Shown here: positions 1-64,000 of the stretch, one piece after another
Position numbering within the stretch: position 1 is the stretch's first letter
Layout: each line of letters starts with the position of its first letter
Origin: Bullifex porci
GTDB lineage: Bacteria > Spirochaetota > Spirochaetia > Sphaerochaetales > Sphaerochaetaceae
Length of the DNA: 64,000 bases
NCBI RefSeq assembly: GCF_009695635.1
Contig: NZ_VUNN01000001.1
Coordinates: 186,001-250,000 of the forward strand
Reading direction: 5' to 3'
Program-made: the position numbers and the translations under genes
Notes under the pieces: generated by a model
Seen by the model: the letters and a program-made list of their open reading frames with translations, nothing else
The model's database searches: none
What the model was told of the DNA's origin: nothing

Positions 1-358
1 CAACACCAAAGGATTCTCTTACTAGAAGCTTATTCTTAAATGAAAGTGTTCCATTAGTGATAGATATTAAGCTAACTAAAAGAATTGCATAACCTAGTCC
101 TCCAATCTGGAATAGGCTCATTAGTACAATTTGACCAAACAGCGTTAGAGTTGAGCATATTTCAATTGGTGATAATCCTGTAACACACACAGCAGAGGTT
201 GCTATAAATAAAGCATCAATTGGAGATATAGTTTTAGTAGCTGAGAAGGGAAGCATTAGAAGAAATGTCCCTAAAAGGATAATACAAAAAAATCCTAAAG
301 CTAAAAGCAAGGATGATGGCAGCTTTTTAAGCTTTTGATGTATGTGTGAAATACCCAT
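1..358 (-). CDS. ktrB: KtrB/TrkH-type potassium uptake channel subunit, 5' part
   Basis: This is the first 119 codons of an inner-membrane K+ transporter that runs off the window edge. A hydrophobic helix lies at residues 17-37. It is followed by a pore loop with the selectivity-filter-like stretch SAVCVTGL (55-62) and then QIGGLG (84-89), the usual order in the first pore repeat of the Trk/Ktr superfamily. The ATG at 358 has no Shine-Dalgarno; instead a perfect TATAAT (366-371, minus strand) ends seven bases upstream, which suggests a leaderless message. It is divergent from galM. The partner KtrA/TrkA would be expected beyond the left edge. The family call is firm; Ktr versus Trk cannot be settled from this fragment. 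Confidence 0.85.
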   Translation of the reverse strand, partial: MGISHIHQKLKKLPSSLLLALGFFCIILLGTFLLMLPFSATKTISPIDALFIATSAVCVTGLSPIEICSTLTLFGQIVLMSLFQIGGLGYAILLVSLISITNGTLSFKNKLLVRESFGV

Positions 359-402
359 GAAAGCTATTATAGCTTTTTTTTAATTTAATGTATAAGTATT
401 TG

Positions 403-430
403 TTGTTTAAGAATGAAAAGTGCGTAAAAT
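403..430 (+). promoter_or_regulatory. probable sigma-70 promoter of galM-udk
   Basis: TTGTTT at 403-408 is followed after 16 bases by TAAAAT at 425-430. A good GGAGG ribosome site and the galM ATG come next, so this promoter makes a conventional short leader. This contrasts with the leaderless-looking ktrB start on the other strand. Confidence 0.5.
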
Positions 431-447
431 ATTAGTGGAGGTTAAAT

Positions 448-1413
448 ATGTTTGGAACACTTCAAGATAATAGAGAAGTAGAAAAAATTACTATTAAAGA
501 TGGTAACTGTGAAGTATCAATCCTTACACTTGGCGCTATAATTCAGTCCTTTAAATATAAATTATCAGATGGATCTGTTAGAGAAATCATTTCAGGAAGT
601 GATTACTTAGATAGCTATGTCGATGATTCAACATATAAGGGCCAGATAGTTGCTCCATTTGCTAATAGAATTAGAAACGCAACCTTTTCTATGAAAAATG
701 AAACATATAAATTAGAAAGGAATAATGGAAAAAATAATCTTCATAGTGGTAGTGCAAATACTGGATATGATGTTTGGAATGTTTTATTCAAAACGCCTAA
801 TGGTGTTGTATTAAATACCTCTACTAAGCATCTAGGTGGTGGTTTCCCTGGTAATATTGGTATTACTGTAAAGTACACATTATCAAATAATACACTTTCG
901 ATTAATTATACTATGTCAGCTGATAGAGATTGTGTAATTAATCCTACTAACCACGTCTATTTTAACTTAAATGGTGAAAATAGTGATGCACGTGAACAAA
1001 GCATCATGATTGATGCAGATAGATATACAAGAACAGATGAAGATTTAATCCCTCTATCTGTTGATCCTGTTAATGAGGATTATGATTTTAGGACTATGAG
1101 GAGAATTAGAGATAGAAGAGATGGTATATATGATACCTGCTACGAGCTTAATTCTGGTAGAGCTGCTATTTTAAGAGGAGATGACCTCGAAATGACAGTT
1201 ACTACAGATAGACCTTGTATACAGCTATATACTGGAGAGTTCTTTGATTCTCGAAAGGCAAGAGGAAATGGTGGTGCGTTTGCGGCTTTAGCTCTTGAAA
1301 CTAGTTCCCACATAGATCCAATGAATTGCGATAGAATTGAGGAGGTACTGCTAAAGCATGGTGAGATTTTCAGATCCATAACCTCCTATTCTCTAAAGGA
1401 GATTAAGAAATGA
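448..1413 (+). CDS. galM: aldose 1-epimerase (mutarotase)
   Basis: Interconverts the alpha and beta anomers of aldohexoses in the cytoplasm, the entry step to galactose and glucose use. The 321-residue length fits the family. The sugar-binding His lies in LHSG (H99), the catalytic acid His in NHVYFNL (H169), and the catalytic base is Glu284 in LALETSSH. A GGAGG site precedes the ATG by eight bases. The stop overlaps the udk start (ATGA), so the two are translationally coupled. A second, more distant epimerase-family gene (LacX type) lies at 18146-19003. The family is sure; substrate preference is not known. Confidence 0.9.
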   Translation: MFGTLQDNREVEKITIKDGNCEVSILTLGAIIQSFKYKLSDGSVREIISGSDYLDSYVDDSTYKGQIVAPFANRIRNATFSMKNETYKLERNNGKNNLHSGSANTGYDVWNVLFKTPNGVVLNTSTKHLGGGFPGNIGITVKYTLSNNTLSINYTMSADRDCVINPTNHVYFNLNGENSDAREQSIMIDADRYTRTDEDLIPLSVDPVNEDYDFRTMRRIRDRRDGIYDTCYELNSGRAAILRGDDLEMTVTTDRPCIQLYTGEFFDSRKARGNGGAFAALALETSSHIDPMNCDRIEEVLLKHGEIFRSITSYSLKEIKK

Positions 1414-2024
1414 ATGTAAAGCTCATCGGTATTACTGGTGGCTCCGGTAGTGGTAAAAGTACAGTAGTAAGAAAGATTTCAGAGGCTCATCCTGATAGTA
1501 TTTGTATTGCTCAGGATAATTACTATAAAAGTGCTTCCTTTGTAAATAACCATAATATTTTGGCGTTTAACTTTGACCATCCAGATGCCTTTGATATGGA
1601 TTTGATGGTTGAAAATCTTAAGGATCTAAAGGCTGGTAAGGCTATTGATATGCCTCAATATGACTTTGTTAAGCACCAAAGAAAGCCAGAAACAAAGCAT
1701 ATTGAGCCTAAAACAATTATAATTGTTGATGGCTTGATGGTACTTTACGATAAGAGAATTAGAGATTTACTGGATTTAAAGCTCTTTGTTGATACTCCAT
1801 CTGATATTCGCTTTGTTCGTCGTTTACAGCGTGATATTAAGGAAAGAGGTAGAACAGTTGAGTCTGTAGTTGAGCAATATATAAATGTTGTTAGACCAGG
1901 ACACTTTAACTTTATCGAGCCTTGTAAGGAATATGCTGATCTTATTATCCCTGAGGGAGGATATAATGAGCATGCATTGGATGTAATAATTAAGTACATT
2001 CAAACTGTTGCTAACCAGCTTTAA
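1410..2024 (+). CDS. udk: uridine kinase family protein
   Basis: Phosphorylates uridine/cytidine to the monophosphate in pyrimidine salvage. The P-loop GGSGSGKST is at residues 10-18, followed by the nucleoside-site signature AQDNYYKS and NFDHPDAFD. VDGLMVL and an Arg-rich lid segment (RFVRRLQRDIKERGR) come next. At 204 residues it is a normal-length Udk without a fused UPRT domain. It overlaps galM by four bases at its start. Its stop shares the tetranucleotide TTAA with the stop of convergent yidD, so no terminator separates them. A related phosphoribulokinase/uridine-kinase-family activity cannot be excluded. Confidence 0.88.
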   Translation: MNVKLIGITGGSGSGKSTVVRKISEAHPDSICIAQDNYYKSASFVNNHNILAFNFDHPDAFDMDLMVENLKDLKAGKAIDMPQYDFVKHQRKPETKHIEPKTIIIVDGLMVLYDKRIRDLLDLKLFVDTPSDIRFVRRLQRDIKERGRTVESVVEQYINVVRPGHFNFIEPCKEYADLIIPEGGYNEHALDVIIKYIQTVANQL

Positions 2025-2302
2025 TTTTTCTTTTTAAAAATAATAAATTGTTCTTTAATTTGCTTAAAGGAAAAGCTTTCTGGGACCTCATCTACACCTC
2101 CTAGAAAGCTATTTCTACATCTAAGGAGTCTAGAGGCTCCTAATATAGTTCCTTTTATAATTCCATGCTTTTCAACTGCTTGAATAAAATAGCTACTACA
2201 GGTAGGTATATAACGACACTTACCTATACCCATGATTGGAGATAGATAGAGACGATAAAAATATATTGGAATTAAGAATATCTGTCTAAGGATTCTCTTC
2301 AT
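2021..2302 (-). CDS. yidD: membrane protein insertion efficiency factor YidD
   Basis: Small (93 aa) amphipathic protein that assists YidC in inserting inner-membrane proteins. The family signature is clear: an N-terminal amphipathic helix, YRLYLSP, then CRYIPTCSSYFIQAVEKHG and LLRCRNSFLGGVDEVP, with the three conserved Cys. I place the start at the ATG at 2302 rather than further upstream because residue 1 then matches the family and a promoter (TTGCAA, 17 bp, TACTGT) ends seven bases before it. A GAGGG sits directly against the ATG. It lies apart from rnpA/yidC, which are its usual neighbours. Confidence 0.92.
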   Translation of the reverse strand: MKRILRQIFLIPIYFYRLYLSPIMGIGKCRYIPTCSSYFIQAVEKHGIIKGTILGASRLLRCRNSFLGGVDEVPESFSFKQIKEQFIIFKKKN

Positions 2303-2309
2303 TACCCTC

Positions 2310-2362
2310 ACAGTAAGATGTTTTTTCTTTTGTTGCAACACACCACTCTTTGAAAGTATCAT
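2310..2362. promoter_or_regulatory. back-to-back promoters sharing one palindromic -35 (yidD and yqeC)
   Basis: TTGCAA at 2333-2338 is its own reverse complement. Leftward it is followed after 17 bp by TACTGT (2310-2315), seven bases before the yidD ATG. Rightward it is followed after 18 bp by TATCAT (2357-2362), seven bases before the yqeC ATG. The same hexamer can therefore serve as -35 for both genes. Confidence 0.6.
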
Positions 2363-2369
2363 CAAATAT

Positions 2370-3062
2370 ATGAAGTTAAGTGATAGGTTGATAGATTCTC
2401 TTTATAGCGGTGAGCATAGTGTTATTTCAGTTAGCGGGGCAGGTGGAAAGACCTCAACGTTAAGGTTGTTAGCAAAAAAATTTAAAGAAAGGGGACTTTC
2501 TGTTTTAATTACTACGACAACTAAATTCCAAGGTCCAAAGCAATTTGATTGGGATTGTGATTACTATTACTCAGATGAGGCTAGTGTCTTAAACCATGAA
2601 GTAAAGAAGGGGAAGGCTGTATATTTTGCACACTTTAATTTAGTTGATATGAAAAAATATACATCTCCACGTTTAGAGATTTTATCAATATTAGTAAATA
2701 GATTTGATGTAACAATAATAGAAGCAGATGGATCTAAGATGCTTCCTTTAAAGCTTCATAGTGAAAGAGACCCTGTAATAATTGATGAAACTACTGCAAC
2801 CTTAGCAATTATGGGTGCCTCTGCATTAGGGTGTAGCAAGGATAATGTATGCTTCGGTTTAGATGGTGAAGGTATTGTTGATATAGAATTTTATCAAGAG
2901 CTAATAGACAATAGAGAAGGAGTTTTAAAGAGAGCTAAAGGAAAAACATTAATCTTAATAAATGGGTGTGATGCTGTAGAGAATAGAAATGCTTTTCTTT
3001 CTCTTCATGCTCCTTGCCCAATTATCTTAGGTTCAATATTAAAGGATGAAATATATGTTTGA
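2370..3062 (+). CDS. yqeC: YqeC-like ATPase, selenium-dependent molybdenum hydroxylase maturation
   Basis: Putative P-loop protein of the YqeC family, linked by comparative genomics to maturation of selenium-dependent molybdenum hydroxylases. The N-terminal VISVSGAGGKTSTLRLLAK (about residues 18-36) is the nucleotide-binding loop, followed by ITTTTKF. The middle carries IIEADGSKMLPLKLH, the acidic family signature. At 230 residues it has family length. It has no Shine-Dalgarno and a -10 box seven bases before the ATG, so it may be leaderless. It is first gene of a six-gene run and overlaps the next gene, with which it functionally belongs. No molybdenum hydroxylase or selD is visible in the window. 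The biochemical role of the family is inferred, not proven. Confidence 0.82.
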   Translation: MKLSDRLIDSLYSGEHSVISVSGAGGKTSTLRLLAKKFKERGLSVLITTTTKFQGPKQFDWDCDYYYSDEASVLNHEVKKGKAVYFAHFNLVDMKKYTSPRLEILSILVNRFDVTIIEADGSKMLPLKLHSERDPVIIDETTATLAIMGASALGCSKDNVCFGLDGEGIVDIEFYQELIDNREGVLKRAKGKTLILINGCDAVENRNAFLSLHAPCPIILGSILKDEIYV

Positions 3063-4542
3063 AATTGCTTCTAAGCTTGAGAGCTTAAATTTATCCTTTG
3101 CATTAGTTACTATCGTAAAAACTAAGGGAATAGTTCCTAGAAAGAGTGGAAGAATGGTTGTACTTCCAGATGGCTCTTCATATGGAACTGTCGGTGGTGG
3201 TGACTTAGAAAGAAATGCAATAAAAGAGACACAGCTTGCATTTAAAGCTAAAGAGAATAGATATATTTCTCATAAGCTTCCAAAGGGGGAGGTTGAGATG
3301 GTTATAGATTTAGTAAAGATGAATAGAAAGCTATATATAATTGGATATGGACACGTTGGAAAAGCTATTGGAAAGCTTATGTATGATTGTGGATATAGTA
3401 TCCACATCCTAGATAGAGAGGAAAAGGTGTGTCCATATGCTGCAGCTATAAAAATTGCAAATAGCTGGGATAAGCTATTAGAGGGCATAGAGCTTGATGA
3501 GGATTGTGCAGTAGTAATTACTACACATGAAAAGGAAGAGATTTTAAAGCACTTAGATTTATCAAAGGCTTTTTATGTTGGTTTTTTATCATCAAGAGCT
3601 GGTGCGATAAAGTATGAACCAAATTATTTTGTTCCTATGGGCCTTGATATTGGAGCTGAAAATCCTGAGGAGATAGCAATTAGTGTTGCCGCTGAGATAT
3701 TAAAGACTGAGAATAAAAAGAGTGGTGTAAGTATATCTAGAGATATTAGAAAGTGTATTCTAGTTCGTGGATGTGGTGATTTAGCTACTGCTGTTATGAT
3801 AAGGCTACACAATGCGGGCTATAATGTTCTTGGAGTTGATTTAGAAAAGCCTACTCAAATTAGAAGAAATGTTAGCTTTGCTGAAGCAATCTATGAGGGT
3901 GAAATGAGTGTCATGGGTGTTAAAGCAAAGAAAATAAATAATGTTGAGGAGCGTTTTGACCTTTGGAAGGATAGTATTATTCCAATATTAGTAGATGAGA
4001 AGCTTGAGAAGCTAAATGAAATAAAGCCTGCTGTAATTATTGATGCAATAATTGCAAAGAGAAATTTAGGAACTAAGCTTGATATGGCACCTCTTGTAAT
4101 TGCACTTGGACCTGGCTTTGAGGCTGGTGTTGATTGCCATATTGTAATTGAAACTAATAGAGGACACTCCTTAGGTCAAATTATTAAAAAGGGAAGAGCT
4201 CAAGATAATACAGGTATCCCAGGCTTAATTATGGGCTATGGAAAGGAAAGAGTATTACGAAGTCCTTGTAAGGGTGTGTTTAAGGGAGTTAAGACCTTTG
4301 GCGATATAGTTAAAAAGGGCGATGTAATTGCTTATGTCGATGAAACTCCAATTTTAGCTACAATCGATGGAATGGTTAGAGGTATGCTTAGAAGTAATCT
4401 TGAGGTAACTGAGGGCTTTAAGGTTGCTGATATAGACCCAAGAGGAGAGGGCATTAAATATAATGAGCCTAGCGATAAGGCTAGAGCTATTGCAGGTGGA
4501 GTTCTTGAGGCTGTTGATTCATTTTTCAATAGAGCAATGTAA
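3055..4542 (+). CDS. yqeB: XdhC-YqeB fusion, selenium-dependent molybdenum hydroxylase system protein
   Basis: Two domains are joined. The N-terminal part resembles XdhC, with GTVGGGDLER near the front and a Rossmann stretch LYIIGYGHVGKAIG in the middle. The C-terminal part is YqeB-like, with ILVRGCGDLATAVMIRL, an N-terminal nucleotide fold, and GPGFEAGVDCHIVIET. The combined form is known in selenium-dependent molybdenum hydroxylase operons of Firmicutes and enterobacteria, where XdhC-like domains handle the molybdopterin cofactor. I prefer the ATG at 3055 to the one at 3046 because AGGA ends eight bases before it; the start lies inside the end of yqeC. The target enzyme is not nearby, so its partner must be elsewhere or lost. 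Confidence 0.83.
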   Translation: MFEIASKLESLNLSFALVTIVKTKGIVPRKSGRMVVLPDGSSYGTVGGGDLERNAIKETQLAFKAKENRYISHKLPKGEVEMVIDLVKMNRKLYIIGYGHVGKAIGKLMYDCGYSIHILDREEKVCPYAAAIKIANSWDKLLEGIELDEDCAVVITTHEKEEILKHLDLSKAFYVGFLSSRAGAIKYEPNYFVPMGLDIGAENPEEIAISVAAEILKTENKKSGVSISRDIRKCILVRGCGDLATAVMIRLHNAGYNVLGVDLEKPTQIRRNVSFAEAIYEGEMSVMGVKAKKINNVEERFDLWKDSIIPILVDEKLEKLNEIKPAVIIDAIIAKRNLGTKLDMAPLVIALGPGFEAGVDCHIVIETNRGHSLGQIIKKGRAQDNTGIPGLIMGYGKERVLRSPCKGVFKGVKTFGDIVKKGDVIAYVDETPILATIDGMVRGMLRSNLEVTEGFKVADIDPRGEGIKYNEPSDKARAIAGGVLEAVDSFFNRAM

Positions 4543-4578
4543 TTGTTAAAAGATATAAAAAGGAATATGCTTTTTAAT

Positions 4579-5847
4579 ATGGAAACACAACAAAGGATTA
4601 AGGATGTAAGAAGGAGTGCTCTTACTCTTTCTTTGATGAGTGATCAAGAGAGAAATTCTTTAATCGATAAAATTAAAGATGCATTAGATTCTAATAGAGA
4701 ATATTTGATTGAAGAAAATAAAAAGGATTTATTTAGTGCTAAGGAAAAGGGAATTAGTGATTCTGTTTTGCATCGTTTAGTCTTTGATGATTCAAAAATT
4801 AATTCCTGTATATCATCACTAATAGCAGTAAAGAAGCTTGAATGCCCTACAGGTAAGATAATAGCTAAAAGAGAGCTCGATGAGGGATTGATACTTGAAA
4901 AGGTTACTTACCCGCTTGGTGTTATTGGTATGGTATTTGAAGCTCGTCCTGATGCGATGGTTCAAATTATATCGCTCGCATTAAAAAGTGGAAATGGAAT
5001 AATTCTAAAGGGTGGAAGTGAAGCATTTAACACAAATAGAGCAATTAGAAAAGTTATCCATGAGAAGCTAAAGAGTGATGATTACATATTACTTTTGGAG
5101 AGTCATCAGGATGTAGATGATATGCTTAAAATGGATAAGGATATCGATTTAATTATTCCTAGAGGCTCAAATAAATTTGTTAAGTATTGTATGGACCATA
5201 CAAATATTCCTGTAATGGGGCATGCTGATGGTATTTGCTCAATCTATGTCTCTGATAAGGCTGATTTAGCGCTTGCAACTCCTATAATTGTTGATAGTAA
5301 AATACAATACCCTGCTGCCTGTAATGCAGTTGAGACAATATTGGTTAATAATAATATTGCTTCATCATACCTTCCTGTTTTAAAGAAGGCTTTAGAGGAG
5401 AAGGGTGTAAAAATTCATGGTGATGAAGAGGTAAGCGCTATTATCGATTGTATTCCTTCATCAGAGGATGAGTATGATAGAGAGTATTTAGCTTTAGAGC
5501 TTAATATTAAGATTGTTGGGTCTATCGAGGAGGCAATAAATCATATTGCTGCTCATTCCTCTCACCATACAGATTGTATAATAAGTACAGATCAAAAGGA
5601 AATTGATACTTTCTATTCATCTGTTGATTCAGCAGATGTATTTTCAAACTGCTCAACTCGTTTTGCAGATGGCTTTAGATTTGGTCTAGGTGCTGAGGTT
5701 GGTATTTCAACTGGTAAGCTACATGCTAGAGGTCCTGTAGGTCTTGAAGGACTAACTACATATAAATATCAGCTAAGCGGTAGTGGTCAAATAGTAAAGG
5801 ATTATGCAGCTGGCACTAAACAATTTACTCATAAGGAGCTAATGTAA
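4579..5847 (+). CDS. proA: glutamate-5-semialdehyde dehydrogenase
   Basis: Second step of proline synthesis: reduces gamma-glutamyl phosphate to the semialdehyde with NADPH. The catalytic Cys is in PAACNAVETILV, FEARPDAMVQI marks the cofactor cleft, and SGNGIILKGGSEA precedes a glycine-rich loop. It is about 422 aa, as usual. The open frame extends back to a TTG at 4543 and an ATG at 4567. I chose 4579 because METQQRIKDVRRSAL aligns with the family N-terminus, but AGGA at 4561-4564 is not ideally spaced for any choice. The stop overlaps the proB ATG (TAATG). The gene order A-B is the reverse of the common B-A. Confidence 0.93.
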   Translation: METQQRIKDVRRSALTLSLMSDQERNSLIDKIKDALDSNREYLIEENKKDLFSAKEKGISDSVLHRLVFDDSKINSCISSLIAVKKLECPTGKIIAKRELDEGLILEKVTYPLGVIGMVFEARPDAMVQIISLALKSGNGIILKGGSEAFNTNRAIRKVIHEKLKSDDYILLLESHQDVDDMLKMDKDIDLIIPRGSNKFVKYCMDHTNIPVMGHADGICSIYVSDKADLALATPIIVDSKIQYPAACNAVETILVNNNIASSYLPVLKKALEEKGVKIHGDEEVSAIIDCIPSSEDEYDREYLALELNIKIVGSIEEAINHIAAHSSHHTDCIISTDQKEIDTFYSSVDSADVFSNCSTRFADGFRFGLGAEVGISTGKLHARGPVGLEGLTTYKYQLSGSGQIVKDYAAGTKQFTHKELM

Positions 5848-6974
5848 TGCGAGATTTTTCCTCCTTTAAAAGAGTTGTTGTTAAGGTTGGTACCAATTTA
5901 CTATCTTCTGCCGATGGAATTGATGAAAGCAGAATAAATAAGCTATGTGCTCAAATTGCTAAGCTAAGGGAGATGGGCTTTCAGGTTCTACTCGTTACAT
6001 CTGGAGCTATTGGTCTTGGAGCTAAGGAAATAAAGCATAAAAATAGAGTAGTTCATATTCCAATTCGCCAAGCCTGTGCAGCGATTGGACAACCAATATT
6101 GATGGATCATTATAGGAGGGCCTTCAGTGAGCATCATATAGTATGCTCTCAGGTTCTATTAACTAGAAATGATTTAAATAATAGAAAGACTTATAATAAT
6201 TTAAGAAGCAGTGTTTCTACTCTATTAGCACTTGGAATTGTACCGATATTTAATGAAAACGATGTAATTTCAACTGCTGAAATAGGTTCTGCCTTTGGTG
6301 ATAACGATAGAATGAGTGCAATGGTTGCATCAAAAATCGATGCAGATTTATTAATATTACTTACCGATATTGATGGCTTATATACTGGTAATCCAAAAAT
6401 AGATAAAAAGGCTGTTTTAATTAAGGATATTAATAAGATAGATCAAACAATTATGGCATATGCAAAGGGTGCGGGCTCAACCTTCTCAACAGGTGGTATG
6501 AAGACTAAGCTTTTAGCTGCATCAATTGCATCTATGGCATATTGTGGAACTATCATTGCTTCTGGTTATGTTGAGGATGTATTAATTAAAATTATGAATG
6601 GAGAGGAGATAGGTAGCTATATCCATCCTGGAAGACGCCTAAACCAAAGAGAGCGTTGGATAATTAATAATTCTCATGTTGGAACGATTGTTGTTGATGA
6701 AGGTGCAAGACAGGCTCTATTTGGTCATAGAAGCCTACTACCTTCTGGAATAATTAAGGTCGAAGGAATTTGGGAAGAGGGGGACGTTGTTGCAATAGCA
6801 GGCCCAGATGGAAGACTATTTGCAAAGGCTGTTCCATATTTTAATTCTACTGAGGTTGCTTTGATGATGGGACATAAAACTCATGAAATCGAGGCAATAT
6901 TAGGAGAAGGTAAAAAAGATTGTATCTTTAGACCTGAGGATGTGGTATTTTTAAACGATGCAGAGTCATTATAG
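5847..6974 (+). CDS. proB: glutamate 5-kinase with C-terminal PUA domain
   Basis: First, feedback-controlled step of proline synthesis. The amino-acid kinase fold runs from VVVKVGTNLL (about residue 10) through LLVTSGAIGLG, NENDVIS and FGDNDRMSAMVA to LLTDIDGLYTGNP, followed by FSTGGMKTKLLAA. Residues about 275-360 form a PUA domain (GTIVVDEGARQAL... GIIKVEGIWEEGDVVAI), as in the long bacterial form. It overlaps proA by one base and the next gene by 17 bases. proC, which completes the pathway, is in a different operon at 11305-12087. Confidence 0.94.
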   Translation: MRDFSSFKRVVVKVGTNLLSSADGIDESRINKLCAQIAKLREMGFQVLLVTSGAIGLGAKEIKHKNRVVHIPIRQACAAIGQPILMDHYRRAFSEHHIVCSQVLLTRNDLNNRKTYNNLRSSVSTLLALGIVPIFNENDVISTAEIGSAFGDNDRMSAMVASKIDADLLILLTDIDGLYTGNPKIDKKAVLIKDINKIDQTIMAYAKGAGSTFSTGGMKTKLLAASIASMAYCGTIIASGYVEDVLIKIMNGEEIGSYIHPGRRLNQRERWIINNSHVGTIVVDEGARQALFGHRSLLPSGIIKVEGIWEEGDVVAIAGPDGRLFAKAVPYFNSTEVALMMGHKTHEIEAILGEGKKDCIFRPEDVVFLNDAESL

Positions 6975-7878
6975 AACAGAAATAAGAAAACAAGATATTG
7001 GCATGCGTATCTCTGCACTCTATAGACAGCAGCAGCTATCTATTGGAATCTTTGATGTGTCTAGTGTCGATGAGCTTAAGGAAACTATAGATTGGTACAT
7101 TCAAAATATGAATTGTGCTATTCATGTTATTATGCAGGAGGATAGGTTTGAGGAGTACTCCTTTGGAGAGCTCTATCCTGATGTATCCTTTATTCTTTTT
7201 AAATCCTTAGTAAGCCTCGGAGAGCAGATAAATGTCTTTGCTAATGAGTGCTATGCTACATATTTCTTAGTTGTTCGCTCTGATATCCAAATTATTGGTT
7301 TTACTGGCTCTTCATTACTAAGTCTAATGCAGGATAAGAGACATCCTGCATGTATTACTCCTATTATGCTTAACTGCGATATGGAGGTTCTACCAACAAT
7401 AAGAAAGCCTTATATTAAGGGGCGTGAGCTATGTCCACTTTCCTTTGAGCCACCACTCGAAATAGGGCAGACAGTATTAAATCTATATCCAGTTATGGGT
7501 CTTGGGCTCTATGATAGAGCGCTGTTTCAGCGTCTTAGAGGTTTTGACCAAGAGATTATGGGAGAGTATTACCAGCTACTTGATTTAGGAATTAGAATGC
7601 ACCTCTTTGGCTACTGCATTTTAACATTCTCTGATTTCGCTATTCGTTTTTCTACTAAGCATTCAATAATTGAGGATAGAACTCAATGTGAGGGTATGGA
7701 AAGATGCTATACTAGAGCTTTATCAATTCATAGAATAGCTGGTAAGAATGTAGTAGAGAAGTGGAAGCCTTATGTTGATAAGAAGCTTTTAAAGGAAGAG
7801 GTTAAGAGTAAGCAGGTTATTTTACAAAAAACAGATTTCTTCACCTTAATTAAGGATTGGGACCATGAAGAAAATTAA
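6958..7878 (+). CDS. glycosyltransferase family 2-like protein, function unknown
   Basis: A 306-residue cytoplasmic protein with no signal or membrane helix. The C-terminal half reads like the acceptor side of a GT-A glycosyltransferase: NCDMEVLPTI could hold the DxD-type metal site, and GLGLYDRALFQRLRGFDQEI followed by DLGIRMHLFGY resembles the usual 'mold-breaking Phe-Asp' and 'rLrr-G' region of family 2 enzymes. The N-terminal half is less typical, so an inactive or divergent relative is possible. It overlaps proB by 17 bases and the amidase gene by 14 bases, so it is certainly co-translated with them; a link to envelope sugars is only suggested by the amidase neighbour. Confidence 0.5.
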   Translation: MQSHYRTEIRKQDIGMRISALYRQQQLSIGIFDVSSVDELKETIDWYIQNMNCAIHVIMQEDRFEEYSFGELYPDVSFILFKSLVSLGEQINVFANECYATYFLVVRSDIQIIGFTGSSLLSLMQDKRHPACITPIMLNCDMEVLPTIRKPYIKGRELCPLSFEPPLEIGQTVLNLYPVMGLGLYDRALFQRLRGFDQEIMGEYYQLLDLGIRMHLFGYCILTFSDFAIRFSTKHSIIEDRTQCEGMERCYTRALSIHRIAGKNVVEKWKPYVDKKLLKEEVKSKQVILQKTDFFTLIKDWDHEEN

Positions 7879-8575
7879 TCTTTTCTTAATTCTCTTTATT
7901 TTTATTTCATCCTTTTTATTTGCAAATCCCTTTAGTGGAAATGTATCTCTTATTGTTATTGATGCAGGACATGGTGGTAAGGATCCAGGTGCTTTAAGTG
8001 GGGAAATAAATGAAAAGGATATTGTCCTTGCAGTTTCTAAATATTTATATGATAACCTAAAGAGTGATTATAATTGTGTATTAACAAGAGATAATGATAT
8101 CTTTCTAGAGCTTCAGGAACGCTGTGATATCGCAAATAGCCAAGCCTTTGATGTTAATGGATACCCAATATTTATCTCAATTCATGTTAATGCAGCTACC
8201 TCAGAAAGTGCAAATGGATTTGAGCTCTATATAAAGGATGATGAGAAAAAGCTATCTCTTCTTTCAAAAGCTACATCCTCAACTCTTATTAGCAAATACT
8301 CTTCATACAATAATATTATGGTTAATCAATATATAAATAAGGTAAATGAGTATCTTGCTTCTACTATTGAAAGCTCTATAAAAAGAGCCTTCCCTCTATA
8401 TAAAAACCGTGGGATTAAGGAAGGAAATTTATATGTTTTAAACCAAACCTTTATGCCTGCAGTTCTAATAGAGCTTGGCTTTATTACTAATTCAGATGAT
8501 AGAAGTAATTTAATTAATCCAGAATGGCAGAAAAAAATGGCAGATGCTATTGCATCGGCCATTAGATCACTTTAA
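7865..8575 (+). CDS. N-acetylmuramoyl-L-alanine amidase (Amidase_3)
   Basis: Periplasmic zinc amidase that cleaves the stem peptide from muramic acid during cell separation. A signal peptide spans residues 1-20 (lysine pair, hydrophobic core, ending FAN). Zn ligands are in VIDAGHGGKDPGA and SIHVNA; the catalytic Glu is in VLIELGFITN near the C terminus. There is no AMIN or LysM domain, so it is the minimal 236-residue form. The start lies 14 bases inside the previous gene, and its stop shares TTAA with the stop of convergent pncB. AmiA, AmiB or AmiC equivalence cannot be judged. Confidence 0.92.
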   Translation: MKKINLFLILFIFISSFLFANPFSGNVSLIVIDAGHGGKDPGALSGEINEKDIVLAVSKYLYDNLKSDYNCVLTRDNDIFLELQERCDIANSQAFDVNGYPIFISIHVNAATSESANGFELYIKDDEKKLSLLSKATSSTLISKYSSYNNIMVNQYINKVNEYLASTIESSIKRAFPLYKNRGIKEGNLYVLNQTFMPAVLIELGFITNSDDRSNLINPEWQKKMADAIASAIRSL

Positions 8576-10023
8576 TTATTCTGTTCTGCTTTGAGCTCTT
8601 TAATTAAATTGAGCTTTAGCTCCTTAAGATTTTCAGAGAGTGAAACCTTATAGATATGAGGGTTTATCTGTCTCTTATAGCTCTTATGGAACTGAAGTAA
8701 GGATACTTGAACAAAGTTTTGAATTTCTCTTATATCTCTCTTTTGACTTACTCTCTTACCATCCTTCATCTTTAAATTTAAAAGAGGTCTAATTGTATGG
8801 TAGTTTTGTGGCTTCATAACGAAGTAATCTGCCATACTAAATGGATGATAGAAGGTATAAGCCTTACCACATTCTATCTTTTCATCATTTAAAGCAATTA
8901 GATCTGCTAATGCATTTCCTGAAGCATCGTAGAATCTATAGACCTGCTTAATACCTGGGTTAGTAGTCTTTTCAAAGCTATTACTCATCTTCATAGTTGG
9001 TTCAAAGACACCATCCTTCTCTTTAGCTGCAAGCTTATAAACACCATTTAAGCTAGCTTGACTACCACCTGTTACTAGGTGAGTACCAATTCCCCATGAG
9101 TCGATAGGAACACCATCTGAAACTAGAGTTTGAATAATTTCTTCTGTTAAATCGTTAGAAACACAAATTGTAGCTTCATCTAAGCCTGCCTGGTCAAGTC
9201 TATCTCTGATTACTCTAGGTAGATATGAGAGGTCTCCTGAATCGATTCTAACACCCATATTCTTACCCTTAGCTTTTAATTCAAGACCAACCTTAATTGC
9301 AGCATCAATACCACTACCAAGTGTATCGTAGGTATCAATTAAGAAGATTGCATTATCTGGATATATCTCTGCAAACTCTCTAAAAGCCTCTTCCTCGCTA
9401 TCAAAGCTCATAATCCAGGAGTGTGCCATAGTACCAGCTACAGGAATGTTGTACTTTCTTCCTGCATATGTGTTACTTGTTACCTTAGTACCTCCAATAA
9501 AGGATGCACGAGATGCAATGTGAGCACCATCCTCACCTTGAGCTCTTCTTAAACCAAATTCCATGATTGAGCCCTTACCTTTAGTTGCATATGTCATTCT
9601 ACATGCCTTAGTTGCAATAAGAGTCTGGAAGTTAAGCTGGTTTAGGATAAAGCTTTCAATTAGCTGAGCATCCATCAGGTTAGTTTCGATTCTAACTAAT
9701 GGCTCTCCAGGAAAGGCTGGAGTTCCTTCCTCAAAGGCATAGAGGTCACCAGAAAAATGATATGTTGATAGATAGTCTAAGAAGTCCTCTCTAAAAAGAT
9801 TTAAATTCCTTAGATATTCAATATCATTATCTGAAAATCTAAAGCCCTCGAGAGCATCGATCACCTCCTCTAAGCCTGTGAAGATGGTGTATCCTCCATT
9901 AAATGGATTATTCCTATAAAATACATCAAATACAACTCTAGGGTTGTGCTTCTTAATGAAGTAACCCTGCATCATTGTTAGTTCATAAAAGTCAGTGATC
10001 AATGCAGATTTCATATTATTCAA
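8572..10023 (-). CDS. pncB: nicotinate phosphoribosyltransferase
   Basis: Converts nicotinate and PRPP to nicotinate mononucleotide (Preiss-Handler NAD salvage). Recognised by MNNMKSALITDFYELTM, VFYRNNPFNGGYTIF, the FGLRRAQG motif, FIGGTKVTSN, AGTMAHSW and the phosphate-binding VRIDSGDLSYLPR. The length of 483 aa is typical. It is the last gene of trmL-proC-serS-pncB and overlaps serS by four bases (ATGA). The NAD theme recurs at the right edge of the window, where a NAD(P)H-hydrate epimerase gene begins. Confidence 0.95.
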   Translation of the reverse strand: MNNMKSALITDFYELTMMQGYFIKKHNPRVVFDVFYRNNPFNGGYTIFTGLEEVIDALEGFRFSDNDIEYLRNLNLFREDFLDYLSTYHFSGDLYAFEEGTPAFPGEPLVRIETNLMDAQLIESFILNQLNFQTLIATKACRMTYATKGKGSIMEFGLRRAQGEDGAHIASRASFIGGTKVTSNTYAGRKYNIPVAGTMAHSWIMSFDSEEEAFREFAEIYPDNAIFLIDTYDTLGSGIDAAIKVGLELKAKGKNMGVRIDSGDLSYLPRVIRDRLDQAGLDEATICVSNDLTEEIIQTLVSDGVPIDSWGIGTHLVTGGSQASLNGVYKLAAKEKDGVFEPTMKMSNSFEKTTNPGIKQVYRFYDASGNALADLIALNDEKIECGKAYTFYHPFSMADYFVMKPQNYHTIRPLLNLKMKDGKRVSQKRDIREIQNFVQVSLLQFHKSYKRQINPHIYKVSLSENLKELKLNLIKELKAEQNN

Positions 10024-11300
10024 CCTTTCTTAGAAATTTTGTCAAAACCACAATATGGTACGAGAACTGGAGGAATAGAGATAGAGCCATCTTCATTCTG
10101 ATAGTTCTCAAGAATTGCTACCATTGCTCTAGAAAGTGCTACAGCTGTTCCGTTGAGCATGTGTACAAACTTGATCTTACCATCATCGTCTCTATATCTA
10201 ATGTTCAAGCTTCTTGCCTGGTAATCTGTACAGTTACTAGTACTTGTTACCTCACCATATTCACCATTGTCACCTCTACCTGGCATCCAAGCTTCGATAT
10301 CGAACTTACGATAAGCAGGAGCACCGAGGTCACCTGTTGCTGTATCTACAACACGATAAGCAAGTCCAAGGCCAGAGAAGATTTCTTCCTCAATAGCAAG
10401 AATTTGCTGATGGAAGTCATCACTTTCTTCAGGAAGACAGTAAATAAACATCTCAAGCTTACTAAATTGGTGTACTCTATATAGTCCCTTTGAATATTGA
10501 CCTGCACCACCTGCTTCTCTTCTAAAGCAGTGTGAGAGTCCTGTCATCTTTATTGGAAGATCCTTTTTGTCGAGGATTGTATTTTGGTAGTAGCCACCAA
10601 GTGTAATTTCAGCTGTACCAACAAGACATGTACCTGTTCCTTCGATAGTATAGATATTTGACTCAGCTCCTCTAGGGTTAAAGCCAATACCATTAAGGAT
10701 TTCTTCCTTAGCGATATCTGGTGTGATAAATGGTGTAAAGCCATGCTTGATTACGATATCCATAGCATATCTCTCAAGTGCCATCTGAAGGATTACTGCT
10801 TGGTTCTTGATGTAGTAGAACTTCTGTCCTGCAACCTTAGCACCACTATCGAAATCGAGGATGTCTAATGCTTCACCTAATTCAACGTGGTCCTTTGCCT
10901 TAAATGAGAAGGTTGGAACCTCTCCATGGAATTTAACTGCTAAAGAATCCTTATCCTCTTTACCAATTGGAGCATCCTTATGTGCATAGTTAGGAATTGT
11001 TCTTGCTTCCTCAGCAAATTCTGTGTCGATCTTTGCAAATTCAGCTTCCTTTAAAGCAAGCTCATCCTTAATTGCTTTACCTTCGTTAATTAAAACACTT
11101 CTTTCCTCAGGAGTGAGCTTTGCCTTCATCTTCTGAGCTGTTTCATTTCTCTTTGCACGAAGTGTCTCGATCTCAAGGAGAAGAGCGGCTCTCTTATCCT
11201 GGTCCTCGATAATTTTATCAAGGTCTACCTTCATATAACGGTTTTCAATGTTAGCTTTAATCTCGTCGTAGCGTGATTTAAGTTCCTTTACATCTATCAT
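10020..11300 (-). CDS. serS: seryl-tRNA synthetase
   Basis: Class II synthetase that charges tRNA-Ser. The N-terminal 110 residues form the tRNA-binding coiled coil (rich in Lys/Glu, LRAKRNETAQKMKAKLTPEE). Motif 2 is CFRREAGGAGQYSKGLYRVHQF, and motif 3 is NGTAVALSRAMVAILENYQ. The length of 426 aa is normal. AAGGAGAAG precedes the ATG. It sits four bases after proC and overlaps pncB by four bases. Confidence 0.97.
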   Translation of the reverse strand: MIDVKELKSRYDEIKANIENRYMKVDLDKIIEDQDKRAALLLEIETLRAKRNETAQKMKAKLTPEERSVLINEGKAIKDELALKEAEFAKIDTEFAEEARTIPNYAHKDAPIGKEDKDSLAVKFHGEVPTFSFKAKDHVELGEALDILDFDSGAKVAGQKFYYIKNQAVILQMALERYAMDIVIKHGFTPFITPDIAKEEILNGIGFNPRGAESNIYTIEGTGTCLVGTAEITLGGYYQNTILDKKDLPIKMTGLSHCFRREAGGAGQYSKGLYRVHQFSKLEMFIYCLPEESDDFHQQILAIEEEIFSGLGLAYRVVDTATGDLGAPAYRKFDIEAWMPGRGDNGEYGEVTSTSNCTDYQARSLNIRYRDDDGKIKFVHMLNGTAVALSRAMVAILENYQNEDGSISIPPVLVPYCGFDKISKKG

Positions 11301-11304
11301 TTTA

Positions 11305-12087
11305 TTACTTCTCCTTAGCTATTTGCTCTAATTCTTTACTTTTTTCACTTGCGCTGATAACTGCCTTTATAACAGCATTATCAAATCCATTAGAATATAA
11401 CTCATTCATGCCTTTTATTGTAGTTCCCTTTGCTGAACAAACCATACTCATCAGCTCAACTGGATTTTTACCACTTTCCTTTAAAAGTGATGCAGCACTT
11501 AATAGAGTATCTGTTGCAATCTTTACACTTTGAGTGTAGCTAATGCCTTGATCTGTTCCACCCATTGCTAATGCATGAACAAATTCAAATACATATGCTA
11601 TTGCAGAGCCTGATATACCGATGAAGGCTGGGAATAGTGCTTCATCTAAAATAAATGCTGAACCAAAGTGATTGGCAACATCTAATGCAATTGAAAGAAA
11701 ATCCTTATCACATTGCTTTGCTGCTGCAACAGCTGTTACTGCATTTTTAGATCTAGCTGCAAGGTTTGGCATAAATCTTACGATATTACTTGAGCCAATT
11801 TTTCTTTCTAATACCTCAAGAGGAACACCAGCTGCAATTGAGATAAATTTCTTATTTTTATAATTACTAAGCAAATCATATAAGATTGGTAATATTTGTG
11901 GCTTTACAGCAATTAGGATGATATCAGCTTGAGAGAGCATTTCATCTACATCTGAAAATACTTTGGCACCTGTAATAGCCTTAGCTTTCTCAATATCTGT
12001 ATCAAATACTAGAGTTTCATATTGTCCTATTAAGGATAGGGCAATAGAGGAACCCATATTTCCACACCCAAGAAAACCTATTTTCAT
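11305..12087 (-). CDS. proC: pyrroline-5-carboxylate reductase
   Basis: Last step of proline synthesis. The NAD(P)-binding site is MKIGFLGCGNMGSSIA at the N terminus. ILIAVKPQIL and the C-terminal helical GISGSAIAYVFEFVHALAMGG with GTTIKGMNEL are family hallmarks. I start it at 12087 (260 aa): GGGAGG lies seven bases upstream and the ATG overlaps the trmL stop (ATGA). It is separated from proBA by 3.3 kb and on the opposite strand, so the pathway is split between two operons. Confidence 0.95.
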   Translation of the reverse strand: MKIGFLGCGNMGSSIALSLIGQYETLVFDTDIEKAKAITGAKVFSDVDEMLSQADIILIAVKPQILPILYDLLSNYKNKKFISIAAGVPLEVLERKIGSSNIVRFMPNLAARSKNAVTAVAAAKQCDKDFLSIALDVANHFGSAFILDEALFPAFIGISGSAIAYVFEFVHALAMGGTDQGISYTQSVKIATDTLLSAASLLKESGKNPVELMSMVCSAKGTTIKGMNELYSNGFDNAVIKAVISASEKSKELEQIAKEK

Positions 12088-12596
12088 ATATTTTCCTCCC
12101 AAGAATGTCTATGTAGCTCTCCCTTTAATGTAAAATTATCAGAAAAACCATTTTGCCTATAATATTCATATGCAGCAATTGCAGCTGAATTAGATAGGTT
12201 TAGACTTCTTGTTTCTCCCACCATTGGAATTCTTACACATCTTTCTTTATATTGAAGAAGGATTTCTTCTTCAATACCTCTGCTTTCTTTTCCGAAAATT
12301 AAATAAACATCTTTATCTTGTGGATATTTTACATCGGAATAAGTTTTTCTTGCCTTGGTAGTAAAGAAGAAGAGCTCATCAGTGCCATGCATTGATAAAA
12401 ACTCGGCTGTATTTTTGTACGTTGTAATAGTTACATCCTTCCAATAATCAAGTCCTGCATGACGAACTGCTTTTTCACTAATATCAAAGCCTAAAGGATA
12501 TACCAAATCTAAACAGGTATTAGTAGCTGCACAGGTACGTGCAATATTACCTGTATTTTGAGGTATCTCTGGCTCGAAAAGAACTATATGTAGCAT
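12084..12596 (-). CDS. trmL: tRNA (cytidine(34)-2'-O)-methyltransferase TrmL
   Basis: SPOUT-class enzyme that 2'-O-methylates the wobble base of tRNA-Leu species. Signature segments are MLHIVLFEPEIPQNTGNIAR at the N terminus, the knot residues YLIFGKESRGIEEEIL, and IPMVGETRSLNLSNSAAIA. It is 170 aa when started at 12596. No Shine-Dalgarno is present, but TATCAT (12603-12608, minus strand) ends six bases before the ATG, so it may be leaderless. It leads the trmL-proC-serS-pncB operon and diverges from uppP. Confidence 0.93.
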   Translation of the reverse strand: MLHIVLFEPEIPQNTGNIARTCAATNTCLDLVYPLGFDISEKAVRHAGLDYWKDVTITTYKNTAEFLSMHGTDELFFFTTKARKTYSDVKYPQDKDVYLIFGKESRGIEEEILLQYKERCVRIPMVGETRSLNLSNSAAIAAYEYYRQNGFSDNFTLKGELHRHSWEENI

Positions 12597-12602
12597 ATAG
12601 CT

Positions 12603-12664
12603 ATGATACACATTTATCACTTTTTTGTAATCTAGCAATGGTATACAATTGATGATATCATCAA
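12603..12664. promoter_or_regulatory. divergent trmL/uppP promoters with 16-bp palindrome
   Basis: On the minus strand TATCAT (12603-12608) lies six bases before trmL, with TTACAA as a possible -35 after 16 bp. On the plus strand TATCAT (12656-12661), preceded by TGA as an extended -10, lies seven bases before uppP. That -10 is embedded in the perfect palindrome TTGATGATATCATCAA (12649-12664), which could be an operator. Confidence 0.5.
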
Positions 12665-12668
12665 CAAT

Positions 12669-13475
12669 ATGATTGAATTTATTAAAGTTTTTATGCTTGG
12701 TGTTATTCAGGGAATTACTGAATGGCTACCAATTTCATCTACAGGACATCTTCTTCTATTTGATGAGCTATTTCCTTTAAATGCAAGTGAAAGCTTTTTA
12801 AGTGTTTTTACTGTAGTTATACAGCTTGGCTCAATATTAGCTGTTGTAGTTTTATATTGGTCTAAGCTTTGGCCATTTAAGAGTGATAAAAAGGAGATGA
12901 AGAAATCCTTTATCCTATGGTCGAAGGTATTAACAGCTTCTATTCCAGCTGCTATTGCAGGCTTACTGTTAGATGATATCATCGATTCAAAGCTATCAAC
13001 ATGGTATGTAATAGCTCTTGCGCTATTTGTATATGGTGTTCTTTATATAATTTTAGAAAAGAAGATTAAATTTAAGACAAGAATTAATTCTTTAGAGGAG
13101 ATAACTTACCTCGATAGTATTAAGATTGGAGCCTTTCAAATGCTAGCACTTATTCCTGGTACTAGTAGATCGGGCTCAACAATACTAGGTGGAATTATTT
13201 GTGGTATCTCAAGACCAGTTGTTGCTGAGTTTTCATTCTTTATGGCAATTCCAGTAATGGCAGGAGCCTCTCTCCTTAGATTACTTAAATCAGGTTTAGG
13301 CTTTACCGCAATTGAGTGGGTATATCTACTACTTGGTTCTCTAATTAGCTTTATAGTTTCTTTAATAGTGATAAAAGCGCTTGTTAAATTTGTTAGAGAG
13401 CACGATTTCTCTGCCTTTGGTATATATAGAATTATTCTATCAATAGTCGTTGTGCTTTTCTTTAGCTTTAGATAA
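12669..13475 (+). CDS. uppP: undecaprenyl-diphosphatase (BacA/UppP)
   Basis: Integral membrane enzyme that recycles undecaprenyl pyrophosphate for peptidoglycan and other envelope polymers. The catalytic Glu motif is GVIQGITEWLPISSTGHLLL (residues 12-31), and the second motif is PGTSRSGSTILGG with the catalytic Arg. The remaining sequence is a run of hydrophobic helices; 268 aa is normal. No Shine-Dalgarno is visible and a -10 box ends seven bases before the ATG. The last 36 bases overlap the end of dinB on the other strand. Confidence 0.96.
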   Translation: MIEFIKVFMLGVIQGITEWLPISSTGHLLLFDELFPLNASESFLSVFTVVIQLGSILAVVVLYWSKLWPFKSDKKEMKKSFILWSKVLTASIPAAIAGLLLDDIIDSKLSTWYVIALALFVYGVLYIILEKKIKFKTRINSLEEITYLDSIKIGAFQMLALIPGTSRSGSTILGGIICGISRPVVAEFSFFMAIPVMAGASLLRLLKSGLGFTAIEWVYLLLGSLISFIVSLIVIKALVKFVREHDFSAFGIYRIILSIVVVLFFSFR

Positions 13476-14621
13476 AGATGCTGCACGAGTAATATTATTA
13501 CCCTTCTTATTAAGCTCGAGTATAACCTTCTCGAGCTTTCTTTCTTTTTCTTTATCAAAAGCGAAGAGCTCAGGCTGCTGAACCTCCTCTCCTTTATATA
13601 AGCCATATAGACCAACACCTAATAGTCTTATACCTTCACCTGTATGCTTCTTTTTAAATAGCTCCTTTACAGCAATATAAACATCCTTTGAGCTATAAAT
13701 ACCACTTTCAGGTGTTACCTGTAGAGTAAATGTCTTAAAGGAGCCATATCTAATTTTAATTCCAATAGTTTTTGCAATTAGCTTCTCCTCTAGGGAGCGA
13801 AACATTACCTCCTGTGATAACTCAAGGAGGAAGGAATCAATTGCATTTTGATCAAATAAATCAGGATAAAATGTTCTCTCACTTGATATAGAACGAGTTT
13901 TACTGTCTCCTGAATATATTCCAGGATCTATTCCTCTAGATATTTTATATAGATATTGACCACTTGCACTACCAAATAGTGACTCTAGGTGGTTTAAGGA
14001 AATAGATCTTAGCTCTTCTGTTGTATATATTCTATGGTTATTAAGATTTTCTAAGGTTGCTTTTCCTATTCCCCAAAGCTTCTTTAATCCAACTGCATCT
14101 ACAAAATCCTGCTCTAAGCCTGGTGGGACTACTGTAAGGCCATCTGGTTTTTTGAAATCAGAGGCAAGCTTTGCGATAAATTTTGAGGATGCAACTCCGA
14201 TAGAGGCAGTTAAGCCAGTTTCAGCTTTAATTAAAGCTTTAAGCTTTCTTGCACTTTCAACGCCATCACCATAGATTTTCTCAGTTCCACTCATATCAAG
14301 ATATGCTTCATCTATGGAGGCTTGAGTCATCTCTGGTGCAAAGGAGTGCATTATTGACATTACTCTGTGACTCATTTGGCTATAGCGCTTCATGTTTCCA
14401 GGAATAATTATTGCTTTAGGGCATAGCTTTACAGCTTGAACCATTGGCATCGCAGAATGTACACCATATTTTCTTGCTTCGTATGAGCACGTTGATACAA
14501 CAGACCTTGGGCCATTGTGTCCTATTATTAGAGGCTTTCCTTTTAAATTTGGGTTATCTAAAATTTCAACTGAAGCAAAGAATGCATCTAAATCAACATG
14601 AAAGAATAGGGGATTTGCCAT
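13440..14621 (-). CDS. dinB: DNA polymerase IV (Y family)
   Basis: Error-prone translesion polymerase. Catalytic acids are in FFHVDLDAFFASVE (N terminus) and in ASIDEAYLDMS. YEARKYGVHSAMP binds the incoming nucleotide, and a helix-hairpin-helix region reads VGLKKLWGIGKATLENL. The little-finger domain runs to about residue 355. At 393 aa it is slightly long, ending in a Lys-rich tail; no clear beta-clamp peptide is obvious beyond QQPELFAF, which is a good candidate (QxxLF type). It overlaps ddl by 29 bases, so an SOS-specific promoter of its own is unlikely. Confidence 0.95.
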   Translation of the reverse strand: MANPLFFHVDLDAFFASVEILDNPNLKGKPLIIGHNGPRSVVSTCSYEARKYGVHSAMPMVQAVKLCPKAIIIPGNMKRYSQMSHRVMSIMHSFAPEMTQASIDEAYLDMSGTEKIYGDGVESARKLKALIKAETGLTASIGVASSKFIAKLASDFKKPDGLTVVPPGLEQDFVDAVGLKKLWGIGKATLENLNNHRIYTTEELRSISLNHLESLFGSASGQYLYKISRGIDPGIYSGDSKTRSISSERTFYPDLFDQNAIDSFLLELSQEVMFRSLEEKLIAKTIGIKIRYGSFKTFTLQVTPESGIYSSKDVYIAVKELFKKKHTGEGIRLLGVGLYGLYKGEEVQQPELFAFDKEKERKLEKVILELNKKGNNITRAASLSKAKEKHNDY

Positions 14622-15591
14622 GATTTTTTCTCTTATATGAAATTAGTGCATTATTAATTAATAGCTCAAATAAATTATCAAAGCCAATTTCCTTTGCTAA
14701 TACAATAAAGTGGCTTGTTCTAGTTAAGCCTGGAATAGTATTTACTTCATTTAAATATATTGTTCCATCCTTAGAGAGTAAAAAATCTACTCTCATATAC
14801 ATATTACCTTCTAGCGCATTAAAAACATCCTTTGCAAGCTCTCTTAGCTTTAGAATTATTTCTTTATCAAGTATTATCTCATCTCTTTTTAGGATTTTTA
14901 AATTTAAATCATTATATTTATCATCATAGCTAAAGAATTGGCTCTGCTTTTTTATTTCTACAGGACCAAGTACGATCTCACAATCATATTCTAAATCCTT
15001 TATTACTCCAAGCTCGAGCTCTCTTGCTTCCTCAATCCAAGGCTGCATTATTATATTATCATCTAGCTTTTTTAGATCATTTATTAATGCTTCAGTATCT
15101 ATAGCATCTTTATTTTCAACTAGGTATACACCAATAGAGGAGCCTCCATTTGAGACCTTAAGCACATATTTATTTTTATCTATATCATCGATTGTTTTAA
15201 TTCTTTTTGAGGGGATAACTAGGAAACGACTTTTAAGTAAATCATGAAATATTGCTTTATTCATCCCTATAGCACTAGTCATTATACCTTCACTAATGTA
15301 TGGAACATTAATTATCTCTAGTAATGCTTGAATAGTACCATCCTCTCCATTTATTCCATGTAAAATAGGGAAGGCTACATCAAATTCTATTTTCTTTAAA
15401 TCAATAAAGAAGCCTTTATTTGGAATAATTGAAACCTCTTTATTTTGATAAAGGTATGTACCATCCTTTGTAATAAATAATTCTTTAGTTTTATATCCTA
15501 ACGAAGTAAGTATTTGCTTTATATAATCTTTACTTTTTATCGATACATCATGCTCGCTTGATGCTCCACCATATATTAAAAGTATTATCAT
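14593..15591 (-). CDS. ddl: D-alanine--D-alanine ligase
   Basis: ATP-grasp enzyme that makes the D-Ala-D-Ala end of the peptidoglycan stem. The N-terminal LLIYGGASSEHDVSIKS, the HGINGEDGTIQALLE motif, the ATP-binding VLKVSNGGSSIGVYLV and the metal-binding YLNEVNTIPGLTRTS are all present. There are 332 residues, near the usual length. It is the middle gene of murE-ddl-dinB, with four- and 29-base overlaps. Confidence 0.95.
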   Translation of the reverse strand: MIILLIYGGASSEHDVSIKSKDYIKQILTSLGYKTKELFITKDGTYLYQNKEVSIIPNKGFFIDLKKIEFDVAFPILHGINGEDGTIQALLEIINVPYISEGIMTSAIGMNKAIFHDLLKSRFLVIPSKRIKTIDDIDKNKYVLKVSNGGSSIGVYLVENKDAIDTEALINDLKKLDDNIIMQPWIEEARELELGVIKDLEYDCEIVLGPVEIKKQSQFFSYDDKYNDLNLKILKRDEIILDKEIILKLRELAKDVFNALEGNMYMRVDFLLSKDGTIYLNEVNTIPGLTRTSHFIVLAKEIGFDNLFELLINNALISYKRKNHGKSPILSC

Positions 15592-17027
15592 GATAATTCC
15601 TTTACAACATCTAGTAGAGCCTGTCTTTCAAGGTATGGACGAGAATAGTCCTTATATGAAATAGAGCTTTCATGTCCCTTTCCAAGTAAGAAGATAACAC
15701 TATTAGGCTTTGCAGTTTCAAAGGCTAAGCGTATAGCAGCCTCACGCTTTTCTTCTGTGTAGATATGTACCTTATTTTTGTTAACACCCTCTAATATATC
15801 TAATGAGATATCAATTACGCTTTCGCTCCTTGGATCCTCCTCTGTTAGAATTATTGTATTTGCATATTTTGAAGATACTATGCCAAGTCCCTTTCTCTTA
15901 CTTTTATCTCTATCTCCTGCTGAGCCAAAAACAGCTGTGATAGGAGAGTCTTTATCAACTGATCTAAAGGAAGAGAATAGCTGCTCATAGCTATCTGGTG
16001 TATGAGCAAAGTCAATTATTACTTGATGATTTAATGCATTTATTACATTGAAGCGTCCTTCAACTGGCTTTATGGTATTACATTTTGACAATACTAACTC
16101 TACTGGTACTTTAATAACTCTAGCTGTCAGCATAGCTGCTTCATAGAGATTATTAATATTATATTGGCCAAATAATGGAACATCATATTCTCTATCATTA
16201 TATATAAAGCTTGTTGAAGAAATTGTTCTCTTTGTAATAGTTGGCTTAGTTAGCTCAATTACTCTATGCTTTGCAACATTTCTAATTTTATCGAGTAGTG
16301 GACAATCATTATAGATGAATATATTAGATAAAGTATTTCTAGCAAGATTAGTCTTAGCATCATAGTAGCTTTCAAGTGTTTTATGAAATTCTAGGTGCTC
16401 ACTTGATACGCTTGTATATATAGATGAGATAAAATTAATTCCATATACTCTACAATACTCTTTTGAGAGTGCATGGGAGGTAGTCTCCATTACAACGTAT
16501 TCAACGTTGTTTTTCACACAGCGATCTAAAAATGAGTAAATATAAAATGCTTCAGGAGTGCTTTGTCTTGTTTTTGAAAAAGCTTTACCACTTCCATCAT
16601 CAACATAAACTGTTGATATTAAGGCTGTTTTATGACCAAAGCTATTTAGTAACTGATATGTATAATCTGTGGTTGAGGTTTTTCCATCGGTTCCTGTTAC
16701 ACCGATTATCTTAAGCTTTGCTTGAGGATTTGAAAAAAATAGTGAGCTAGCTTTAGCATATAGTAATCGAATGCTTTCATCGCTAATTAGATATGAAACA
16801 TTATCATGTATTGTCTCAGGACATTTATTTGCAACTACCATAGTTGCGCCACTTTTTATTGCATCATCTATAAAATCGTAGCCATTACAATGTATCCCAT
16901 CAAATGCGAAAAAACATGAAGCCTTTTTGACTAATCTTGAATCATATTCCAAGCTTGTAAGGATGCTATCACTTGGGTTAATTAGCCTTCCTGTAAGGCT
17001 TGCTGCAAGCTCATTAATGCTTATCAT
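15588..17027 (-). CDS. murE: UDP-N-acetylmuramyl-tripeptide synthetase
   Basis: Mur ligase that adds the third residue of the peptidoglycan stem. Domain 2 has the P-loop GVTGTDGKTSTT, followed by ETTSHAL and HTPDSYEQL. The region that selects the diamino acid reads TEEDPRSES: Arg is kept as in the DNPR motif of diaminopimelate enzymes, but the Asn is replaced by Asp. Spirochaetes commonly use L-ornithine at this position, so specificity cannot be assigned from the motif. At 479 aa it is of usual length. The ATG at 17027 is preceded by an extended -10 (TGG TACAAT) ending six bases upstream. Confidence 0.93.
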   Translation of the reverse strand: MISINELAASLTGRLINPSDSILTSLEYDSRLVKKASCFFAFDGIHCNGYDFIDDAIKSGATMVVANKCPETIHDNVSYLISDESIRLLYAKASSLFFSNPQAKLKIIGVTGTDGKTSTTDYTYQLLNSFGHKTALISTVYVDDGSGKAFSKTRQSTPEAFYIYSFLDRCVKNNVEYVVMETTSHALSKEYCRVYGINFISSIYTSVSSEHLEFHKTLESYYDAKTNLARNTLSNIFIYNDCPLLDKIRNVAKHRVIELTKPTITKRTISSTSFIYNDREYDVPLFGQYNINNLYEAAMLTARVIKVPVELVLSKCNTIKPVEGRFNVINALNHQVIIDFAHTPDSYEQLFSSFRSVDKDSPITAVFGSAGDRDKSKRKGLGIVSSKYANTIILTEEDPRSESVIDISLDILEGVNKNKVHIYTEEKREAAIRLAFETAKPNSVIFLLGKGHESSISYKDYSRPYLERQALLDVVKELS

Positions 17028-17033
17028 ATTTTT

Positions 17034-17079
17034 ATTGTACCATGATAAGCTTTTTGAAAAAAGAACTATGTGTTATCAT
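17034..17079. promoter_or_regulatory. divergent extended -10 promoters of murE and the barrel-like gene
   Basis: Minus strand: TGG followed by TACAAT (17034-17039), six bases before the murE ATG. Plus strand: TGT followed by TATCAT (17074-17079), six bases before the ATG at 17086. Neither gene has a Shine-Dalgarno. Confidence 0.5.
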
Positions 17080-17085
17080 AATTTT

Positions 17086-18096
17086 ATGAAGAAAACATTA
17101 TCCCTTTTGATTGTATTATTTTTTACTCTTTTCTCGTTAAGTGCTGCTGTATTTACAGTCTTTCCCGATAATGTATCCTTTTATTCTGATGTATTTAATG
17201 TGTATTCTAATCCAGCTGCTATAGCATTTAGAGAGGATTTGAAGAGTAAATTTATCATTGGCTTTACCTATGGTGATACTCTTGATAGCACAATAATCAA
17301 AGAGCCTTTAGCTTTGGTACAAGCTTTAGATAGCAACCTTAATATTAGCTTTGGTGGAGCTAAAATGCTCTTTTCTGCTGCCTTTGGCTATAGAACTAGT
17401 GATAGAAAGCTATTAGATAATGGAGTTTCCTACGATTTTATTTCAAGTAATAATATTCAGCTTGATTGGGGATATAGAATAAAAGACTTTGCTGCTGGTA
17501 TTAGAATTAAGGGTGGAAGTAGTGCAATTAGAGATAATAAGGTAATTAGTGATTACTTAGGCTTTTTTCAAAACTTTTTATTAGCTGAATATACAAACCT
17601 AGATGGTAGTAACTATTTTAGTATGGGTCTAGGAGCTCAATATCATATTAATATATTTTCTTTTGGACTATATACAGACTCACTTTTAACACTCGACCAA
17701 TCAAAGGATTTATCTGTTAGTCTAAGTAATATTTTAGATACATTAACCTTTGGTTTTTCTGTAAGAAGAGAGAAGTATACTCCAGCTGGAGAGCTAAGCT
17801 TCTATAGACCAAGAGCAGGACTATCTTTAAAGAATATTTTCTCTGATATTTTTACCTTTGAGGCTACTGCAGAGTTAACTCTACAATTTTTACCTAATAG
17901 AAATTTAAGCTTTATAGCTTTATATGGTGATGAGAGAAGTAAAAATAGTATCTTAAAGGTTAATGATTCTTCATCTTATATTGGACTTGGTCTAACCTTA
18001 AATTATGATAAGCTTTATACATCTATCCAATTTCAAAATAGCTTCCTAAAAGATAATAAATACAAATTAATAATTAAAGCATCTCTATTTATGTAA
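17086..18096 (+). CDS. outer-membrane beta-barrel-like protein, unknown
   Basis: A 336-residue protein with a clear signal peptide (MKKTLSLLIVLFFTLFSLSAA). The mature part alternates hydrophobic and polar residues in many short strands (for example YSDVFNVYSNPAAIAF, FAAGIRIKGGSS, YTSIQFQNSFL) and ends in KASLFM, close to the C-terminal aromatic seen in outer-membrane barrels. VYSNPAAIA resembles the start of FadL/PorV-like or UPF0164-like spirochaetal proteins, which is as far as I can go. The open frame extends upstream, but the signal peptide fixes the start. It diverges from murE. Confidence 0.7.
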   Translation: MKKTLSLLIVLFFTLFSLSAAVFTVFPDNVSFYSDVFNVYSNPAAIAFREDLKSKFIIGFTYGDTLDSTIIKEPLALVQALDSNLNISFGGAKMLFSAAFGYRTSDRKLLDNGVSYDFISSNNIQLDWGYRIKDFAAGIRIKGGSSAIRDNKVISDYLGFFQNFLLAEYTNLDGSNYFSMGLGAQYHINIFSFGLYTDSLLTLDQSKDLSVSLSNILDTLTFGFSVRREKYTPAGELSFYRPRAGLSLKNIFSDIFTFEATAELTLQFLPNRNLSFIALYGDERSKNSILKVNDSSSYIGLGLTLNYDKLYTSIQFQNSFLKDNKYKLIIKASLFM

Positions 18097-18097
18097 A

Positions 18098-18123
18098 AAG
18101 CCCATAGACATCGCTACGGGCTT
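18098..18123 (-). terminator. rho-independent terminator of the LacX-like gene
   Basis: A ten-base stem (AAGCCCATAG/CTACGGGCTT, one mismatch) with a six-base loop, followed on the minus strand by a T run. It begins two bases after the stop of the plus-strand gene and may act on both sides. Confidence 0.75.
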
Positions 18124-18145
18124 ATCGATTTAAAAATATTTAGTA

Positions 18146-19003
18146 TTAGAAGAATCTAAATTCGTTTGTATAAGTTGCTGTCTTACCTTTTTCTAGCTTA
18201 GTAATTCCATACATTTGGCTCATTTCACATGGTCTTGATGCATCACCAAAGGAGTACATTGGTTCAAGGCATAGGAATTGAGCGTTGTTATTTGGTGTCC
18301 AAGCTACAAATGTATTAAAGGATCCAAGAGTAGCTGTTACACCATGTTCTCCTAAGCTTGATGTAAGTGTTACTTCATCACTTGTAACATTCCAGAGTGC
18401 GATAGGACCCTTATCTGTTTCCTTACGTGAAAGATTGATAGTATCACCAACTAGGAAGTCCTTCTCAACATTAAAAATACCATTAACCTGATATCTTCTA
18501 TCGAGCCTTTCATTATTACTAAATGAGAGTGAGTAGCTATCAAGAGGACAATCCTTTCCATTGATATCTAATGAGAATGCTGGGTGCCATCCATAAGTGT
18601 AGTAAATATCCTCACTAGGAGCTTCAACTGTACAGGATGCTTCATATGCTTGATCCTTTAATGTATATGTAACAGTTAATGAGAAGCTAAATGGGTAGAA
18701 TACTCTTGTTGATTCATTATCTGTTAGCTTATAGGTTGCACTATTTTCTGTAACAGAAATTAACTCAAATTCAGTATCTCTAGCAAAGCCATTACCAGGC
18801 ATCTTATATTTAACATTATTTACTGCAATAGAATCTTCTCTTAGAGGTCCTGTAACAGGGAATAGAAGAGGGGCTCTTCGTGGCCAATGAGCTTTATCAC
18901 CAGACCAAATATATTCAATTCCATTTAATATATAGCTCTGTGGCTCAGCACCAAGAGTTGATATAGTTAAAGAACTATTTTGGTTTTTTAATACTGTTAA
19001 CAT
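18146..19003 (-). CDS. aldose 1-epimerase family protein (LacX-like)
   Basis: A 285-residue galactose-mutarotase-fold protein of the LacX branch. Diagnostic pieces are ISTLGAEPQSYILNGIEYIW at the N terminus, APLLFPVTGPLR, GNGFARDTEF and YTYGWHPAFSL with the conserved His. WTPNNNAQFLCLEPMYSF near the C terminus replaces the usual catalytic Glu segment, giving CLEP. A GGAG site precedes the ATG. Members act on sugar anomers or phosphosugars, but the substrate here is unknown. It stands alone between two terminators. Confidence 0.85.
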   Translation of the reverse strand: MLTVLKNQNSSLTISTLGAEPQSYILNGIEYIWSGDKAHWPRRAPLLFPVTGPLREDSIAVNNVKYKMPGNGFARDTEFELISVTENSATYKLTDNESTRVFYPFSFSLTVTYTLKDQAYEASCTVEAPSEDIYYTYGWHPAFSLDINGKDCPLDSYSLSFSNNERLDRRYQVNGIFNVEKDFLVGDTINLSRKETDKGPIALWNVTSDEVTLTSSLGEHGVTATLGSFNTFVAWTPNNNAQFLCLEPMYSFGDASRPCEMSQMYGITKLEKGKTATYTNEFRFF

Positions 19004-19021
19004 CTTATCTCCTTTATTAAA

Positions 19022-19044
19022 AACAGCTCTAAATTAGAGCTGTT
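19022..19044 (-). terminator. rho-independent terminator of the EVPVEV-repeat gene
   Basis: Perfect 11-base inverted repeat AACAGCTCTAA/TTAGAGCTGTT followed on the minus strand by TTTTT. Confidence 0.8.
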
Positions 19045-19050
19045 AAATTT

Positions 19051-20331
19051 TTAAACTAAAGCTTTAACCTCATTTATTAAGCTTTCTGGTGTACTCTTAT
19101 CATTAAGAGCAGCTGATGAATAGTTAATAGGACCAAGATTAAACTCCTGACTCTTGATTATTTCATCAACCTCCGCCTTGTTTGCAAAGCAGAATACTAA
19201 AATAAATACATCATCCTGCTCGAAGATAAATGAGTACTCCTTAAGTGTTAGGTTGAGCTTATCTGCAGTTATTTCATTTGACTTTCTAATAGCTACTACT
19301 GTAAGGTCTGTAAAGTTTTCTCTTGCAAATGCAATTTCCTTATCAAGGAATGAATTAAGATCAAGAATCTCCTCTTTAGGTTCAACATAAACTTCTTTTT
19401 CAACTTCCTTAACAACTTCTACAGGGATCTCTCTTAATACCTCAACTGGTACTTCCTTAATAACTTCCTTGATAATCTCTTGAGGAACCTCCTTGATTAC
19501 TTCAACAGGAACCTCCTTAATTACCTCTTTAATAACCTCTACAGGTACATCTCTTAAAATTTCAACAGGTACTTCTTTGATTATCTCAACTGGTACTTCT
19601 TTTATAACTTCTACTGGAACCTCGACTTCCTTTATAGTTTCAACTGGTACCTCTTTGATAATCTCTACAGGAACTTCAACTTCCTTAACTACTTCAACTG
19701 GTGGTTCTTTAACTACCTCAATAGGCTTAATAACCTCTACAGGTACTTCCTTTAGAACCTCAACTGGTACTTCCTTAAGTACCTCAATAGGAACCTCTTT
19801 AATAACCTCTATTGGAATTTCGACTTCTTTAGTTACATCTCTAAGAATTTCAACTGGGACTTCTTTTACTACTTGTTTGATAACTTCTACTGGAACTTCC
19901 TTAACAACCTCAATTGGAACTTCCTTTACAACCTCTTTAACAACCTCAACTGGAACCTCTTTAATTATTGGTTCAGTATTATCAACAGCTGTTTTTTCAA
20001 TCTTTAATGAGGCCGCTCCTAAAGATATATTATCTGGGTCATCATTTGTACTTGATGAAACTGAGTTTGAATATGAATTAGGGGGTAATTTATCAATCTG
20101 ATCTTTAAAATCTTCCTCGTTTTGTTTTCCTGTAATTATTCCAATTTGAATAAGAGCAAGTCCAACAAGGATTGGAAATAACTTTACAAGTACATCATAT
20201 ACTTGCTTTTCTGTTATATTATACACAGGAACAATATATTTTAGGAATACTAAAGTAAATATTGCCAATACTATCAAGGATAATATAACGCTTGTAATAA
20301 CAAGCTTAGCCGTACTTTTTGTTTTAGACAT
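19051..20331 (-). CDS. membrane-anchored protein with EVPVEV repeats and cyclase-like C-terminal domain
   Basis: The start is the ATG at 20331, eight bases after GGAGG; the protein is 426 aa. Two hydrophobic helices (about 11-35 and 45-67) follow a basic N terminus, placing the rest in the cytoplasm if N-in. Residues about 123-325 consist of roughly 20 copies of KEVPVEVI and close variants, interrupted by four-residue units such as KEVV. Residues 330-426 (LTVVAIRKSNE... DVFILVF... INYSSAALNDKSTPESLINEV) resemble the end of a GGDEF/nucleotide-cyclase fold without the GGDEF residues. That assignment is my inference from pattern alone. No function is known; a long tether carrying a sensing or regulatory head is one reading. 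Confidence 0.65.
   Translation of the reverse strand: MSKTKSTAKLVITSVILSLIVLAIFTLVFLKYIVPVYNITEKQVYDVLVKLFPILVGLALIQIGIITGKQNEEDFKDQIDKLPPNSYSNSVSSSTNDDPDNISLGAASLKIEKTAVDNTEPIIKEVPVEVVKEVVKEVPIEVVKEVPVEVIKQVVKEVPVEILRDVTKEVEIPIEVIKEVPIEVLKEVPVEVLKEVPVEVIKPIEVVKEPPVEVVKEVEVPVEIIKEVPVETIKEVEVPVEVIKEVPVEIIKEVPVEILRDVPVEVIKEVIKEVPVEVIKEVPQEIIKEVIKEVPVEVLREIPVEVVKEVEKEVYVEPKEEILDLNSFLDKEIAFARENFTDLTVVAIRKSNEITADKLNLTLKEYSFIFEQDDVFILVFCFANKAEVDEIIKSQEFNLGPINYSSAALNDKSTPESLINEVKALV
19360..19965 (-). repeat. tandem coding repeat (EVPVEV units)
   Basis: About 600 bp of imperfect 24-bp units with 12-bp insertions, encoding KEVPVEVI-like octapeptides. On the opposite strand the same repeats give a spurious Thr/Ser/Gly-rich open frame, which is not a gene. 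Confidence 0.85.
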
Positions 20332-20398
20332 GTAAAAGGCCTCCAAAGTTCTATACAAACATAGGTACTTATTATTATTATACATATGAGAGGAATCT

Positions 20399-20875
20399 AT
20401 GACAATAAAAAAACTTTTATTGATGCTATTGTGTTTTCTTATTCCATGTGTATTTCTCATAACAATTTTTGGTGAAAATGGTTATTTGGTCAACCGTAGC
20501 CTAGAAAAAAGATATGAAGCTTTAAAGCAAAAGGAAGAGCTATATTTAGTTAAAGTTGCTTCATTAACTCAGCAATATGAACAGCTAGATGAAAACAGTG
20601 CTATGGATGATTTAGCTCTTTCTCTTGGCTACAATAGAGAAGGGGAGAAGGTCTTTTATTTCCAGGAACCCGATGTAGAATATAGTGAAAATACTGTATA
20701 TAAGGATGATTTACCTCAAATATACCATGGTATGAGTTTATCTTTAATTTTTTTAATTTCTTTAGCAATTTGCTTTGTTTGCTCTATTTTAATTTTAGTG
20801 CTATTTAGGCACAAGAGTAATGATGAGAGTGATGTTTATAGAGGAGATAATTATCATGAAGACTATGATTTTTGA
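20399..20875 (+). CDS. FtsB/DivIC-like septum formation protein
   Basis: A 158-residue protein with an N-terminal membrane helix (IKKLLLMLLCFLIPCVFLITIFG), then GENGYLVNRSLEKRYEALKQKEELYLVKVASLTQQYEQL. This is the short periplasmic coiled coil that FtsB/DivIC proteins use to bind FtsL and FtsQ. DLALSLGYNREGEKVFYF is the small globular end typical of the family. Unlike classical FtsB it has a second membrane helix (SLILFLISLAICFVCSILIL) and an acidic cytoplasmic tail. GAGAGGAA precedes the ATG. It overlaps tsaC by 20 bases. Confidence 0.75.
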   Translation: MTIKKLLLMLLCFLIPCVFLITIFGENGYLVNRSLEKRYEALKQKEELYLVKVASLTQQYEQLDENSAMDDLALSLGYNREGEKVFYFQEPDVEYSENTVYKDDLPQIYHGMSLSLIFLISLAICFVCSILILVLFRHKSNDESDVYRGDNYHEDYDF

Positions 20876-21422
20876 TTCTTGCAATAATATAATTGATAGT
20901 GTTTGTAAGCTTTTAGTAGATAATAAAATAGGTGCTATTCCTTGTGATACTATTTATGGCTTTTCTGGTATAGCTAATGAGATTACAAAGGATTATATTT
21001 TTGAAATAAAGCAAAGACCTCAAAGTAAAAATCTTATTACACTTATGAGCCTTGATGAATTAAAGAAATCCTCTTTAATTGTACCTCCTATACTCTATGA
21101 TATTTATCCTGCACCTTTAACAGCAATTTTAAGGGATGAGGATAGTGGTAATACTGTTGCAGTTAGAGTCCCTAATGATAGCTTTATAGGTGAGATTATT
21201 AAGAAGGTTGGACCAATTTGGTCAACTAGTGTAAATATTTCAGGTCAGCCAAGCTTAACTACCTTTGATGAAATATTAGCTGTCTTTGATAGTAAAGTAG
21301 ATTTTATAGTTAAAAAGAATATAGGGTCGAAAGGATTACCATCGACCCTAGTTGATTTTTCAAGCAGTGAAATTAAGATTCTAAGACAAGGATCCTTTGA
21401 TATAAAGCCTTATCTTATTTAA
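20856..21422 (+). CDS. tsaC: threonylcarbamoyl-AMP synthase (YrdC/Sua5 family)
   Basis: Makes threonylcarbamoyl-AMP for the t6A37 modification of ANN-decoding tRNAs. The YrdC domain is clear: IPCDTIYGFSGIA near residue 30, FEIKQRPQSKNLITL, then TVAVRVPND and WSTSVNISGQPS. At 188 aa it lacks the C-terminal Sua5 domain. I start it at 20856, where AGAGGAG lies nine bases upstream; frames further upstream overlap ftsB-like without a ribosome site. The family also includes YciO, so confidence in the exact function is not absolute. Confidence 0.85.
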   Translation: MKTMIFDSCNNIIDSVCKLLVDNKIGAIPCDTIYGFSGIANEITKDYIFEIKQRPQSKNLITLMSLDELKKSSLIVPPILYDIYPAPLTAILRDEDSGNTVAVRVPNDSFIGEIIKKVGPIWSTSVNISGQPSLTTFDEILAVFDSKVDFIVKKNIGSKGLPSTLVDFSSSEIKILRQGSFDIKPYLI

Positions 21423-22722
21423 TCTTTCTTGCTTCGAAATAGTATCTCTTTTCATTTGCATGCCCAATACTAAAGGTCTTTCTTGGGAATGCTCTATCAT
21501 GCAGGATAGATTCAAAGAAGGTTTCCTTTGATACCTCTGGTAATATGATACCTGCATTATTGCTCTTTCGTCCAAGCTCCTCAGTTACATCCATACCATG
21601 GATATAGTCTATGTCAGCTTTTTTATTTGGAACTAAATCATCAATAACAAGCTGCATAGTACCTGCTGAGGTAGAGCTATTTGGATTTTTCATTGTATAA
21701 ACAAAGTATCCTGTGCTATCGATATATCCAAAGCTTTGTGAGCCCTTGTTTATTTCACTCTTTATTTCTTCAAGATCCTTTACCTCCTTTACGCTAAAGC
21801 CTTCTGCAGTCTTTTCAAGGGAGGCATCAAAATCCTTTCTATCTAAATTAAAGAAGACTCTATGAATTGGCTCGAAGAAGAGAGCTTCATCAAAGATATT
21901 CTCAAGCTCTACTAATGCATAACGAGCAGGATTTGTTTCCTTTTCAGCTTCATTAAGATTTGCTTTTATATCTTCCCACTGGCTCTTAGCTGTTGCAAGG
22001 CTATGGTTACCATCTCCCATTGCAAATAGTAAAGGGTTATTAGGGTTTAGGGATTTAGTTAATTCTTTAAAGCCCTCGAGGATTGATAAGAAATCTTCTT
22101 CCTTATTAACTAAATATCCTTTAAGATGACCACCATTCATCATTAATGGAGTGTCATATACAACCTCTAGTGAAGCTTTTTTACTTACTAAAGGCTCTAT
22201 AATCTTTCTTCTTTCGTCACTAAGCAATACCATAATGTGAGGAAGCTCTAGTGGAGCATTTTTTCTAATTTCCTTTCTAGGTGGAATTCTTGATAAAATT
22301 GTTCCCTCAGTTGCTCTAATTGGGGTTACTGAATCTGGTGCATATGAATACTTTTCTAGATCAAGTGCTGCCATTAAGCCATAACGAGTACCACTTTCTG
22401 TAGTTCTTTCAACTAAAATAAAGCAATCGTTAAGGGTTCTAAAAACACCTTCATCAAGGTATTTTTGCATTGCATCATTAATGCTTTTAATTCTTTCATC
22501 CTTATCACTATCCTCAAGGTAGCACTCAGGGAAGATAAGATTATCTGTGGATGGCGCACCCTTACAATATTCTTCTACTTCCTTCCAATATTCCTTTTGG
22601 CTAGTAAATTGGTCACATGCTACTACTGCCCATTTCTTTTGATCAATTCCAACGTTTGGAATTAAAATGTCTGTAGGAATAGCTCCAATTTGTTTGAACT
22701 CATTTAAAATTTCTTTTTTCAT
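21415..22722 (-). CDS. DUF1015 family protein
   Basis: A 435-residue cytoplasmic protein of the DUF1015 family, found widely in anaerobes and of unknown activity. Family landmarks are VACDQFTSQKEYW, PPRKEIRKNAPLELPH, PLMMNGGHLKGYLV, LFAMGDGNHSLATAKSQWE and NPARYALVELENI. The start at 22722 follows GAGG by seven bases. The 3' ends of this gene and tsaC overlap by eight bases. The GDGNHS motif looks catalytic or ligand-binding, but nothing more can be stated. Confidence 0.88.
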   Translation of the reverse strand: MKKEILNEFKQIGAIPTDILIPNVGIDQKKWAVVACDQFTSQKEYWKEVEEYCKGAPSTDNLIFPECYLEDSDKDERIKSINDAMQKYLDEGVFRTLNDCFILVERTTESGTRYGLMAALDLEKYSYAPDSVTPIRATEGTILSRIPPRKEIRKNAPLELPHIMVLLSDERRKIIEPLVSKKASLEVVYDTPLMMNGGHLKGYLVNKEEDFLSILEGFKELTKSLNPNNPLLFAMGDGNHSLATAKSQWEDIKANLNEAEKETNPARYALVELENIFDEALFFEPIHRVFFNLDRKDFDASLEKTAEGFSVKEVKDLEEIKSEINKGSQSFGYIDSTGYFVYTMKNPNSSTSAGTMQLVIDDLVPNKKADIDYIHGMDVTEELGRKSNNAGIILPEVSKETFFESILHDRAFPRKTFSIGHANEKRYYFEARKIK

Positions 22723-22807
22723 CAAATACCTCAACAAAAAATAGTATTTCCATAAATATCATATGCATAAATAATAGTTTTTCACAAGAAAAATATTTAA
22801 ATAATAA

Positions 22808-22837
22808 TTGAATACTATGTAATTCCTCTATTATCAT
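22808..22837 (+). promoter_or_regulatory. promoter of thiamine pyrophosphokinase gene
   Basis: TTGAAT (22808-22813), 18 bp, TATCAT (22832-22837). The box ends six bases before the second in-frame ATG (22844) and touches the first (22838), which would therefore not be in the transcript. Confidence 0.55.
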
Positions 22838-22843
22838 ATGTCT

Positions 22844-23461
22844 ATGGCAGTAACATTGATAATCACAGGGGGTGAAGGCCCAAACTATATTCCCGTATCT
22901 TTGGACTATGACTTTGTTATAGCATCTGATAGTGGCTATGATAAAGCTAAAGAATTAAATATTGTACCGGATTTGGTCCTGGGTGATATGGATTCTACTA
23001 ACTATCTTGAAGAAATAAAAGATAGTGGAGCTCTCTTTTATCCTCGAGATAAGGATTACTCAGATACTGAATTAGCAATAAAGCACATTGAAAGTGATGA
23101 ATATATTTTAATTGGTGGTGGAGGAGGAAGAATTGACCACTTGCTTGCAATAATGGCTTTATTCTATCGCTATCCAGCTCCTAAATTTTGGATAACAGCA
23201 GATGATATTATTATTAGGTGTGATAAAACGGTAAAATTAAATCTTCCAATTGGAAGTGATATTAGTATTATGCCAATATCAAGCCCAGCAAAGGTTGATT
23301 CCGATGGGTTAAAATGGGAGCTAGGTGGATATACTATTTCAAATAGCTCTATATCGCTTTCAAATAGGAGTGAAAAGGAAGAGGTTGTAATTCACACAAG
23401 TAAACCTGTATTTATACGTCTACCTATTCAGCTGTTGTCTATTTTTGAAAAAATGTTATAA
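22844..23461 (+). CDS. thiN: thiamine pyrophosphokinase
   Basis: Transfers pyrophosphate from ATP to thiamine to give TPP. Clear motifs are IITGGEGPNY at the N terminus, FVIASDSGYDKAKELNIVPDLVLGDMDS (the nucleotide and Mg site), YPRDKDYSDTELAIKH and LIGGGGGRIDHLLA. The C-terminal thiamin-binding beta domain follows. It is about 205 aa. I chose the ATG at 22844 over 22838 because the promoter -10 abuts the earlier one. Imported thiamine would come from the thiBPQ operon at the right end. The 3' side is bordered by a tnpB element inserted one base after the stop. Confidence 0.93.
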   Translation: MAVTLIITGGEGPNYIPVSLDYDFVIASDSGYDKAKELNIVPDLVLGDMDSTNYLEEIKDSGALFYPRDKDYSDTELAIKHIESDEYILIGGGGGRIDHLLAIMALFYRYPAPKFWITADDIIIRCDKTVKLNLPIGSDISIMPISSPAKVDSDGLKWELGGYTISNSSISLSNRSEKEEVVIHTSKPVFIRLPIQLLSIFEKML

Positions 23462-23687
23462 ATATGCTGCGAAAAACCCTCACGCTTGCGTGTGGGATGG
23501 AAGCAGTTTTTTTTACCTTGAAAATTAACTAGGATAATTAAATATTCTATGTGTATAATAAATCTAGAAAGGAAATAAAAGGGGAATAAGTAATACAAGC
23601 ATACACAGAAAATAGTAACCATCATAATAATCAATGAAATACTGATAATTCAGCATATCATTCAAATCGTGGAGGAAGATAATAGTA

Positions 23688-23771
23688 ATGGCTCGTCCTA
23701 AAAGCAATAACGTACAAATCAATATTTCAGTTCCCTCTGAATGGAAAACCGAACTTGAAAACCTTGCTTGA
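23688..23771 (+). pseudogene. ribbon-helix-helix protein fragment, interrupted
   Basis: ATG at 23688 follows GGAGGAAG by nine bases. It encodes MARPKSNNVQINISVPSEW and eight more residues before a TGA at 23769. The pattern (basic start, alternating strand, then helix) is that of small ribbon-helix-helix DNA-binding proteins often placed ahead of tnpB. After the TGA the same frame continues with IYSVEEGKT straight into the tnpB ATG at 23799. The TGA could be a CGA-to-TGA change, or the two frames may have been joined by a deletion. Confidence 0.5.
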
Positions 23772-23798
23772 ATCTATTCAGTTGAGGAAGGAAAAACC

Positions 23799-25409
23799 AT
23801 GATTGATGAAGAGTATAATAAGATACTAAAACAATATCATAAGGTTTCAGAGAGGCATATTTTAGCCGTTGAAAGTGATATGCCTTATTCTGATATACTT
23901 CAAGTTGTAACTCTTTCAGATAAAATACGAAAAGCAGGAAACGAACTTGTAGCTCTTATGAGAAAGAATTATGAGCAACTTCTACGTACAAAGAGATACC
24001 GCAAGCTACTTGTTTTGTATGGTAACACCGGAGATAAAAATAAACGTAAGGATTTAGCTAATCAGCTTAGCGAAATGCAGAAAGACTATAATGTCACATG
24101 GGATTATTGTAGAAAATCCATGATTCCAATAGGTAAAAAATATGGAATAGATGCTGTTTTTGCCTTAACTAAAGCTGAGGATATTTGGGGAGGTGTAGAG
24201 AAATGCTTGTATGGGAGAGGAGCAACAATTCACTTCTCTAAATACGGAGAACTGCCTTGCATCAGATCAAAACAGATAAATCGTGGTATACCAATGTCTG
24301 TAAAGGAAGAGCAGCTACAATTCAAACTTGGTAAGATTAATTTTGGAATAAAGGTAGTTGATAGATTTCAACGAGATGAGGTTAATGCAATTGTGTCCTA
24401 CCTTGCTGAATCTGAAAGCATAGATAGAAAAGCGGTTAATACTTTCAAGGAAGATGGCCGTTGCATAGACACATACAGGCCATGTTATGCAACGCTTGTA
24501 CCTAAAATAATAAGAGGCAAATACAGGGTATATTTACACCTGGCCATTGAAGGTAAGTCAAAACCAAAATACAACAGGGATGGCAGTCTCCGACATAAGT
24601 ATGGTAAAGGTATTATAGGTGCTGATATTGGTACACAGACTGTTGCGTATACATCTAATACAGAGGTAGGCTTGAAAAATCTTTCAGAGCGTGGCAATAG
24701 TATTCAAACATCAGAGAGGAAAGAACGACTACTCCATCGTGCGATGGATAGGTCAAGACGAGCTACTAATCCTCAAAACTATAACGATGATGGTAGTATT
24801 AAAAAAGGTCGTAAGGATTGGAAATATTCAAATCATTACAAAAAGCTGAAAGACAAATATTATGAATTATGTCGAATCAATGCAGTAAATAGACAACTTG
24901 CAATAAACGAGGATGCAAATCATTTACGTAGTTTAGCTAATACATTTGTAACTGAAGAGAAAAATGCAAGCAAGCTCATGAAGCGAGCTAAAGAAACCAC
25001 AAAAAATGAAAAAGGTAAATTCAATAAGAAAAAGAGATTTGGCAAAACAATAAAGAACAGGTGTCCTTCTAAATTTCAGACCACTGTACAAAAGAAATTT
25101 GAAGTGACAGGCGGTACATATATCGAGGTTTCTAATAATTATAGAGCATCACAATATGACCATACTGCGGATGATTATATCAAGAAGAAGCTATCTGATA
25201 GATTGTATAAACTTCGTAGTGGTACCGAGGTGCAGAGAGATTGGTATTCATCATTCTTACTCTATTGTTACGATTATAGAACAAACAGCATAGACAAAAA
25301 TAAATGCAATATGGAGTTTGGAAGATTCTACAATATGGAGAAAAAACTAATAGAAAGGATTAAGGTTAATAAGATTAAAGTATTGAATAGTGGAATTAAA
25401 ATAGGTTAA
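23799..25409 (+). CDS. tnpB: TnpB-like RNA-guided nuclease homologue (no zinc ribbon)
   Basis: A 536-residue member of the OrfB/TnpB group. GADIGTQTVAY (about residue 275) is the RuvC-I Asp; EVQRDWYSSFLL near residue 475 occupies the place of the DRDVNAA RuvC-III Asp. The Cys4 zinc ribbon that normally precedes the third motif is absent, replaced by a segment reading SQYDHTADDYIKKKLSDRL. A similar Cys-less type is common in clostridial genomes. The middle RuvC Glu is not obvious to me. AGGAAGGA precedes the ATG. The codon and base use match the host, so this element is older or better adapted than the GC-rich one at 36 kb. Activity is uncertain. Confidence 0.75.
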   Translation: MIDEEYNKILKQYHKVSERHILAVESDMPYSDILQVVTLSDKIRKAGNELVALMRKNYEQLLRTKRYRKLLVLYGNTGDKNKRKDLANQLSEMQKDYNVTWDYCRKSMIPIGKKYGIDAVFALTKAEDIWGGVEKCLYGRGATIHFSKYGELPCIRSKQINRGIPMSVKEEQLQFKLGKINFGIKVVDRFQRDEVNAIVSYLAESESIDRKAVNTFKEDGRCIDTYRPCYATLVPKIIRGKYRVYLHLAIEGKSKPKYNRDGSLRHKYGKGIIGADIGTQTVAYTSNTEVGLKNLSERGNSIQTSERKERLLHRAMDRSRRATNPQNYNDDGSIKKGRKDWKYSNHYKKLKDKYYELCRINAVNRQLAINEDANHLRSLANTFVTEEKNASKLMKRAKETTKNEKGKFNKKKRFGKTIKNRCPSKFQTTVQKKFEVTGGTYIEVSNNYRASQYDHTADDYIKKKLSDRLYKLRSGTEVQRDWYSSFLLYCYDYRTNSIDKNKCNMEFGRFYNMEKKLIERIKVNKIKVLNSGIKIG

Positions 25410-25611
25410 AACTATTAATAACAGGGAGAATGACTGTACTTCCTTGCTGAAAAGCAGAAATTTATCGCTAATGTGGTCGTAGGACTGCTTGATAATGAAA
25501 GTCCTGATTCAAATAGGCTTACACTTGTAACTCCAAAGTCTGAAAATGATGTACGATTACAAGATACTCTTGGTAATCAGAACCCCACCGGCTTGCCCGT
25601 GGGAGTAGTCA
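25410..25611 (+). ncRNA. candidate omega RNA / right end of the tnpB element
   Basis: Two hundred non-coding bases follow the tnpB stop and end in the hairpin around GGCTTGCCCGTGGGAG (25590-25606). In this family the tnpB-associated omega RNA (reRNA) covers the right end, and the bases just outside the element serve as guide; here they would start at about 25612 with GTATAAATAAAAAAG. Assignment is by position and hairpin only. Confidence 0.45.
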
Positions 25612-25641
25612 GTATAAATAAAAAAGAAAAAGGGAATAGAT

Positions 25642-25980
25642 ATGCTTCAATTTAGACGTGTTTTAGCATTTTCATCTAGAGTGCATACATATTTATTAGT
25701 GCTATATCTATTTTTCTTTTTAATGTTTGTTTTTACATTTATTACACCAGTTGATAATTTTTTATTAGATTTTATTTCATATTCAATGACACTAATAAGT
25801 TGGACTATGATTTTCTTTGGTGTATGGATAATCTTTGCCTCAATTTATCAGTTGTTCTATACAAAAGTATTGGCTTTTTCTCCTGCTCTATTGACTATAC
25901 TAAGATGTTTGATTGTACTTTTGTTAGCAACCTTTTCTGATTTAATTGAAAAAGTAGTAAGTACAGGAGTAAGTTTATGA
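25642..25980 (+). CDS. small integral membrane protein, unknown
   Basis: A 112-residue, very hydrophobic protein with about four membrane helices (roughly 15-35, 42-70, 72-90 and 88-105) and a basic N terminus (MLQFRRVLAFSSR), suggesting N-in topology. AAGGGAATAG precedes the ATG. It overlaps aroH by four bases, so the two are coupled. Before the tnpB insertion it probably followed thiN directly. I recognise no family. Confidence 0.7.
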   Translation: MLQFRRVLAFSSRVHTYLLVLYLFFFLMFVFTFITPVDNFLLDFISYSMTLISWTMIFFGVWIIFASIYQLFYTKVLAFSPALLTILRCLIVLLLATFSDLIEKVVSTGVSL

Positions 25981-26345
25981 GTGAAGCAATTTATGCAATT
26001 AGAGGTGCTACAACTGTAGAATTTGACAGTGTTGCAGGAATCGATGAGGCTGTAAAGGAATTATTTACTGAGATTCTTGCACAAAATAATCTCACAGAAG
26101 AAGAGATTTCTTTTGTACTTTTTTCTCAAACATCTGATTTAAAATCTAGAAATGCAGCAGCTGCTGTTAGAAAGGCTGGTTTTTGCTCTGCTGTTCCTCT
26201 ATTTTGTGTTCAAGAGGCTGAAATTAATGGAATGCTTGATAAAGTAATTAGAGTATTAATTCAAGTAAACCATCCTAGAAAAAGTGAACCTAAAATGGTC
26301 TACTTGAATAGAGCTAGTAATCTTAGACCTGATTTAAAGCGCTAA
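25977..26345 (+). CDS. aroH: chorismate mutase, AroH type
   Basis: Converts chorismate to prephenate for Phe and Tyr synthesis. The trimeric AroH fold is recognised by AIRGATTVEFDS at the N terminus, SFVLFSQTSDLKSRNAAAAVRKAGF, VPLFCVQEAEINGML, and VYLNRASNLRPDL at the C terminus. The active-site Arg (IRGAT) and the Cys/Glu of CVQE are present. It is 122 aa. The 3' end overlaps the M18 gene by 12 bases on the other strand. Confidence 0.95.
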   Translation: MSEAIYAIRGATTVEFDSVAGIDEAVKELFTEILAQNNLTEEEISFVLFSQTSDLKSRNAAAAVRKAGFCSAVPLFCVQEAEINGMLDKVIRVLIQVNHPRKSEPKMVYLNRASNLRPDLKR

Positions 26346-27605
26346 GAAGGATTTAAAAAGCTTTAAAAGTGCGGTGGTATCTTTAGTTCCACCACACTCA
26401 TATGGTGAGTGCATTGCTAGTTGTGCAACTCCGATATCACAGGTAGGAATACTAATTTTTTGAATAGATAGGTTTCCTAGTGTAGAACCACCTAGCTGAT
26501 CTGAATTATTTACAAATACTTGATAAGGTATATTATTCTTTTGGAGCAATGCTTTAAGGTATGCTCCTGTTGCTGCATCTGTAGTATATTTCTGATTTGC
26601 AGAGTATTTTATTAATATACCATTATTTAGCTTTGGTAGGTTTGTTACATCGCTTTTATCTGAGTAATTTGGATGAACACCATGTCCGTTATCTGCACTA
26701 ATCATAAATGAAGATGCGATATTTATATATTTTTCATCCTCATTAAGATGTAAAGCAAACATTATTCTTTCCATAATAGAAGTTAAGAAATCAGAGAGAG
26801 CACCTTGTCTTGTTCCACTTCCGACCTCTTCATTATCAAATAATGAGATAATAGCAATTCTATCACTTGGCTTACTATCTAATATTGCTTTAAATGCAGA
26901 ATAAGCACATTGTAAATCATCTATCTTTGGTGAAGAGAAGAATTCATTGTTTAAGCCCCAAATAGTAGGTTCACTCATGTTATATAGGAATAAATCCCAA
27001 TCTAAAAGCTCTTCTGACTTACAATTAGCTTCCTTAGCAATAAGATCTGTAAAGGCTTTCTTATCATTACCTTGTGTAAAGATTGGAAGTAATTCCTTTT
27101 GAACTGAGTATTTTATTCCATCATTAGCTGTTCTATTTTGATGAATAGCTAAGTTAACTATTGATAATAGTGGTCTTGGAATATTGATTAGTTTTTCCTC
27201 AATTGAACCATTATTGTTAATAAATACTCTACCAGCTACAGATAGTGGGCGATCAAACCATGGAGAAAGAAGCATTCCACCATATTTTTCAATATTTAAT
27301 TTAATATAGCCATTAGCCTCTATCTCTGGGTTCGGTTTTATTTTAAAGGTTGGACTATCTGTATGTGCAGATATTACAGAGAAACCTTTAAAGCTTTCTG
27401 GGATTGTAAAAGCAATAAGAGAAGATGAGTTACGAGTAATGAAGTATGAAGAGCCCTTTTCTATATTAAATGGTTTTGTTTCTATTAGTTCCTTAAAGCC
27501 TGCTTTAATAAGCTCTCTTTTCATATTAGAAACAACATGAAAAGGGGAGGGACTATTTTTAATAAATTCTAATAATTCCTTAGTATCTTGAATGTAGTTT
27601 TCCAT
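26334..27605 (-). CDS. M18 family aminopeptidase
   Basis: Cytoplasmic two-zinc aminopeptidase of the M18 (ApeB/aspartyl aminopeptidase) family, 423 aa. It starts with NSPSPFHVVSNM. Metal and catalytic motifs are ISAHTDSPTFKIKP, FSSPKIDDLQCAY, SLFDNEEVGSGTRQGA with the Glu pair, and AMHSPYECGGTKD with the C-terminal His. WFDRPLSVAGRV is the usual neighbour of the first metal site. The ATG follows GAGG by six bases. Monocistronic. Confidence 0.93.
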   Translation of the reverse strand: MENYIQDTKELLEFIKNSPSPFHVVSNMKRELIKAGFKELIETKPFNIEKGSSYFITRNSSSLIAFTIPESFKGFSVISAHTDSPTFKIKPNPEIEANGYIKLNIEKYGGMLLSPWFDRPLSVAGRVFINNNGSIEEKLINIPRPLLSIVNLAIHQNRTANDGIKYSVQKELLPIFTQGNDKKAFTDLIAKEANCKSEELLDWDLFLYNMSEPTIWGLNNEFFSSPKIDDLQCAYSAFKAILDSKPSDRIAIISLFDNEEVGSGTRQGALSDFLTSIMERIMFALHLNEDEKYINIASSFMISADNGHGVHPNYSDKSDVTNLPKLNNGILIKYSANQKYTTDAATGAYLKALLQKNNIPYQVFVNNSDQLGGSTLGNLSIQKISIPTCDIGVAQLAMHSPYECGGTKDTTALLKLFKSFLAL

Positions 27606-27662
27606 ATTATACCTCTGAAGAGGAATGATAAGTCAAAATTAAAGAGTGGACAATACAAAAAA

Positions 27663-27684
27663 AAGACCTCATTTCTGAGGTCTT
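27663..27684 (-). terminator. terminator of tRNA-Thr
   Basis: Stem AAGACCTCA/TGAGGTCTT with a GAAA loop on the minus strand, followed by eight T. It begins at the base after the tRNA 3' end. Confidence 0.9.
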
Positions 27685-27757
27685 AGCCGACTGTCGGATT
27701 TGAACCAACGACCGGCTGATTACAAATCAGCTGCTCTGCCAGCTGAGCTAAGTCGGC
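27685..27757 (-). tRNA. tRNA-Thr (anticodon TGT)
   Basis: Acceptor arms GCCGACT and AGTCGGC pair, the D arm has AGCTCAGCTGGCAGAGC, and the T arm has GGTTCAAATCC. The seven-base anticodon loop TTTGTAA gives TGT. The discriminator base is T and CCA is not encoded. Confidence 0.95.
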
Positions 27758-27780
27758 ACTTGTTCAACTGAACAATCGAG

Positions 27781-27809
27781 ATACTACCTGTAATCAAAAA
27801 TAATTGCAA
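27781..27809 (-). promoter_or_regulatory. promoter of tRNA-Thr
   Basis: On the minus strand TTGCAA (27804-27809), 17 bp, TAGTAT (27781-27786). The start would fall near 27774, at the first bases of the hairpin TTGTTCA-AC-TGAACAA (27760-27775) that fills the short tRNA leader. Confidence 0.7.
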
Positions 27810-27961
27810 CTACTTTTTCAAAAAAATTTTCAAAAAATTTTCATAATTAATTTAATTTCTTATATAATCAAATAATATACTCAAAAAAAATTTTTGAATT
27901 TGAGCTTGATATAAATAATACTTAAATGATATTCTCCCTTTTAGTTAAATTTAAAGATTAT

Positions 27962-27990
27962 TTGACATAGGGTCTTGGTTTGTGTATTAT
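27962..27990 (+). promoter_or_regulatory. consensus promoter of the small basic protein gene
   Basis: TTGACA (27962-27967), 17 bp, TATTAT (27985-27990). It is one of the two exact TTGACA -35 boxes noted here (the other serves tRNA-Asn), indicating high expression. The stretch between the tRNA-Thr promoter and this point (27810-27961) is very AT-rich and holds nothing else I can see. Confidence 0.8.
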
Positions 27991-28024
27991 ATGCAAGACA
28001 TGTCATTTACGGAGGAATAATAAA

Positions 28025-28195
28025 ATGGCCGGTAATGTTTCTAAGAACGCTCACCGTGAAGGTGCTAAGGTATTACTCAGCAGATGGGGTGGTGAAATTA
28101 AGATGAAGAGTGTATTCGAAAATGGTAAGCTTCGCCACTACGCTGTATGTGAAAAATCTGGTAATACAGCTCGTAAAGCAAAAGATCTTATGTAA
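28025..28195 (+). CDS. highly expressed small basic protein, unknown
   Basis: Fifty-six residues starting MAGNVSKNAHREG and ending TARKAKDLM. It is rich in Lys and Arg, with one Trp, one Cys and no signal or membrane helix, so a nucleic-acid-binding or ribosome-associated role is plausible. GGAGG lies about nine bases before the ATG, a consensus promoter is upstream and a strong terminator follows. It uses AAC, CAC, TAC, TTC and CGT codons more than most neighbours, as expected of an abundant protein. I compared it mentally with bL28, bL32, bL33, bS20 and bS21 and it fits none. Confidence 0.8.
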   Translation: MAGNVSKNAHREGAKVLLSRWGGEIKMKSVFENGKLRHYAVCEKSGNTARKAKDLM

Positions 28196-28221
28196 TTTTT
28201 TTGCAATATGAAATTTTTCAG

Positions 28222-28248
28222 CCTGTCGAGACGTCGACAGGTTTTTTT
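28222..28248 (+). terminator. terminator of the small basic protein gene
   Basis: Perfect eight-base stem CCTGTCGA/TCGACAGG, loop GACG, then seven T. Confidence 0.92.
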
Positions 28249-28375
28249 GTATCAAAAATTTTCTAATTTTTAATATTTTTTTCGTATCTTAATTTGACTC
28301 TTCGTGTTATATTGTAACAGAGAACATTTTCTTAAAACAAAAATAAACAATCGTTCGTTGTTAGGAGGAAGACAC

Positions 28376-30832
28376 GTGAATCGTTTTACTAAAACACTGT
28401 CAACTTTAGTTCTTGTCGTTATGGTTGCCCTCTCTCTTATCGGTTGTCAGAGTACATCTGCTCCAGTAGAGGTTACACCTGAAATTGTAGTTCCAGAAGC
28501 TGTACCAGTAGCTGAAGTTCCTGTAGTTGAGGAACCAGCACCAGTAGTAGCTCCAGAACCAGAACCAGAACCAGAACCAACAGTTGAAGAACAGCCTGTT
28601 TATGGATCAGTTTCTGTTTATGGCTATCCTATTTCTTATAAAGTTGTAACAGGTCAGGCTACAATTAGCTATCCTTCATTCGTTACAGATGAAGAAGTAG
28701 TTGATTTCTTAAGCTATTTTGCTGACAAGTATGGTGCTTTAGTTCAAGGTACTGTATTCGAAATTGCTGCACCAGGTACTGTAAATGTTTATTTCGATAA
28801 GGCTGCATCATATGCTGATATCGAGACAGTTGGTGGTTTAGCATTAGATACTCTCTTTGAATATGTTAACCAGTTATTTGCTGCTCCAGCAGTAGAAGAA
28901 GCTCCAGTTGTTGAAGAACCAGCACCTGTAGTTGAAGAGCCAGCTCCAGTTGAAACAAAATATTCAGGTTCAGTTTCTGTATTTGGATATCCTGTTCGCT
29001 ATGAAGCTCAGCTCGGTAAGGTATTCATTGATTACCCAAGCTTTATTACTGATGAAGATGCAACATCATTCTTTGCTTTTATTGCTAACAGATATAGCGC
29101 ATATGCTAATTTAGTTACATACAAGCTTACTGGTGATTCAAGTGTTGAATTTTATTTCTCAAAGGATGCTTCTTTTGATGATCTTTTAGCAGTTGCTAGC
29201 ATGCTCGCTGGTGATTTAGTTGACTATGTAACTGGCTTATTTGCTGCTCCAGCTGTTGAAGAACCAGCTCCTGTAGTTGAAGAGCCTGTAGCAGAAGAAC
29301 CAGCAGTTGTTGAGGAACCAGAGGTTGTATATCCATATGGCGTTAAGGCAATTGTAAAGAATGCTCAGGGTGATACAGAATTTGACCTCTTTGTAGTTCA
29401 TACAAATGACGTTCATGCTAGAATTGTTCCAGCTGATGGTGGTATGGGTTATGCTAAGCTTGCTACATTAGTAAAAGCAGGTAAGGCTATTACAGATAAC
29501 ATCCTCGTACTTGATGCTGGTGACGTTACACACGGAACTAACTTAGCTAATATGTTCAAGGGCCAGACAGTTGGTGAGATCCTTGCAATGATTGGTTATG
29601 ATGCAGTAGCTCCAGGTAACCATGACTTCAACTATGGTGCAGAGAACCTTAAAGAGCTTGCTAAGCTTTCTGAAGCAATTGGCGGACCAAAAGTTCTTTC
29701 TGCAAACATCCTTACTGAAGATGGTTACAATGTATTCCAGCCATATCAGATTTATGACTTCAATGGATTCAAGGTTTGTGTATTCGGTCTCACAACACCT
29801 GATACAAAGACTAAGGCTCATCCAAAGTATACAGAAGGCTTAACATTCTGGTCTGATGAAGTACTTGCAGCAGCTCAGTATGCAGTTGATTTAGCTAATG
29901 AATATTGTGATTACGTAATCGTACTTGGTCACTTCGGTCTTGATGAAGATGGTTCAAGTGGTATCACAAGTAAGTATGTATGTGAAAACATCAAGGGTAT
30001 CGACCTCTTTGTTGATGGTCACAGCCACACAACTCTTCCAGAAGGACTTAAGGTTGGTGATACATTAATCGTACAGGCTGGTGAGTACCTTAAGAATGTT
30101 GGTCTCGTACAGATCCATGTAAAGGATGGTAAGGTAACAGCTACATATCCAATGCTCATTACAGCAGCTGATGTTCTTGACCCTGCTAATAGTGACTTAG
30201 CTAAGTCATTTGGTATTACAGAAGTTCCAGATGATCCTGAAGTTTCAGCTTATATTGCTAAGGCACAGGATCAGCTCAACGACATCCTCAATGTTGTAAT
30301 TGCTGAAGTTCCTGTTAACCTTGATGGTGAAAGAGCTAATGTAAGAACAAAGCAGACTAACCTTTCTAAGCTTGTTTGTCAGGCAATGACAGATGAGACA
30401 GGTGCTGACTTCACAATCACTAACGGTGGTGGTATCAGAGCATCTATCAAGGCTGGTAAGGTAACTCTCGGTGATGTAAACAATGTACTCCCATTCACAA
30501 ATACAATTGCTGTATGTGAAATCACAGGTGCACAGGTTTACGAAGCTCTCGAGTTCGGTTACAGAATGCTCCCAGAGACAAATGGTGGATTTACTCAGAC
30601 AGACCTTAAGGTTGTATACTCTAAGTTCAGCCCAGCAGGTTCAAGAATTAAGAGAGTAGTTCTTCCTAATGGTGAAGTTATCGACAAGAATAAGACATAC
30701 TTAGTTGCTACAAATGACTTCTTAGCAGCTGGTGGTGACGGATTTACAATGTTCGGTAAGATCGTACAGTTAGGTAGACAGCTTAATGAAGTATTTGCTG
30801 ATTATCTCGCAAAGGTATATCCAGTTAAGTAA
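28376..30832 (+). CDS. lipoprotein: duplicated novel domain plus 5'-nucleotidase
   Basis: GTG start eight bases after AGGAGG; 818 aa. Lipobox LIGC with Cys24. Residues 30-74 are a Pro/Glu/Val linker. Residues 75-170 and 196-291 are two copies of a domain that starts YGSVSVYGYPISY and ends near LFAAP, joined by VVEEPAPVVEEP-type linkers. Residues about 336-818 are a UshA-like metallophosphoesterase plus C-terminal nucleotidase domain: VVHTNDVHAR (metal His/Asp), LDAGDVTHGTN, APGNHDFNYG, LGHFGLDEDG, DGHSHT, and TNGGGIRASI. It probably releases phosphate from nucleotides outside the inner membrane. I do not recognise the duplicated domain. C-ending codons suggest strong expression. Confidence 0.88.
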   Translation: MNRFTKTLSTLVLVVMVALSLIGCQSTSAPVEVTPEIVVPEAVPVAEVPVVEEPAPVVAPEPEPEPEPTVEEQPVYGSVSVYGYPISYKVVTGQATISYPSFVTDEEVVDFLSYFADKYGALVQGTVFEIAAPGTVNVYFDKAASYADIETVGGLALDTLFEYVNQLFAAPAVEEAPVVEEPAPVVEEPAPVETKYSGSVSVFGYPVRYEAQLGKVFIDYPSFITDEDATSFFAFIANRYSAYANLVTYKLTGDSSVEFYFSKDASFDDLLAVASMLAGDLVDYVTGLFAAPAVEEPAPVVEEPVAEEPAVVEEPEVVYPYGVKAIVKNAQGDTEFDLFVVHTNDVHARIVPADGGMGYAKLATLVKAGKAITDNILVLDAGDVTHGTNLANMFKGQTVGEILAMIGYDAVAPGNHDFNYGAENLKELAKLSEAIGGPKVLSANILTEDGYNVFQPYQIYDFNGFKVCVFGLTTPDTKTKAHPKYTEGLTFWSDEVLAAAQYAVDLANEYCDYVIVLGHFGLDEDGSSGITSKYVCENIKGIDLFVDGHSHTTLPEGLKVGDTLIVQAGEYLKNVGLVQIHVKDGKVTATYPMLITAADVLDPANSDLAKSFGITEVPDDPEVSAYIAKAQDQLNDILNVVIAEVPVNLDGERANVRTKQTNLSKLVCQAMTDETGADFTITNGGGIRASIKAGKVTLGDVNNVLPFTNTIAVCEITGAQVYEALEFGYRMLPETNGGFTQTDLKVVYSKFSPAGSRIKRVVLPNGEVIDKNKTYLVATNDFLAAGGDGFTMFGKIVQLGRQLNEVFADYLAKVYPVK

Positions 30833-30853
30833 TAATTCTTAATTAGAATTAAA

Positions 30854-30881
30854 GGCCACTTCTTCTGAAGTGGTCTTTTTT
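30854..30881 (+). terminator. terminator of the nucleotidase lipoprotein gene
   Basis: Stem GGCCACTTC/GAAGTGGTC with a four-base loop and a six-base T run. The following 190 bases to the tRNA promoter are AT-rich without a gene. Confidence 0.88.
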
Positions 30882-31072
30882 GATATAAAGCTTCCTACAA
30901 TTATTAGTTTGTAATTACACTATTAATAGTATTCTCTTAGTTATAGACCTGAGCATAGCTATATTAAAGGAATTATATTTAGTTGATTATTATTAATTAT
31001 TTGTAACATAATAAAATAAAAAGTAGTAATAAATTTTTTCATGAAAAGTTTTAAATATTTTTTAATTATATG

Positions 31073-31101
31073 TTGACACTTTTTTATGAATATTGTAGAT
31101 T
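31073..31101 (+). promoter_or_regulatory. promoter of tRNA-Asn
   Basis: TTGACA (31073-31078), 17 bp, TAGATT (31096-31101); initiation near 31108, 18 bases before the tRNA. Confidence 0.75.
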
Positions 31102-31125
31102 ACTACTCGTTGCTGATAAAAAGCA

Positions 31126-31199
31126 TTCCCCTTTAGCTCAGTCGGTAGAGCAGCGGACTGTTAATCCGCCTGTCGCAAGTTCAAATCTTGCAGGGGGAG
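31126..31199 (+). tRNA. tRNA-Asn (anticodon GTT)
   Basis: Acceptor TTCCCCT pairs with AGGGGGA with one T-G pair, the D arm is AGCTCAGTCGGTAGAGC, and the anticodon loop CTGTTAA gives GTT. The T arm is AGTTCAAATCT. The discriminator is G, as usual for Asn; CCA is not encoded. Confidence 0.95.
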
Positions 31200-31203
31200 C
31201 AAG

Positions 31204-31228
31204 CCTCGGATAATATCCGAGGTTTTTT
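31204..31228 (+). terminator. terminator of tRNA-Asn
   Basis: Stem CCTCGGAT/ATCCGAGG with a three-base loop and a run of six T, five bases after the tRNA. Confidence 0.92.
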
Positions 31229-31344
31229 ATTTTTAAGCTTTAGTAATTTATTTATACTTTTTTTCATTATATTTACTGCTTTCTATAATATGCAATTGAA
31301 CTTATATATTTATTTACATACACTTCTCTATAAAGGAGTTTTAA

Positions 31345-33147
31345 ATGAAAAAACTATTATTGCTAACTTTATCTTTGATCTTGCTATTTTCATGTGCAAG
31401 TGTTGAAATGGGGCCTACAAGCCATTCGATTGCTGTTCTTTCAACAACAGATATGCACGGAAGAGCTGCAAGTAAAGATGTTGCAACAGGTAAGGAAGAT
31501 ATCAATTCAATGCCAAGAGTTGCTACAGCTGTAGAAGCTGTTAGAGAAAGCTTTGGTGATAGCATGCTTGTCATCGATAATGGTGATACAATTCAGGGCA
31601 ATCTATTAGCTCAATATGCTATTAACTTTAAGATTGATGTTATTAACCCAATGGTTAGTGCTATGGCATATATCGGTTATGACGTTTGGACTATGGGTAA
31701 CCATGAATTTAACTTCCTTCCAAATCAAAGAGATACTCAAGTACTTTTTGCTGAAAAAGAAGGTATTAGCTGCTTAAGTGGAAATGTTACTCTTCTTGAG
31801 GATGGTTTAAATGTACATGGTGACAAGGCTAAGGCAGGGGATCCATTCTATCAGCCATATGAAATCTTTACATTTAAATTTGATGATGGTTTAAAGGCAA
31901 AGGTTGCAGTAATTGGTCTTGGTAATGCTGCAAATGCTAACTGGGATTTAGCAACTAACTATCCTAACTTATCTTTCTCTTCATTAGAAAATAAAGATGG
32001 AATTCTTGCAAATGAAATTGATAAGTGGGTTAATGTTGTAAGAAATAAAGAAAAAGCTGATATCGTAATTGTTGCTGTACACAGTGGACTTGGAAGTGCT
32101 GATAGTTTTAGCTTAGAAAGTCAGACATTAATGGCTGCACAAGCAACTAGTGGTGTTGATTTGATTATTTGTGGTCATGATCACCAAGCAAATATTACAA
32201 TTACTAAGAACAGTGTAGGAGAGGATGTCACAATCGTAAATGGTGGTGGAAAGGCTCTTACAGAGAGTATTTTAACTATTGATTTTGAGAAGGGTAAGGT
32301 TACAGGTCTTAGTATTGAATCATCACTTACATCTCTTGATAGTGTTACTCCAGATGAAACTCTTAGCCAGATGATGGATGAGTGGTACAACGAAACATAT
32401 CAGTGGGCAAGTGCTCCAATTGGTAGCTTTGATAATGGTTGGAATAATTTTAAAGCTGAAGCAGAAGGAAAGAGTAATAATGATATGATTCTTTCACAAA
32501 CTGCTTTAATGGATTTCATCCATAAGGCTCAGATTTGGTGTACATGGCAGAGTGAAGGTGTTGAAGGTGCAACAGTTTCATTTGCTTCTCCTGTATTCGG
32601 TACAAATGCTAATAAGGAATTAAGCTTTGTTCCAGCTGATGGTGATACAATTTCAACACTTGAGCTTTCTAAGCTCTATAGATATTCTAACAACCTTTTA
32701 TGTGCAGTAGAGCTTACAGGTCAAGAGCTTTATAATTGGATGAATTGCGTTGCTAATATGTATAGTATTAAGGATGGAAAGGTTTCAATGGGAGAAGGTG
32801 TATCAATTTATGGTCTTGATACATTCTACGGTGTTGATTATGAAATTGATCCATCTAAGGAAAATGACTCAAAGCTTGTTAAGGCAGAGATTAATGGAGT
32901 TGATGTAAGAGAGATTAGCTCTGTTAAGGTTGCTTTAAATTCCTATAGACTCTCTGGTGGTTATGGCTTTGCTGAAGCAACAGGTAAGAGTGAATCAGAT
33001 TGCTTCTGGACAGCTAGCCAGTACTTAGGCTCTGATAGAGCTCCTGTGCCAACACAGATTGGTGAATATGTAAAGGCTATGGGTGTTGTTTCTCCAAGCG
33101 ATAAAGTATCACATGGATATGATTCAACATGGAGTATTATTGAGTAA
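31345..33147 (+). CDS. lipoprotein bifunctional metallophosphatase / 5'-nucleotidase (UshA-CpdB family)
   Basis: A 600-residue lipoprotein (MKKLLLLTLSLILLFSCAS, Cys17). The N-terminal metallophosphoesterase domain has LSTTDMHGRA, VIDNGDTIQGN, TMGNHEFNF, VAVHSGLG and ICGHDHQ. The C-terminal nucleotidase substrate domain contains FASPVFGTNANKELSF, LYRYSNNLLCAVELTGQEL and a Tyr/Phe-rich end. This order matches periplasmic 2',3'-cyclic-nucleotide phosphodiesterase/3'-nucleotidases (CpdB) more than UshA, so scavenging of RNA breakdown products is likely. AAGGAG precedes the ATG. It is separated from the nucleotidase at 28376 only by tRNA-Asn, giving two outward-facing nucleotidases in a row. Confidence 0.9.
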   Translation: MKKLLLLTLSLILLFSCASVEMGPTSHSIAVLSTTDMHGRAASKDVATGKEDINSMPRVATAVEAVRESFGDSMLVIDNGDTIQGNLLAQYAINFKIDVINPMVSAMAYIGYDVWTMGNHEFNFLPNQRDTQVLFAEKEGISCLSGNVTLLEDGLNVHGDKAKAGDPFYQPYEIFTFKFDDGLKAKVAVIGLGNAANANWDLATNYPNLSFSSLENKDGILANEIDKWVNVVRNKEKADIVIVAVHSGLGSADSFSLESQTLMAAQATSGVDLIICGHDHQANITITKNSVGEDVTIVNGGGKALTESILTIDFEKGKVTGLSIESSLTSLDSVTPDETLSQMMDEWYNETYQWASAPIGSFDNGWNNFKAEAEGKSNNDMILSQTALMDFIHKAQIWCTWQSEGVEGATVSFASPVFGTNANKELSFVPADGDTISTLELSKLYRYSNNLLCAVELTGQELYNWMNCVANMYSIKDGKVSMGEGVSIYGLDTFYGVDYEIDPSKENDSKLVKAEINGVDVREISSVKVALNSYRLSGGYGFAEATGKSESDCFWTASQYLGSDRAPVPTQIGEYVKAMGVVSPSDKVSHGYDSTWSIIE

Positions 33148-33169
33148 TCTTATTTAAATTTTAATTATA

Positions 33170-33194
33170 CCCCTTCCTGTTTTATTGGAAGGGG
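33170..33194 (+). terminator. terminator of the CpdB-like gene
   Basis: Perfect eight-base stem CCCCTTCC/GGAAGGGG with a nine-base loop and a short T-rich tail. The 190 bases beyond it contain no feature I can support. Confidence 0.8.
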
Positions 33195-33386
33195 TTTATT
33201 TGTTTTAACAGTTAAAAAGAAGCTAGAACGCAAAGAAAAGAAATGTATAATGCCAAAATCTTTGTAATTCCTTTCATTTCGTATAAGCTAAATCATAAGG
33301 TCATTACACTTTAATGTGGTAACTCATTCTTGAAGTTTAGAAAATAGTGAAGTGTAGTTGAGCATTGAAAACTTAAAGACAAAAAA

Positions 33387-33411
33387 AGGCTGCTAATTAA
33401 CTTAACAGCCT
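33387..33411 (-). terminator. terminator of dpaL
   Basis: On the minus strand the stem AGGCTGTTAA/TTAGCAGCCT with a five-base loop is followed by seven T, 15 bases after the dpaL stop. Confidence 0.85.
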
Positions 33412-33425
33412 ATATAATTGTTTTA

Positions 33426-34673
33426 TTAACGTTGGGTCCAATATTCTTTTGGAACAGGGTCACAGCCATCCCAAATGATTTGTCTAAAGTGCTTAGGATC
33501 TGTATTACCTTCAGTATTGATAAATAGGATTTGACTGTGCTTATCAATTCCTAGATGCTCAATTAAATCCTTACACATTTCTTTTTCTGTAAGCATTGAA
33601 TATAGAGCACCAAGTGTTACTGCCCCTGATTCACCTGAAATAACCATTGGGTCATCCTTAAGAGGTGTAGCTAAAATTCTCATACCTCGTGCTGCAATAT
33701 AATCAGGTACTGAAACGTAAGCATCTACAAGCTCCTTTAATACAGACCATGCAATAGGAGAAGGCTCACCACAAGCTAAACCTGCCATAATAGTGTCTAA
33801 GTCTCCTGTAACTGTATGAGGATTGCCATCATTAATCTTAGCTGACTCATAGATACATGCAGCTTTATTAGGCTCGACTACAACAAATTTAGGCATATCT
33901 TCCTTAAATAGAGAAGCGTAGAAGCCAATTACTGAGGCAGCTAAGGCTCCAACACCTGCCTGGACAAATACGTGAGTAGGCTTGAAATATCCCATTCCAG
34001 AAAGCTGCTCCTGTGCCTCTAATAGCATTGTTGTATAACCCTGCATAATCCAAGTTGGAATTTCTGTATATCCTGGCCAAGATGTATCACTAATGATTTC
34101 CCATCCATTCTTTTCTGCATCAATTGCTACCTGGCGTACTGCATCATCGTAGTTACCATTAACAACTGTGACATTAGCACCAAAGGCTTTAATAGCATTA
34201 ATTCTAGCTTCACTCGTCTCTCTATGGACGTAAATATTACATTTGTGTCCAAGCATTCTAGAAGCCCATGCAATACCCTTTCCGTGGTTACCATCTGTTG
34301 CTGAAGCGAATGTAATAGTTCCTAGCTTATCATGGCAATCCTTACTTAAAAGATATTTATAGCTCATTTCCTTATCTGATAAGCCAAGCTTTTTCTGTAG
34401 GAAACGATATATAGCAAAGGAGCCACCCATTACCTTGAAGCTATTTAATTCAAGTCTCTGAGATTCATCTTTAATAAATATATTCTCTACACCTAACATA
34501 TCTGCTAGCTGTGAAAGAGGATAAAGTGGTGTCTGTCTAAATGTAGGAATCTGTCTATGAAAGTTTCTTGCTGTTCTTGCAATATTTACGTTGAATAACT
34601 TATCTGCTAATGAAGTATCCTTTTTTTCATAAGATTTAAGGATATATTCGAAGTCTAATTTCTCTGCGTGCAT
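33426..34673 (-). CDS. dpaL: diaminopropionate ammonia-lyase (PLP enzyme)
   Basis: Fold-type II PLP lyase that splits 2,3-diaminopropionate into pyruvate and ammonia. The PLP Lys is in LELNSFKVMGGSFA, the Asn-rich and phosphate loops are ATDGNHGKG and VQAGVGALAA, and AYVSVPD and TEGNTDPKHF complete the family pattern. It is 415 aa. AAGGAG precedes the ATG. In enterobacteria the homologue ygeX sits in a purine-catabolic cluster together with yqeB, yqeC and a xanthine permease. Here it diverges from an NCS2 permease, and yqeBC are 30 kb away. Confidence 0.92.
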   Translation of the reverse strand: MHAEKLDFEYILKSYEKKDTSLADKLFNVNIARTARNFHRQIPTFRQTPLYPLSQLADMLGVENIFIKDESQRLELNSFKVMGGSFAIYRFLQKKLGLSDKEMSYKYLLSKDCHDKLGTITFASATDGNHGKGIAWASRMLGHKCNIYVHRETSEARINAIKAFGANVTVVNGNYDDAVRQVAIDAEKNGWEIISDTSWPGYTEIPTWIMQGYTTMLLEAQEQLSGMGYFKPTHVFVQAGVGALAASVIGFYASLFKEDMPKFVVVEPNKAACIYESAKINDGNPHTVTGDLDTIMAGLACGEPSPIAWSVLKELVDAYVSVPDYIAARGMRILATPLKDDPMVISGESGAVTLGALYSMLTEKEMCKDLIEHLGIDKHSQILFINTEGNTDPKHFRQIIWDGCDPVPKEYWTQR

Positions 34674-34934
34674 GTGTTTCTCCTTAATAATTCCGCTATA
34701 CTATAATCATATTAAAATAAAATATCAATATCAAAAATTAATTTATAGTAAAATGATGAAATCAGAAGAAATATATTAAAAAATTTATGTAAAAATAAAT
34801 ATTTTTGTAATAATTATGAATAATATTTGATAAAAAACGAAATTGACGTAAAAACATCAAACTAAAATTTATGATTTAGAAAATATTTAAAGAAAAAACT
34901 TTTAAAATCATAAATATATAGTAAACTAGTTGTT

Positions 34935-36230
34935 ATGGAATCGAGCAGATTATTTGAGTTAAATGGAAAAATGCCACCTTTGAAGAATGCAATTCCTATT
35001 GCAGCTCAGCATTTAGTGACAATGATAGTAGGTTGTGTTACTCCTGCAATTATTATTAGCTCTGTTGCAGGCTTAGATGAGAAGATGAGTATTGTATTAA
35101 TTCAGTCGTCCTTAGTGTTGGCCGCAATTTCAACATTACTTCAGCTATTTGGTGTTACAAAATTTTGTGGTGCAAGATTGCCTGTAATTATAGGGGTTTC
35201 CTTTGCATATTTATCTGTAATGATAGAAATAAGCACTGCCTTTGGCCTTGAGTATGTATTTGGAGCCCAATTGGTTGGTGGTATAGTTGCAATATTATTT
35301 GGTATAGCATCAAAAAAGCTTAATAAGTTTTTCCCTCCTTTGATAACAGGAACAGTAGTATTTACAATTGGCTTATCGCTCTATCCTACAGCAATTATTT
35401 ATATGGCAGGTGGAAGTGGTAACCCTAATTTTGGATCCTTAACAAATTGGGGCATTGCTATTTTTACTTTAATAATCGTTACAGCTCTTAATCACTATGG
35501 AAAGGGAATGTTTAAGCTTGCATCAATATTAATTGGTATTATCTGTGGCTACATAGTCTCTCTATTCTTTGGTTTAGTTGATTTCTCTGCAATATCGAGA
35601 TCTGAAATTATTGCACCTCTAAGAGTTGTACCATTTGGTATTAAATTTGAAATAAGCTCTATTATCACAATGTCAATTTTATTTGTAATTAATAGTGTCC
35701 AGGCAATTGGAGACTTCAATGCAACTACTATGGGTGGACTAGATAGAGAACCAACTAGTGATGAAATTAGAGGTGGCATTATTGGCTTTGGAGTTTCTAA
35801 TGTTCTATCTTCTTTATTTGGAGGTCTTCCAAATGCTACCTATTCACAAAATGTTGGTATAGTATCAACAACTAAGGTTGTAAATAAAAGAGTACTATCA
35901 CTTTGTGGAATCTTTTTATTAGTAGCCGGATTAATTCCAAAGTTTAGTGCATTTCTAACTACTATTCCTCAATGTGTATTAGGTGGAGCTACAGTCTCTG
36001 TATTTGCATCGATTGCAATGACAGGAATGAAGCTAGTTGCAACAGAGGATATGAACTATAGAAATACATCTATAGTTGGACTATCAGCTACACTTGGTAT
36101 GGGAATAAATCTATTGACGTACTCCCACGGGCAAGCCCATGGGAATCTGGCCATGGTAACGAAGGTTGCACCCCAAAGGGCGTCTTACACCGTCTCTGGC
36201 CCGCGAGACCCGTCCGGCCTCGCCTTATAG
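34935..36230 (+). pseudogene. NCS2 purine/uracil permease, 3' end replaced by tnpB element
   Basis: Residues 1-393 are a normal NCS2 transporter. They include IAAQHLVTMIVG at the first helix, many helices, VINSVQAIGDFNATTMGGLDRE, the family signature YSQNVGIVSTTKV and a final NTSIVGLSATLGMGIN. At 36114 the frame runs into the right end of a GC-rich tnpB element and reads 38 foreign residues to a stop at 36230. The last one to two helices of the carrier are not present on the far side of the element, so they were lost. The intact family member needs these helices; the product is probably inactive or impaired. Substrate (xanthine, urate or uracil) cannot be fixed. The upstream 260 bases to dpaL hold no gene. 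Confidence 0.82.
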
Positions 36231-36231
36231 T
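36114..36231 (-). ncRNA. candidate omega RNA / right end of the GC-rich element
   Basis: One hundred and eighteen bases between the tnpB stop and the element edge, ending with the terminal hairpin at 36122-36141. If it is processed like other omega RNAs, the guide begins right after GAGTACGTCAA and is taken from the antisense strand of the permease (TAGATTTATTCCCAT...), that is, from the gene it interrupts. The tnpB 3' end may contribute to the scaffold. Confidence 0.45.
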
Positions 36232-37365
36232 CTAGGCGTCCTTCGCCTGTTCCATTCGGTTCATGATACGCTTTGCCTCAGCGAGTATGTTCACCGCAGC
36301 ATTCACGTCCCTGTCGTGATACACCCCGCATTTCGGGCAGGTCCACTCACGGACACTGAGGTCTTTGGTGCTCGGCCACACATGTCCGCATGCGGAGCAG
36401 GTTTGGGACGACGGGTAGTACCGTCCAATCCTGATGACCCTGGTCCCGTACTTTCGGGCACACCACTCCAGGATTTCTACAAACTCCGAAAACGCATAGT
36501 CGTGGACCTTGCGTCCCCAGAGCCTCGCCATACCCTTGATATTAAGGTCTTCTATGGCTATGACGCCGTACCTTGAACAGAGTTCGTGGCTTAGGTTCCA
36601 GAACCAGTCTCTTCTCCTGTTGGCGATGTCCTGGTGCCTGCGGTACAGTGCCTTCAGTGCACGGTCGTATCCGTTGCTTCCCATCACCTTACGGCTCAGG
36701 GCACGGCTGGCTTTTCGGACTTCGTTTACTCCCTGTCTGAAAAACTCCGGGGATCTGATCACACTGCCGTCAGACAGCGAAAGGAACATCTTGAGTCCGA
36801 AGTCCATGCCGACCTCACCGCGCCCGTCCCTGGTTTCAAGCATGGTGACGGGGCTGTCGGTGGTGACGTAGACGAAAAACTCTCCGAGTATGTTGCGCTT
36901 TACCGTTACGGTCTTGATTTTGATCCGTTCCAGGAGTCCGTCATAGGAGTCCCAGTATCTGTAGATGTGTCCATTTATGCTGATACGTCCGCCAGTAAGG
37001 AATCTGTATCCCGCCTGTTTGTAGGTGACGCTTTTGTACTTTTTGACCTTGCGACGACGCGGTGGCGAACATTTGACTCCCTTCTCCCTGTTAGTGAAAA
37101 ACAGCCGGTACGCCCTGTATATCCTGTCGGTTATCTCCTGTACCGCCTGACTTCCCACATATCGCCAGTGGTGGTTTTCATCCATGTTGCGAAGACCACG
37201 GAGCTGTTTCTGGAGTTCGTATTTATCCATAAGCTTCCCTGTTTCGGTATAGTAGTCCTGTATAATTGTCAGTGCTGTGTTGTATATAATCCCAGCAATA
37301 TTTATCATATCACTAAGGTATCCGAAGTCATCGCTATTGTACAGTTTTACTGTCAGTGTCCGCAT
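36232..37365 (-). CDS. tnpB: TnpB RNA-guided nuclease, canonical type
   Basis: A 377-residue TnpB with every expected element. These are the N-terminal RNA-binding part (MRTLTVKLYNSDDF), RuvC-I GMDFGLKMFLSL, RuvC-II VIAIEDLNIKGMAR with the catalytic Glu, a zinc ribbon CSACG...CPKCG, and RuvC-III HDRDVNAAVNIL. I start at 37365; the frame is open a little further. An extended promoter (TGC TATAAT) ends six bases before this ATG, so the message may be leaderless. All catalytic residues are intact, so it may be active. Codon use is GC-rich, unlike the neighbours. Confidence 0.93.
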   Translation of the reverse strand: MRTLTVKLYNSDDFGYLSDMINIAGIIYNTALTIIQDYYTETGKLMDKYELQKQLRGLRNMDENHHWRYVGSQAVQEITDRIYRAYRLFFTNREKGVKCSPPRRRKVKKYKSVTYKQAGYRFLTGGRISINGHIYRYWDSYDGLLERIKIKTVTVKRNILGEFFVYVTTDSPVTMLETRDGRGEVGMDFGLKMFLSLSDGSVIRSPEFFRQGVNEVRKASRALSRKVMGSNGYDRALKALYRRHQDIANRRRDWFWNLSHELCSRYGVIAIEDLNIKGMARLWGRKVHDYAFSEFVEILEWCARKYGTRVIRIGRYYPSSQTCSACGHVWPSTKDLSVREWTCPKCGVYHDRDVNAAVNILAEAKRIMNRMEQAKDA

Positions 37366-37462
37366 GACATCATTATAGCACATTTTTGTGGCATTACGCA
37401 TTAACGCCTTTCATCTCACGGCCAAGGCGCGTGGGCTTTTCTGGCGGTTAATTTGTAAATAT

Positions 37463-37482
37463 GGGGCACAATTTTGTGCCCC
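37463..37482 (-). terminator. terminator of the phosphohexomutase gene
   Basis: Perfect eight-base stem GGGGCACA/TGTGCCCC with a four-base loop, ten bases after the stop. The T run is weak. It may once also have served the permease on the other strand. Confidence 0.6.
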
Positions 37483-37491
37483 TAATAAAGC

Positions 37492-38841
37492 TTAATTAAA
37501 TTTATGAATAATATCAGAGATATCCTTAAGATGCTTTTCCATCTCTTCCTTTGTTTGAGCTTCTAATACAATTCTTAAATAAGGCTCAGTATTACTCTTT
37601 CTAACATTGAACCACCAGCTATCAAACTCGATTCTATAGCCATCAAAATCTAATACCTTATTAGCTTTTTCTTCTACTACATATTTTTGGTATAGAGCAT
37701 TAATAGCAGCATCCTTGTTTTCAAGCTTGAAGTTTACTTCACCACTATTTTGATACTTAATTATTTCATCGATTAATGATGAAAGTGTTTTATTATTTCT
37801 CTTAAGATCTGAAACTACAGATAGTACTAATAGAGATGCTAATACACCTGAATCACAATTACCAAAATCTCTGAAGTAATAGTGCCCTGCTAATTCACCA
37901 CCAAAGATACCATTAATTTCTCTAATCTTTAATTTTGCGAATGCATGTCCAACCTTCCAAGTAGTAACATTAAATCCAAGCTTCTCAAGATACTCTGAAG
38001 TTGAGCGGCTTGTTCTAATATCCTGTAATACATTACCCTTTTCACTCTTGCTATAGTAAAGTCCAATTACAGCAGTAATGTAATCTGGCTGGATAAATCT
38101 GCCTTTTTCATCGATAAACATTACTCTATCTGCATCACCATCATAGATAACACCACAATCAGAATTATCCTCTACTACTGCTTTCATTAAATCCTTACAG
38201 TTTTCAACCTCTAATGGATTTGGCTCGTGAGCAGGGAAGGTACCGTCAAAGTGATCATATAGGTAGTGGATATTATCATTATATTCCTTAAGAACATCCT
38301 TTATTACAAGGTTAGCCATTCCATGGGATAAATCCATAGATATTTTTAAATTTGATAAATCACTTACCTTGTTGCGGAGGAATTCAACATAGCTATCCTT
38401 AACATCACTTCTATCAAAAACCTGACCCTTCTTTTCAGCAACCTTTACTTCACCTTCATTAACAAGCTTTTCAAGATCCTTTAAGCCTGTTTCACCACCA
38501 ACTGGGAGAGCTCCCTTTCTACTAATTTTTAAGCCATTATACTTTGGTGGGTTGTGGCTTGCAGTAATTTGTACAGATGCTGAAGCATCTAAGAATGTAG
38601 TAGCAAAATAAACCATTGGAGTAGTTGCAAGTCCTAAATCATATACATCTGCACCACTATCTGTGATACCCTTTACTAAGGCATCGTGAATCTCATCAGA
38701 GCTTACTCTTACATCGCGTCCTACTGCTACGAAGCTTGCATTTAATAATGAAGGTAGGAAATAACCAACCTTATATGCTGTATTTTTGTCAAAATCCACG
38801 TTATATACACCGCGAATATCATAGGCTTTAAATGCTCCCAT
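37492..38841 (-). CDS. phosphomannomutase/phosphoglucomutase
   Basis: Alpha-D-phosphohexomutase that moves phosphate between C1 and C6 of hexoses for sugar-nucleotide synthesis. It has the active-site Ser loop QITASHNPPKYNGLKIS, the metal loop YDGDADRVMFID, the sugar-binding GGELAGHYYF and the phosphate-binding RKSNTEPYLRIV. The 449-residue length and GGELAGH point to the PMM/PGM (AlgC-like) class over GlmM. It overlaps the upstream gene by 14 bases and should be translated with it. Confidence 0.92.
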   Translation of the reverse strand: MGAFKAYDIRGVYNVDFDKNTAYKVGYFLPSLLNASFVAVGRDVRVSSDEIHDALVKGITDSGADVYDLGLATTPMVYFATTFLDASASVQITASHNPPKYNGLKISRKGALPVGGETGLKDLEKLVNEGEVKVAEKKGQVFDRSDVKDSYVEFLRNKVSDLSNLKISMDLSHGMANLVIKDVLKEYNDNIHYLYDHFDGTFPAHEPNPLEVENCKDLMKAVVEDNSDCGVIYDGDADRVMFIDEKGRFIQPDYITAVIGLYYSKSEKGNVLQDIRTSRSTSEYLEKLGFNVTTWKVGHAFAKLKIREINGIFGGELAGHYYFRDFGNCDSGVLASLLVLSVVSDLKRNNKTLSSLIDEIIKYQNSGEVNFKLENKDAAINALYQKYVVEEKANKVLDFDGYRIEFDSWWFNVRKSNTEPYLRIVLEAQTKEEMEKHLKDISDIIHKFN

Positions 38842-39298
38842 TCTTTAACTCCTTAACTATTTTTTCAAATTCTTTAATACTAATGAGCTCAAAATATAGT
38901 AGCTCACCACTTGATAATTCAACCTGAGTTACAGTCTTTGCAAAAAGACTAATAAGCTTATTGGCCTTTGGAAGAGGATTAAGTGCTTTTTCTCTTATTG
39001 CTTTTTCAGCGTCCCTTTTCCTTACTAGAGTAATAGCTTTGATATCAGAGGCCTTAATAGTTCTATCATATCTAACATATTCTACTTTCTTTTTTCTTTG
39101 AATTGGATAACCTAAAAAGGTTGGTAATCGTTCAAAATCTTCAAAATATAAAGAATCATCAAAAGCGCAAAGGAATACTCCGTATTCTCTTAAAATTCCA
39201 TTATTTGACCCAAACCAGGTGGAAAAGGTACGCCAGCCTATCTTTGCTCCTATTTGTGATTCCTTTTCTTTAATAAATTCTATTGCTTCTCTATCCAT
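38828..39298 (-). CDS. conserved-looking hypothetical protein
   Basis: A 156-residue soluble protein, Lys/Glu-rich, with no signal peptide. It contains GWRTFSTWFGSNNGILREYGVFLCAFDDSLYFEDF and ends in SSGELLYFELISIKEFEKIVKEL. The strand-rich pattern is reminiscent of a PH-like or GRAM-like fold, but this is only an impression. It overlaps the mutase gene by 14 bases and diverges from the methyltransferase gene. No family recognised. Confidence 0.65.
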   Translation of the reverse strand: MDREAIEFIKEKESQIGAKIGWRTFSTWFGSNNGILREYGVFLCAFDDSLYFEDFERLPTFLGYPIQRKKKVEYVRYDRTIKASDIKAITLVRKRDAEKAIREKALNPLPKANKLISLFAKTVTQVELSSGELLYFELISIKEFEKIVKELKNGSI

Positions 39299-39341
39299 TT
39301 GAATATTCCAAAATCAAATTATGATATATTATATCAAAATT

Positions 39342-40952
39342 ATGGAAGAGTATGTAAAAAAAGATTTTGCCAAGATTTTAAAGGCAAATGCACTAGAAGC
39401 AAGAAGATGGATGAACCAAAGCGATAGTGACGTTGCAAGAATTTATGATAGAAATATTGAATCTTTGCAGCTTACTGTTGAGCTTTATGGAAAGTATGCA
39501 AAAATTGTTAACTATGATGAGAACCTGAGTGATGAGAATTGTGAAGAAGCAATCGATATTGTTTCTAGAATGGTCTATGTAGAAAGAGAAAAAATAATTT
39601 TCCAGGATAGAAAGAAAAGAGAAAATAAAGAGCAACATGAGAAATTAGATGAAAGAAGTGTAGTTGTTAGTGTAAAGGAAAATGGACTTTCATTTATTAC
39701 AGATTTAACAACTCATATCGATACAGGACTATTCCTAGACCACGTTAATACTAGATTATTCGTAAAGGAAAATGCCTTTGGTCTTAGTGTATTAAACTTA
39801 TTTTCTTATACTGGCTCTTTTTCTGTTTATGCAGCAGCTGGTGGTGCTGATAGCGTTACTAGTGTTGATTTATCAAATACCTACTGTGAAATAGCAAAGC
39901 AAAACTTAAAAAATAATGGTTTTTTAAGTGAAAAGGCATTCCCTGTTATTACTATGGATGCAACAGTATTTATTGATAAAGCAATAGAGGAAAATAAAAA
40001 GTGGGACTTAATTATTTTTGATCCACCATCCTTTTCTAACTCACATAAGATGGAAAAGCCATTTGATGTAAAAAAGGATGCAAATATTTGGTTTTATAAA
40101 ATCAGTAAGGTATTAAAACAAAAAGGGATATTGATTTTTTCCACTAATTTGGCTACTTTCTCTTTGGATAAGACAAAACTTAAAAAAGCATATAAAATCA
40201 CAGAGATTACAGATGATGTAAGACCTATTGGTTTTTCCTCTAAAAAGAGTGGTAAATCAAGAGTATTTATTTTTGAAAAGATCCAGGATGCATCAACTGA
40301 TATCTTTAGAGATAATGTTATAAGGAAAAGGAAAGTGGAAAGGGTCAAGGACGAGGATTTTGAGAGATTAGTTCTATCAATGGAAAAAGATGATGAGGAT
40401 AGAAAGTCTTCACCAAGAGTAGACCGTAAAGAAAGGTCTAATGATAGACAAAGTAGAAGAGAAGATAGACCTAGATTTAACAGAAGTGAAGATAGTAGGA
40501 GTAATAGGAAATCCTTCTCAAGAGATGATGACAGACGCTCTTATCATGATGAAGGCAGAAAGTCTTATCATAGAAGAGATGATGAAAAAAGATCATATTC
40601 CTATGATGATAGAAGATCTAAGGGCAGAGATGATGATAGACGCTCCTATAATCGCTTTGATGATAGACCTTCATATCCAAGAAGAGATGAGGAGAGAGGC
40701 TTTAATCGTCAGGATAGAAGATGGGATGATAGACCTAGAAGAGATTTCGATGATCGTCCAAGTCGTGATAGAGGCTATGATGATAGAAGACGTAGAGATG
40801 ATAGGTCCTTTGATAGCAAGAGAAATGATAGAGATTTCTCTAAGTCAAATCCTAAGAGTGAAAGAAGAAGTGTAAAGCCATATGGCTATGATTCAATTAA
40901 AAAGAGCCGTAGTAGAGATGAAGATACCTTCTTCTGGCGCGATGATGAATAA
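39342..40952 (+). CDS. RlmK-like 23S rRNA methyltransferase with long Arg/Asp-rich tail
   Basis: Residues 1-320 form a class I SAM methyltransferase of the RlmI/RlmK type. VVSVKENGLSFITDL and DTGLFLDHVNTR precede motif I (VLNLFSYTGSFSVYAAAGGA, 150-169). Motif IV DLIIFDPPSFSNS (222-234) is like that of the m7G2069 enzyme RlmK rather than the NPPY of N6-adenine enzymes. Residues about 350-536 are a disordered tail made of RRDD, DDRRSY and SRDD runs with almost no hydrophobic residues. Such mixed-charge tails are known in RNA helicases but are unusual here. The start at 39342 follows a possible TATATC -10 by six bases; no ribosome site is seen. Confidence 0.8.
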   Translation: MEEYVKKDFAKILKANALEARRWMNQSDSDVARIYDRNIESLQLTVELYGKYAKIVNYDENLSDENCEEAIDIVSRMVYVEREKIIFQDRKKRENKEQHEKLDERSVVVSVKENGLSFITDLTTHIDTGLFLDHVNTRLFVKENAFGLSVLNLFSYTGSFSVYAAAGGADSVTSVDLSNTYCEIAKQNLKNNGFLSEKAFPVITMDATVFIDKAIEENKKWDLIIFDPPSFSNSHKMEKPFDVKKDANIWFYKISKVLKQKGILIFSTNLATFSLDKTKLKKAYKITEITDDVRPIGFSSKKSGKSRVFIFEKIQDASTDIFRDNVIRKRKVERVKDEDFERLVLSMEKDDEDRKSSPRVDRKERSNDRQSRREDRPRFNRSEDSRSNRKSFSRDDDRRSYHDEGRKSYHRRDDEKRSYSYDDRRSKGRDDDRRSYNRFDDRPSYPRRDEERGFNRQDRRWDDRPRRDFDDRPSRDRGYDDRRRRDDRSFDSKRNDRDFSKSNPKSERRSVKPYGYDSIKKSRSRDEDTFFWRDDE

Positions 40953-40973
40953 TTTATTTTAATATTAAGTTTT

Positions 40974-41005
40974 AGGCAGTAGCAATTTGCTATTGCCTAT
41001 TTTTT
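40974..41005 (+). terminator. terminator of the methyltransferase gene
   Basis: Ten-base stem AGGCAGTAGC/GCTATTGCCT (one G-T pair), loop AATTT, followed by ATTTTTT. It ends against the stop of the convergent ROK gene. Confidence 0.85.
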
Positions 41006-42203
41006 ACATTTCAAATAAAAGCTCAGCCTTATTTTCTAAGACTAAGGAAGCTGCCCCTAAGGCAGAGCCTAATTCTCTTAATTTTGCCTGTTCAACTTGA
41101 ATGTGGCTTCCAGGGAGCTCTAAGCTCATCTTTGATTCCATATTCTCTCTTAGCTTTGAAACTAGATACTGAGATGAGGAGCCTAATTGTCCTCCAATAA
41201 TGAGCTTTTTCGGATTAACTATATCACAAATCTCTCCAAGCCCCTTTGATAGAGGAACAACAATAGAATCTAAGGCTGCCATCGCGCAGCTATCATATTC
41301 ATCTGCTAAACGACATATAGTATCTGAATCGATTTTAATATTTTCGCTATTAAGTCTACTTGAAAGATACTTCTTTTCTTTTCTTAATTCATTTGCTTTT
41401 GCTTCAAGCGCTTCACTATTTGCAACAGTTAATAGGCATCCACGTTTTCCACAGTCACAAAGTGGACCATTTTCATCAACAACTATGTGTGAAACTCTTC
41501 CTGCAGAGAAGGTTTCACCTTGAAGTAAGCGACCATCAATAAAAATTGCAGATCTTATACCATGTCCAAGTCCAATGTAGATTAAATTCTTCTCATTGTT
41601 AGGATTTGCATATCTAAACTCAGCAAGACCTGCAGCAGTAAATCTATTTGCAGAGAAAACCTTAAGCTTTAATTCATTTTCAATTATCTCGCCGATATTA
41701 ACTTGGTTATGCCACTTAAGGTCGTTTGCAATTATTATTTTGTTTTGTATTGTATCAACGATACCAGGTAAGCCTAAGCCAATAGCTGGAAGTGTATAAT
41801 CATCAATCTCGTTAATGTGCTTCTTAATTTCATTAACAAGAGATTCTATCATAGTTTCAGGAGTAGGGTTTTCTACTAGCTCACCTAGCTCTTTAGAAAT
41901 AACCTTACCACTTAGAGTTGTTCTTACATAGCTCCATCTATTTGAATCAAAGCTGGCTCCAATAGCGCTCCATCTTTTTTCATTTAATTTTAAGCCAAGT
42001 CCTGGGCGTCCTCTTTTTCCGTTATCCTCTGCCTCAGTTTCAACTACAATTTCTTTTTCTATTAGATTAGAAACTACATATGATACAGTCGTTTTTGATA
42101 ACCCTAATACCTTAGCTACATTAGCTCTAGAGGGACTATCTATATTTTGAATAGCTTCAATTATGTTTTTAAAGTTTACAAATTCTAGATCTTCGAACCG
42201 CAT
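41004..42203 (-). CDS. ROK family transcriptional repressor
   Basis: A 399-residue repressor with an N-terminal winged helix (SRANVAKVLGLSKTTVSYVVSNLIEK, residues about 21-46) and a ROK sugar-kinase-like body. The body has GLGLPGIVD, LIYIGLGHGIRSAIFIDGRLLQGE, and the zinc motif CDCGKRGCLLTV. Such proteins (NagC, XylR, Mlc) bind DNA until a sugar or derivative is present. It diverges from the oxidoreductase-transporter operon, and matched inverted sequences overlap both promoters. Its own start has TTGAAT-17-TAGAAT ending five bases before the ATG, so it looks leaderless and autoregulated. Whether the body binds a sugar here is not known. Confidence 0.9.
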   Translation of the reverse strand: MRFEDLEFVNFKNIIEAIQNIDSPSRANVAKVLGLSKTTVSYVVSNLIEKEIVVETEAEDNGKRGRPGLGLKLNEKRWSAIGASFDSNRWSYVRTTLSGKVISKELGELVENPTPETMIESLVNEIKKHINEIDDYTLPAIGLGLPGIVDTIQNKIIIANDLKWHNQVNIGEIIENELKLKVFSANRFTAAGLAEFRYANPNNEKNLIYIGLGHGIRSAIFIDGRLLQGETFSAGRVSHIVVDENGPLCDCGKRGCLLTVANSEALEAKANELRKEKKYLSSRLNSENIKIDSDTICRLADEYDSCAMAALDSIVVPLSKGLGEICDIVNPKKLIIGGQLGSSSQYLVSKLRENMESKMSLELPGSHIQVEQAKLRELGSALGAASLVLENKAELLFEM

Positions 42204-42205
42204 AA

Positions 42206-42219
42206 TTAATTCTAGATTA
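42206..42219. promoter_or_regulatory. putative ROK operator overlapping its own -10
   Basis: TTAATTCTAGATTA. It covers the TAGAAT -10 box of the repressor gene and is the inverted copy of the site at 42315-42329. Confidence 0.6.
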
Positions 42220-42293
42220 CGAAAGCTTAATATTCAAGAAATAAAAGTATTTATGGATGGTTTTGAGGTAGCAAAAATATTTTGTAAAATTGA

Positions 42294-42329
42294 TTGACTA
42301 ATTAGAAATATGTGTTAGTCTAGAATTAA
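42294..42329 (+). promoter_or_regulatory. promoter and putative ROK operator of the transport operon
   Basis: TTGACT (42294-42299), 16 bp, TAGTCT (42316-42321). The operator-like TTAGTCTAGAATTAA (42315-42329) covers the -10 and is the reverse complement of the site before the repressor gene over its first 11 bases. Confidence 0.6.
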
Positions 42330-42343
42330 AGGAGCAAAAGGAG

Positions 42344-43390
42344 ATGAAAAAAGTAGGTTTTGGTATCATCGGATTAGGTGTAATTGCAGAGACCCATTTT
42401 ATTGCAATTGAAAATAATGAAAATTGTGAATTTATCGCTGCATTTGATGCTGTTGAGGGTAAGGCTAAGGCTTTCTGTGAAAGACATGGAAAGGGTAAGG
42501 CCTATGATGATTTAGAGAGCTTCTTATCAGACTCTGAGATTGAAGCAATTACTATTGCAACTCCTTCTGGGTATCATTTAGAGCCAGCACTTGCTGCTAT
42601 TAAGCATAAGAAACATGTAATTATCGAAAAGCCAATGGAAATAACACCAGAAAGAGAAGCTATGATTATAGATGCTGCAAAAAAAGAGGGTGTCTATGTT
42701 ACAGGTGTTTTCCAGTCAAGATTCTATGATGCACCTCAGCTAATTAAAAAGGCAATTGAAGAAAATAGATTTGGCAGATTAACACTTTGTGATGCACAGG
42801 TTAAGTGGTTTAGAAGCCAAGAGTACTATGATTCTGGTGCTTGGAGAGGAACCTGGAAGGTTGATGGTGGTGGTGCGTTGATGAATCAATCAATACATGC
42901 AATCGACTTACTTCAGTGGTTCTGTGGAAAGGCTGAAGAGGTTCAAGCATTTACTGCAACACTTGCTCATGAAAGAATTGAGGTTGAGGATACTGGAGTT
43001 GCTGTAGTTAAGTTTAAAAATGGAGCTCTTGGAGTAATTGAAGGTTCAACAAGTGTTTATCCAGGATTTTTAAAGAAGATTGAAATTTGTGGAACAGAGG
43101 GTTCTGTAGTTCTTGAGGAGGAGTCCTTAAAGGTTTGGAGCTTTAAGAATGAAAGACCTGAGGATGCCCAGATTAGAGAGCGCTTTGAGAATATGACTAA
43201 GGCTGGTGGCGGAGCAAGTGATCCAAAGGCAATTAATACACTTGGTCATGAGAAGCAATTTAATGATTTTGCATCAGCAATTATTGAAAAGAGAGAACCA
43301 GCTGTTAGTGCTGAAAGTGCTAGTGAGGCTGTAAAGATTATCACAGCAATTTATGAAAGCTCTAAGAGTGGTAAGGTCGTTAAGGTTTGA
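42344..43390 (+). CDS. Gfo/Idh/MocA family oxidoreductase
   Basis: A 348-residue NAD(P)-dependent sugar or cyclitol oxidoreductase. The Rossmann start is VGFGIIGLGVIAETHF, followed by ATPSGYHLEPALAAIKHKKHVIIEKPME (catalytic-site Lys in EKP), GTWKVDGGGALMNQSIHAIDLLQWF and a beta-sheet dimer domain. AAAGGAG precedes the ATG. It opens an operon with a TctCBA carrier, an M24-fold protein and an MFS carrier, so the substrate is probably a sugar acid or similar carboxylate, but that is inference. Confidence 0.9.
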   Translation: MKKVGFGIIGLGVIAETHFIAIENNENCEFIAAFDAVEGKAKAFCERHGKGKAYDDLESFLSDSEIEAITIATPSGYHLEPALAAIKHKKHVIIEKPMEITPEREAMIIDAAKKEGVYVTGVFQSRFYDAPQLIKKAIEENRFGRLTLCDAQVKWFRSQEYYDSGAWRGTWKVDGGGALMNQSIHAIDLLQWFCGKAEEVQAFTATLAHERIEVEDTGVAVVKFKNGALGVIEGSTSVYPGFLKKIEICGTEGSVVLEEESLKVWSFKNERPEDAQIRERFENMTKAGGGASDPKAINTLGHEKQFNDFASAIIEKREPAVSAESASEAVKIITAIYESSKSGKVVKV

Positions 43391-43413
43391 AATTATTTAA
43401 AAGGAGATAAATT

Positions 43414-44373
43414 ATGAAAAAAAGTTTATTGGTTCTGCTAATGGCAGCAGTATTGATGTCTGGGCTTTTTGCACAGGGCGCATCAGAAGCAGCTTCTTTC
43501 CCATCAAAGACTGTTGAAGCAACAGTAGGTTGGTCAGCAGGTGGTGGTGGAGACATCGTATTTAGAGCTCTTGCTGATGTATTCCCAAAGTATGCTAATG
43601 GACAGACAATGATTATTAAGAATGTTCCTGGTGCTTCTGGTATTACAGGTGCAGTTGAATTCTTAGATGCTTCTGCTGATGGTTATGCAGTAATGCACTG
43701 GAACAATGCTTCAATGGCTAAGACACACCTTTCAGAGACAGTTATCAAGGGTGCAGACACATTTAAGACAGTTTGTCAGGTTGTTTCATCTTACAACTAC
43801 CTCGTAGTAAGAGAAGATAGCAAGTACCAGTCATTACAGGATTTCCTTGCTGACGTTAAAGCTAATCCAGGTAAGATAACTTGTGGTAACGCTGGTGCAA
43901 ACGGTGGTAACCACTTAGCAGCTCTTATTTTCCAGAAGGAAACTGGTATTGAATTAACACACGTTCCATATTCTGGTGGTGGCCCAGCTATTACAGGTCT
44001 CTTAGCAGGTGAGGTTGATTGTGTTATGGCTAATGCTCCAGAAGGTATTGCTAACGTACAAAATGGTCAGCTCAGAATCTTAGCAGTATTCTCTGAAAAT
44101 AGATATTCAGCATTTCCAGAGGTTCCTACAGGTAAAGAATGTGGTGTTGATTGTGTACTTCCACAGTGGAGAACAGTTGTAGTTCCACAGGAAACTCCAG
44201 ATGAAATCGTTGAAAAGCTCGCTGATATTTTCAAGCAGTGCTGTGAAGATCCTCAGTTTGTTGATGCAATGACATCATTAAGTGTTGAAGTAACTTATAA
44301 GGATTCTAAGGCGGCAACAGCATTTATGAAGAGCGAAGACAAGAGATTCGCTGAGCTCGCTGCAACTCTTTAA
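43414..44373 (+). CDS. TctC-like tripartite tricarboxylate transporter binding protein
   Basis: A 319-residue periplasmic binding protein of the Bug/TctC family. The signal peptide ends MSGLFAQGASEA. The mature part shows VGWSAGGGGDIVFRAL, NVPGASGITGAVEFL, HVPYSGGGPAITGLLAGEVDC and a conserved C-terminal helix. AAAGGAG precedes the ATG. TctC proteins deliver carboxylates to the TctAB membrane unit encoded next. More C-ending codons than the genes around it suggest higher expression. Confidence 0.92.
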   Translation: MKKSLLVLLMAAVLMSGLFAQGASEAASFPSKTVEATVGWSAGGGGDIVFRALADVFPKYANGQTMIIKNVPGASGITGAVEFLDASADGYAVMHWNNASMAKTHLSETVIKGADTFKTVCQVVSSYNYLVVREDSKYQSLQDFLADVKANPGKITCGNAGANGGNHLAALIFQKETGIELTHVPYSGGGPAITGLLAGEVDCVMANAPEGIANVQNGQLRILAVFSENRYSAFPEVPTGKECGVDCVLPQWRTVVVPQETPDEIVEKLADIFKQCCEDPQFVDAMTSLSVEVTYKDSKAATAFMKSEDKRFAELAATL

Positions 44374-44393
44374 GAATTAACTATTAAGTAGTA

Positions 44394-44425
44394 AAGGGGG
44401 AAGGAGGCATCTTTCCCTCTTTTCT
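44394..44425 (+). terminator. possible attenuating hairpin between tctC and tctB
   Basis: AGGGGGAAGG pairs imperfectly with CTTTCCCTCT and is followed by TTTTCTTT. A partial terminator here would give more binding protein than membrane subunits, a common design in binding-protein operons. Confidence 0.45.
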
Positions 44426-44438
44426 TTAGGGGACAACA

Positions 44439-44906
44439 ATGAAGGATACAAAAAAAGCTGCAGATTTTATTATCTCTATTATTTTAATTGCACTCTCAGC
44501 TTTCCTTTATATGACAGCAGATAAGATGCCAGGAGCTACTAAAGGTATTGGTCCAGGTGATTATCCAAAGTTTATTTGTACAATACTATTTATTTTAGGT
44601 GTTATACAGCTAATTAGTGTTGTTGTGTCATGCAAAGGAATTCCATTAATAGCATTTAAAGAGATAAATAGAAAATTTTTACTTCGCGCATTAATTATGG
44701 TAGTAGCAACCTTTGCTTACTATAAATTAATGAAGCCTATTGGGTATCTATTAACTACACCATTCTTCCTATTTGGTTCATTTATGCTTTTTGGTTATAA
44801 GAAAAAGGTAAAGGGTGCAGTTATAGCAATTATTTTTACAGTAGTAGTATATCTACTTTTTACAAAAGTATTTATGATATTCCTTCCACGTGGAATATTA
44901 GGTTAA
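44439..44906 (+). CDS. TctB-like small membrane subunit
   Basis: A 155-residue protein with four hydrophobic helices (about 10-28, 45-62, 78-96 and a final pair from 100), starting KKAADFIISIILIALSAFLYMTADKMPGATKGIGPGDYPKF. The GPGDYP turn between helices one and two is typical of TctB. It lies between tctC and tctA and has no function on its own. Confidence 0.88.
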   Translation: MKDTKKAADFIISIILIALSAFLYMTADKMPGATKGIGPGDYPKFICTILFILGVIQLISVVVSCKGIPLIAFKEINRKFLLRALIMVVATFAYYKLMKPIGYLLTTPFFLFGSFMLFGYKKKVKGAVIAIIFTVVVYLLFTKVFMIFLPRGILG

Positions 44907-44919
44907 TGGAGGCTATGAT

Positions 44920-46413
44920 ATGTTTGCTAATTTAATTGCAGGATTTATTAATGTATTACAGCCTTTTAACTTTTTGATGGCAGTCTTTGGAACTGTTGCT
45001 GGTGTAGTAATTGGAGCTCTACCAGGTTTAAGTGGTTCAACTGGAATTATTTTGTTGCTACCTTTAGTATATAAGATTGATGCTAGTGCAGCTCTATTAT
45101 TACTTTGTGGTCTATTTTGTGGAAGTATGTATGGTGGATCAATTTCCGCAATCCTACTTAACACTCCTGGAACTCCATCAGCTACAGCAACACTCTTAGA
45201 TGGATATCCAATGACTCAAAATGGAGATGCCGGACGAGCACTTGGAATTTCCGCTGTTTCCTCATTTATCGGTGGATTAGTAAGTGCTATATGTCTTGCA
45301 CTTATTGCGCCTCAGCTTGCTAAGGTAGCACTATCTTTTACAAGTCCAGATTTCTTTGCCTTGTCTATCTTTGGTCTTTCAATCATGGCTAGTACAGGTA
45401 AAGATACTGTTAAGGGTTTGATCGCTGGCTTTATTGGTCTTTTAATCTCTACAGTTGGTGTAGACCAAGTAGCTGGTATAGATCGTTTTACATTTGGTAA
45501 TGTAAGGTTAATGAGAGGCTTACAGCTACTCCCAGTATTAATTGGTGTATTTGCATTAAGTGAAGTATTTACAATTGTACAGAAGGGTGGAGAAAGAGAG
45601 GGTGCTGCAGCTAGCCAAAGAGTTGGAAGAGTTATTCCTACTAAAGCAGATTTCTCAGCATTACTTGTTTCTGCTATAGTTGGTGGTCTCATTGGTGTCT
45701 TTATTGGAATTATTCCTGGAACAGGTGGAGCTATTTCCTGTTTCTTAGCATACCAGGTTGCAAAGAAGATATCAAAGAGGGGAGATCAATTTGGAACAGG
45801 TGTTCCAGAGGGTATTGCAGCTCCTGAGGCTTCAAATAATGGTACAACTGGTGGTGCATTAATTCCTATGCTTTGCTTAGGTGTCCCAGGTGATACAGTA
45901 ACTAGTGTTATGCTTGGTGCGCTTACTTTAATTGGTGTTAGACCAGGTCCTCAGATGTTCGTTGAGCCTGAAGGTATTACTATTGTTTATGCAATTCTTG
46001 CAGGTATGATTATAATCCAGTTTATCATGCTATTAACAGGATTAGGGTGTGCTAAGGTTTCTCCAAGTATTTTAAAGATACCTCAGACAGTATTACTACC
46101 AATTATTGCAGCACTATGTATAGTTGGTGCCTTCAGTAATTCAAATAACCTATTTGATGTATTAATTGCTATTTGCTTTGGTATCTTGGGCTTCGGTATG
46201 AAGAAGTTTGGATACCCAGGTGCTCCTTTAGTATTGGGTATTGTACTTGGTCCTATTGCTGAATCAAATCTCAATAGAGCATTGATTCTATCTGAAAATA
46301 GCTGGTCAACATTTGTAACACATCCTATTTCTTGTGTATTCTTAATCTTATCTCTTGTTATAATTGTATTCTCAGTTATAAAGAATATTAAAGATAAGAA
46401 GGAAAGTAGGTAA
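44920..46413 (+). CDS. TctA-like large membrane subunit
   Basis: A 497-residue carrier with about 12 helices. The two signature repeats are GVVIGALPGLSGSTGIILLLPL near the N terminus and GVFIGIIPGTGGAISCFLAYQ in the middle, plus GSMYGGSISAILLNTPGTPSATAT and PEASNNGTTGGALIPMLCLGVPGD. GGAGG precedes the ATG. It moves the ligand of TctC across the inner membrane, driven by an ion gradient. Confidence 0.95.
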   Translation: MFANLIAGFINVLQPFNFLMAVFGTVAGVVIGALPGLSGSTGIILLLPLVYKIDASAALLLLCGLFCGSMYGGSISAILLNTPGTPSATATLLDGYPMTQNGDAGRALGISAVSSFIGGLVSAICLALIAPQLAKVALSFTSPDFFALSIFGLSIMASTGKDTVKGLIAGFIGLLISTVGVDQVAGIDRFTFGNVRLMRGLQLLPVLIGVFALSEVFTIVQKGGEREGAAASQRVGRVIPTKADFSALLVSAIVGGLIGVFIGIIPGTGGAISCFLAYQVAKKISKRGDQFGTGVPEGIAAPEASNNGTTGGALIPMLCLGVPGDTVTSVMLGALTLIGVRPGPQMFVEPEGITIVYAILAGMIIIQFIMLLTGLGCAKVSPSILKIPQTVLLPIIAALCIVGAFSNSNNLFDVLIAICFGILGFGMKKFGYPGAPLVLGIVLGPIAESNLNRALILSENSWSTFVTHPISCVFLILSLVIIVFSVIKNIKDKKESR

Positions 46414-46422
46414 GGAGGGAAA

Positions 46423-47511
46423 ATGAATAACGAATTAAGAATTAAGCTTGAAAGAGTGAGAGCTCTTATGAAAAATGAAGCTCTCGATGGAATTTATATT
46501 AAGGGCCAGGATAACTTTGCATGGCTTACCTGTGGTGGTAGAAACTATGTAGGTATGGGTGCTGTTGGTAACTGTGGACTCTTAGTTACATCTGATAGCT
46601 TATATGCTATTACTAATAATATTGAAGCTCCAAGAATGATTAATGAAGAAAAGCTTGAGGAGCTTGGCTTTAAGGTTCTCTTTGGTCTTTGGCATGATAA
46701 TAGCTTTGAAAAGAGAACACTAGATGAGCTAGTTCCTTCTAAAAAGCTTGGCTTAGATACTTCTGGTGATATTTCAAAGAAGCTACAGCTTTTAAGATTT
46801 TCTCTAACAGCTGAAGAGGTTGAGCGCTACCAAGAAATTGGTAAGGATGCATCAATTTGCATGGAAGAATCTGCTATGGAAATTAAGGTTGGTATGAGCG
46901 AATATGAGATAGCAGGAATAATAATGGGTAAAATGGAAGCTAAGGGGCTTGAAATATTATCATGTATGGTTGCTGCAGATGAGAGAATTAGCTTATATCG
47001 TCACGCTCTCCCAACAAGCAAGAAGGTTGAAAGAAGAGTTCAAATTGGAGGAAACTTCAGAAGAAATGGTCTTGTAATATGTCTTACTAGATATGTATGG
47101 TTCTATGAGCCAACAGAGAAAGAGAAGAAGCAATATTATGATAACCAAGTAATTGACTGCACATATATGGCTGCATCTCGTCCTGGTGAAAGTTTTGTAA
47201 GTGCTCTTGAAAAGGGTAAGGCTAAATATACCGAACTTGGATATGATGGTGAGTTTGATAAGCACCACCAGGGTGGTCCTATTGGTTATCAGGGTAGAGA
47301 TTATCGCGTTGGCTTTGATACTCCAGGCTTAATCGCTGAAAACCAAGCCTTCTGCTGGAACCCTTCAATAACAGGAACTAAGAGTGAAGATACAGTTATA
47401 GCTGCTAAGGATAAGATTATCCCTGTTACTAGACCTGTACTATTTCCAAAAACTACGATAAAGGTTGGTGACTTTACCTTCATACGTCCTGGAATTCTTG
47501 TTAGAAAATAA
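46423..47511 (+). CDS. M24 (creatinase/aminopeptidase P) fold protein lacking metal Asp residues
   Basis: A 362-residue two-domain protein: a creatinase-type N-terminal domain (to about 130) and a pita-bread C-terminal domain. At the place where metalloenzymes have ID.GA...G..SD.TR, this protein reads IGGNFRRNGLVICLTR (208-223), so both metal-binding Asp are Gly209 and Cys220. HHQGG (281-285) and KSEDT (320-324) sit where the His and Glu ligands are expected. It may therefore be a metal-independent hydrolase such as creatinase, or a lyase, rather than a peptidase. GGAGG precedes the ATG, nine bases after tctA. Confidence 0.8.
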   Translation: MNNELRIKLERVRALMKNEALDGIYIKGQDNFAWLTCGGRNYVGMGAVGNCGLLVTSDSLYAITNNIEAPRMINEEKLEELGFKVLFGLWHDNSFEKRTLDELVPSKKLGLDTSGDISKKLQLLRFSLTAEEVERYQEIGKDASICMEESAMEIKVGMSEYEIAGIIMGKMEAKGLEILSCMVAADERISLYRHALPTSKKVERRVQIGGNFRRNGLVICLTRYVWFYEPTEKEKKQYYDNQVIDCTYMAASRPGESFVSALEKGKAKYTELGYDGEFDKHHQGGPIGYQGRDYRVGFDTPGLIAENQAFCWNPSITGTKSEDTVIAAKDKIIPVTRPVLFPKTTIKVGDFTFIRPGILVRK

Positions 47512-47522
47512 AATATATTTAT

Positions 47523-47540
47523 CCTGCCTGAAAGGGCAGG
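47523..47540 (+). terminator. hairpin after the M24 gene
   Basis: CCTGCC/GGCAGG with a six-base loop, followed by ATTATTAT rather than a pure T run; a weak or partial terminator. Confidence 0.5.
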
Positions 47541-47555
47541 ATTATTATAGAGAGA

Positions 47556-48716
47556 ATGATAATGGATAAAAAGAAATCAAGAGATTTATTATGTGTTGCA
47601 ATGGTATTCTTTTGGGCAAGTGAGTATTGTCATGCCCCTTATTTTGCTCCATATCTAGATAGCTTGGGTTTTTCAGCTACTTTGATTGGTTTCATGACTG
47701 GTGTTTATGGGTTTACCCAAATATTTGCTCGTATTCCAATTGGTATGATTACAGATGCATTCTCCTGCTATAAAAAAACTATTTTATTTGGCGCTCTTTC
47801 AACAACTCTATCATCATTCTTTTTAATGTTTGCAACCTCCTTTGTGACAATTATTATTTGTCGTGTATTAGCAGGCTTAGCGGCATCAACATGGTTAGCC
47901 TTTAGTGTTTTATACAACGCTTACTATAAGGATGATGAGAGTGTTAGAGCTATGACTAATGTTAATGCTTTCTCAAATGGAGGAAAGCTATTAGCATTTT
48001 TTTTAGGAATATTAACAGCATCATTCTGGGGATATAAAATACCTCTACTTTGTTCCTTCCTAACAGGTGTTGTTTCTGTAATTGCTGTAATCTTCTTAGA
48101 GCCTATAAAGATTAATAGAGAGAGATTTAGCTTTAAGCATGCTTTTGAGGTTATTAGAAATCCACAAGTAATTCTATCATCAGCTTTAGCTATAATGATG
48201 CAGTTCTATATGCAGGGAACTGTATTTGCATTTACTAGCTCAAGAGCAAAAATGCTTGGTGCTTCATCATTTTTAATTGGTGTTATTTCACTTTCCTTTA
48301 CCTTAATACAGGTAATTGTAGCTCCATATGTTGGTAAGAAGCTTCTTGTTAAAAATGAGAAGGGGAAATCACTATTTATTGGATTTTCTCTTTTAGCTTT
48401 TGCTGCAATTATTATTGGCTTTGTAAAGAGTCCTATAGTTTATATAGCAGCAAATATCCTAGCTGGCTTTGGCAATATAATTATTAATGGTCTATTAATG
48501 GCAATGGTTGTTAGCTGTGTAAGTGAAGAAAAGAGATCAACAGCGATGGGAGCATACCAAGCTATTTATGGAATTGGAATGAGTCTTGGACCTGTTGTAA
48601 TTGGTAAGCTTGTATCAGCCTATAGCTTTGAGAGTGCATACTTTATTGCATTTATATTAATGGCAATAACAGCAATAGCTGCATGGCCATTAACTAGAAG
48701 AATTGGAGTTAGGTAA
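47556..48716 (+). CDS. major facilitator superfamily transporter
   Basis: A 386-residue protein with about 12 helices. GFMTGVYGFTQIFARIPIGMITDAF contains the loop 2-3 segment of the superfamily, and the second half starts with NPQVILSSALAIMMQFYM. It follows the M24 gene after a weak hairpin. TATTAT ends seven bases before the ATG, so it could have its own promoter. Its 3' end overlaps the amidohydrolase gene by 27 bases on the other strand. Sugar or drug specificity cannot be inferred. Confidence 0.88.
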   Translation: MIMDKKKSRDLLCVAMVFFWASEYCHAPYFAPYLDSLGFSATLIGFMTGVYGFTQIFARIPIGMITDAFSCYKKTILFGALSTTLSSFFLMFATSFVTIIICRVLAGLAASTWLAFSVLYNAYYKDDESVRAMTNVNAFSNGGKLLAFFLGILTASFWGYKIPLLCSFLTGVVSVIAVIFLEPIKINRERFSFKHAFEVIRNPQVILSSALAIMMQFYMQGTVFAFTSSRAKMLGASSFLIGVISLSFTLIQVIVAPYVGKKLLVKNEKGKSLFIGFSLLAFAAIIIGFVKSPIVYIAANILAGFGNIIINGLLMAMVVSCVSEEKRSTAMGAYQAIYGIGMSLGPVVIGKLVSAYSFESAYFIAFILMAITAIAAWPLTRRIGVR

Positions 48717-50018
48717 TCTTTTTGTAAAGAATGATAGCATTCCTTTCTTTTTGACCTCTTCTTTTTCCTTTAGTCCTAAAAAGCTCATTGGATTTGTTGA
48801 TACTATTTTATGTACAAATTCATCTGAAAGAGGAGAGGAATCAAATATGTAGTAATAATTTAAGTAGCTCTCTACTCTTAATAGGTTAACAGAAAAGTCA
48901 GAGCCAAAGAGAATTCTATCTTCAATTTTTTTTCTTTTTTCTAAACTTATACTATCTAAATAGTTAAGAAATTGGATATAGAACTCCTTATAGCAGCCTG
49001 TGAATGAGATGTCACTATAGACATTATCATATTCATTAATCATATCCATAAGAGTATAGAACCACTCTCCCTGAGGAAGTCTCTTAATTCTTGAGTGAAC
49101 ATTTTCAATTATATTTGATCCACTATTTACTGCATATTGTCTACCGACATGTGCAAAATCAATAATTAGCTTTGGATAGTTTTCTAATACAGTTTTCCAC
49201 GATGCTGGATCTGTAAATTTCCAAGCTTCAAGAGGATTAATCCCTTTAAAGCCTTGATCATCACAATGAGTAATAATAGGGACTCTATTTTTCTCACAAA
49301 ATGAGTATAGATATCTAACCTTCTTAAGCTCATTACTATCCTGTGGCCATGGATCAAAGCCTAGTGGTGGATATAGCTTTACTCCAAAGAAAACTCTTTC
49401 ACTATCATTTAATTTATGTCTTGGATGCATAGTGTGAGTTATATCTACAAACCTTGATAGGTGGTTTACTAAAAACTCATATGAATGTGCAATTGGATTT
49501 ATTCCTATAAATGGATAAAACTCAAATAATGAATTTTCATCCTCATAGTACTTATTAATTGCACTTATCGTGTCGAGTGCGTATGGTGTAATTTTATCAA
49601 AGGCTGGGAATGAGTAATATAATTTATCGATATTACTTTGTGTTTGAGAGAAATCCATTAATAGCGGAGATAGGATTATTGTGTCATAAGCTTGAGAGCG
49701 GAAATATAGCTTTGAGTCTCTAATATATGGCACCGAAGGATACTCTCCTTTATTATTGCTTTTTCTATACTTTCCTTTTAAATCATCCTCCATCATATGA
49801 AAGGTCTCATCGATAGGACGAGAGAAAGCTGTAAGAGTATTCTCAATTTGTGAAAATAGCTGTCCCTTTAATATTCCATTTAAGGTTAAGATATAATCCT
49901 TTGTAATATTACCTTGTAATAAAGAAGCTGGAGAGCTATCGAGGGATGATAAAAAAGCTGCAAGATTTGGCTCTTTAAAGGTCATTACATGAAAATGGAT
50001 ATCAAAAAATGGATTCAT
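48690..50018 (-). CDS. metal-dependent amidohydrolase (amidohydrolase_2 type)
   Basis: A 442-residue TIM-barrel hydrolase, started at 50018 so that the protein begins MNPFFDIHFHVMTF with the first metal motif HFH. The other ligands follow in order: VKLYPPLGF (Lys), VPIITHCDDQGF (His), IIDFAHVGRQ (His) and RILFGSDFSVN (Asp). The frame stays open further upstream but would run through the glnS terminator. An extended -10-like TGT TATTTT ends six bases before the ATG. Substrate unknown; it lies beside the carboxylate-type transport cluster but on the other strand. Confidence 0.82.
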   Translation of the reverse strand: MNPFFDIHFHVMTFKEPNLAAFLSSLDSSPASLLQGNITKDYILTLNGILKGQLFSQIENTLTAFSRPIDETFHMMEDDLKGKYRKSNNKGEYPSVPYIRDSKLYFRSQAYDTIILSPLLMDFSQTQSNIDKLYYSFPAFDKITPYALDTISAINKYYEDENSLFEFYPFIGINPIAHSYEFLVNHLSRFVDITHTMHPRHKLNDSERVFFGVKLYPPLGFDPWPQDSNELKKVRYLYSFCEKNRVPIITHCDDQGFKGINPLEAWKFTDPASWKTVLENYPKLIIDFAHVGRQYAVNSGSNIIENVHSRIKRLPQGEWFYTLMDMINEYDNVYSDISFTGCYKEFYIQFLNYLDSISLEKRKKIEDRILFGSDFSVNLLRVESYLNYYYIFDSSPLSDEFVHKIVSTNPMSFLGLKEKEEVKKKGMLSFFTKRLPNSNSSS

Positions 50019-50061
50019 ATTATTAAAATAACAAAATAGAGTTTTTTTTAAAAGAAAAAAA

Positions 50062-50082
50062 TTGGGAGTCAGCGACTCCCAA
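50062..50082 (-). terminator. terminator of glnS
   Basis: Perfect nine-base stem TTGGGAGTC/GACTCCCAA, three-base loop, followed on the minus strand by six T. Confidence 0.92.
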
Positions 50083-50085
50083 ATA

Positions 50086-51789
50086 TTACTTAATTCCCAT
50101 CTTAGCCTTTTGCTTAGCCCAGCTATCTTTAAGTGTACAGGTTCTATTGAATACCATTTTACCTGGCTTACTATCCTTAGAATCAACACAGTAATAGCCA
50201 TTTCTAATGAATTGGAAGTAGGAACCAACCTTCGCGTTCTCAGCTTCCTTCTCAATATAAGCCTTTGGAATTACAACTAGAGAATCTGGATTAAGGTCAT
50301 CAAGGTAGTTACCTGTTTCAGCACCTGGGCACTCACTCTTGAATAGCTTATCATATTGTCTTACTTCAGCAACTGTACAGATATCACGGCATACCCAGTG
50401 GCTAGTACCCTTAACCTTTCTCTTATCAGGAGTATCTCCACCACGGCTTTCAGGATCATAGGTACAATGTACCTTGATTACATTACCGTTTTCATCCTTC
50501 TCGATGCTCTGTGCAGTGATGTAATAAGCGTACTTTAATCTAATTTCATTACCTGGATATAATCTATGATAGCCCTTTACAGGAACCTCCATAAAATCCT
50601 CTCTTTCGATATAGAGGTGCTTAGAGAATGCAATTTCATGAGTACCACTATTAGGATCCTCAACATTGTTTTCAGCTGTAAAGTATTCAACCTTTCCATC
50701 TGGGTAGTTATCGATTTCGATCTCAAGAGGATCAAGAACAGCCATTAAGCGTTCTGCTCTCTTATTTAAATCCTCTCTAACACAGAATTCCATTAGTGAG
50801 TAATCAACAACACCCTCAACCTTAGCAACACCAACTCTTGCGACAAAATCCTTCATAGACTCTGGTGAATAGCCTCTTCTTCTAACACCACTAATGGTAG
50901 GCATTCTTGGGTCATCCCAGCCAGTTACAAAGTTATTGTTTACAAGGTATAAGAGCTTACGCTTACTCATTAAGAGGTAGTTAATGTTAAGTCTTGCAAA
51001 CTCATATTGATGAGGTGTGTGCTCAATACCATCGATTGAGGTTGCCCAATCATATGCAGGGCGGTGGTCCTCAAACTCAAGTGTACAAATTGAATGTGTA
51101 ATATTTTCAATTGCATCAGAAATAGGGTGAGTAAAGTCATACATTGGGTAAATGCACCACTTATCACCTGTTCTTGGGTGAGTTGCGTACTTTATTCTAT
51201 AAAGAGCAGGGTCTCTCATATTGATATTTGGACTAGCCATATCAATCTTTGCTCTAAGAGTATAAGCACCCTCAGGGTACTTTCCTTCCTTCATCTCCAT
51301 AAAGAGTCTAAGGTTCTCTTCGATTGGTCTATCTCTATCTGGAGAGTTCTTACCAGGCTCTGTGAGAGTTCCTCTATACTCCTTCATCTCCTCAGCTGAG
51401 AGAGAGTCAACATATGCCTTTCCTTCCTTAATCAATCTAACTGCAATTTCAAATAGCTGATCATAGTAGTCAGAAGCATAGTACTCATGTTTACCCCAGT
51501 CAAAGCCAAGCCAATGGATATCCTCTTTAATAGAGTTAATGTACTCCATATCCTCCTTAGCTGGGTTTGTATCATCGAGTCTTAGGTGACATCTACCATG
51601 GTATTTTTCAGCAAGACCAAAGTTAAGACATATACTCTTAATATGTCCAATGTGTAAGTAGCCATTTGGTTCTGGTGGAAAACGTGTAACGACTGTGTCA
51701 TTAGGTAGACGGTGGTTTGCTAAATCATCCTCAATTATCTTTTCGATAAAGTTTAATGGACGATCCTCTGTAGTTTTAATTTCTTCCAT
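50086..51789 (-). CDS. glnS: glutaminyl-tRNA synthetase
   Basis: A 567-residue class I synthetase. The HIGH motif is in RFPPEPNGYLHIGHIKS, and DDTNPAKEDMEYI and LLMSKRKLLYLV (KMSKS equivalent) follow. CTLEFEDHRPAYDW and the C-terminal beta-barrel anticodon-binding domains (DFMEVPVKGYHRLYPGNEIRLKYAY) make it GlnRS rather than GluRS. Several spirochaetes instead use the GatCAB transamidation route, so this gene may be an acquired one; I cannot test that here. GAAGG precedes the ATG. Confidence 0.95.
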   Translation of the reverse strand: MEEIKTTEDRPLNFIEKIIEDDLANHRLPNDTVVTRFPPEPNGYLHIGHIKSICLNFGLAEKYHGRCHLRLDDTNPAKEDMEYINSIKEDIHWLGFDWGKHEYYASDYYDQLFEIAVRLIKEGKAYVDSLSAEEMKEYRGTLTEPGKNSPDRDRPIEENLRLFMEMKEGKYPEGAYTLRAKIDMASPNINMRDPALYRIKYATHPRTGDKWCIYPMYDFTHPISDAIENITHSICTLEFEDHRPAYDWATSIDGIEHTPHQYEFARLNINYLLMSKRKLLYLVNNNFVTGWDDPRMPTISGVRRRGYSPESMKDFVARVGVAKVEGVVDYSLMEFCVREDLNKRAERLMAVLDPLEIEIDNYPDGKVEYFTAENNVEDPNSGTHEIAFSKHLYIEREDFMEVPVKGYHRLYPGNEIRLKYAYYITAQSIEKDENGNVIKVHCTYDPESRGGDTPDKRKVKGTSHWVCRDICTVAEVRQYDKLFKSECPGAETGNYLDDLNPDSLVVIPKAYIEKEAENAKVGSYFQFIRNGYYCVDSKDSKPGKMVFNRTCTLKDSWAKQKAKMGIK

Positions 51790-51878
51790 ATTAACCTTCC
51801 TTGCCCTTTCAAAGGGGCCCTTGGGTGAATTTATTTATTGAAGCATTGTAACAGAATAAAAAAAGTATGTGAACAAAT

Positions 51879-52313
51879 TTAGAATGTAATGTTAGCTATT
51901 CCACTTCCAAAAAGAAGAATTGCAACAGTAACACTTTGCTCTATAGGCTTAAAGGAGAGAGAGACAATTTCCTCATTACCATTATAAAAGCTTACAGTGT
52001 CCTCCTTCTTTTCAAAGGAAAAGTGAGTTTTATCAACTAAATTAATATATGTTTTTTCCTCTATTCCCATAAAGGAAAGCTTTTTAATGAGCCTTTGACC
52101 ATCTGTTACTAAGCTCATTCCTTGATCAGTATTAAATATAATACCTAGTCCATAGACTAAAGAATCTGAATTAATATTTAAATCAACTCTTTCAGGTGCA
52201 TCAAATGTATAACAAAGAGCACAGTCATGAGTAGTTTCTATCATCATGCTCCTTGAGGAGCTTATCTTTACTTTTTCAGGTTTTCTAATCCATTGGAGTT
52301 TTTTTAGTTTCAC
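51879..52313 (-). CDS. hypothetical protein (GTG start)
   Basis: About 144 residues, strand-rich, no signal peptide. It includes SSRSMMIETTHDCALCYTFDAPERVDLNINSDSL, YGLGIIFNTDQGMSLVTDGQ and ends FGSGIANITF. The frame is open from a TTG at 52349, but that TTG is the start of a -35-like TTGATA. After 18 bases comes AATAAT (52320-52325), six bases before the GTG at 52313, so I place the start there. I recognise no family; a jelly-roll or lectin-like fold is only a guess. Downstream glnS starts 90 bases away with its own leader. Confidence 0.55.
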   Translation of the reverse strand: MKLKKLQWIRKPEKVKISSSRSMMIETTHDCALCYTFDAPERVDLNINSDSLVYGLGIIFNTDQGMSLVTDGQRLIKKLSFMGIEEKTYINLVDKTHFSFEKKEDTVSFYNGNEEIVSLSFKPIEQSVTVAILLFGSGIANITF

Positions 52314-52363
52314 AAATAGATTATTATTGAAAAGTAAATTATTTATCAAGGGGAAAGTGTTAA

Positions 52364-52906
52364 TTGCTAGTTATTTATGGTGAAGCTTCATATAAGGATA
52401 ATAGTGCCTTACAGCATGTTAGAAATTTGAGAAAGGAAATTCCTCAAGTCTGCTTACTTTCAAGGATAACTTTAGATAGTGAAGGAGAGAAAATACTAAA
52501 TACTCTTATTGAAGAGCTTATCCTCTTTGATCCTTCTTCAATAAGGGATGATGATAAAAAGCTAGATAGAGCTGAGATTTTAGATATTCTTAAAGAGCAT
52601 GGTGATATAAAAGCTATCTTCATTAGCCATGAATGTGATGACTATATGATAGATGAGCTATTAGCAGCAGTTAGTGAGCTTGATGTAAAGCCTATTTTAA
52701 TTAGTGAGCGCTACATTGATAGAGCTATTGATTTATTCATTGGTAATGATGAAGAAATATTGAAGGCTAAAACACACATAGCTTCAAATGCTATTGAAAG
52801 CTGTAAGTCAACAGATGATATTTTGAAATATCTAATTTCTCATCATTGCTTTGGACCTGATTTTGAAAAGCCAGTACTAGCTTTGTTTAATTGCTCTAAT
52901 AGCTAA
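52364..52906 (+). CDS. hypothetical cytoplasmic protein (TTG start)
   Basis: A 180-residue acidic protein. GGGGA lies nine bases before the TTG start. Strand-helix alternation (MLVIYGEASYKDNS, IKAIFISHECDDYMIDEL, DVKPILISERYIDRAID) suggests a Rossmann-like or TIR/nucleoside-type alpha/beta fold, but no motif is diagnostic. The C terminus ends in FNCSNS and overlaps the convergent methyltransferase gene by 30 bases. Unknown function. Confidence 0.65.
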   Translation: MLVIYGEASYKDNSALQHVRNLRKEIPQVCLLSRITLDSEGEKILNTLIEELILFDPSSIRDDDKKLDRAEILDILKEHGDIKAIFISHECDDYMIDELLAAVSELDVKPILISERYIDRAIDLFIGNDEEILKAKTHIASNAIESCKSTDDILKYLISHHCFGPDFEKPVLALFNCSNS

Positions 52907-53650
52907 GTAGCACTCATTTAAATAGCTATCTATAGGCTCAAAGTCACTAGGGGAGGTGTCAAAGCCTGTAATAGCAAAGCCTAAATCTATTAGTGAGCCA
53001 ATTAATGTATTTAGTGTGTGGCTATACTCAAAGGTTCCAGAGGTTTTAATAAGCTTCTCTCTTTGTTTTTCAGATAGTGAGATATCTGCATCAAAGGGAA
53101 GTGTATATTTAATCTTCATCTTACCTCTTTCAAGCTTATTGATATCAAACATATATAGTGCAGGGTTTGCAAAGGCTGTAATAAAGGCTCCACCAATCTT
53201 TAATACTCTATGAACCTCTTTATAAAATGGTAGAGGAGACTTTATAAAATTAATACTAACTGGGTTAATTACTCCATCAAAGGAGTTAGCTTCAAAGGGA
53301 AGAGGATCGCTAATTGAGCCTTGTATTATCTTAAAGCTTAGCTTATCTCTTTGCTTTACATACTCATCCTGCTTAAGCTGTAAATCTGAAATATCTATCA
53401 GTGTTACATCCTTTCCATATGCTGAAAGCAGAGGTGCCTGCTGTCCGCCTCCTGCTGCAGCTAATAGTAGCTTATTACCAAGCTCATTAATCCATTCCTG
53501 CTTCATTGGCTTAGTAATTAAAAATGGAAGTGTTAAATCTTTATTTTTAGCTCTTTCTATTTGCTCTTGACTAACTGCTTTAGTCCAATAGTTATGCTTA
53601 ATAACCTCACTATTCCAAGCAGACTTATTTAGTTCTTCATTATTTTGCAT
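52877..53650 (-). CDS. class I SAM-dependent methyltransferase
   Basis: About 257 residues from the ATG at 53650, which sits six bases after a perfect TATAAT (53657-53662) without a ribosome site. Motif I is LLLAAAGGGQQAPLLS, acidic post-I is VTLIDISDLQLKQ, and motif IV-like LPFEANSFDGVINPVSINFI is followed by EVHRVLKIGGAFI, as in the Methyltransf_11 group. The substrate is unknown. Monocistronic. Confidence 0.85.
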   Translation of the reverse strand: MQNNEELNKSAWNSEVIKHNYWTKAVSQEQIERAKNKDLTLPFLITKPMKQEWINELGNKLLLAAAGGGQQAPLLSAYGKDVTLIDISDLQLKQDEYVKQRDKLSFKIIQGSISDPLPFEANSFDGVINPVSINFIKSPLPFYKEVHRVLKIGGAFITAFANPALYMFDINKLERGKMKIKYTLPFDADISLSEKQREKLIKTSGTFEYSHTLNTLIGSLIDLGFAITGFDTSPSDFEPIDSYLNECYLAIRAIKQS

Positions 53651-53731
53651 GAGTCCATTATACACCTAAAATATTTTTTAGTTATTGCCTTTAAATGTAT
53701 TCTTGACTTATTCTGCTAATGAAGGTGAAAA

Positions 53732-54982
53732 GTGAATAGAAAGAATATTTCTAGAATTGTATTAGTATGTGCATTACTAATTGCGATAGTAACAATTTTA
53801 TCTCTACTATTGTTTTGGACCTCTAAGCTTAATGAAGAAAAGAAAATAGATGAGCTAAGAAGAGAGCTAAGTAAGGTAGCAAGCAAGGGTGGGGAGGAAG
53901 CTCTTTTAAGCTTAGCAGGTGTTCCTTTGAAGGGAATATTTTATACAGAGGATGGAGTTGTCCTATTTGAGGATGATTCCTCTTGGTCATATTCTCTTGA
54001 AGAGAAGGAAAATATGAGAGCCTTTGATAAGGCTAAGGCAAGTGTTATTGAAATTGTACAGGATAAGAGTCTTTCATCATCAATTAGTGGGTGTGGAGTA
54101 ATAATTTCTAGTGAGGGATATGCTGTAACTAATGGCCATGTAGTAGGCTCAGGAAAGGATATTAGTGTAAATCTCTACGATGGAACGAGTGTTAATGCAA
54201 CTCTTATTGGTGTTGATTCCTTAACAGATATAGCAGTAATAAAGCTTGAGAAAATAGATAGAAAATATGTACCTCTCGAGATGTATTCGGGACAGCTTAA
54301 TATCGGTCAGAAGGCTATAGCAATTGGTTCTCCATATGGCTACTCCTGGTCTATGAGTGTTGGTGTAGTATCGGGGCTTTCGAGATTAGTTTATACATCT
54401 AGTATGCTACCTTTAACTAATATGATTCAAACAGATGCAGCTATTAACCCAGGAAATAGTGGTGGTCCTCTATTAAATAGTAGAGGTGAGATGATTGGCT
54501 TAAATACAGCGATTTATTCAACTAGTGGAGAAAACCAAGGACTATCCTTTGCTCTTCCTTTAGAGACTGTGCTTGATGTTGCTACATCATTAATTAAAAG
54601 TGGAAGTGTAAATCGTGGTTGGCTAGATGTTTTAGCTGTTGAGCTAAATAGTCAAATTGCCGAGTACTTAAAGCTTGATTTTGATCAGGGTGTTTTAATT
54701 TCTCAGGTTGTACCTTCTGGTGGTGCAGATAGAGCAGGCTTAAAGGGTGGCTCTGAGAAGGTTCAATATGGACAATCGATAATATATCTTGGTGGAGATA
54801 TTATTACTGAAATCGATGGAAAGAGTATAACGGGCTATAGTGATTACTTAGCTGTTTTAGGTAGCCATAAGAGTGAAGATAAGGTCGATATAAAGGTTTA
54901 TCGAAATGGGAATACACTCCTAATTAAGGATGTTGTTCTTACAATGAGAAGTGAAGAAAATAGTAGGTGGATTATTAGATGA
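53732..54982 (+). CDS. HtrA/DegP-like serine protease with one PDZ domain
   Basis: A 416-residue envelope protease anchored by an N-terminal helix (10-30) followed by a short coiled coil. The triad is H136 (VTNGHVV), D166 (LTDIAVI) and S243 (NPGNSGGPL). One PDZ domain occupies about 290-405 (GWLDVLAVELNSQ... GGDIITEIDGKSI), as in DegS-like or gram-positive HtrA rather than two-PDZ DegP. GTG start after AAGGTGA. It overlaps uvrB by four bases, an unusual partner; co-expression under stress is a possible reason. Confidence 0.92.
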   Translation: MNRKNISRIVLVCALLIAIVTILSLLLFWTSKLNEEKKIDELRRELSKVASKGGEEALLSLAGVPLKGIFYTEDGVVLFEDDSSWSYSLEEKENMRAFDKAKASVIEIVQDKSLSSSISGCGVIISSEGYAVTNGHVVGSGKDISVNLYDGTSVNATLIGVDSLTDIAVIKLEKIDRKYVPLEMYSGQLNIGQKAIAIGSPYGYSWSMSVGVVSGLSRLVYTSSMLPLTNMIQTDAAINPGNSGGPLLNSRGEMIGLNTAIYSTSGENQGLSFALPLETVLDVATSLIKSGSVNRGWLDVLAVELNSQIAEYLKLDFDQGVLISQVVPSGGADRAGLKGGSEKVQYGQSIIYLGGDIITEIDGKSITGYSDYLAVLGSHKSEDKVDIKVYRNGNTLLIKDVVLTMRSEENSRWIIR

Positions 54983-57051
54983 GTGAAAATATACCAAATG
55001 CCTCTTGGGGTGGAGAGAGTATCGTTAATATACATGTGGGTGCTAACGGGGTTTCAAAGCCCTTTAAGGTAGTTGCTCCATATGAGCCCTCAGGAGACCA
55101 GGGGCCAGCTATAGAAAAGCTTGCAAATGGTATTTTAGCTGGTGATAGAGCTCAAACTCTTAAGGGTGTTACCGGCTCGGGTAAGACCTTTACTATGGCT
55201 AAAATTATTGAAAAAATCCAAAGACCAACTCTAATTTTAAGCCACAATAAAACGCTAGCTGCACAGCTTTATCGAGAGTTTAAGCAATTCTTTCCTGAGA
55301 ATGCTGTAGAGTACTTTGTATCAACATATGATTATTATCAGCCAGAGGCTTATGTACCTGGTAAGGACTTATATATTGAGAAGGAAACAGATATTAATGA
55401 TGAAATCGATAGATTAAGACTCTCTGCTTCCTTTTCTCTTATGGAAAGAAGAGATGTTATCGTTGTTGCAACTGTAAGCTGTATATATGGTCTTGGTAAT
55501 CCTGTCTCCTTAAGAGATATGATTCACTCATTTCATGTTGGTGAAATATTTGATCACAAAAGTGAATTAGAGCAATTAGTTAGAATGCTCTATGAGAGAA
55601 ATGATTTAGTATTAACTCGCGGCTCCTTTAGAGTAAGAGGTGATATCATAGAGGTTTATCCTGCATATTTAGAGAGTGCATTTAGAATTACTCTTGATTG
55701 GGATGAAATAGTATCCTTAGAGTGGTTTGATCCTGTATCTCTAGAAAAGCTAGAGAAGGTAAATGATATTACACTCTATCCTGCTAAGCAGTTTGTTATG
55801 CCAAAGAGTGCGATAGACCAAGCAATTGGTAGAATTGAGAATGAATTAGCTGACCAGGTTGAGTTCTTTTTGTCTCAGGGCAGACACCTTGAGGCTGAGA
55901 GACTAAAGAGTAGAGTTGAGTATGATATTGAGATGATTAAGGAGGTAGGACACTGCTCAGGTATTGAGAACTACTCAAGGCAATTAGCTGGTAGAAAGGC
56001 TGGTGAAAGACCTGCAGTCCTGCTTGATTATTTCCCATCTGATTTTCTCTGCTTTATCGATGAGTCTCATGTTACTATACCTCAAATTGGTGCAATGTAT
56101 GAGGGCGATAGATCTAGAAAGACAAATCTAGTTAATTATGGTTTTAGACTTCCTTCAGCACTCGATAATAGACCTCTTAAATATGATGAGTTTGATAAAA
56201 TTGTTGGCCAAAGGATATATGTAAGTGCAACTCCAGGTAACAGAGAAAAGGAGGAGAGTACTCAAATTGTTGAGCAGTTAATTAGACCAACTGGACTTTT
56301 AGATCCTGTTATTGAGATTCGTGCAACAGAGGGCCAAATGGAGGATTTATATGGTGAAATTAGAAAGACTATTGCTAAGGGTGATAGAGTTCTAGTTACA
56401 ACTCTTACTAAGAAAATGGCTGAAGACTTAACCTCATATATGGAGGGCTTAAGCTTAAAGGTAAGATATCTTCATAGTGAGGTTGAGACAATAGAGCGTG
56501 CTGAAATTCTTCGTGATTTAAGACTTGGTGTATTTGATGTTTTAGTTGGTATTAACCTTCTTAGAGAGGGCTTAGACCTTCCTGAGGTATCATTAGTTGC
56601 AATATTAGATGCAGATAAAATTGGATTCTTACGCTCTGCTACCTCTCTTATTCAAACAATTGGTCGTGCTGCTAGAAATAGTGAAGGGCGAGTAATCATG
56701 TATGCAGACCAAATGAGTGATGCAATGAGAGAAGCTATTGTTGAAACAGAGCATAGAAGAGAGATCCAAAGCCAGTACAATATAGAGCATGGTATTACAC
56801 CTCAAACTATTAAGAAAGCTATCTCTGATTTAATTGAAAGTGAGAAGGTTGATAAGTGTGAGGCTCAAAAGGAGGATTTGAAGATAGAGCGCTCTGGCTA
56901 TAATCTATTAACTCAAAGCGGTAGAAATAAATATATCAAGGCTCTCGAGAAAGAGATGAGAACTCTTGCTGAAAGCCTTGAATTTGAGAAAGCTGCTGTT
57001 ATAAGAGATGAAATAGAAAGTATTAAGAGTGGAAAGTTCTTAGAGTCTTAA
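54979..57051 (+). CDS. uvrB: excinuclease ABC subunit B
   Basis: A 690-residue nucleotide excision repair helicase-like subunit. Walker A is LKGVTGSGKTFTMAK, the beta-hairpin region is YDYYQPEAYVPGKDLYIEKE, and helicase motifs include FIDESHVTIPQI, VSATPGNRE and GRAARNSEGRVIMYAD. The C-terminal UVR domain that contacts UvrC is YIKALEKEMRTLAESLEFEKAA. It starts inside the end of the protease gene. Its stop shares TTAA with the stop of the convergent caspase gene. Confidence 0.98.
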   Translation: MSENIPNASWGGESIVNIHVGANGVSKPFKVVAPYEPSGDQGPAIEKLANGILAGDRAQTLKGVTGSGKTFTMAKIIEKIQRPTLILSHNKTLAAQLYREFKQFFPENAVEYFVSTYDYYQPEAYVPGKDLYIEKETDINDEIDRLRLSASFSLMERRDVIVVATVSCIYGLGNPVSLRDMIHSFHVGEIFDHKSELEQLVRMLYERNDLVLTRGSFRVRGDIIEVYPAYLESAFRITLDWDEIVSLEWFDPVSLEKLEKVNDITLYPAKQFVMPKSAIDQAIGRIENELADQVEFFLSQGRHLEAERLKSRVEYDIEMIKEVGHCSGIENYSRQLAGRKAGERPAVLLDYFPSDFLCFIDESHVTIPQIGAMYEGDRSRKTNLVNYGFRLPSALDNRPLKYDEFDKIVGQRIYVSATPGNREKEESTQIVEQLIRPTGLLDPVIEIRATEGQMEDLYGEIRKTIAKGDRVLVTTLTKKMAEDLTSYMEGLSLKVRYLHSEVETIERAEILRDLRLGVFDVLVGINLLREGLDLPEVSLVAILDADKIGFLRSATSLIQTIGRAARNSEGRVIMYADQMSDAMREAIVETEHRREIQSQYNIEHGITPQTIKKAISDLIESEKVDKCEAQKEDLKIERSGYNLLTQSGRNKYIKALEKEMRTLAESLEFEKAAVIRDEIESIKSGKFLES

Positions 57052-57986
57052 AAAGTAAACAGCACTAAATCTCTCTCTGTTACTGAGGTTACAGGTGTTT
57101 GCTTTCCTATCCTTTTAAACTTATCATTTATATATTTCCAAGCATCTATAACAGATAGCTGCTTGGAATAAGGCATTCCCGGTCCCTCTACCTGTTCTGC
57201 ATAAAAATTATACCCTAGATATTCTAATAACTCCTTAGTGTATTTCCCATGTGCCTTGCTATCCTGTGTCTCCTCATTCTCATATGCAAGGCTATCAGCA
57301 GTACATGCGCTTAGCTCCCAAACTAAATCATTTCTACTCTCATAAGTAGCAAATAAATTTTGATATGAATCTTTTATATCGGTTGATTTATCAACTATAT
57401 CATTTTTTACTATTGCGCCAGAGTGGCATGAGTCGATAAAAATAACCTTGTTCCCAGTAACCTGAGAAAAATCATATCTTAGCTCTTCTAGAAAATAGAT
57501 TCTCGATTTATATGAATTGGAGTCAACTGAAAGTGCTGAGATATCTCCAAGCACTAAGGCTCCTAAGCGTTCCTTTTCTGATGAGCTTAGACCATGACCT
57601 GCATAGAAGAAGATAATTAAATCATTTTTCTTACTCCCTAAGGTTGTAAAAATATTTTGAATTTCATTCTTTATATTGTTTAAGCTTATATCCTTAATAA
57701 CTTCGATCTCTTCCCCTCTACTTTGCTTTGTGTAATATCGATATAAAATATTATTACCCTTTTGAGTAATTTGATAGGAATAAATATTCCTCTTACTTTG
57801 CTCTGCAAGGTAATCAATTTGGTTAATAATTGCTTCCTGGTCATTTAAGGTTCCACTCAATGTATTAACACCCATTTTATCGTAATCAAAGGCAACAGAT
57901 ACTAGATAAATATCACTTTGAATATTTGTAGGGCTAAAGCAGCATGATGTTAAAAAGATTATTGATAAGATTAGTACTATTAGCAT
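57048..57986 (-). CDS. caspase-like (peptidase C14) lipoprotein, copy 2
   Basis: A 312-residue lipoprotein (lipobox LTSC, Cys15). The p20-type domain has SGTLNDQEAI (48-53 region), FFYAGHG with catalytic H131 and VIFIDSCHSG with catalytic C187; both dyad residues are present. The protein is the second member of a two-gene unit: its ATG lies one base after the stop of the barrel gene. Lipidation predicts it faces the periplasm or the cell surface. Prokaryotic C14 proteins usually cleave after Arg/Lys, but specificity here is unknown. It is the last gene of the run that begins with the TPP riboswitch. Confidence 0.85.
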   Translation of the reverse strand: MLIVLILSIIFLTSCCFSPTNIQSDIYLVSVAFDYDKMGVNTLSGTLNDQEAIINQIDYLAEQSKRNIYSYQITQKGNNILYRYYTKQSRGEEIEVIKDISLNNIKNEIQNIFTTLGSKKNDLIIFFYAGHGLSSSEKERLGALVLGDISALSVDSNSYKSRIYFLEELRYDFSQVTGNKVIFIDSCHSGAIVKNDIVDKSTDIKDSYQNLFATYESRNDLVWELSACTADSLAYENEETQDSKAHGKYTKELLEYLGYNFYAEQVEGPGMPYSKQLSVIDAWKYINDKFKRIGKQTPVTSVTERDLVLFTF

Positions 57987-57987
57987 A

Positions 57988-58524
57988 TCAGCGCTCCTTT
58001 ATAAATGGCTTATAGGCGATAGAAAAGGTGAATGGTATCTCAAAGCGTTCCTTTTTATAGATAAGTCCACAATTAAGCGATAAGCTAACATTTTTAGTAA
58101 TGAAATATGAATTTGATAATCTGCACTCTAAAAAGGCACTTCCTATCATAAGCTTATTTGTAATCGAATAGCCTGTACCTAGCATTAAGCCTATCGTATA
58201 GCAATCAGTAATGTAATAGGATGTGGTTAAACCAAGTGATAAAGCTGTATATCCAATTAGCTTTGCGTAATTATTGATATTGGTATCTCCTTGATAGGAA
58301 AGCTGGAGATATATTCCTATATCAAAATTAGAAACTATAAATGATGCGGGCTCTAGCTGTAATTCACACCTTAAAGCTTCTCTTAAATCAGATTCATAGT
58401 TTAATGATCGATTCTTTAATACAGATTGACCAAAGCTTGCCTTTACACCACCTGAATAATTAATTGAAAATACAGGTAGTGAAATGAAAATGAATAAAAC
58501 AGTAAATAAAAATATTTTTTTCAT
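57988..58524 (-). CDS. small outer-membrane barrel-like protein, copy 2
   Basis: A 178-residue protein with a signal peptide (MKKIFLFTVLFIFISLPVFS) and a body of about eight alternating strands (IGLMLGTGYSITNKLMIGSAF, NVSLSLNCGLIYKKERFEIPF), ending SIAYKPFIKER. The size fits an eight-strand OmpA/OmpX-type barrel. AGAGGTAAAA precedes the ATG. It is followed one base later by the caspase-like lipoprotein, as copy 1 is. Family unknown. Confidence 0.65.
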   Translation of the reverse strand: MKKIFLFTVLFIFISLPVFSINYSGGVKASFGQSVLKNRSLNYESDLREALRCELQLEPASFIVSNFDIGIYLQLSYQGDTNINNYAKLIGYTALSLGLTTSYYITDCYTIGLMLGTGYSITNKLMIGSAFLECRLSNSYFITKNVSLSLNCGLIYKKERFEIPFTFSIAYKPFIKER

Positions 58525-58580
58525 AAATTTTACCTCTATTAATAATAGAGATAAAAATTAAAAAAATCGCAAAACGCACT

Positions 58581-59456
58581 TTAGAAGAGGATAAAGTCCT
58601 TTATTTCATTACCCTGTGGATGCTGTAGGCTAGTTATATATTTTTGAACATATGTTACTAGCTCACTAAACCATAGCTTACTATATCTTCTTCCAGGCAT
58701 TTTTGTAGATGTATTAAATCCTAAAGCTTCTAAAAAGCATTTTGATAATTGTCCATATCCCGATAATTCTTCAGCTAACTCTGTTGAAGAGGAAGCAGTA
58801 AGTGTAAATATATTTCTTCTTAGCTGAGGTGCTTCAAAAAGATATTTAATTGAACTCTTATTATATTCATTTGCAATTTCATTATAGTGAACACCTGAAT
58901 AGCAGCTATCTAAAAGTAAGAGCTTAACACCCTTATACCCTTTTATTGCATTCACAAGGTCATCATTTGAAATTGTTAATACGTTATGCTTATGTCCAGT
59001 ATTATTATTATCAAGCTCCTGAATATGATATACTAAGCCTCCATCCTCAATTCCATGACCAGAGTAATGGAATACAAGAATATCATTTTCATCCATACTA
59101 GCTGAGTAGGTACTAAGCTTCGAGAGAACTAAATCCTTTATTTTATTTGATGGAGCAAAAAAGCTAATAGCTTCTTCTGCTATATTTCCATTTTCATTTA
59201 TTGTAAGTTTTGTTCCATCCTCAGTTAATAAATAGTAGTTAAATGGGGAGCTTGTGTCATGAGATAAGTATTTTATCTCAGTAAAAATACCTTCTTGGTC
59301 ATTAAGAGTATAGTTTAAACTATGATTAGAAGTTTCATAGTTAAGAGCTAAAGAAATTAGATATACATTTCTTTGACTATTATTTTGTTTAGTTGTTAAT
59401 TCACAGCTAGTTAATATAATTAAAGTTGCTAATATAATAAGTAATAATTTTTTCAT
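58581..59456 (-). CDS. caspase-like (peptidase C14) lipoprotein, copy 1
   Basis: A 291-residue lipoprotein (lipobox LTSC, Cys18). It shares the layout of copy 2: NYTLNDQEGI, FHYSGHG with H134 and LLLDSCYSG with C185, then LTASSSTELAEE, YGQLSKCFLEALGF and a YSKLWFSEL end. The two caspases are clearly related but far from identical, so the duplication is old. Its ATG overlaps the stop of barrel copy 1 by one base. The gap of 56 bases to the next barrel gene has no terminator. Confidence 0.85.
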   Translation of the reverse strand: MKKLLLIILATLIILTSCELTTKQNNSQRNVYLISLALNYETSNHSLNYTLNDQEGIFTEIKYLSHDTSSPFNYYLLTEDGTKLTINENGNIAEEAISFFAPSNKIKDLVLSKLSTYSASMDENDILVFHYSGHGIEDGGLVYHIQELDNNNTGHKHNVLTISNDDLVNAIKGYKGVKLLLLDSCYSGVHYNEIANEYNKSSIKYLFEAPQLRRNIFTLTASSSTELAEELSGYGQLSKCFLEALGFNTSTKMPGRRYSKLWFSELVTYVQKYITSLQHPQGNEIKDFILF

Positions 59457-60016
59457 CAGTAAGCTCCATTTTCAAGACCAATTCCTACGTGAGCAATTAC
59501 ATGCATGCTATCTCTTTGGTATCTTAATAAGGATCCAAGATAGAGCTTTACGCTATCAAATTTAAAAATAAGTGAGGAGCCTGCCTCAACAGCAATAAAT
59601 GTAAGTGTTTTACTATTATTAGTAGCTTGTTGCCAAATTATTTCAGGAAATGGAACAGTTCTGTAGTAGCCAAAAACAATTCCTGCATATAGAGATAAAT
59701 CTAAGCTCTTTTTTATTCTAATATTTGCATTTAGACCTGCAGCTCCTGCAAAGGAACCAACGAGTCGTGTATTATTAAAGGTCAAGGTATGAGTTGTAAA
59801 GTCTCCTCTTACGTAGGGATTAATGTAGAAGGAGCTCTTTGGCCAGGTAGGGAAATCAACTCTTAATCCGAAGGTACCAGCACTTCTAAAGGTTATTTCC
59901 TCTTTAAATAAAAAGGAGTGAACTAAGTCTACACCTGCGGTAGTAGATAGTGATAATGATGCATAAAGTGATGCTGTAATAAGTAGAAGTGAAATTATTG
60001 AAATAAGCCGTTTCAA
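59456..60016 (-). CDS. small outer-membrane barrel-like protein, copy 1 (TTG start)
   Basis: A 186-residue protein with a signal peptide (KRLISIISLLLITASLYAS) and a strand-rich body (SSFYINPYVRGDFTTHTLTF, LSLYAGIVFGYYRTVPF, SLLRYQRDSMHVIAHVGIG). The TTG start follows AGGGGGA at good spacing. The gene begins 12 bases after the thiQ stop, with no terminator in between, so it is probably carried on the thiBPQ message. It pairs with caspase copy 1 by a one-base overlap. Function unknown; thiamine or thiamine-phosphate passage through the outer membrane is conceivable but unproven. Confidence 0.65.
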   Translation of the reverse strand: MKRLISIISLLLITASLYASLSLSTTAGVDLVHSFLFKEEITFRSAGTFGLRVDFPTWPKSSFYINPYVRGDFTTHTLTFNNTRLVGSFAGAAGLNANIRIKKSLDLSLYAGIVFGYYRTVPFPEIIWQQATNNSKTLTFIAVEAGSSLIFKFDSVKLYLGSLLRYQRDSMHVIAHVGIGLENGAY

Positions 60017-60028
60017 ATACTTATCCCC

Positions 60029-61036
60029 CTAAACCAAGTAATCGTTTTTATAAAATTTCATACCATTTTTTCTAATGTATGCATTTATATATTTATTATT
60101 AGGTTTAGTTTCACTTTCTGCAAGTAATTGATGACCTTCATGAGATAACATTAATAAATATCTTGAACCAAGATAGTCGATAGAAAGTACTTCTGCATTC
60201 TCTAAAACGACATATTGATTAATATCACCCCAGAATTTTCCATCTTTAACAATAACACTCTCAGGGCGGAAGAAGATTTTATCAACCTCATTAGTTTCTA
60301 GACCAAAGGAGCTTGGAGTTAAAATAGTTCCTTCTCCTGTAAAGAGGGCTGTAAATAGTGTAGGTGGGTTATTATATAGCTCTTCAGGAGTACCTGTAGC
60401 TTCTATCTTTCCATCCTTCATAATTATTATTCTATCGGAGATGCTGAAGGCTTCCTCTCTATCATGAGTTACATATATTGTAGTCATGTTATCCCGAGAG
60501 TCATGAATTCTTCTTAATTCTCCTTTAAGCTTTTTTCTCAGTGCTGCATCTAATGCTGATAGAGGTTCATCTAATAAAAGAATTTCAGGCTTCTTAGCTA
60601 GCGCTCTCGCTAATGCAACTCTTTGAGCTTCACCACCAGATAGTGTTGTTACCTTTCTCTTTTCATATCCCTCTAAGCCAACTAAGCTTAGTAAGTCTTT
60701 TACATCTTTTGCAATTTCTTTTTTACTTTTCTTTTGAATCTTTAAAGCATATGCAACGTTTTTCTCAACATTCATATTTGAAAATAAGGAATAGTTTTGG
60801 AAGACCATTGCCATATTTCTATCTTGAATTTTTGCTTTAGTAATATCCTTCCCATTTAATAAAAGCTTACCCTCAAAGGTCTCATTTAAGCCTGCTAATA
60901 TCGATAATACAGTGCTCTTTCCTGATCCAGAGGGACCAATGATTGAGACAAATTCACCCTCCTCAAGAGTAAATGAAAGGTCTAAATTAAAATTCTTATA
61001 TTTAACCTTTAGTCCATCAGCTCTCAGTTTTTCCAT
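60029..61036 (-). CDS. thiQ: thiamine ABC transporter ATP-binding protein
   Basis: A 335-residue ABC ATPase. Walker A is IIGPSGSGKST (33-43), the signature is TLSGGEAQRVALARAL, Walker B is ILLLDEPLSALDAAL and the H-loop is TIYVTHDREEAF. A C-terminal regulatory domain of about 100 residues is longer than in E. coli ThiQ. The ATG at 61036 follows GGAGG by five bases and lies 20 bases inside thiP. The thiamine assignment depends on the riboswitch and on thiB; by itself it could serve another spermidine/iron-type system. Confidence 0.88.
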   Translation of the reverse strand: MEKLRADGLKVKYKNFNLDLSFTLEEGEFVSIIGPSGSGKSTVLSILAGLNETFEGKLLLNGKDITKAKIQDRNMAMVFQNYSLFSNMNVEKNVAYALKIQKKSKKEIAKDVKDLLSLVGLEGYEKRKVTTLSGGEAQRVALARALAKKPEILLLDEPLSALDAALRKKLKGELRRIHDSRDNMTTIYVTHDREEAFSISDRIIIMKDGKIEATGTPEELYNNPPTLFTALFTGEGTILTPSSFGLETNEVDKIFFRPESVIVKDGKFWGDINQYVVLENAEVLSIDYLGSRYLLMLSHEGHQLLAESETKPNNKYINAYIRKNGMKFYKNDYLV

Positions 61037-62690
61037 TTTTGCCTCCGATGAGCTCTGATATAAAGAAAACAATTAGAGCTATTAATATTAAGATACTACC
61101 TACTGCGCATGCACCCTGGTAGTTATATGAATTAATTAATCTATATAGTAAAAGTGGTAAGGTTGTAATCTTTCCCTCTGATAGCGTCATAGTTGCATTT
61201 ATTTCTCCAATTGATAGAGCAAAAGAAAAGCTGAAGGCCTTTATAACTACATTTCTTAAAAGTGGTATCTCGACACTCTTTGAGGCTTTTCTAGTTGAGG
61301 CTCCAAGTAAATATGAGGAGTATAAAATATTTTCATCGATAGCTCTTGCTGCAGGAAGAATTGTTCTAAGAGCAAAGGGAAGAATGATTACAAAGTGAGC
61401 TAGCATTATAAATATATATGAAACAAAAACACCTCTAACTGGTATTTTTGCTCTAACTAATGTAAAGCCCAAAGCTACAGTAACAGATGAAACCATCATT
61501 GGTAGCATAGAGCAAATCTCACCTAATGAGCTTTTCATTCTAGTAATATAAAGTGAAAGCTTTAATGAAAGAAGGGTTGCAAAAAATGCACTTGAAAAGC
61601 CTATGATAAGACTATTTAAGAGCGCCTTAAAAGCATCCTTCATCGATGAAACACTAGTTTTTATGCCAAATAATTCTTGGTATGACCTAAATGAAAAACC
61701 AGTTCCCAGTCTATTTGAGGTTGATACAAATGAGCGATAAATAACTCCAAGCATTGGTCTTAATATAAATATCAGTAGGAGAGTAATATATATAAATAGT
61801 ATAACTTTCGTTGATAAGCTCTTTACCTTCCTTAAGTGGTCTCTCTTTACACCTTCAACTGTTTTAACTCTTTTACTAGCTATAATACATAAAACGACAA
61901 TTATAATATTATATAGTAGTGCGAAAACAGATAGAGCTGCTGCCTTAGTACTATTTCCAACTATATTATTAGTTCTATATATTTCTACCTCTAATGTAGT
62001 AAACTCAGGACCACCACCTAAGATTAAAATAATTGAAAATGAGGTAAAGCAATATAGGAATATCAAAAGAAATGATGATATTAGAGAAGGTAATATTCTT
62101 ACAAGAGTGATTGAAAAAAAGGTTTTAAGCTTAGATGCACCTAGTAGCTGTGATGAGTACTCTTGATCTTTAGAGATATTACTCATATATGTTGTAAGCT
62201 GAGTTAGTGCGATAGGGAAGTTTAAGTAGGCATGAGCTAATATAATTGCTTTAAATGAATAAAGAACTTTAATTACAGGCTCATTAGAAGAAAATATTGC
62301 TTTTAATATTTTATTTAATATTCCATTATTTCCATAAAATATTACAAAGCCAAGAACTACTAAAATTGATGGTAGTACAAAGCATAGGGATGCTAGGGAT
62401 AATATTATTTTTTTCCCCTTAAAGTCATATGTAGAAAATAGAATAGCTCCAGGAAGCGCAATTAATATTGATATTATTGCTGAATATACAGATTCCTCTA
62501 TAGTAAAAGCTAATATTTTATAGTTATAGGATGAAGTAAAGGCTTCCTTTACAAGATTTAAGGTAAAGCCCTCGCTTGTAAAAAAAGCCCTTGATAAAGT
62601 AAAACAAAGTGGTAAAAGAAATACTATTAAAAGTATTATTCTTGCTAGAATTGAACTTATTTTATAGTAGTTTCTACACGTTTTTACCAT
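61017..62690 (-). CDS. thiP: thiamine ABC transporter permease, fused two-domain
   Basis: A 557-residue permease with about 12 helices and two binding-protein-dependent transport domains. Each domain carries an EAA-type loop (SSQLLGASKLKTFFSITLVRILP in the first, SSYLLGASTRKASKSVEIPLL in the second). The fused layout is that of ThiP and FbpB-like proteins. It begins three bases after the thiB stop and overlaps thiQ. Confidence 0.88.
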   Translation of the reverse strand: MVKTCRNYYKISSILARIILLIVFLLPLCFTLSRAFFTSEGFTLNLVKEAFTSSYNYKILAFTIEESVYSAIISILIALPGAILFSTYDFKGKKIILSLASLCFVLPSILVVLGFVIFYGNNGILNKILKAIFSSNEPVIKVLYSFKAIILAHAYLNFPIALTQLTTYMSNISKDQEYSSQLLGASKLKTFFSITLVRILPSLISSFLLIFLYCFTSFSIILILGGGPEFTTLEVEIYRTNNIVGNSTKAAALSVFALLYNIIIVVLCIIASKRVKTVEGVKRDHLRKVKSLSTKVILFIYITLLLIFILRPMLGVIYRSFVSTSNRLGTGFSFRSYQELFGIKTSVSSMKDAFKALLNSLIIGFSSAFFATLLSLKLSLYITRMKSSLGEICSMLPMMVSSVTVALGFTLVRAKIPVRGVFVSYIFIMLAHFVIILPFALRTILPAARAIDENILYSSYLLGASTRKASKSVEIPLLRNVVIKAFSFSFALSIGEINATMTLSEGKITTLPLLLYRLINSYNYQGACAVGSILILIALIVFFISELIGGKNGKTES

Positions 62691-62693
62691 TCG

Positions 62694-63719
62694 TTAATTA
62701 ACCATTGCCTCTGTCCATTCATTTAACCATTTTTCTAGATTCTGAGCAATTACCTCTGAATCTAAGTGTAATAGCTTAGGAACTGGAGCGTAATCATATG
62801 CTGAAGGAAGCTCTGTATTCTTATTTACTGGGTACATAGAATTTGCAATAGCTGTTTCCTTCTGTCCCTCGGTTAAGATAAAGTCGATAAACTTTTCTGC
62901 ATTAGCTCTGTTTTTAGCATTCTTTAAAATACCAATTGACTCAATAGTTGTAGAGTGACCTTCATCAAATACTAATGCCTGATATCTTGTTGTGTCTTCC
63001 CAAAGAACATGGTAAACAGGGCTAGTTGTATATGAAAGTACGATTGGTGCTTCACCCTCTGTAAATAGTCCATATGCTGATGACCAACCATCTGCAATAG
63101 TAAGAGCATTCTTACCTACTGCCTTCCACCAATCAAGGTAGTCCTCGCCATATACTTCGATAGTCCAAATTAATAGACCCATACCAACAGAGCTTGTTCT
63201 TGGATCAATTAAAATAATTTTATCCTTATAAATATCCTTCTTTAAATCCTCTAATGAGGTTGGCACCTCGATACCACTCTCTGAATCATATACAAATGCA
63301 AATGCACCGTAGTCAAAAGGAAGTAATCTATATTCCTTATCGAAAATTAAATCCTCATCAATGTCCTTGAGAACAGGGGACTCATAGGAAGCAAAAAGAC
63401 CTGAGCTATATGCCTTTGATGCTGTATCATCTGAAATACCCATAACTAAATCTGCAGGGCAGTTATCACCTTCAAGAATAGCTTTGTTAAGCATTTCAAC
63501 TGCATTACCTGTGCTAATAACATTAACCTTAATACCAGTCTTTTCCTCAAATAGTGGAATGAGTGTAGGACCTGAACCCCATTCAGATGCGAATGTGTCA
63601 TAGCAGTAGAGTGTAAGCTCATTGCTATTTTCTTTTGCGATAGTTTCTGCAGCACCCTTTGCAAAAAGTGAGCAAGCAAGTAGTGCCAGAATTACCAATG
63701 TAAAACAATGCTTCTTCAT
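62694..63719 (-). CDS. thiB: thiamine-binding periplasmic protein
   Basis: A 341-residue binding protein. The signal region is MKKHCFTLVILALLACSLFAKGAAE; Cys16 could be lipidated, or the cut may fall after LFA. The mature protein has the ThiB-type ELTLYCYDTFASEWGSGPTLIPLFEEKTGIKV, PADLVMGISDDTASKAYSSGLF, YRLLPFDYGAFAFVYDSE, IDPRTSSVGMGLL and ADGWSSAYGLFTEGEAPIVLSYTTSP. It is preceded by a TPP riboswitch and GGAGG. It supplies thiamine or TPP to ThiPQ; the kinase ThiN at 22.8 kb would convert the import to TPP. Confidence 0.93.
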   Translation of the reverse strand: MKKHCFTLVILALLACSLFAKGAAETIAKENSNELTLYCYDTFASEWGSGPTLIPLFEEKTGIKVNVISTGNAVEMLNKAILEGDNCPADLVMGISDDTASKAYSSGLFASYESPVLKDIDEDLIFDKEYRLLPFDYGAFAFVYDSESGIEVPTSLEDLKKDIYKDKIILIDPRTSSVGMGLLIWTIEVYGEDYLDWWKAVGKNALTIADGWSSAYGLFTEGEAPIVLSYTTSPVYHVLWEDTTRYQALVFDEGHSTTIESIGILKNAKNRANAEKFIDFILTEGQKETAIANSMYPVNKNTELPSAYDYAPVPKLLHLDSEVIAQNLEKWLNEWTEAMVN

Positions 63720-63768
63720 TTAAAGCACCTCCATAAATAAATCTGCCACGGGATTAAATCAGACGCGC

Positions 63769-63834
63769 TCCCTACGCTGGTATTATCCAGATCAGGTAAC
63801 GGGTATAATCTCAGGCAATATTAGCCACCCCGGA
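63769..63834 (-). promoter_or_regulatory. TPP riboswitch (THI element)
   Basis: On the minus strand, the conserved pieces occur in order: CCGGGGTGG, TGCCTGAGATTATACCCGT, ACCTGATCTGGATAATACCA and GCGTAGGGAG. These are the pyrimidine- and pyrophosphate-sensing helices of the aptamer. No T run follows, and 50 bases separate it from thiB, so control is probably at translation. A promoter could be TTGACT-17-TAAGCT in 63845-63873. Confidence 0.95.
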
Positions 63835-63910
63835 CAAAAAAAGCTTAGAGTAATGATAAGAATAAGTCAATCTCTTTTATAATGATAAAAAAGGTTGTAA
63901 ATTCTTAAAT

Positions 63911-64000
63911 ATGAATAATCTTATCACCTATAAAAGTGCAAAAGAATTAGATATCTTAAGTCAGGAAAAATATTTAATACCTTCCCTTAGCTTAATGGAA
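63911..64000 (+). CDS. NAD(P)H-hydrate epimerase, 5' end
   Basis: The first 30 residues read ITYKSAKELDILSQEKYLIP then SLSLME, which is the start of YjeF_N/Nnr proteins (helix, then IPSL-LME before the Asn-Ala-Gly turn). These repair hydrated NAD(P)H. The gene runs off the right edge. TATAAT at 63878-63883 lies 27 bases upstream, but no ribosome site is clear. Confidence 0.75.
   Translation, partial: MNNLITYKSAKELDILSQEKYLIPSLSLME

Follow-up and report, generated by a model that had tools for sequence, protein, structure and literature searches.

A gene of Bullifex porci encodes a protein that we read, with a probability of about 60%, as a tethered adaptor: a two-helix anchor in the inner membrane that carries a dead GGDEF domain on an acidic, disordered leash. 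This reading is built on the anatomy of the protein, its predicted fold, the lost GGDEF signature, its conservation, the order of genes around it and the divergence of its linker, as found in the window (the whole stretch of 64,000 nucleotides that was analysed; Table 1) and in related genomes.

Table 1. Coordinates of the pseudo-GGDEF gene, its parts and its neighbours (positions in the window)
Feature	Position	Strand	Basis
CDS, 426 aa: two TM helices, repeat linker, degenerate GGDEF domain	19051..20331	-	ORF reading, conservation, AlphaFold2
TM helix 1, ~residues 10-31	20239..20304	-	Sequence; AlphaFold2 helix 4-37; conserved in 114/139 family genomes
TM helix 2, ~residues 52-67	20131..20178	-	AlphaFold2 helix 41-81; family alignment
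Repeat linker core, residues 124-319, 27 KE-V-P-V units, net charge -22, predicted disordered	19375..19962	-	
Degenerate GGDEF domain, residues 320-426, EQDDVF at signature loop	19054..19374	-	
Ribosome-binding site GGAGG, 8 nt before ATG	20340..20344	-	Sequence
Promoter-like site TTGTCA-17-TATAAT	20377..20405	-	Consensus match only
Terminator-like hairpin, 10-bp stem	19022..19044	.	T-run follows on minus strand, downstream of gene
DivIC/FtsB-like, divergent neighbour	20399..20875	+	PF04977 E 7.5e-6, below curated cut-off; synteny
Sua5/YrdC-type gene, next in conserved neighbourhood	20820..21422	+	PF01300 E 6e-31; synteny
DUF1015 gene, third in conserved neighbourhood	21415..22737	-	PF06245 E 3e-60; synteny

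The chosen start codon is where conservation begins in 14 relatives; a 469-residue reading from an upstream ATG lacks conservation support. Upstream of the gene, the promoter-like site matches at 11 of 12 positions, the best score of the region. AlphaFold2 (15 sequences) places two helices at the N terminus, bearing out the membrane tether proposed in the preliminary description, leaves residues 86–317 without structure (pLDDT mostly 32–45) and returns a C-terminal domain (pLDDT >90) with the order α-β-α-β-β-α-β-α. A highly conserved hairpin, VYxITExQVY..LxKLFPILxGL in the alignment, precedes TM helix 2. The N terminus is predicted to be cytoplasmic because it is lysine-rich; taken with the two-helix hairpin and the fact that GGDEF domains are cytoplasmic, this points to a protein with probably both ends inside, whose linker, carried between hairpin and GGDEF-type domain, would also lie in the cytoplasm. 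Pfam and NCBIfam scans of the whole protein assigned no family, and matches to MgtE_N and RTA1, on the linker and TM stretches, were weak, below cut-off and discarded.

Structure searches with VIA-align and Foldseek both place the C-terminal domain with GGDEF domains (best VIA-align match Z 13.4, rmsd 2.3, 104 residues; GGDEF or PelD fills all of the best 50 rows). From sequence alone, a profile built on 38 class members reaches the DosC GGDEF domain in the PDB (E 7e-10) and aligns with canonical spirochaete GGDEF domains at a probability of 94.7% (hhalign); the corresponding value for a genus-only profile, which is too thin, is 39.9%. By profile and predicted structure, then, the domain is a genuine GGDEF homologue that has lost its signature, much as the description of a degenerate cyclase-like head had it; structure prediction and profile search, which could have revealed a different fold, both returned GGDEF. 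The signature loop reads EQDDVF, and a GG[DE]EF loop occurs in none of the 38 aligned class members. The GGDEF model PF00990 has no match in the Bullifex porci protein up to E 1, and the best class member scanned scores 19.6 bits against a cut-off of 23.8. An RxxD I-site is likewise absent ahead of the signature loop, where the stretch KEYSFIFEQDDVF holds no arginine. In another family, a longer orthologue adopts the complete GGDEF fold (Z 20.3 to PleD). Orthologues outside the protein's own family retain a pair of motifs peculiar to them, SRNGR and DPEKYR, of which the former is lost in the clade whose linker has the EVPVEV form, Bullifex porci included. Conservation in the alignments is weaker across the C-terminal domain than across the membrane module, and it may therefore be the hairpin that does the work.

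The N-terminal membrane module is present, nearly always once, in 114 of the 139 genomes of its own taxonomic family and in 15 of the 16 of its own genus, the Bullifex porci genome among them. The C-terminal domain extends further, to 268 of 395 class genomes and 102 of 133 Spirochaetia genera, usually once; the class-wide search found none in f19, a group of small genomes, while G211, a genome of 1,139,633 bases, carries the gene too. Most other families of the class have a domain of ~100 residues, predicted to mix helix and strand, between the two helices, and next comes an acidic linker. We considered whether the class-wide matches are ordinary GGDEF cross-hits and rejected this: within the class a single match stands out in most genomes, and it has two TM helices and a shared gene order, whereas outside the class each genome gives many weak matches. 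Judged by these comparisons, the protein is a member of an unnamed, mostly single-copy family across Spirochaetia, a membership that the preliminary description had overlooked. A literature search for a degenerate GGDEF transmembrane protein in Treponema found no paper.

Gene order divides the family into two arrangements. Sphaerochaetaceae-like genomes have the gene next to DivIC/FtsB-like, Sua5 and DUF1015 genes, and across most of the taxonomic family's genomes the DivIC/FtsB-like gene adjoins it; families other than the Sphaerochaetaceae-like ones do not share this neighbourhood. In most other families, the gene comes after a PF01973 gene and frequently overlaps it, which suggests that the two form a conserved unit in those spirochaete families; the PF01973 gene is annotated MptE-like (in NCBIfam, a weak relative of the flagellin-modification protein PseD). 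A Memo, MBL-fold or ABC auxiliary gene is nearby. At two loci, L157 and L158, neighbours of both kinds occur together, DivIC/DUF1015 on the one hand and MBL on the other; at L176 the MBL gene adjoining the orthologue is RNase Z. Together these observations link the two arrangements as orthologous. The overlap with PF01973 is seen at L153, L164, L172 and others, and L174 has two PF01973 genes in tandem. The DivIC/FtsB-like protein is a candidate partner, nominated purely by gene order; it has a second TM helix near its C terminus.

The family persists where c-di-GMP signalling cannot be recognised. Pfam models find no GGDEF, EAL, HD-GYP or PilZ domain in the Bullifex porci genome (96.7% complete), and no PilZ in any genome of the taxonomic family. 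Canonical GGDEF domains are missing from 40 of the 114 genomes with the membrane module, or from 35 (the closed genome G036 among them) once 3 truncated modules and 2 weak matches are removed, with the limits that diverged diguanylate cyclases falling short of E 0.001 escape the search and that, the genomes being mostly draft, absence from any single one is provisional. Conversely, 11 genomes of the family have canonical GGDEF domains without the membrane module. A gene kept by 35–40 relatives without GGDEF does not belong to a recognisable c-di-GMP network as an accessory, and we infer that its function is independent of c-di-GMP. For these reasons catalysis and c-di-GMP sensing by the Bullifex porci protein are unlikely.

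Between the two conserved ends lies a linker of marked regularity. Its 196-residue core can be divided into 27 units (eight residues in 17, four in 6, ten in 3 and six in 1), so that an earlier count of about 20 octapeptides with four-residue inserts was a fair one. The composition is V 32%, E 24.5%, K 13%, I 12% and P 11%, with A and G near zero; acid–base dyads number 29, where sequences shuffled at the same composition have 13, and [VI]P[VI] occurs 17 times, where they have 3.7. Hydrophobic residues were at first described as alternating, whereas their autocorrelation is negative at lag 2 and peaks at lags 4 and 8, which leaves no simple alternation. Nor are the units near-identical in DNA, as had been supposed: octapeptide units average 72% identity, none of the 105 pairs from 15 units shares an identical 24-mer, and third positions differ by 0.45, against 0.469 ± 0.025 for random synonymous codons. 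By this sequence measure the repeats are old as DNA and kept as peptide; with synonymous sites randomised, the argument from near-identical units to variable repeat number between strains fails, and the near-identical DNA units of a VNTR are not found in the linker.

The same region is predicted to be disordered, and probably is so in the cell: AlphaFold2 gives it no strands and neither a compact nor a coiled-coil form, in keeping with an extended or disordered repeat, although the low pLDDT follows also from a shallow, repetitive alignment. Fully extended at ~0.35 nm per residue it would reach ~68 nm, a figure of arithmetic only, as a disordered chain is far more compact. PDB sequence matches of the linker are confined to designed repeat proteins and a poly(A) polymerase, which we took as compositional, and a literature search on EVPVEV found no paper.

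Linker length ranges from 81 to 380 residues in the taxonomic family and from 105 to 262 in the genus, always with acidic character; the two closest relatives have 434 and 436 residues in all, compared with 426. Other members of the family have an E/P/A-rich linker or one made of another repeat, and the EVPVEV form is confined to one side of a single branch (support 92/98; recovered in 94% of bootstrap trees). The tree thus points to an EVPVEV linker that arose about once, from a different linker, within a spirochaete family, and comparison of the alignments marks the linker sequence as the replaceable part of the protein, a feature that the preliminary description missed. Three loci of one genus (L061, L062 and L085) have the same protein with another repetitive linker, of units NLDxxTxxRLxxYxxxQINxGLDFV. 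At L073 (G162:C57), a 1209-residue ORF starts with a weak membrane-module match and continues into very long acidic repeats of KWWEDF type.

In the adaptor reading, the conserved hairpin would fix the protein at the inner membrane, probably beside a partner, and the leash would give the pseudo-GGDEF domain a reach of up to tens of nanometres through the cytoplasm, where it would capture a protein partner and neither make nor read c-di-GMP. The KE-V-P-V repeats into which the leash was rewritten, about once in this lineage, would keep it extended, charged and free of helix. BcsE binds BcsQ via a degenerate GGDEF (PMC7439463), which is a precedent for a dead GGDEF as a protein-binding module, the putative role of the domain here. 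Degenerate GGDEFs can also sense nucleotides (BcsE, PelD; PMC7439463), and the protein could instead be a receptor of the PelD/BcsE kind, binding c-di-GMP, GTP or (p)ppGpp and signalling to a membrane partner. PelD is among the VIA-align matches, the SRNGR and DPEKYR pair conserved outside the clade suggests some ligand or contact, and GTP-sensing CC_3396 and the ATPase YybT are precedents, as cited in PMC12943098. A receptor nevertheless seems unlikely for a genome without a c-di-GMP-making domain, for a gene kept in the 40 genomes without canonical GGDEF, and for a domain whose clade has lost SRNGR and whose signature loop is preceded by no RxxD I-site. Very unlikely is a molecular ruler, in which repeat number would set a fixed reach from membrane to cytoplasmic target: the units are regular and the two closest relatives similar in size, but linker length varies widely in genus and family, and predicted disorder sets no distance. 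The linker had also been likened to a TonB spacer, and the order of membrane anchor, long low-complexity linker (Pro/Val/Glu/Lys-rich) and small C-terminal domain is indeed that of TonB and TolA. Those proteins have a single N-terminal TM helix and a linker that spans the periplasm, whereas here two TM helices are predicted, probably as a hairpin that brings the chain back to the cytoplasm; the C-terminal domain has another fold, that of GGDEF, and in relatives the folded extracytoplasmic domain sits between the two helices. This makes a TonB/TolA-like protein extremely unlikely, and we rejected it on topology, as we did the ruler on length spread; the linker is probably cytoplasmic and its sequence style is that of articulins and epiplastins.

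That style follows the published ABD-domain rules for articulins and epiplastins, proteins of protist membrane skeletons that have articulin-like counterparts in one bacterium, Caulobacter (PMC6212826). The linker has dyads with short strings, is V/I-rich and A/G-poor, carries a charge within the near-neutral or negative range and contains 13 VPV modules, where the rule is more than three. From this fit one may imagine the KE-V-P-V linkers of many molecules associating beneath the inner membrane into a mat that supports shape and has the hairpins as its anchors. The alveolin model IMCp (PF12314) passes its cut-off in four sister-genus genomes, with one match confirmed as lying inside the linker of an orthologue, and the same search also matches in Caulobacter; IMCp is a low-complexity model, so these matches may be compositional, and it has no match in the Bullifex porci protein. 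AlphaFold2, moreover, shows no strands in the linker, and in orthologues elsewhere the linker is unrelated, which means that the core function needs no ABD sequence. We regard such a mat as rather unlikely, and as distinctly unlikely the fuller proposal of a bacterial articulin, in which a self-associating KE-V-P-V spacer would build a membrane skeleton that is convergent with the epiplast of protists and carries its own membrane anchor. We know of no epiplast layer in such an organism. The likeness is best read as convergence in sequence style, without membership: KE dyads, V/I richness, A/G poverty, many VPV modules and ordinary head and tail domains are shared with articulins, alveolins, epiplastins and the Caulobacter proteins, but head and tail here are a bacterial TM hairpin and a pseudo-GGDEF, with no IMCp score.

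Returning to the adaptor, its C-terminal domain shares the fold of membrane-type GGDEF diguanylate cyclases (PF00990), and most of the class shares their layout too, with two TM helices, an extracytoplasmic domain between them and a cytoplasmic GGDEF. The Bullifex porci protein differs in its missing signature, shortened domain, long linker and lack of a Pfam match, and its own taxonomic family in having no extracytoplasmic domain. PelD and BcsE, the former a membrane protein, likewise use a catalytically dead GGDEF as effector or scaffold; they are c-di-GMP receptors, whereas the Pfam models find no domain making or degrading c-di-GMP in the Bullifex porci genome. GdpP/YybT combines two N-terminal TM helices with a degenerate GGDEF, as here, but its PAS and DHH/DHHA1 domains are absent from the Bullifex porci protein.

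A signature-less GGDEF kept without a recognisable c-di-GMP system is a test case for the GGDEF fold freed from c-di-GMP, in an unnamed protein spread across Spirochaetia and probably including G211. The switch of its linker to articulin-like sequence, with both ends conserved, amounts to a natural experiment on whether such a linker does anything beyond spacing.

Elsewhere in the window, positions 23799–25409 (+) encode a 536-residue protein with RuvC-like motifs (IIGADIGTQTVAY), which by eye resembles a TnpB-type nuclease and has no Pfam match to E 0.01. A 5'-nucleotidase-type lipoprotein (PF00149, PF02872) is encoded at 28304–30832 (+), and its N-terminal half has APAVEEPAPVVEEP linkers between two repeated domains.

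Follow-up and report, generated by a model that had tools for sequence, protein, structure and literature searches.

Identification of the gene as bL38

A 64 kb stretch of the Bullifex porci genome (64,000 nucleotides, hereafter the window) contains a short gene whose product was described in an initial annotation as a very strongly expressed basic protein of 56 residues, of unknown family and matching no ribosomal protein. The question raised by this locus is which protein the gene encodes and where in the cell that protein belongs. The ORF runs from an ATG at 28025 to a TAA stop at 28193-28195, and the product (6.2 kDa, computed pI 10.1) is indeed small and basic. The features of the locus are:

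27685..27757, minus strand: tRNA-Thr(TGT), divergent upstream neighbour (ARAGORN, Rfam tRNA), also a neighbour in near relatives
27962..27990, plus strand: sigma-70-type promoter TTGACA-17-TATTAT, 11/12 consensus match
28011..28015, plus strand: Shine-Dalgarno GGAGG, 9 nt 5′ of the ATG, with GGAGG in all relatives inspected
28025..28195, plus strand: bL38 gene (C- form), 56 aa, by phmmer, profile, Foldseek and VIA matches to 8fmw_Ai
28079..28087, plus strand: codons S19-R20-W21, where the C+ form has its first cysteine pair (CxC) in alignments
28148..28150, plus strand: codon C42, a cysteine common to both forms (C in 122/122 sequences, phage copies included)
28220..28243, plus strand: intrinsic terminator, 10-pair stem and T run, with a terminator-like hairpin 3′ of the gene in relatives too

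Both the sequence search and the structure search proposed in the initial annotation led to a single protein, the ribosomal protein bL38 of Borrelia burgdorferi (BB0162, chain 8fmw_Ai, PDB 8fmw/8fn2). The window protein matched it in phmmer at 5.7e-16 over 45 residues, and a 31-sequence profile run against PDB sequences found bL38 at 1.3e-21; apart from bL38, just one chain scored E ≤ 10, an L28 at 0.84. An AlphaFold2 model of moderate confidence, built on a shallow alignment (mean pLDDT 70.1, pTM 0.42), has the fold of the Borrelia-type bL38 (beta-hairpin, small third strand and short helix). With this model, 8fmw_Ai was the sole Foldseek match under 1e-3 (5.1e-5, TM 0.70/0.84) and the best VIA match (Z 6.2, rmsd 3.1, 46 aligned); the RPB9 zinc ribbon, which appeared in VIA rows below it at Z about 3, was too weak to count beyond a hint. 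The annotation had itself said that clear similarity to a known ribosomal protein would refute its reading, and such similarity is what these searches returned.

The published contact residues of the B. burgdorferi protein, K34, K36, R49, K50 and R52, align with K35, R37, R50, K51 and K53 of the window protein. These five rRNA-contact positions are mostly basic among relatives (122 sequences); 30 of them have S, T or N at position 53, so that the contact at 53 is dispensable. The protein matched no Pfam or NCBIfam family at E ≤ 10 and no PADLOC or PHROGs profile at E ≤ 1. Among the 31 members of the profile alignment, the commonest NCBIfam match was bL31 (6/31, best 0.00055); the matches of these members were weak, generic zinc-finger ones and were not taken as homology.

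Compared with BB0162 (O51184; structures reported in PMC10618245), the window protein is homologous over residues 11-55, with the SRWGG...ARK core, and has the same basic contact residues and the same predicted hairpin and short helix. It differs in an N-terminus that is one residue longer by numbering. Hence, the gene almost certainly encodes bL38, a small structural 50S protein and the ortholog of BB0162, expressed from a strong monocistronic unit of its own. Homology, fold match and contact residues are direct observations here, as are the distribution and the two forms described below, and residence in the B. porci ribosome would follow from the homology. In this sense, the gene is an unexceptional, well-supported ortholog of a recently found ribosomal protein, and a 56-residue gene without a name is settled as part of the ribosome.

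Predicted place and role in the ribosome

B. burgdorferi bL38 was described in 2023 as the large-subunit protein BB0162; it was first seen as an unexplained density and then assigned by mass spectrometry (PMC10618245). According to the same paper, it is present in the 70S ribosome, appears as a stable component in the 50S map, and contacts H95 with the sarcin-ricin loop, H97, uL6 and uL14. By homology, the window protein would sit on the 23S helices H95 (the sarcin-ricin loop stem) and H97, against uL6 and uL14, where it would be held by the basic spine of K35, R37, R50, K51 and K53. Such a seat suggests that bL38 probably stabilises the site, and it may tune the GTPase factors that dock at the sarcin-ricin loop, an effect put forward as a suggestion in PMC10618245. 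In the main text of that paper, cysteine and Treponema go unmentioned, and zinc appears solely in the title of a reference.

A protein of Flavobacterium johnsoniae, also named bL38, has a similar place in the 50S subunit but is shifted by 14 Å, has a different internal structure and gave no match in a translated search (PMC10618245, in the text consulted). No Flavobacterium bL38 chain was matched at E ≤ 10 by the 31-sequence profile among all PDB sequences, and the name bL38 may cover two proteins, a Borrelia type and a Flavobacterium type. Outside PMC10618245, we found no work on the BB0162-type bL38 in the literature covered, which was judged by titles and consisted of main texts, mostly outside subscription journals.

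Signals and predicted expression

The promoter, GGAGG and terminator named in the initial annotation are all present, the promoter consisting of TTGACA at 27962-27967, a 17-nt spacer and TATTAT at 27985-27990. Two promoters at one mismatch occur in the 64 kb window against 1.41 expected, and a single match of this quality is not significant alone; it counts as significant because it is conserved upstream of the genes of relatives. The upstream set comprised 80 regions (79 relatives and the window, one relative without sequence being dropped), which were reduced to 66 non-redundant regions by the removal of near-duplicates. A promoter matching at least 10 of 12 consensus positions was found in 49 of these 66, compared to a mean of 1.85 and a maximum of 5 in 200 shuffles. 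Likewise, a terminator-like hairpin was found in 74/81 downstream regions, near-duplicates kept, versus 2.3 in shuffles.

Codon usage was compared with that of 21 S10/spc-operon genes of the same genome, which served as the CAI reference. The bL38 gene has a CAI of 0.790, within the range of these 21 genes (0.656-0.819, median 0.742), and the value is reached by two of the 54 window ORFs of at least 150 aa (median 0.576) and by 0.6% of 5000 synonymous recodings of the gene. The translationally favoured codons noted in the annotation are thus borne out, and since ribosomal-protein-like codons come together with a conserved promoter and terminator, strong expression is a sound prediction for this gene.

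The gene lies outside any ribosomal operon in the B. porci genome. A separate promoter and terminator away from the ribosomal-protein genes would also suit a bL38 homologue working off the ribosome, for instance an accessory factor in translation or stress that attaches to subunits only when they are free or stalled. Such a role could likewise draw on the phage-borne copies described below and on the tendency of viruses to encode ribosomal proteins of the exchangeable sort (PMC6375957, in the text consulted). The presence of the B. burgdorferi protein in 70S ribosomes and in the 50S map, and its near-universal, mostly single-copy occurrence in the class, make this very improbable, and we retain the reading of the gene as a structural 50S protein.

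Distribution in spirochaetes

A single-sequence search matched 207/392 genomes of the phylum, all of them in the class of the window. With the profile, bL38 was found in 213/214 genomes of this class (E ≤ 6.1e-20). The one genome missing, G138, is assembled in 220 contigs, and its profile matches (best 0.044) all fall within longer ORFs. Across 178 genomes belonging to the other classes of the phylum, the profile search gave no match below 0.001, with weak matches (E 0.003-0.08) in nine. In a contig scan with window-derived patterns, the best 80 of 131 matches all came from spirochaete lineages. Within the phylum, bL38 is restricted to this class. First published from a single Lyme spirochaete, the protein is a marker of the class as a whole, although neither Pfam nor NCBIfam has a model for it.

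The gene is nearly always single: nine genomes with several matches were rechecked, and a second strong copy was found only in G206 and G347. The two copies in G206 are of unlike score (E 1.3e-28 and 1.4e-26), and those in G347 have similar scores.

Two forms of bL38

We compared 96 bL38 sequences from 21 families, taken from genomes of the class. Ten families, including those of the window and Borrelia, have SRWGG or SKWGG and one cysteine (the C- form), and eleven have CxCGG or CxxCGG, followed in most members by CxxC (the C+ form); four-cysteine C+ loci include L119, L122, L123, L126-L130, L136 and L138. The two cysteine pairs of zinc-ribbon ribosomal proteins are absent from the window protein, which has C42 only. 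Judging from its cysteine pattern, the C+ form is probably a zinc ribbon and would bind zinc, and in the C- form of the window, packing presumably replaces the metal around the one cysteine left. Four of the 96 sequences are degraded and of C+ type, and lie outside the C- clan: L121 (G349) has lost the first cysteine pair, L125 and L208 (G331 and G355) are identical and keep C42 only, and L217 (G375) has one cysteine replaced by histidine.

This pattern resembles that of the C+/C- proteins L28, L31, L32, L33, L36, S4, S14 and S18 (PMC3087516, in the text consulted), which also have cysteine-paired and cysteine-poor forms, interleaved among lineages and usually one per genome; one of the eight, S4, moved horizontally. 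bL38, which is absent from the C+/C- list given there, differs by its class restriction and by a zinc site read from the cysteine pattern. No report of a C+ bL38 was found in the main texts covered, most of them outside subscription journals.

In the bL38 tree, which rests on few columns, the C- sequences form one side of a branch (support 100/99), and with the metal-site residues masked, the C- clan is still recovered at 100/97. Such a clan could mean that C- arose once, with neither replacement nor transfer, and that the RpoB tree misplaces the families. RpoB is a single marker with weakly resolved deep branches, so that replacement, paralogue sorting and transfer are indistinguishable and a single C- origin is possible. 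However, an AU test on RpoB rejected the C- hosts as one clade (p 0.00023), the RpoB mixture-model tree needs six C+/C- changes, at least four of which are forced by well-supported branches, and the C- genes stand at unrelated genomic places. We consider a single origin to be a real possibility, though an unlikely one.

Neighbourhood of the two forms

The gene for bS20 adjoins bL38 in 26 of 56 loci scanned, many of which span only 1.5 kb per side (20 downstream on the same strand and 6 divergent). All 26 are among the 43 C+ or degraded loci, versus none of the 13 C- loci; in two loci, bS20 lies about 1.1 kb from bL38. In two C- loci (L113 and L114), bL28 lies 220 nt downstream of bL38. Pfam searches on the seed neighbours confirmed S20, HU and L28.

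An HU-family gene lies two genes from the C+ bL38 in many loci. The initial annotation had proposed a lineage-specific component of either the ribosome or the nucleoid, and a small, basic protein with high predicted expression and an HU gene nearby might be an HU-like or other nucleic-acid-binding protein. Yet this neighbour comes with bS20 in between, neither Pfam nor NCBIfam gave any family at E ≤ 10, Bac_DNA_binding or similar included, and the protein clearly matches one seen inside the 50S subunit, which leaves a nucleoid protein with a negligible chance. The guess of a lineage-specific ribosome component was right, because the protein matches the 50S protein bL38, and the restriction to the class (213/214 genomes) agrees with it; its nucleoid half is without support.

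Phage-borne copies

Scans of IMG/VR identified eight contigs, of 306, 147, 71, 54, 37, 28, 26 and 21 kb, that carry a C- bL38 (loci L251/L256, L253/L257, L255/L258, L264/L265, L269 and L272). Those of 71, 37 and 21 kb have one identical bL38, and the eight contigs therefore hold six distinct phage proteins. Virion genes are present on at least five of the eight. The profile of the T4-type major head protein, phrog_138, matches four (306, 147, 54 and 26 kb; weakly, at 1.2e-8, on the 306 kb contig), whereas 14 bacterial and archaeal genomes used as controls gave no match. On the 71 kb contig, a tail tube protein adjoins bL38, with UvsX, a helicase, SSB and SbcCD nearby; the 54 kb contig has a terminase, and the terminase profile phrog_2 matched only one of the eight phage records. 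On the 28 kb contig, none of the hallmark genes tested was found. The window protein itself had no match (E 0.01) among the 50,697 deposited phages of INPHARED, and none among plasmids.

In three of the eight contigs, bL38 lies inside dense tRNA clusters, with 18 (306 kb), 11 (147 kb) and 18 (28 kb contig) tRNA genes in 6.2 kb. In the bL38 tree, all phage copies group on the side of the C- sequences (100/99), their branching order being unsettled. The five contact positions are all still basic in five of the six distinct proteins, L269 having N at 53. The hosts would be spirochaetes, because bL38 is restricted to the class. Phages are known to encode other small ribosomal proteins, including bS21, bL12, bL9, bL31 and bL33 (PMC6375957, where incorporation of phage bS21 and bL12 into 70S ribosomes was assayed in E. 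coli); bL38 is not named in the main text of that paper, and the three copies within tRNA clusters set it apart. Nor is it named in PMC13157829, in the text consulted, and in our literature search (main texts, mostly outside subscription journals) no report of phage bL38 copies was found.

The bL38 family itself is already known; its class-wide distribution, the two forms and the phage copies are new here, and the interest lies with the family, which spans the class yet has no Pfam or NCBIfam model, includes a probable zinc form and is carried by phages. Speculatively, and with more doubt than confidence in the scheme as a whole, bL38 could be a ninth C+/C- ribosomal protein, whose zinc-ribbon form, encoded beside bS20, gave way on several occasions to a horizontally travelling zinc-free form. 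Tailed spirochaete phages of up to about 306 kb, carrying the zinc-free form among tRNA genes, might place it in the ribosomes of their hosts, next to the sarcin-ricin loop, remodel translation during infection, and have helped to spread it between spirochaete families. If true, the pair of zinc-free and zinc-ribbon forms, together with copies that phages bring to the sarcin-ricin loop site, would open ribosome takeover and zinc economy in spirochaetes to testing.

Surroundings of the gene in the window

The window bL38 stands alone, with an M18 aminopeptidase gene and the tRNA-Thr upstream and a 5′-nucleotidase lipoprotein gene downstream. A search of 27500-28500 with Rfam gave only the tRNA at gathering score, and two sub-threshold sRNA matches overlap this tRNA. 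In 15/51 relatives scanned for tRNAs (L001-L012, L015, L036 and L052), a tRNA-Thr(TGT) gene is found immediately upstream of bL38, in either orientation; this neighbour may be connected with the tRNA clusters in which phage copies lie. The 5′-nucleotidase lipoprotein gene (28376-30832) has the highest CAI of the 54 window ORFs (0.824), and another gene of this kind is located at 31345-33147, the two being separated by a tRNA-Asn. A 536-aa ORF at 23799-25409 resembles by eye what we take to be a TnpB/IS605-type protein (RuvC-like IGADIGTQTVAY).
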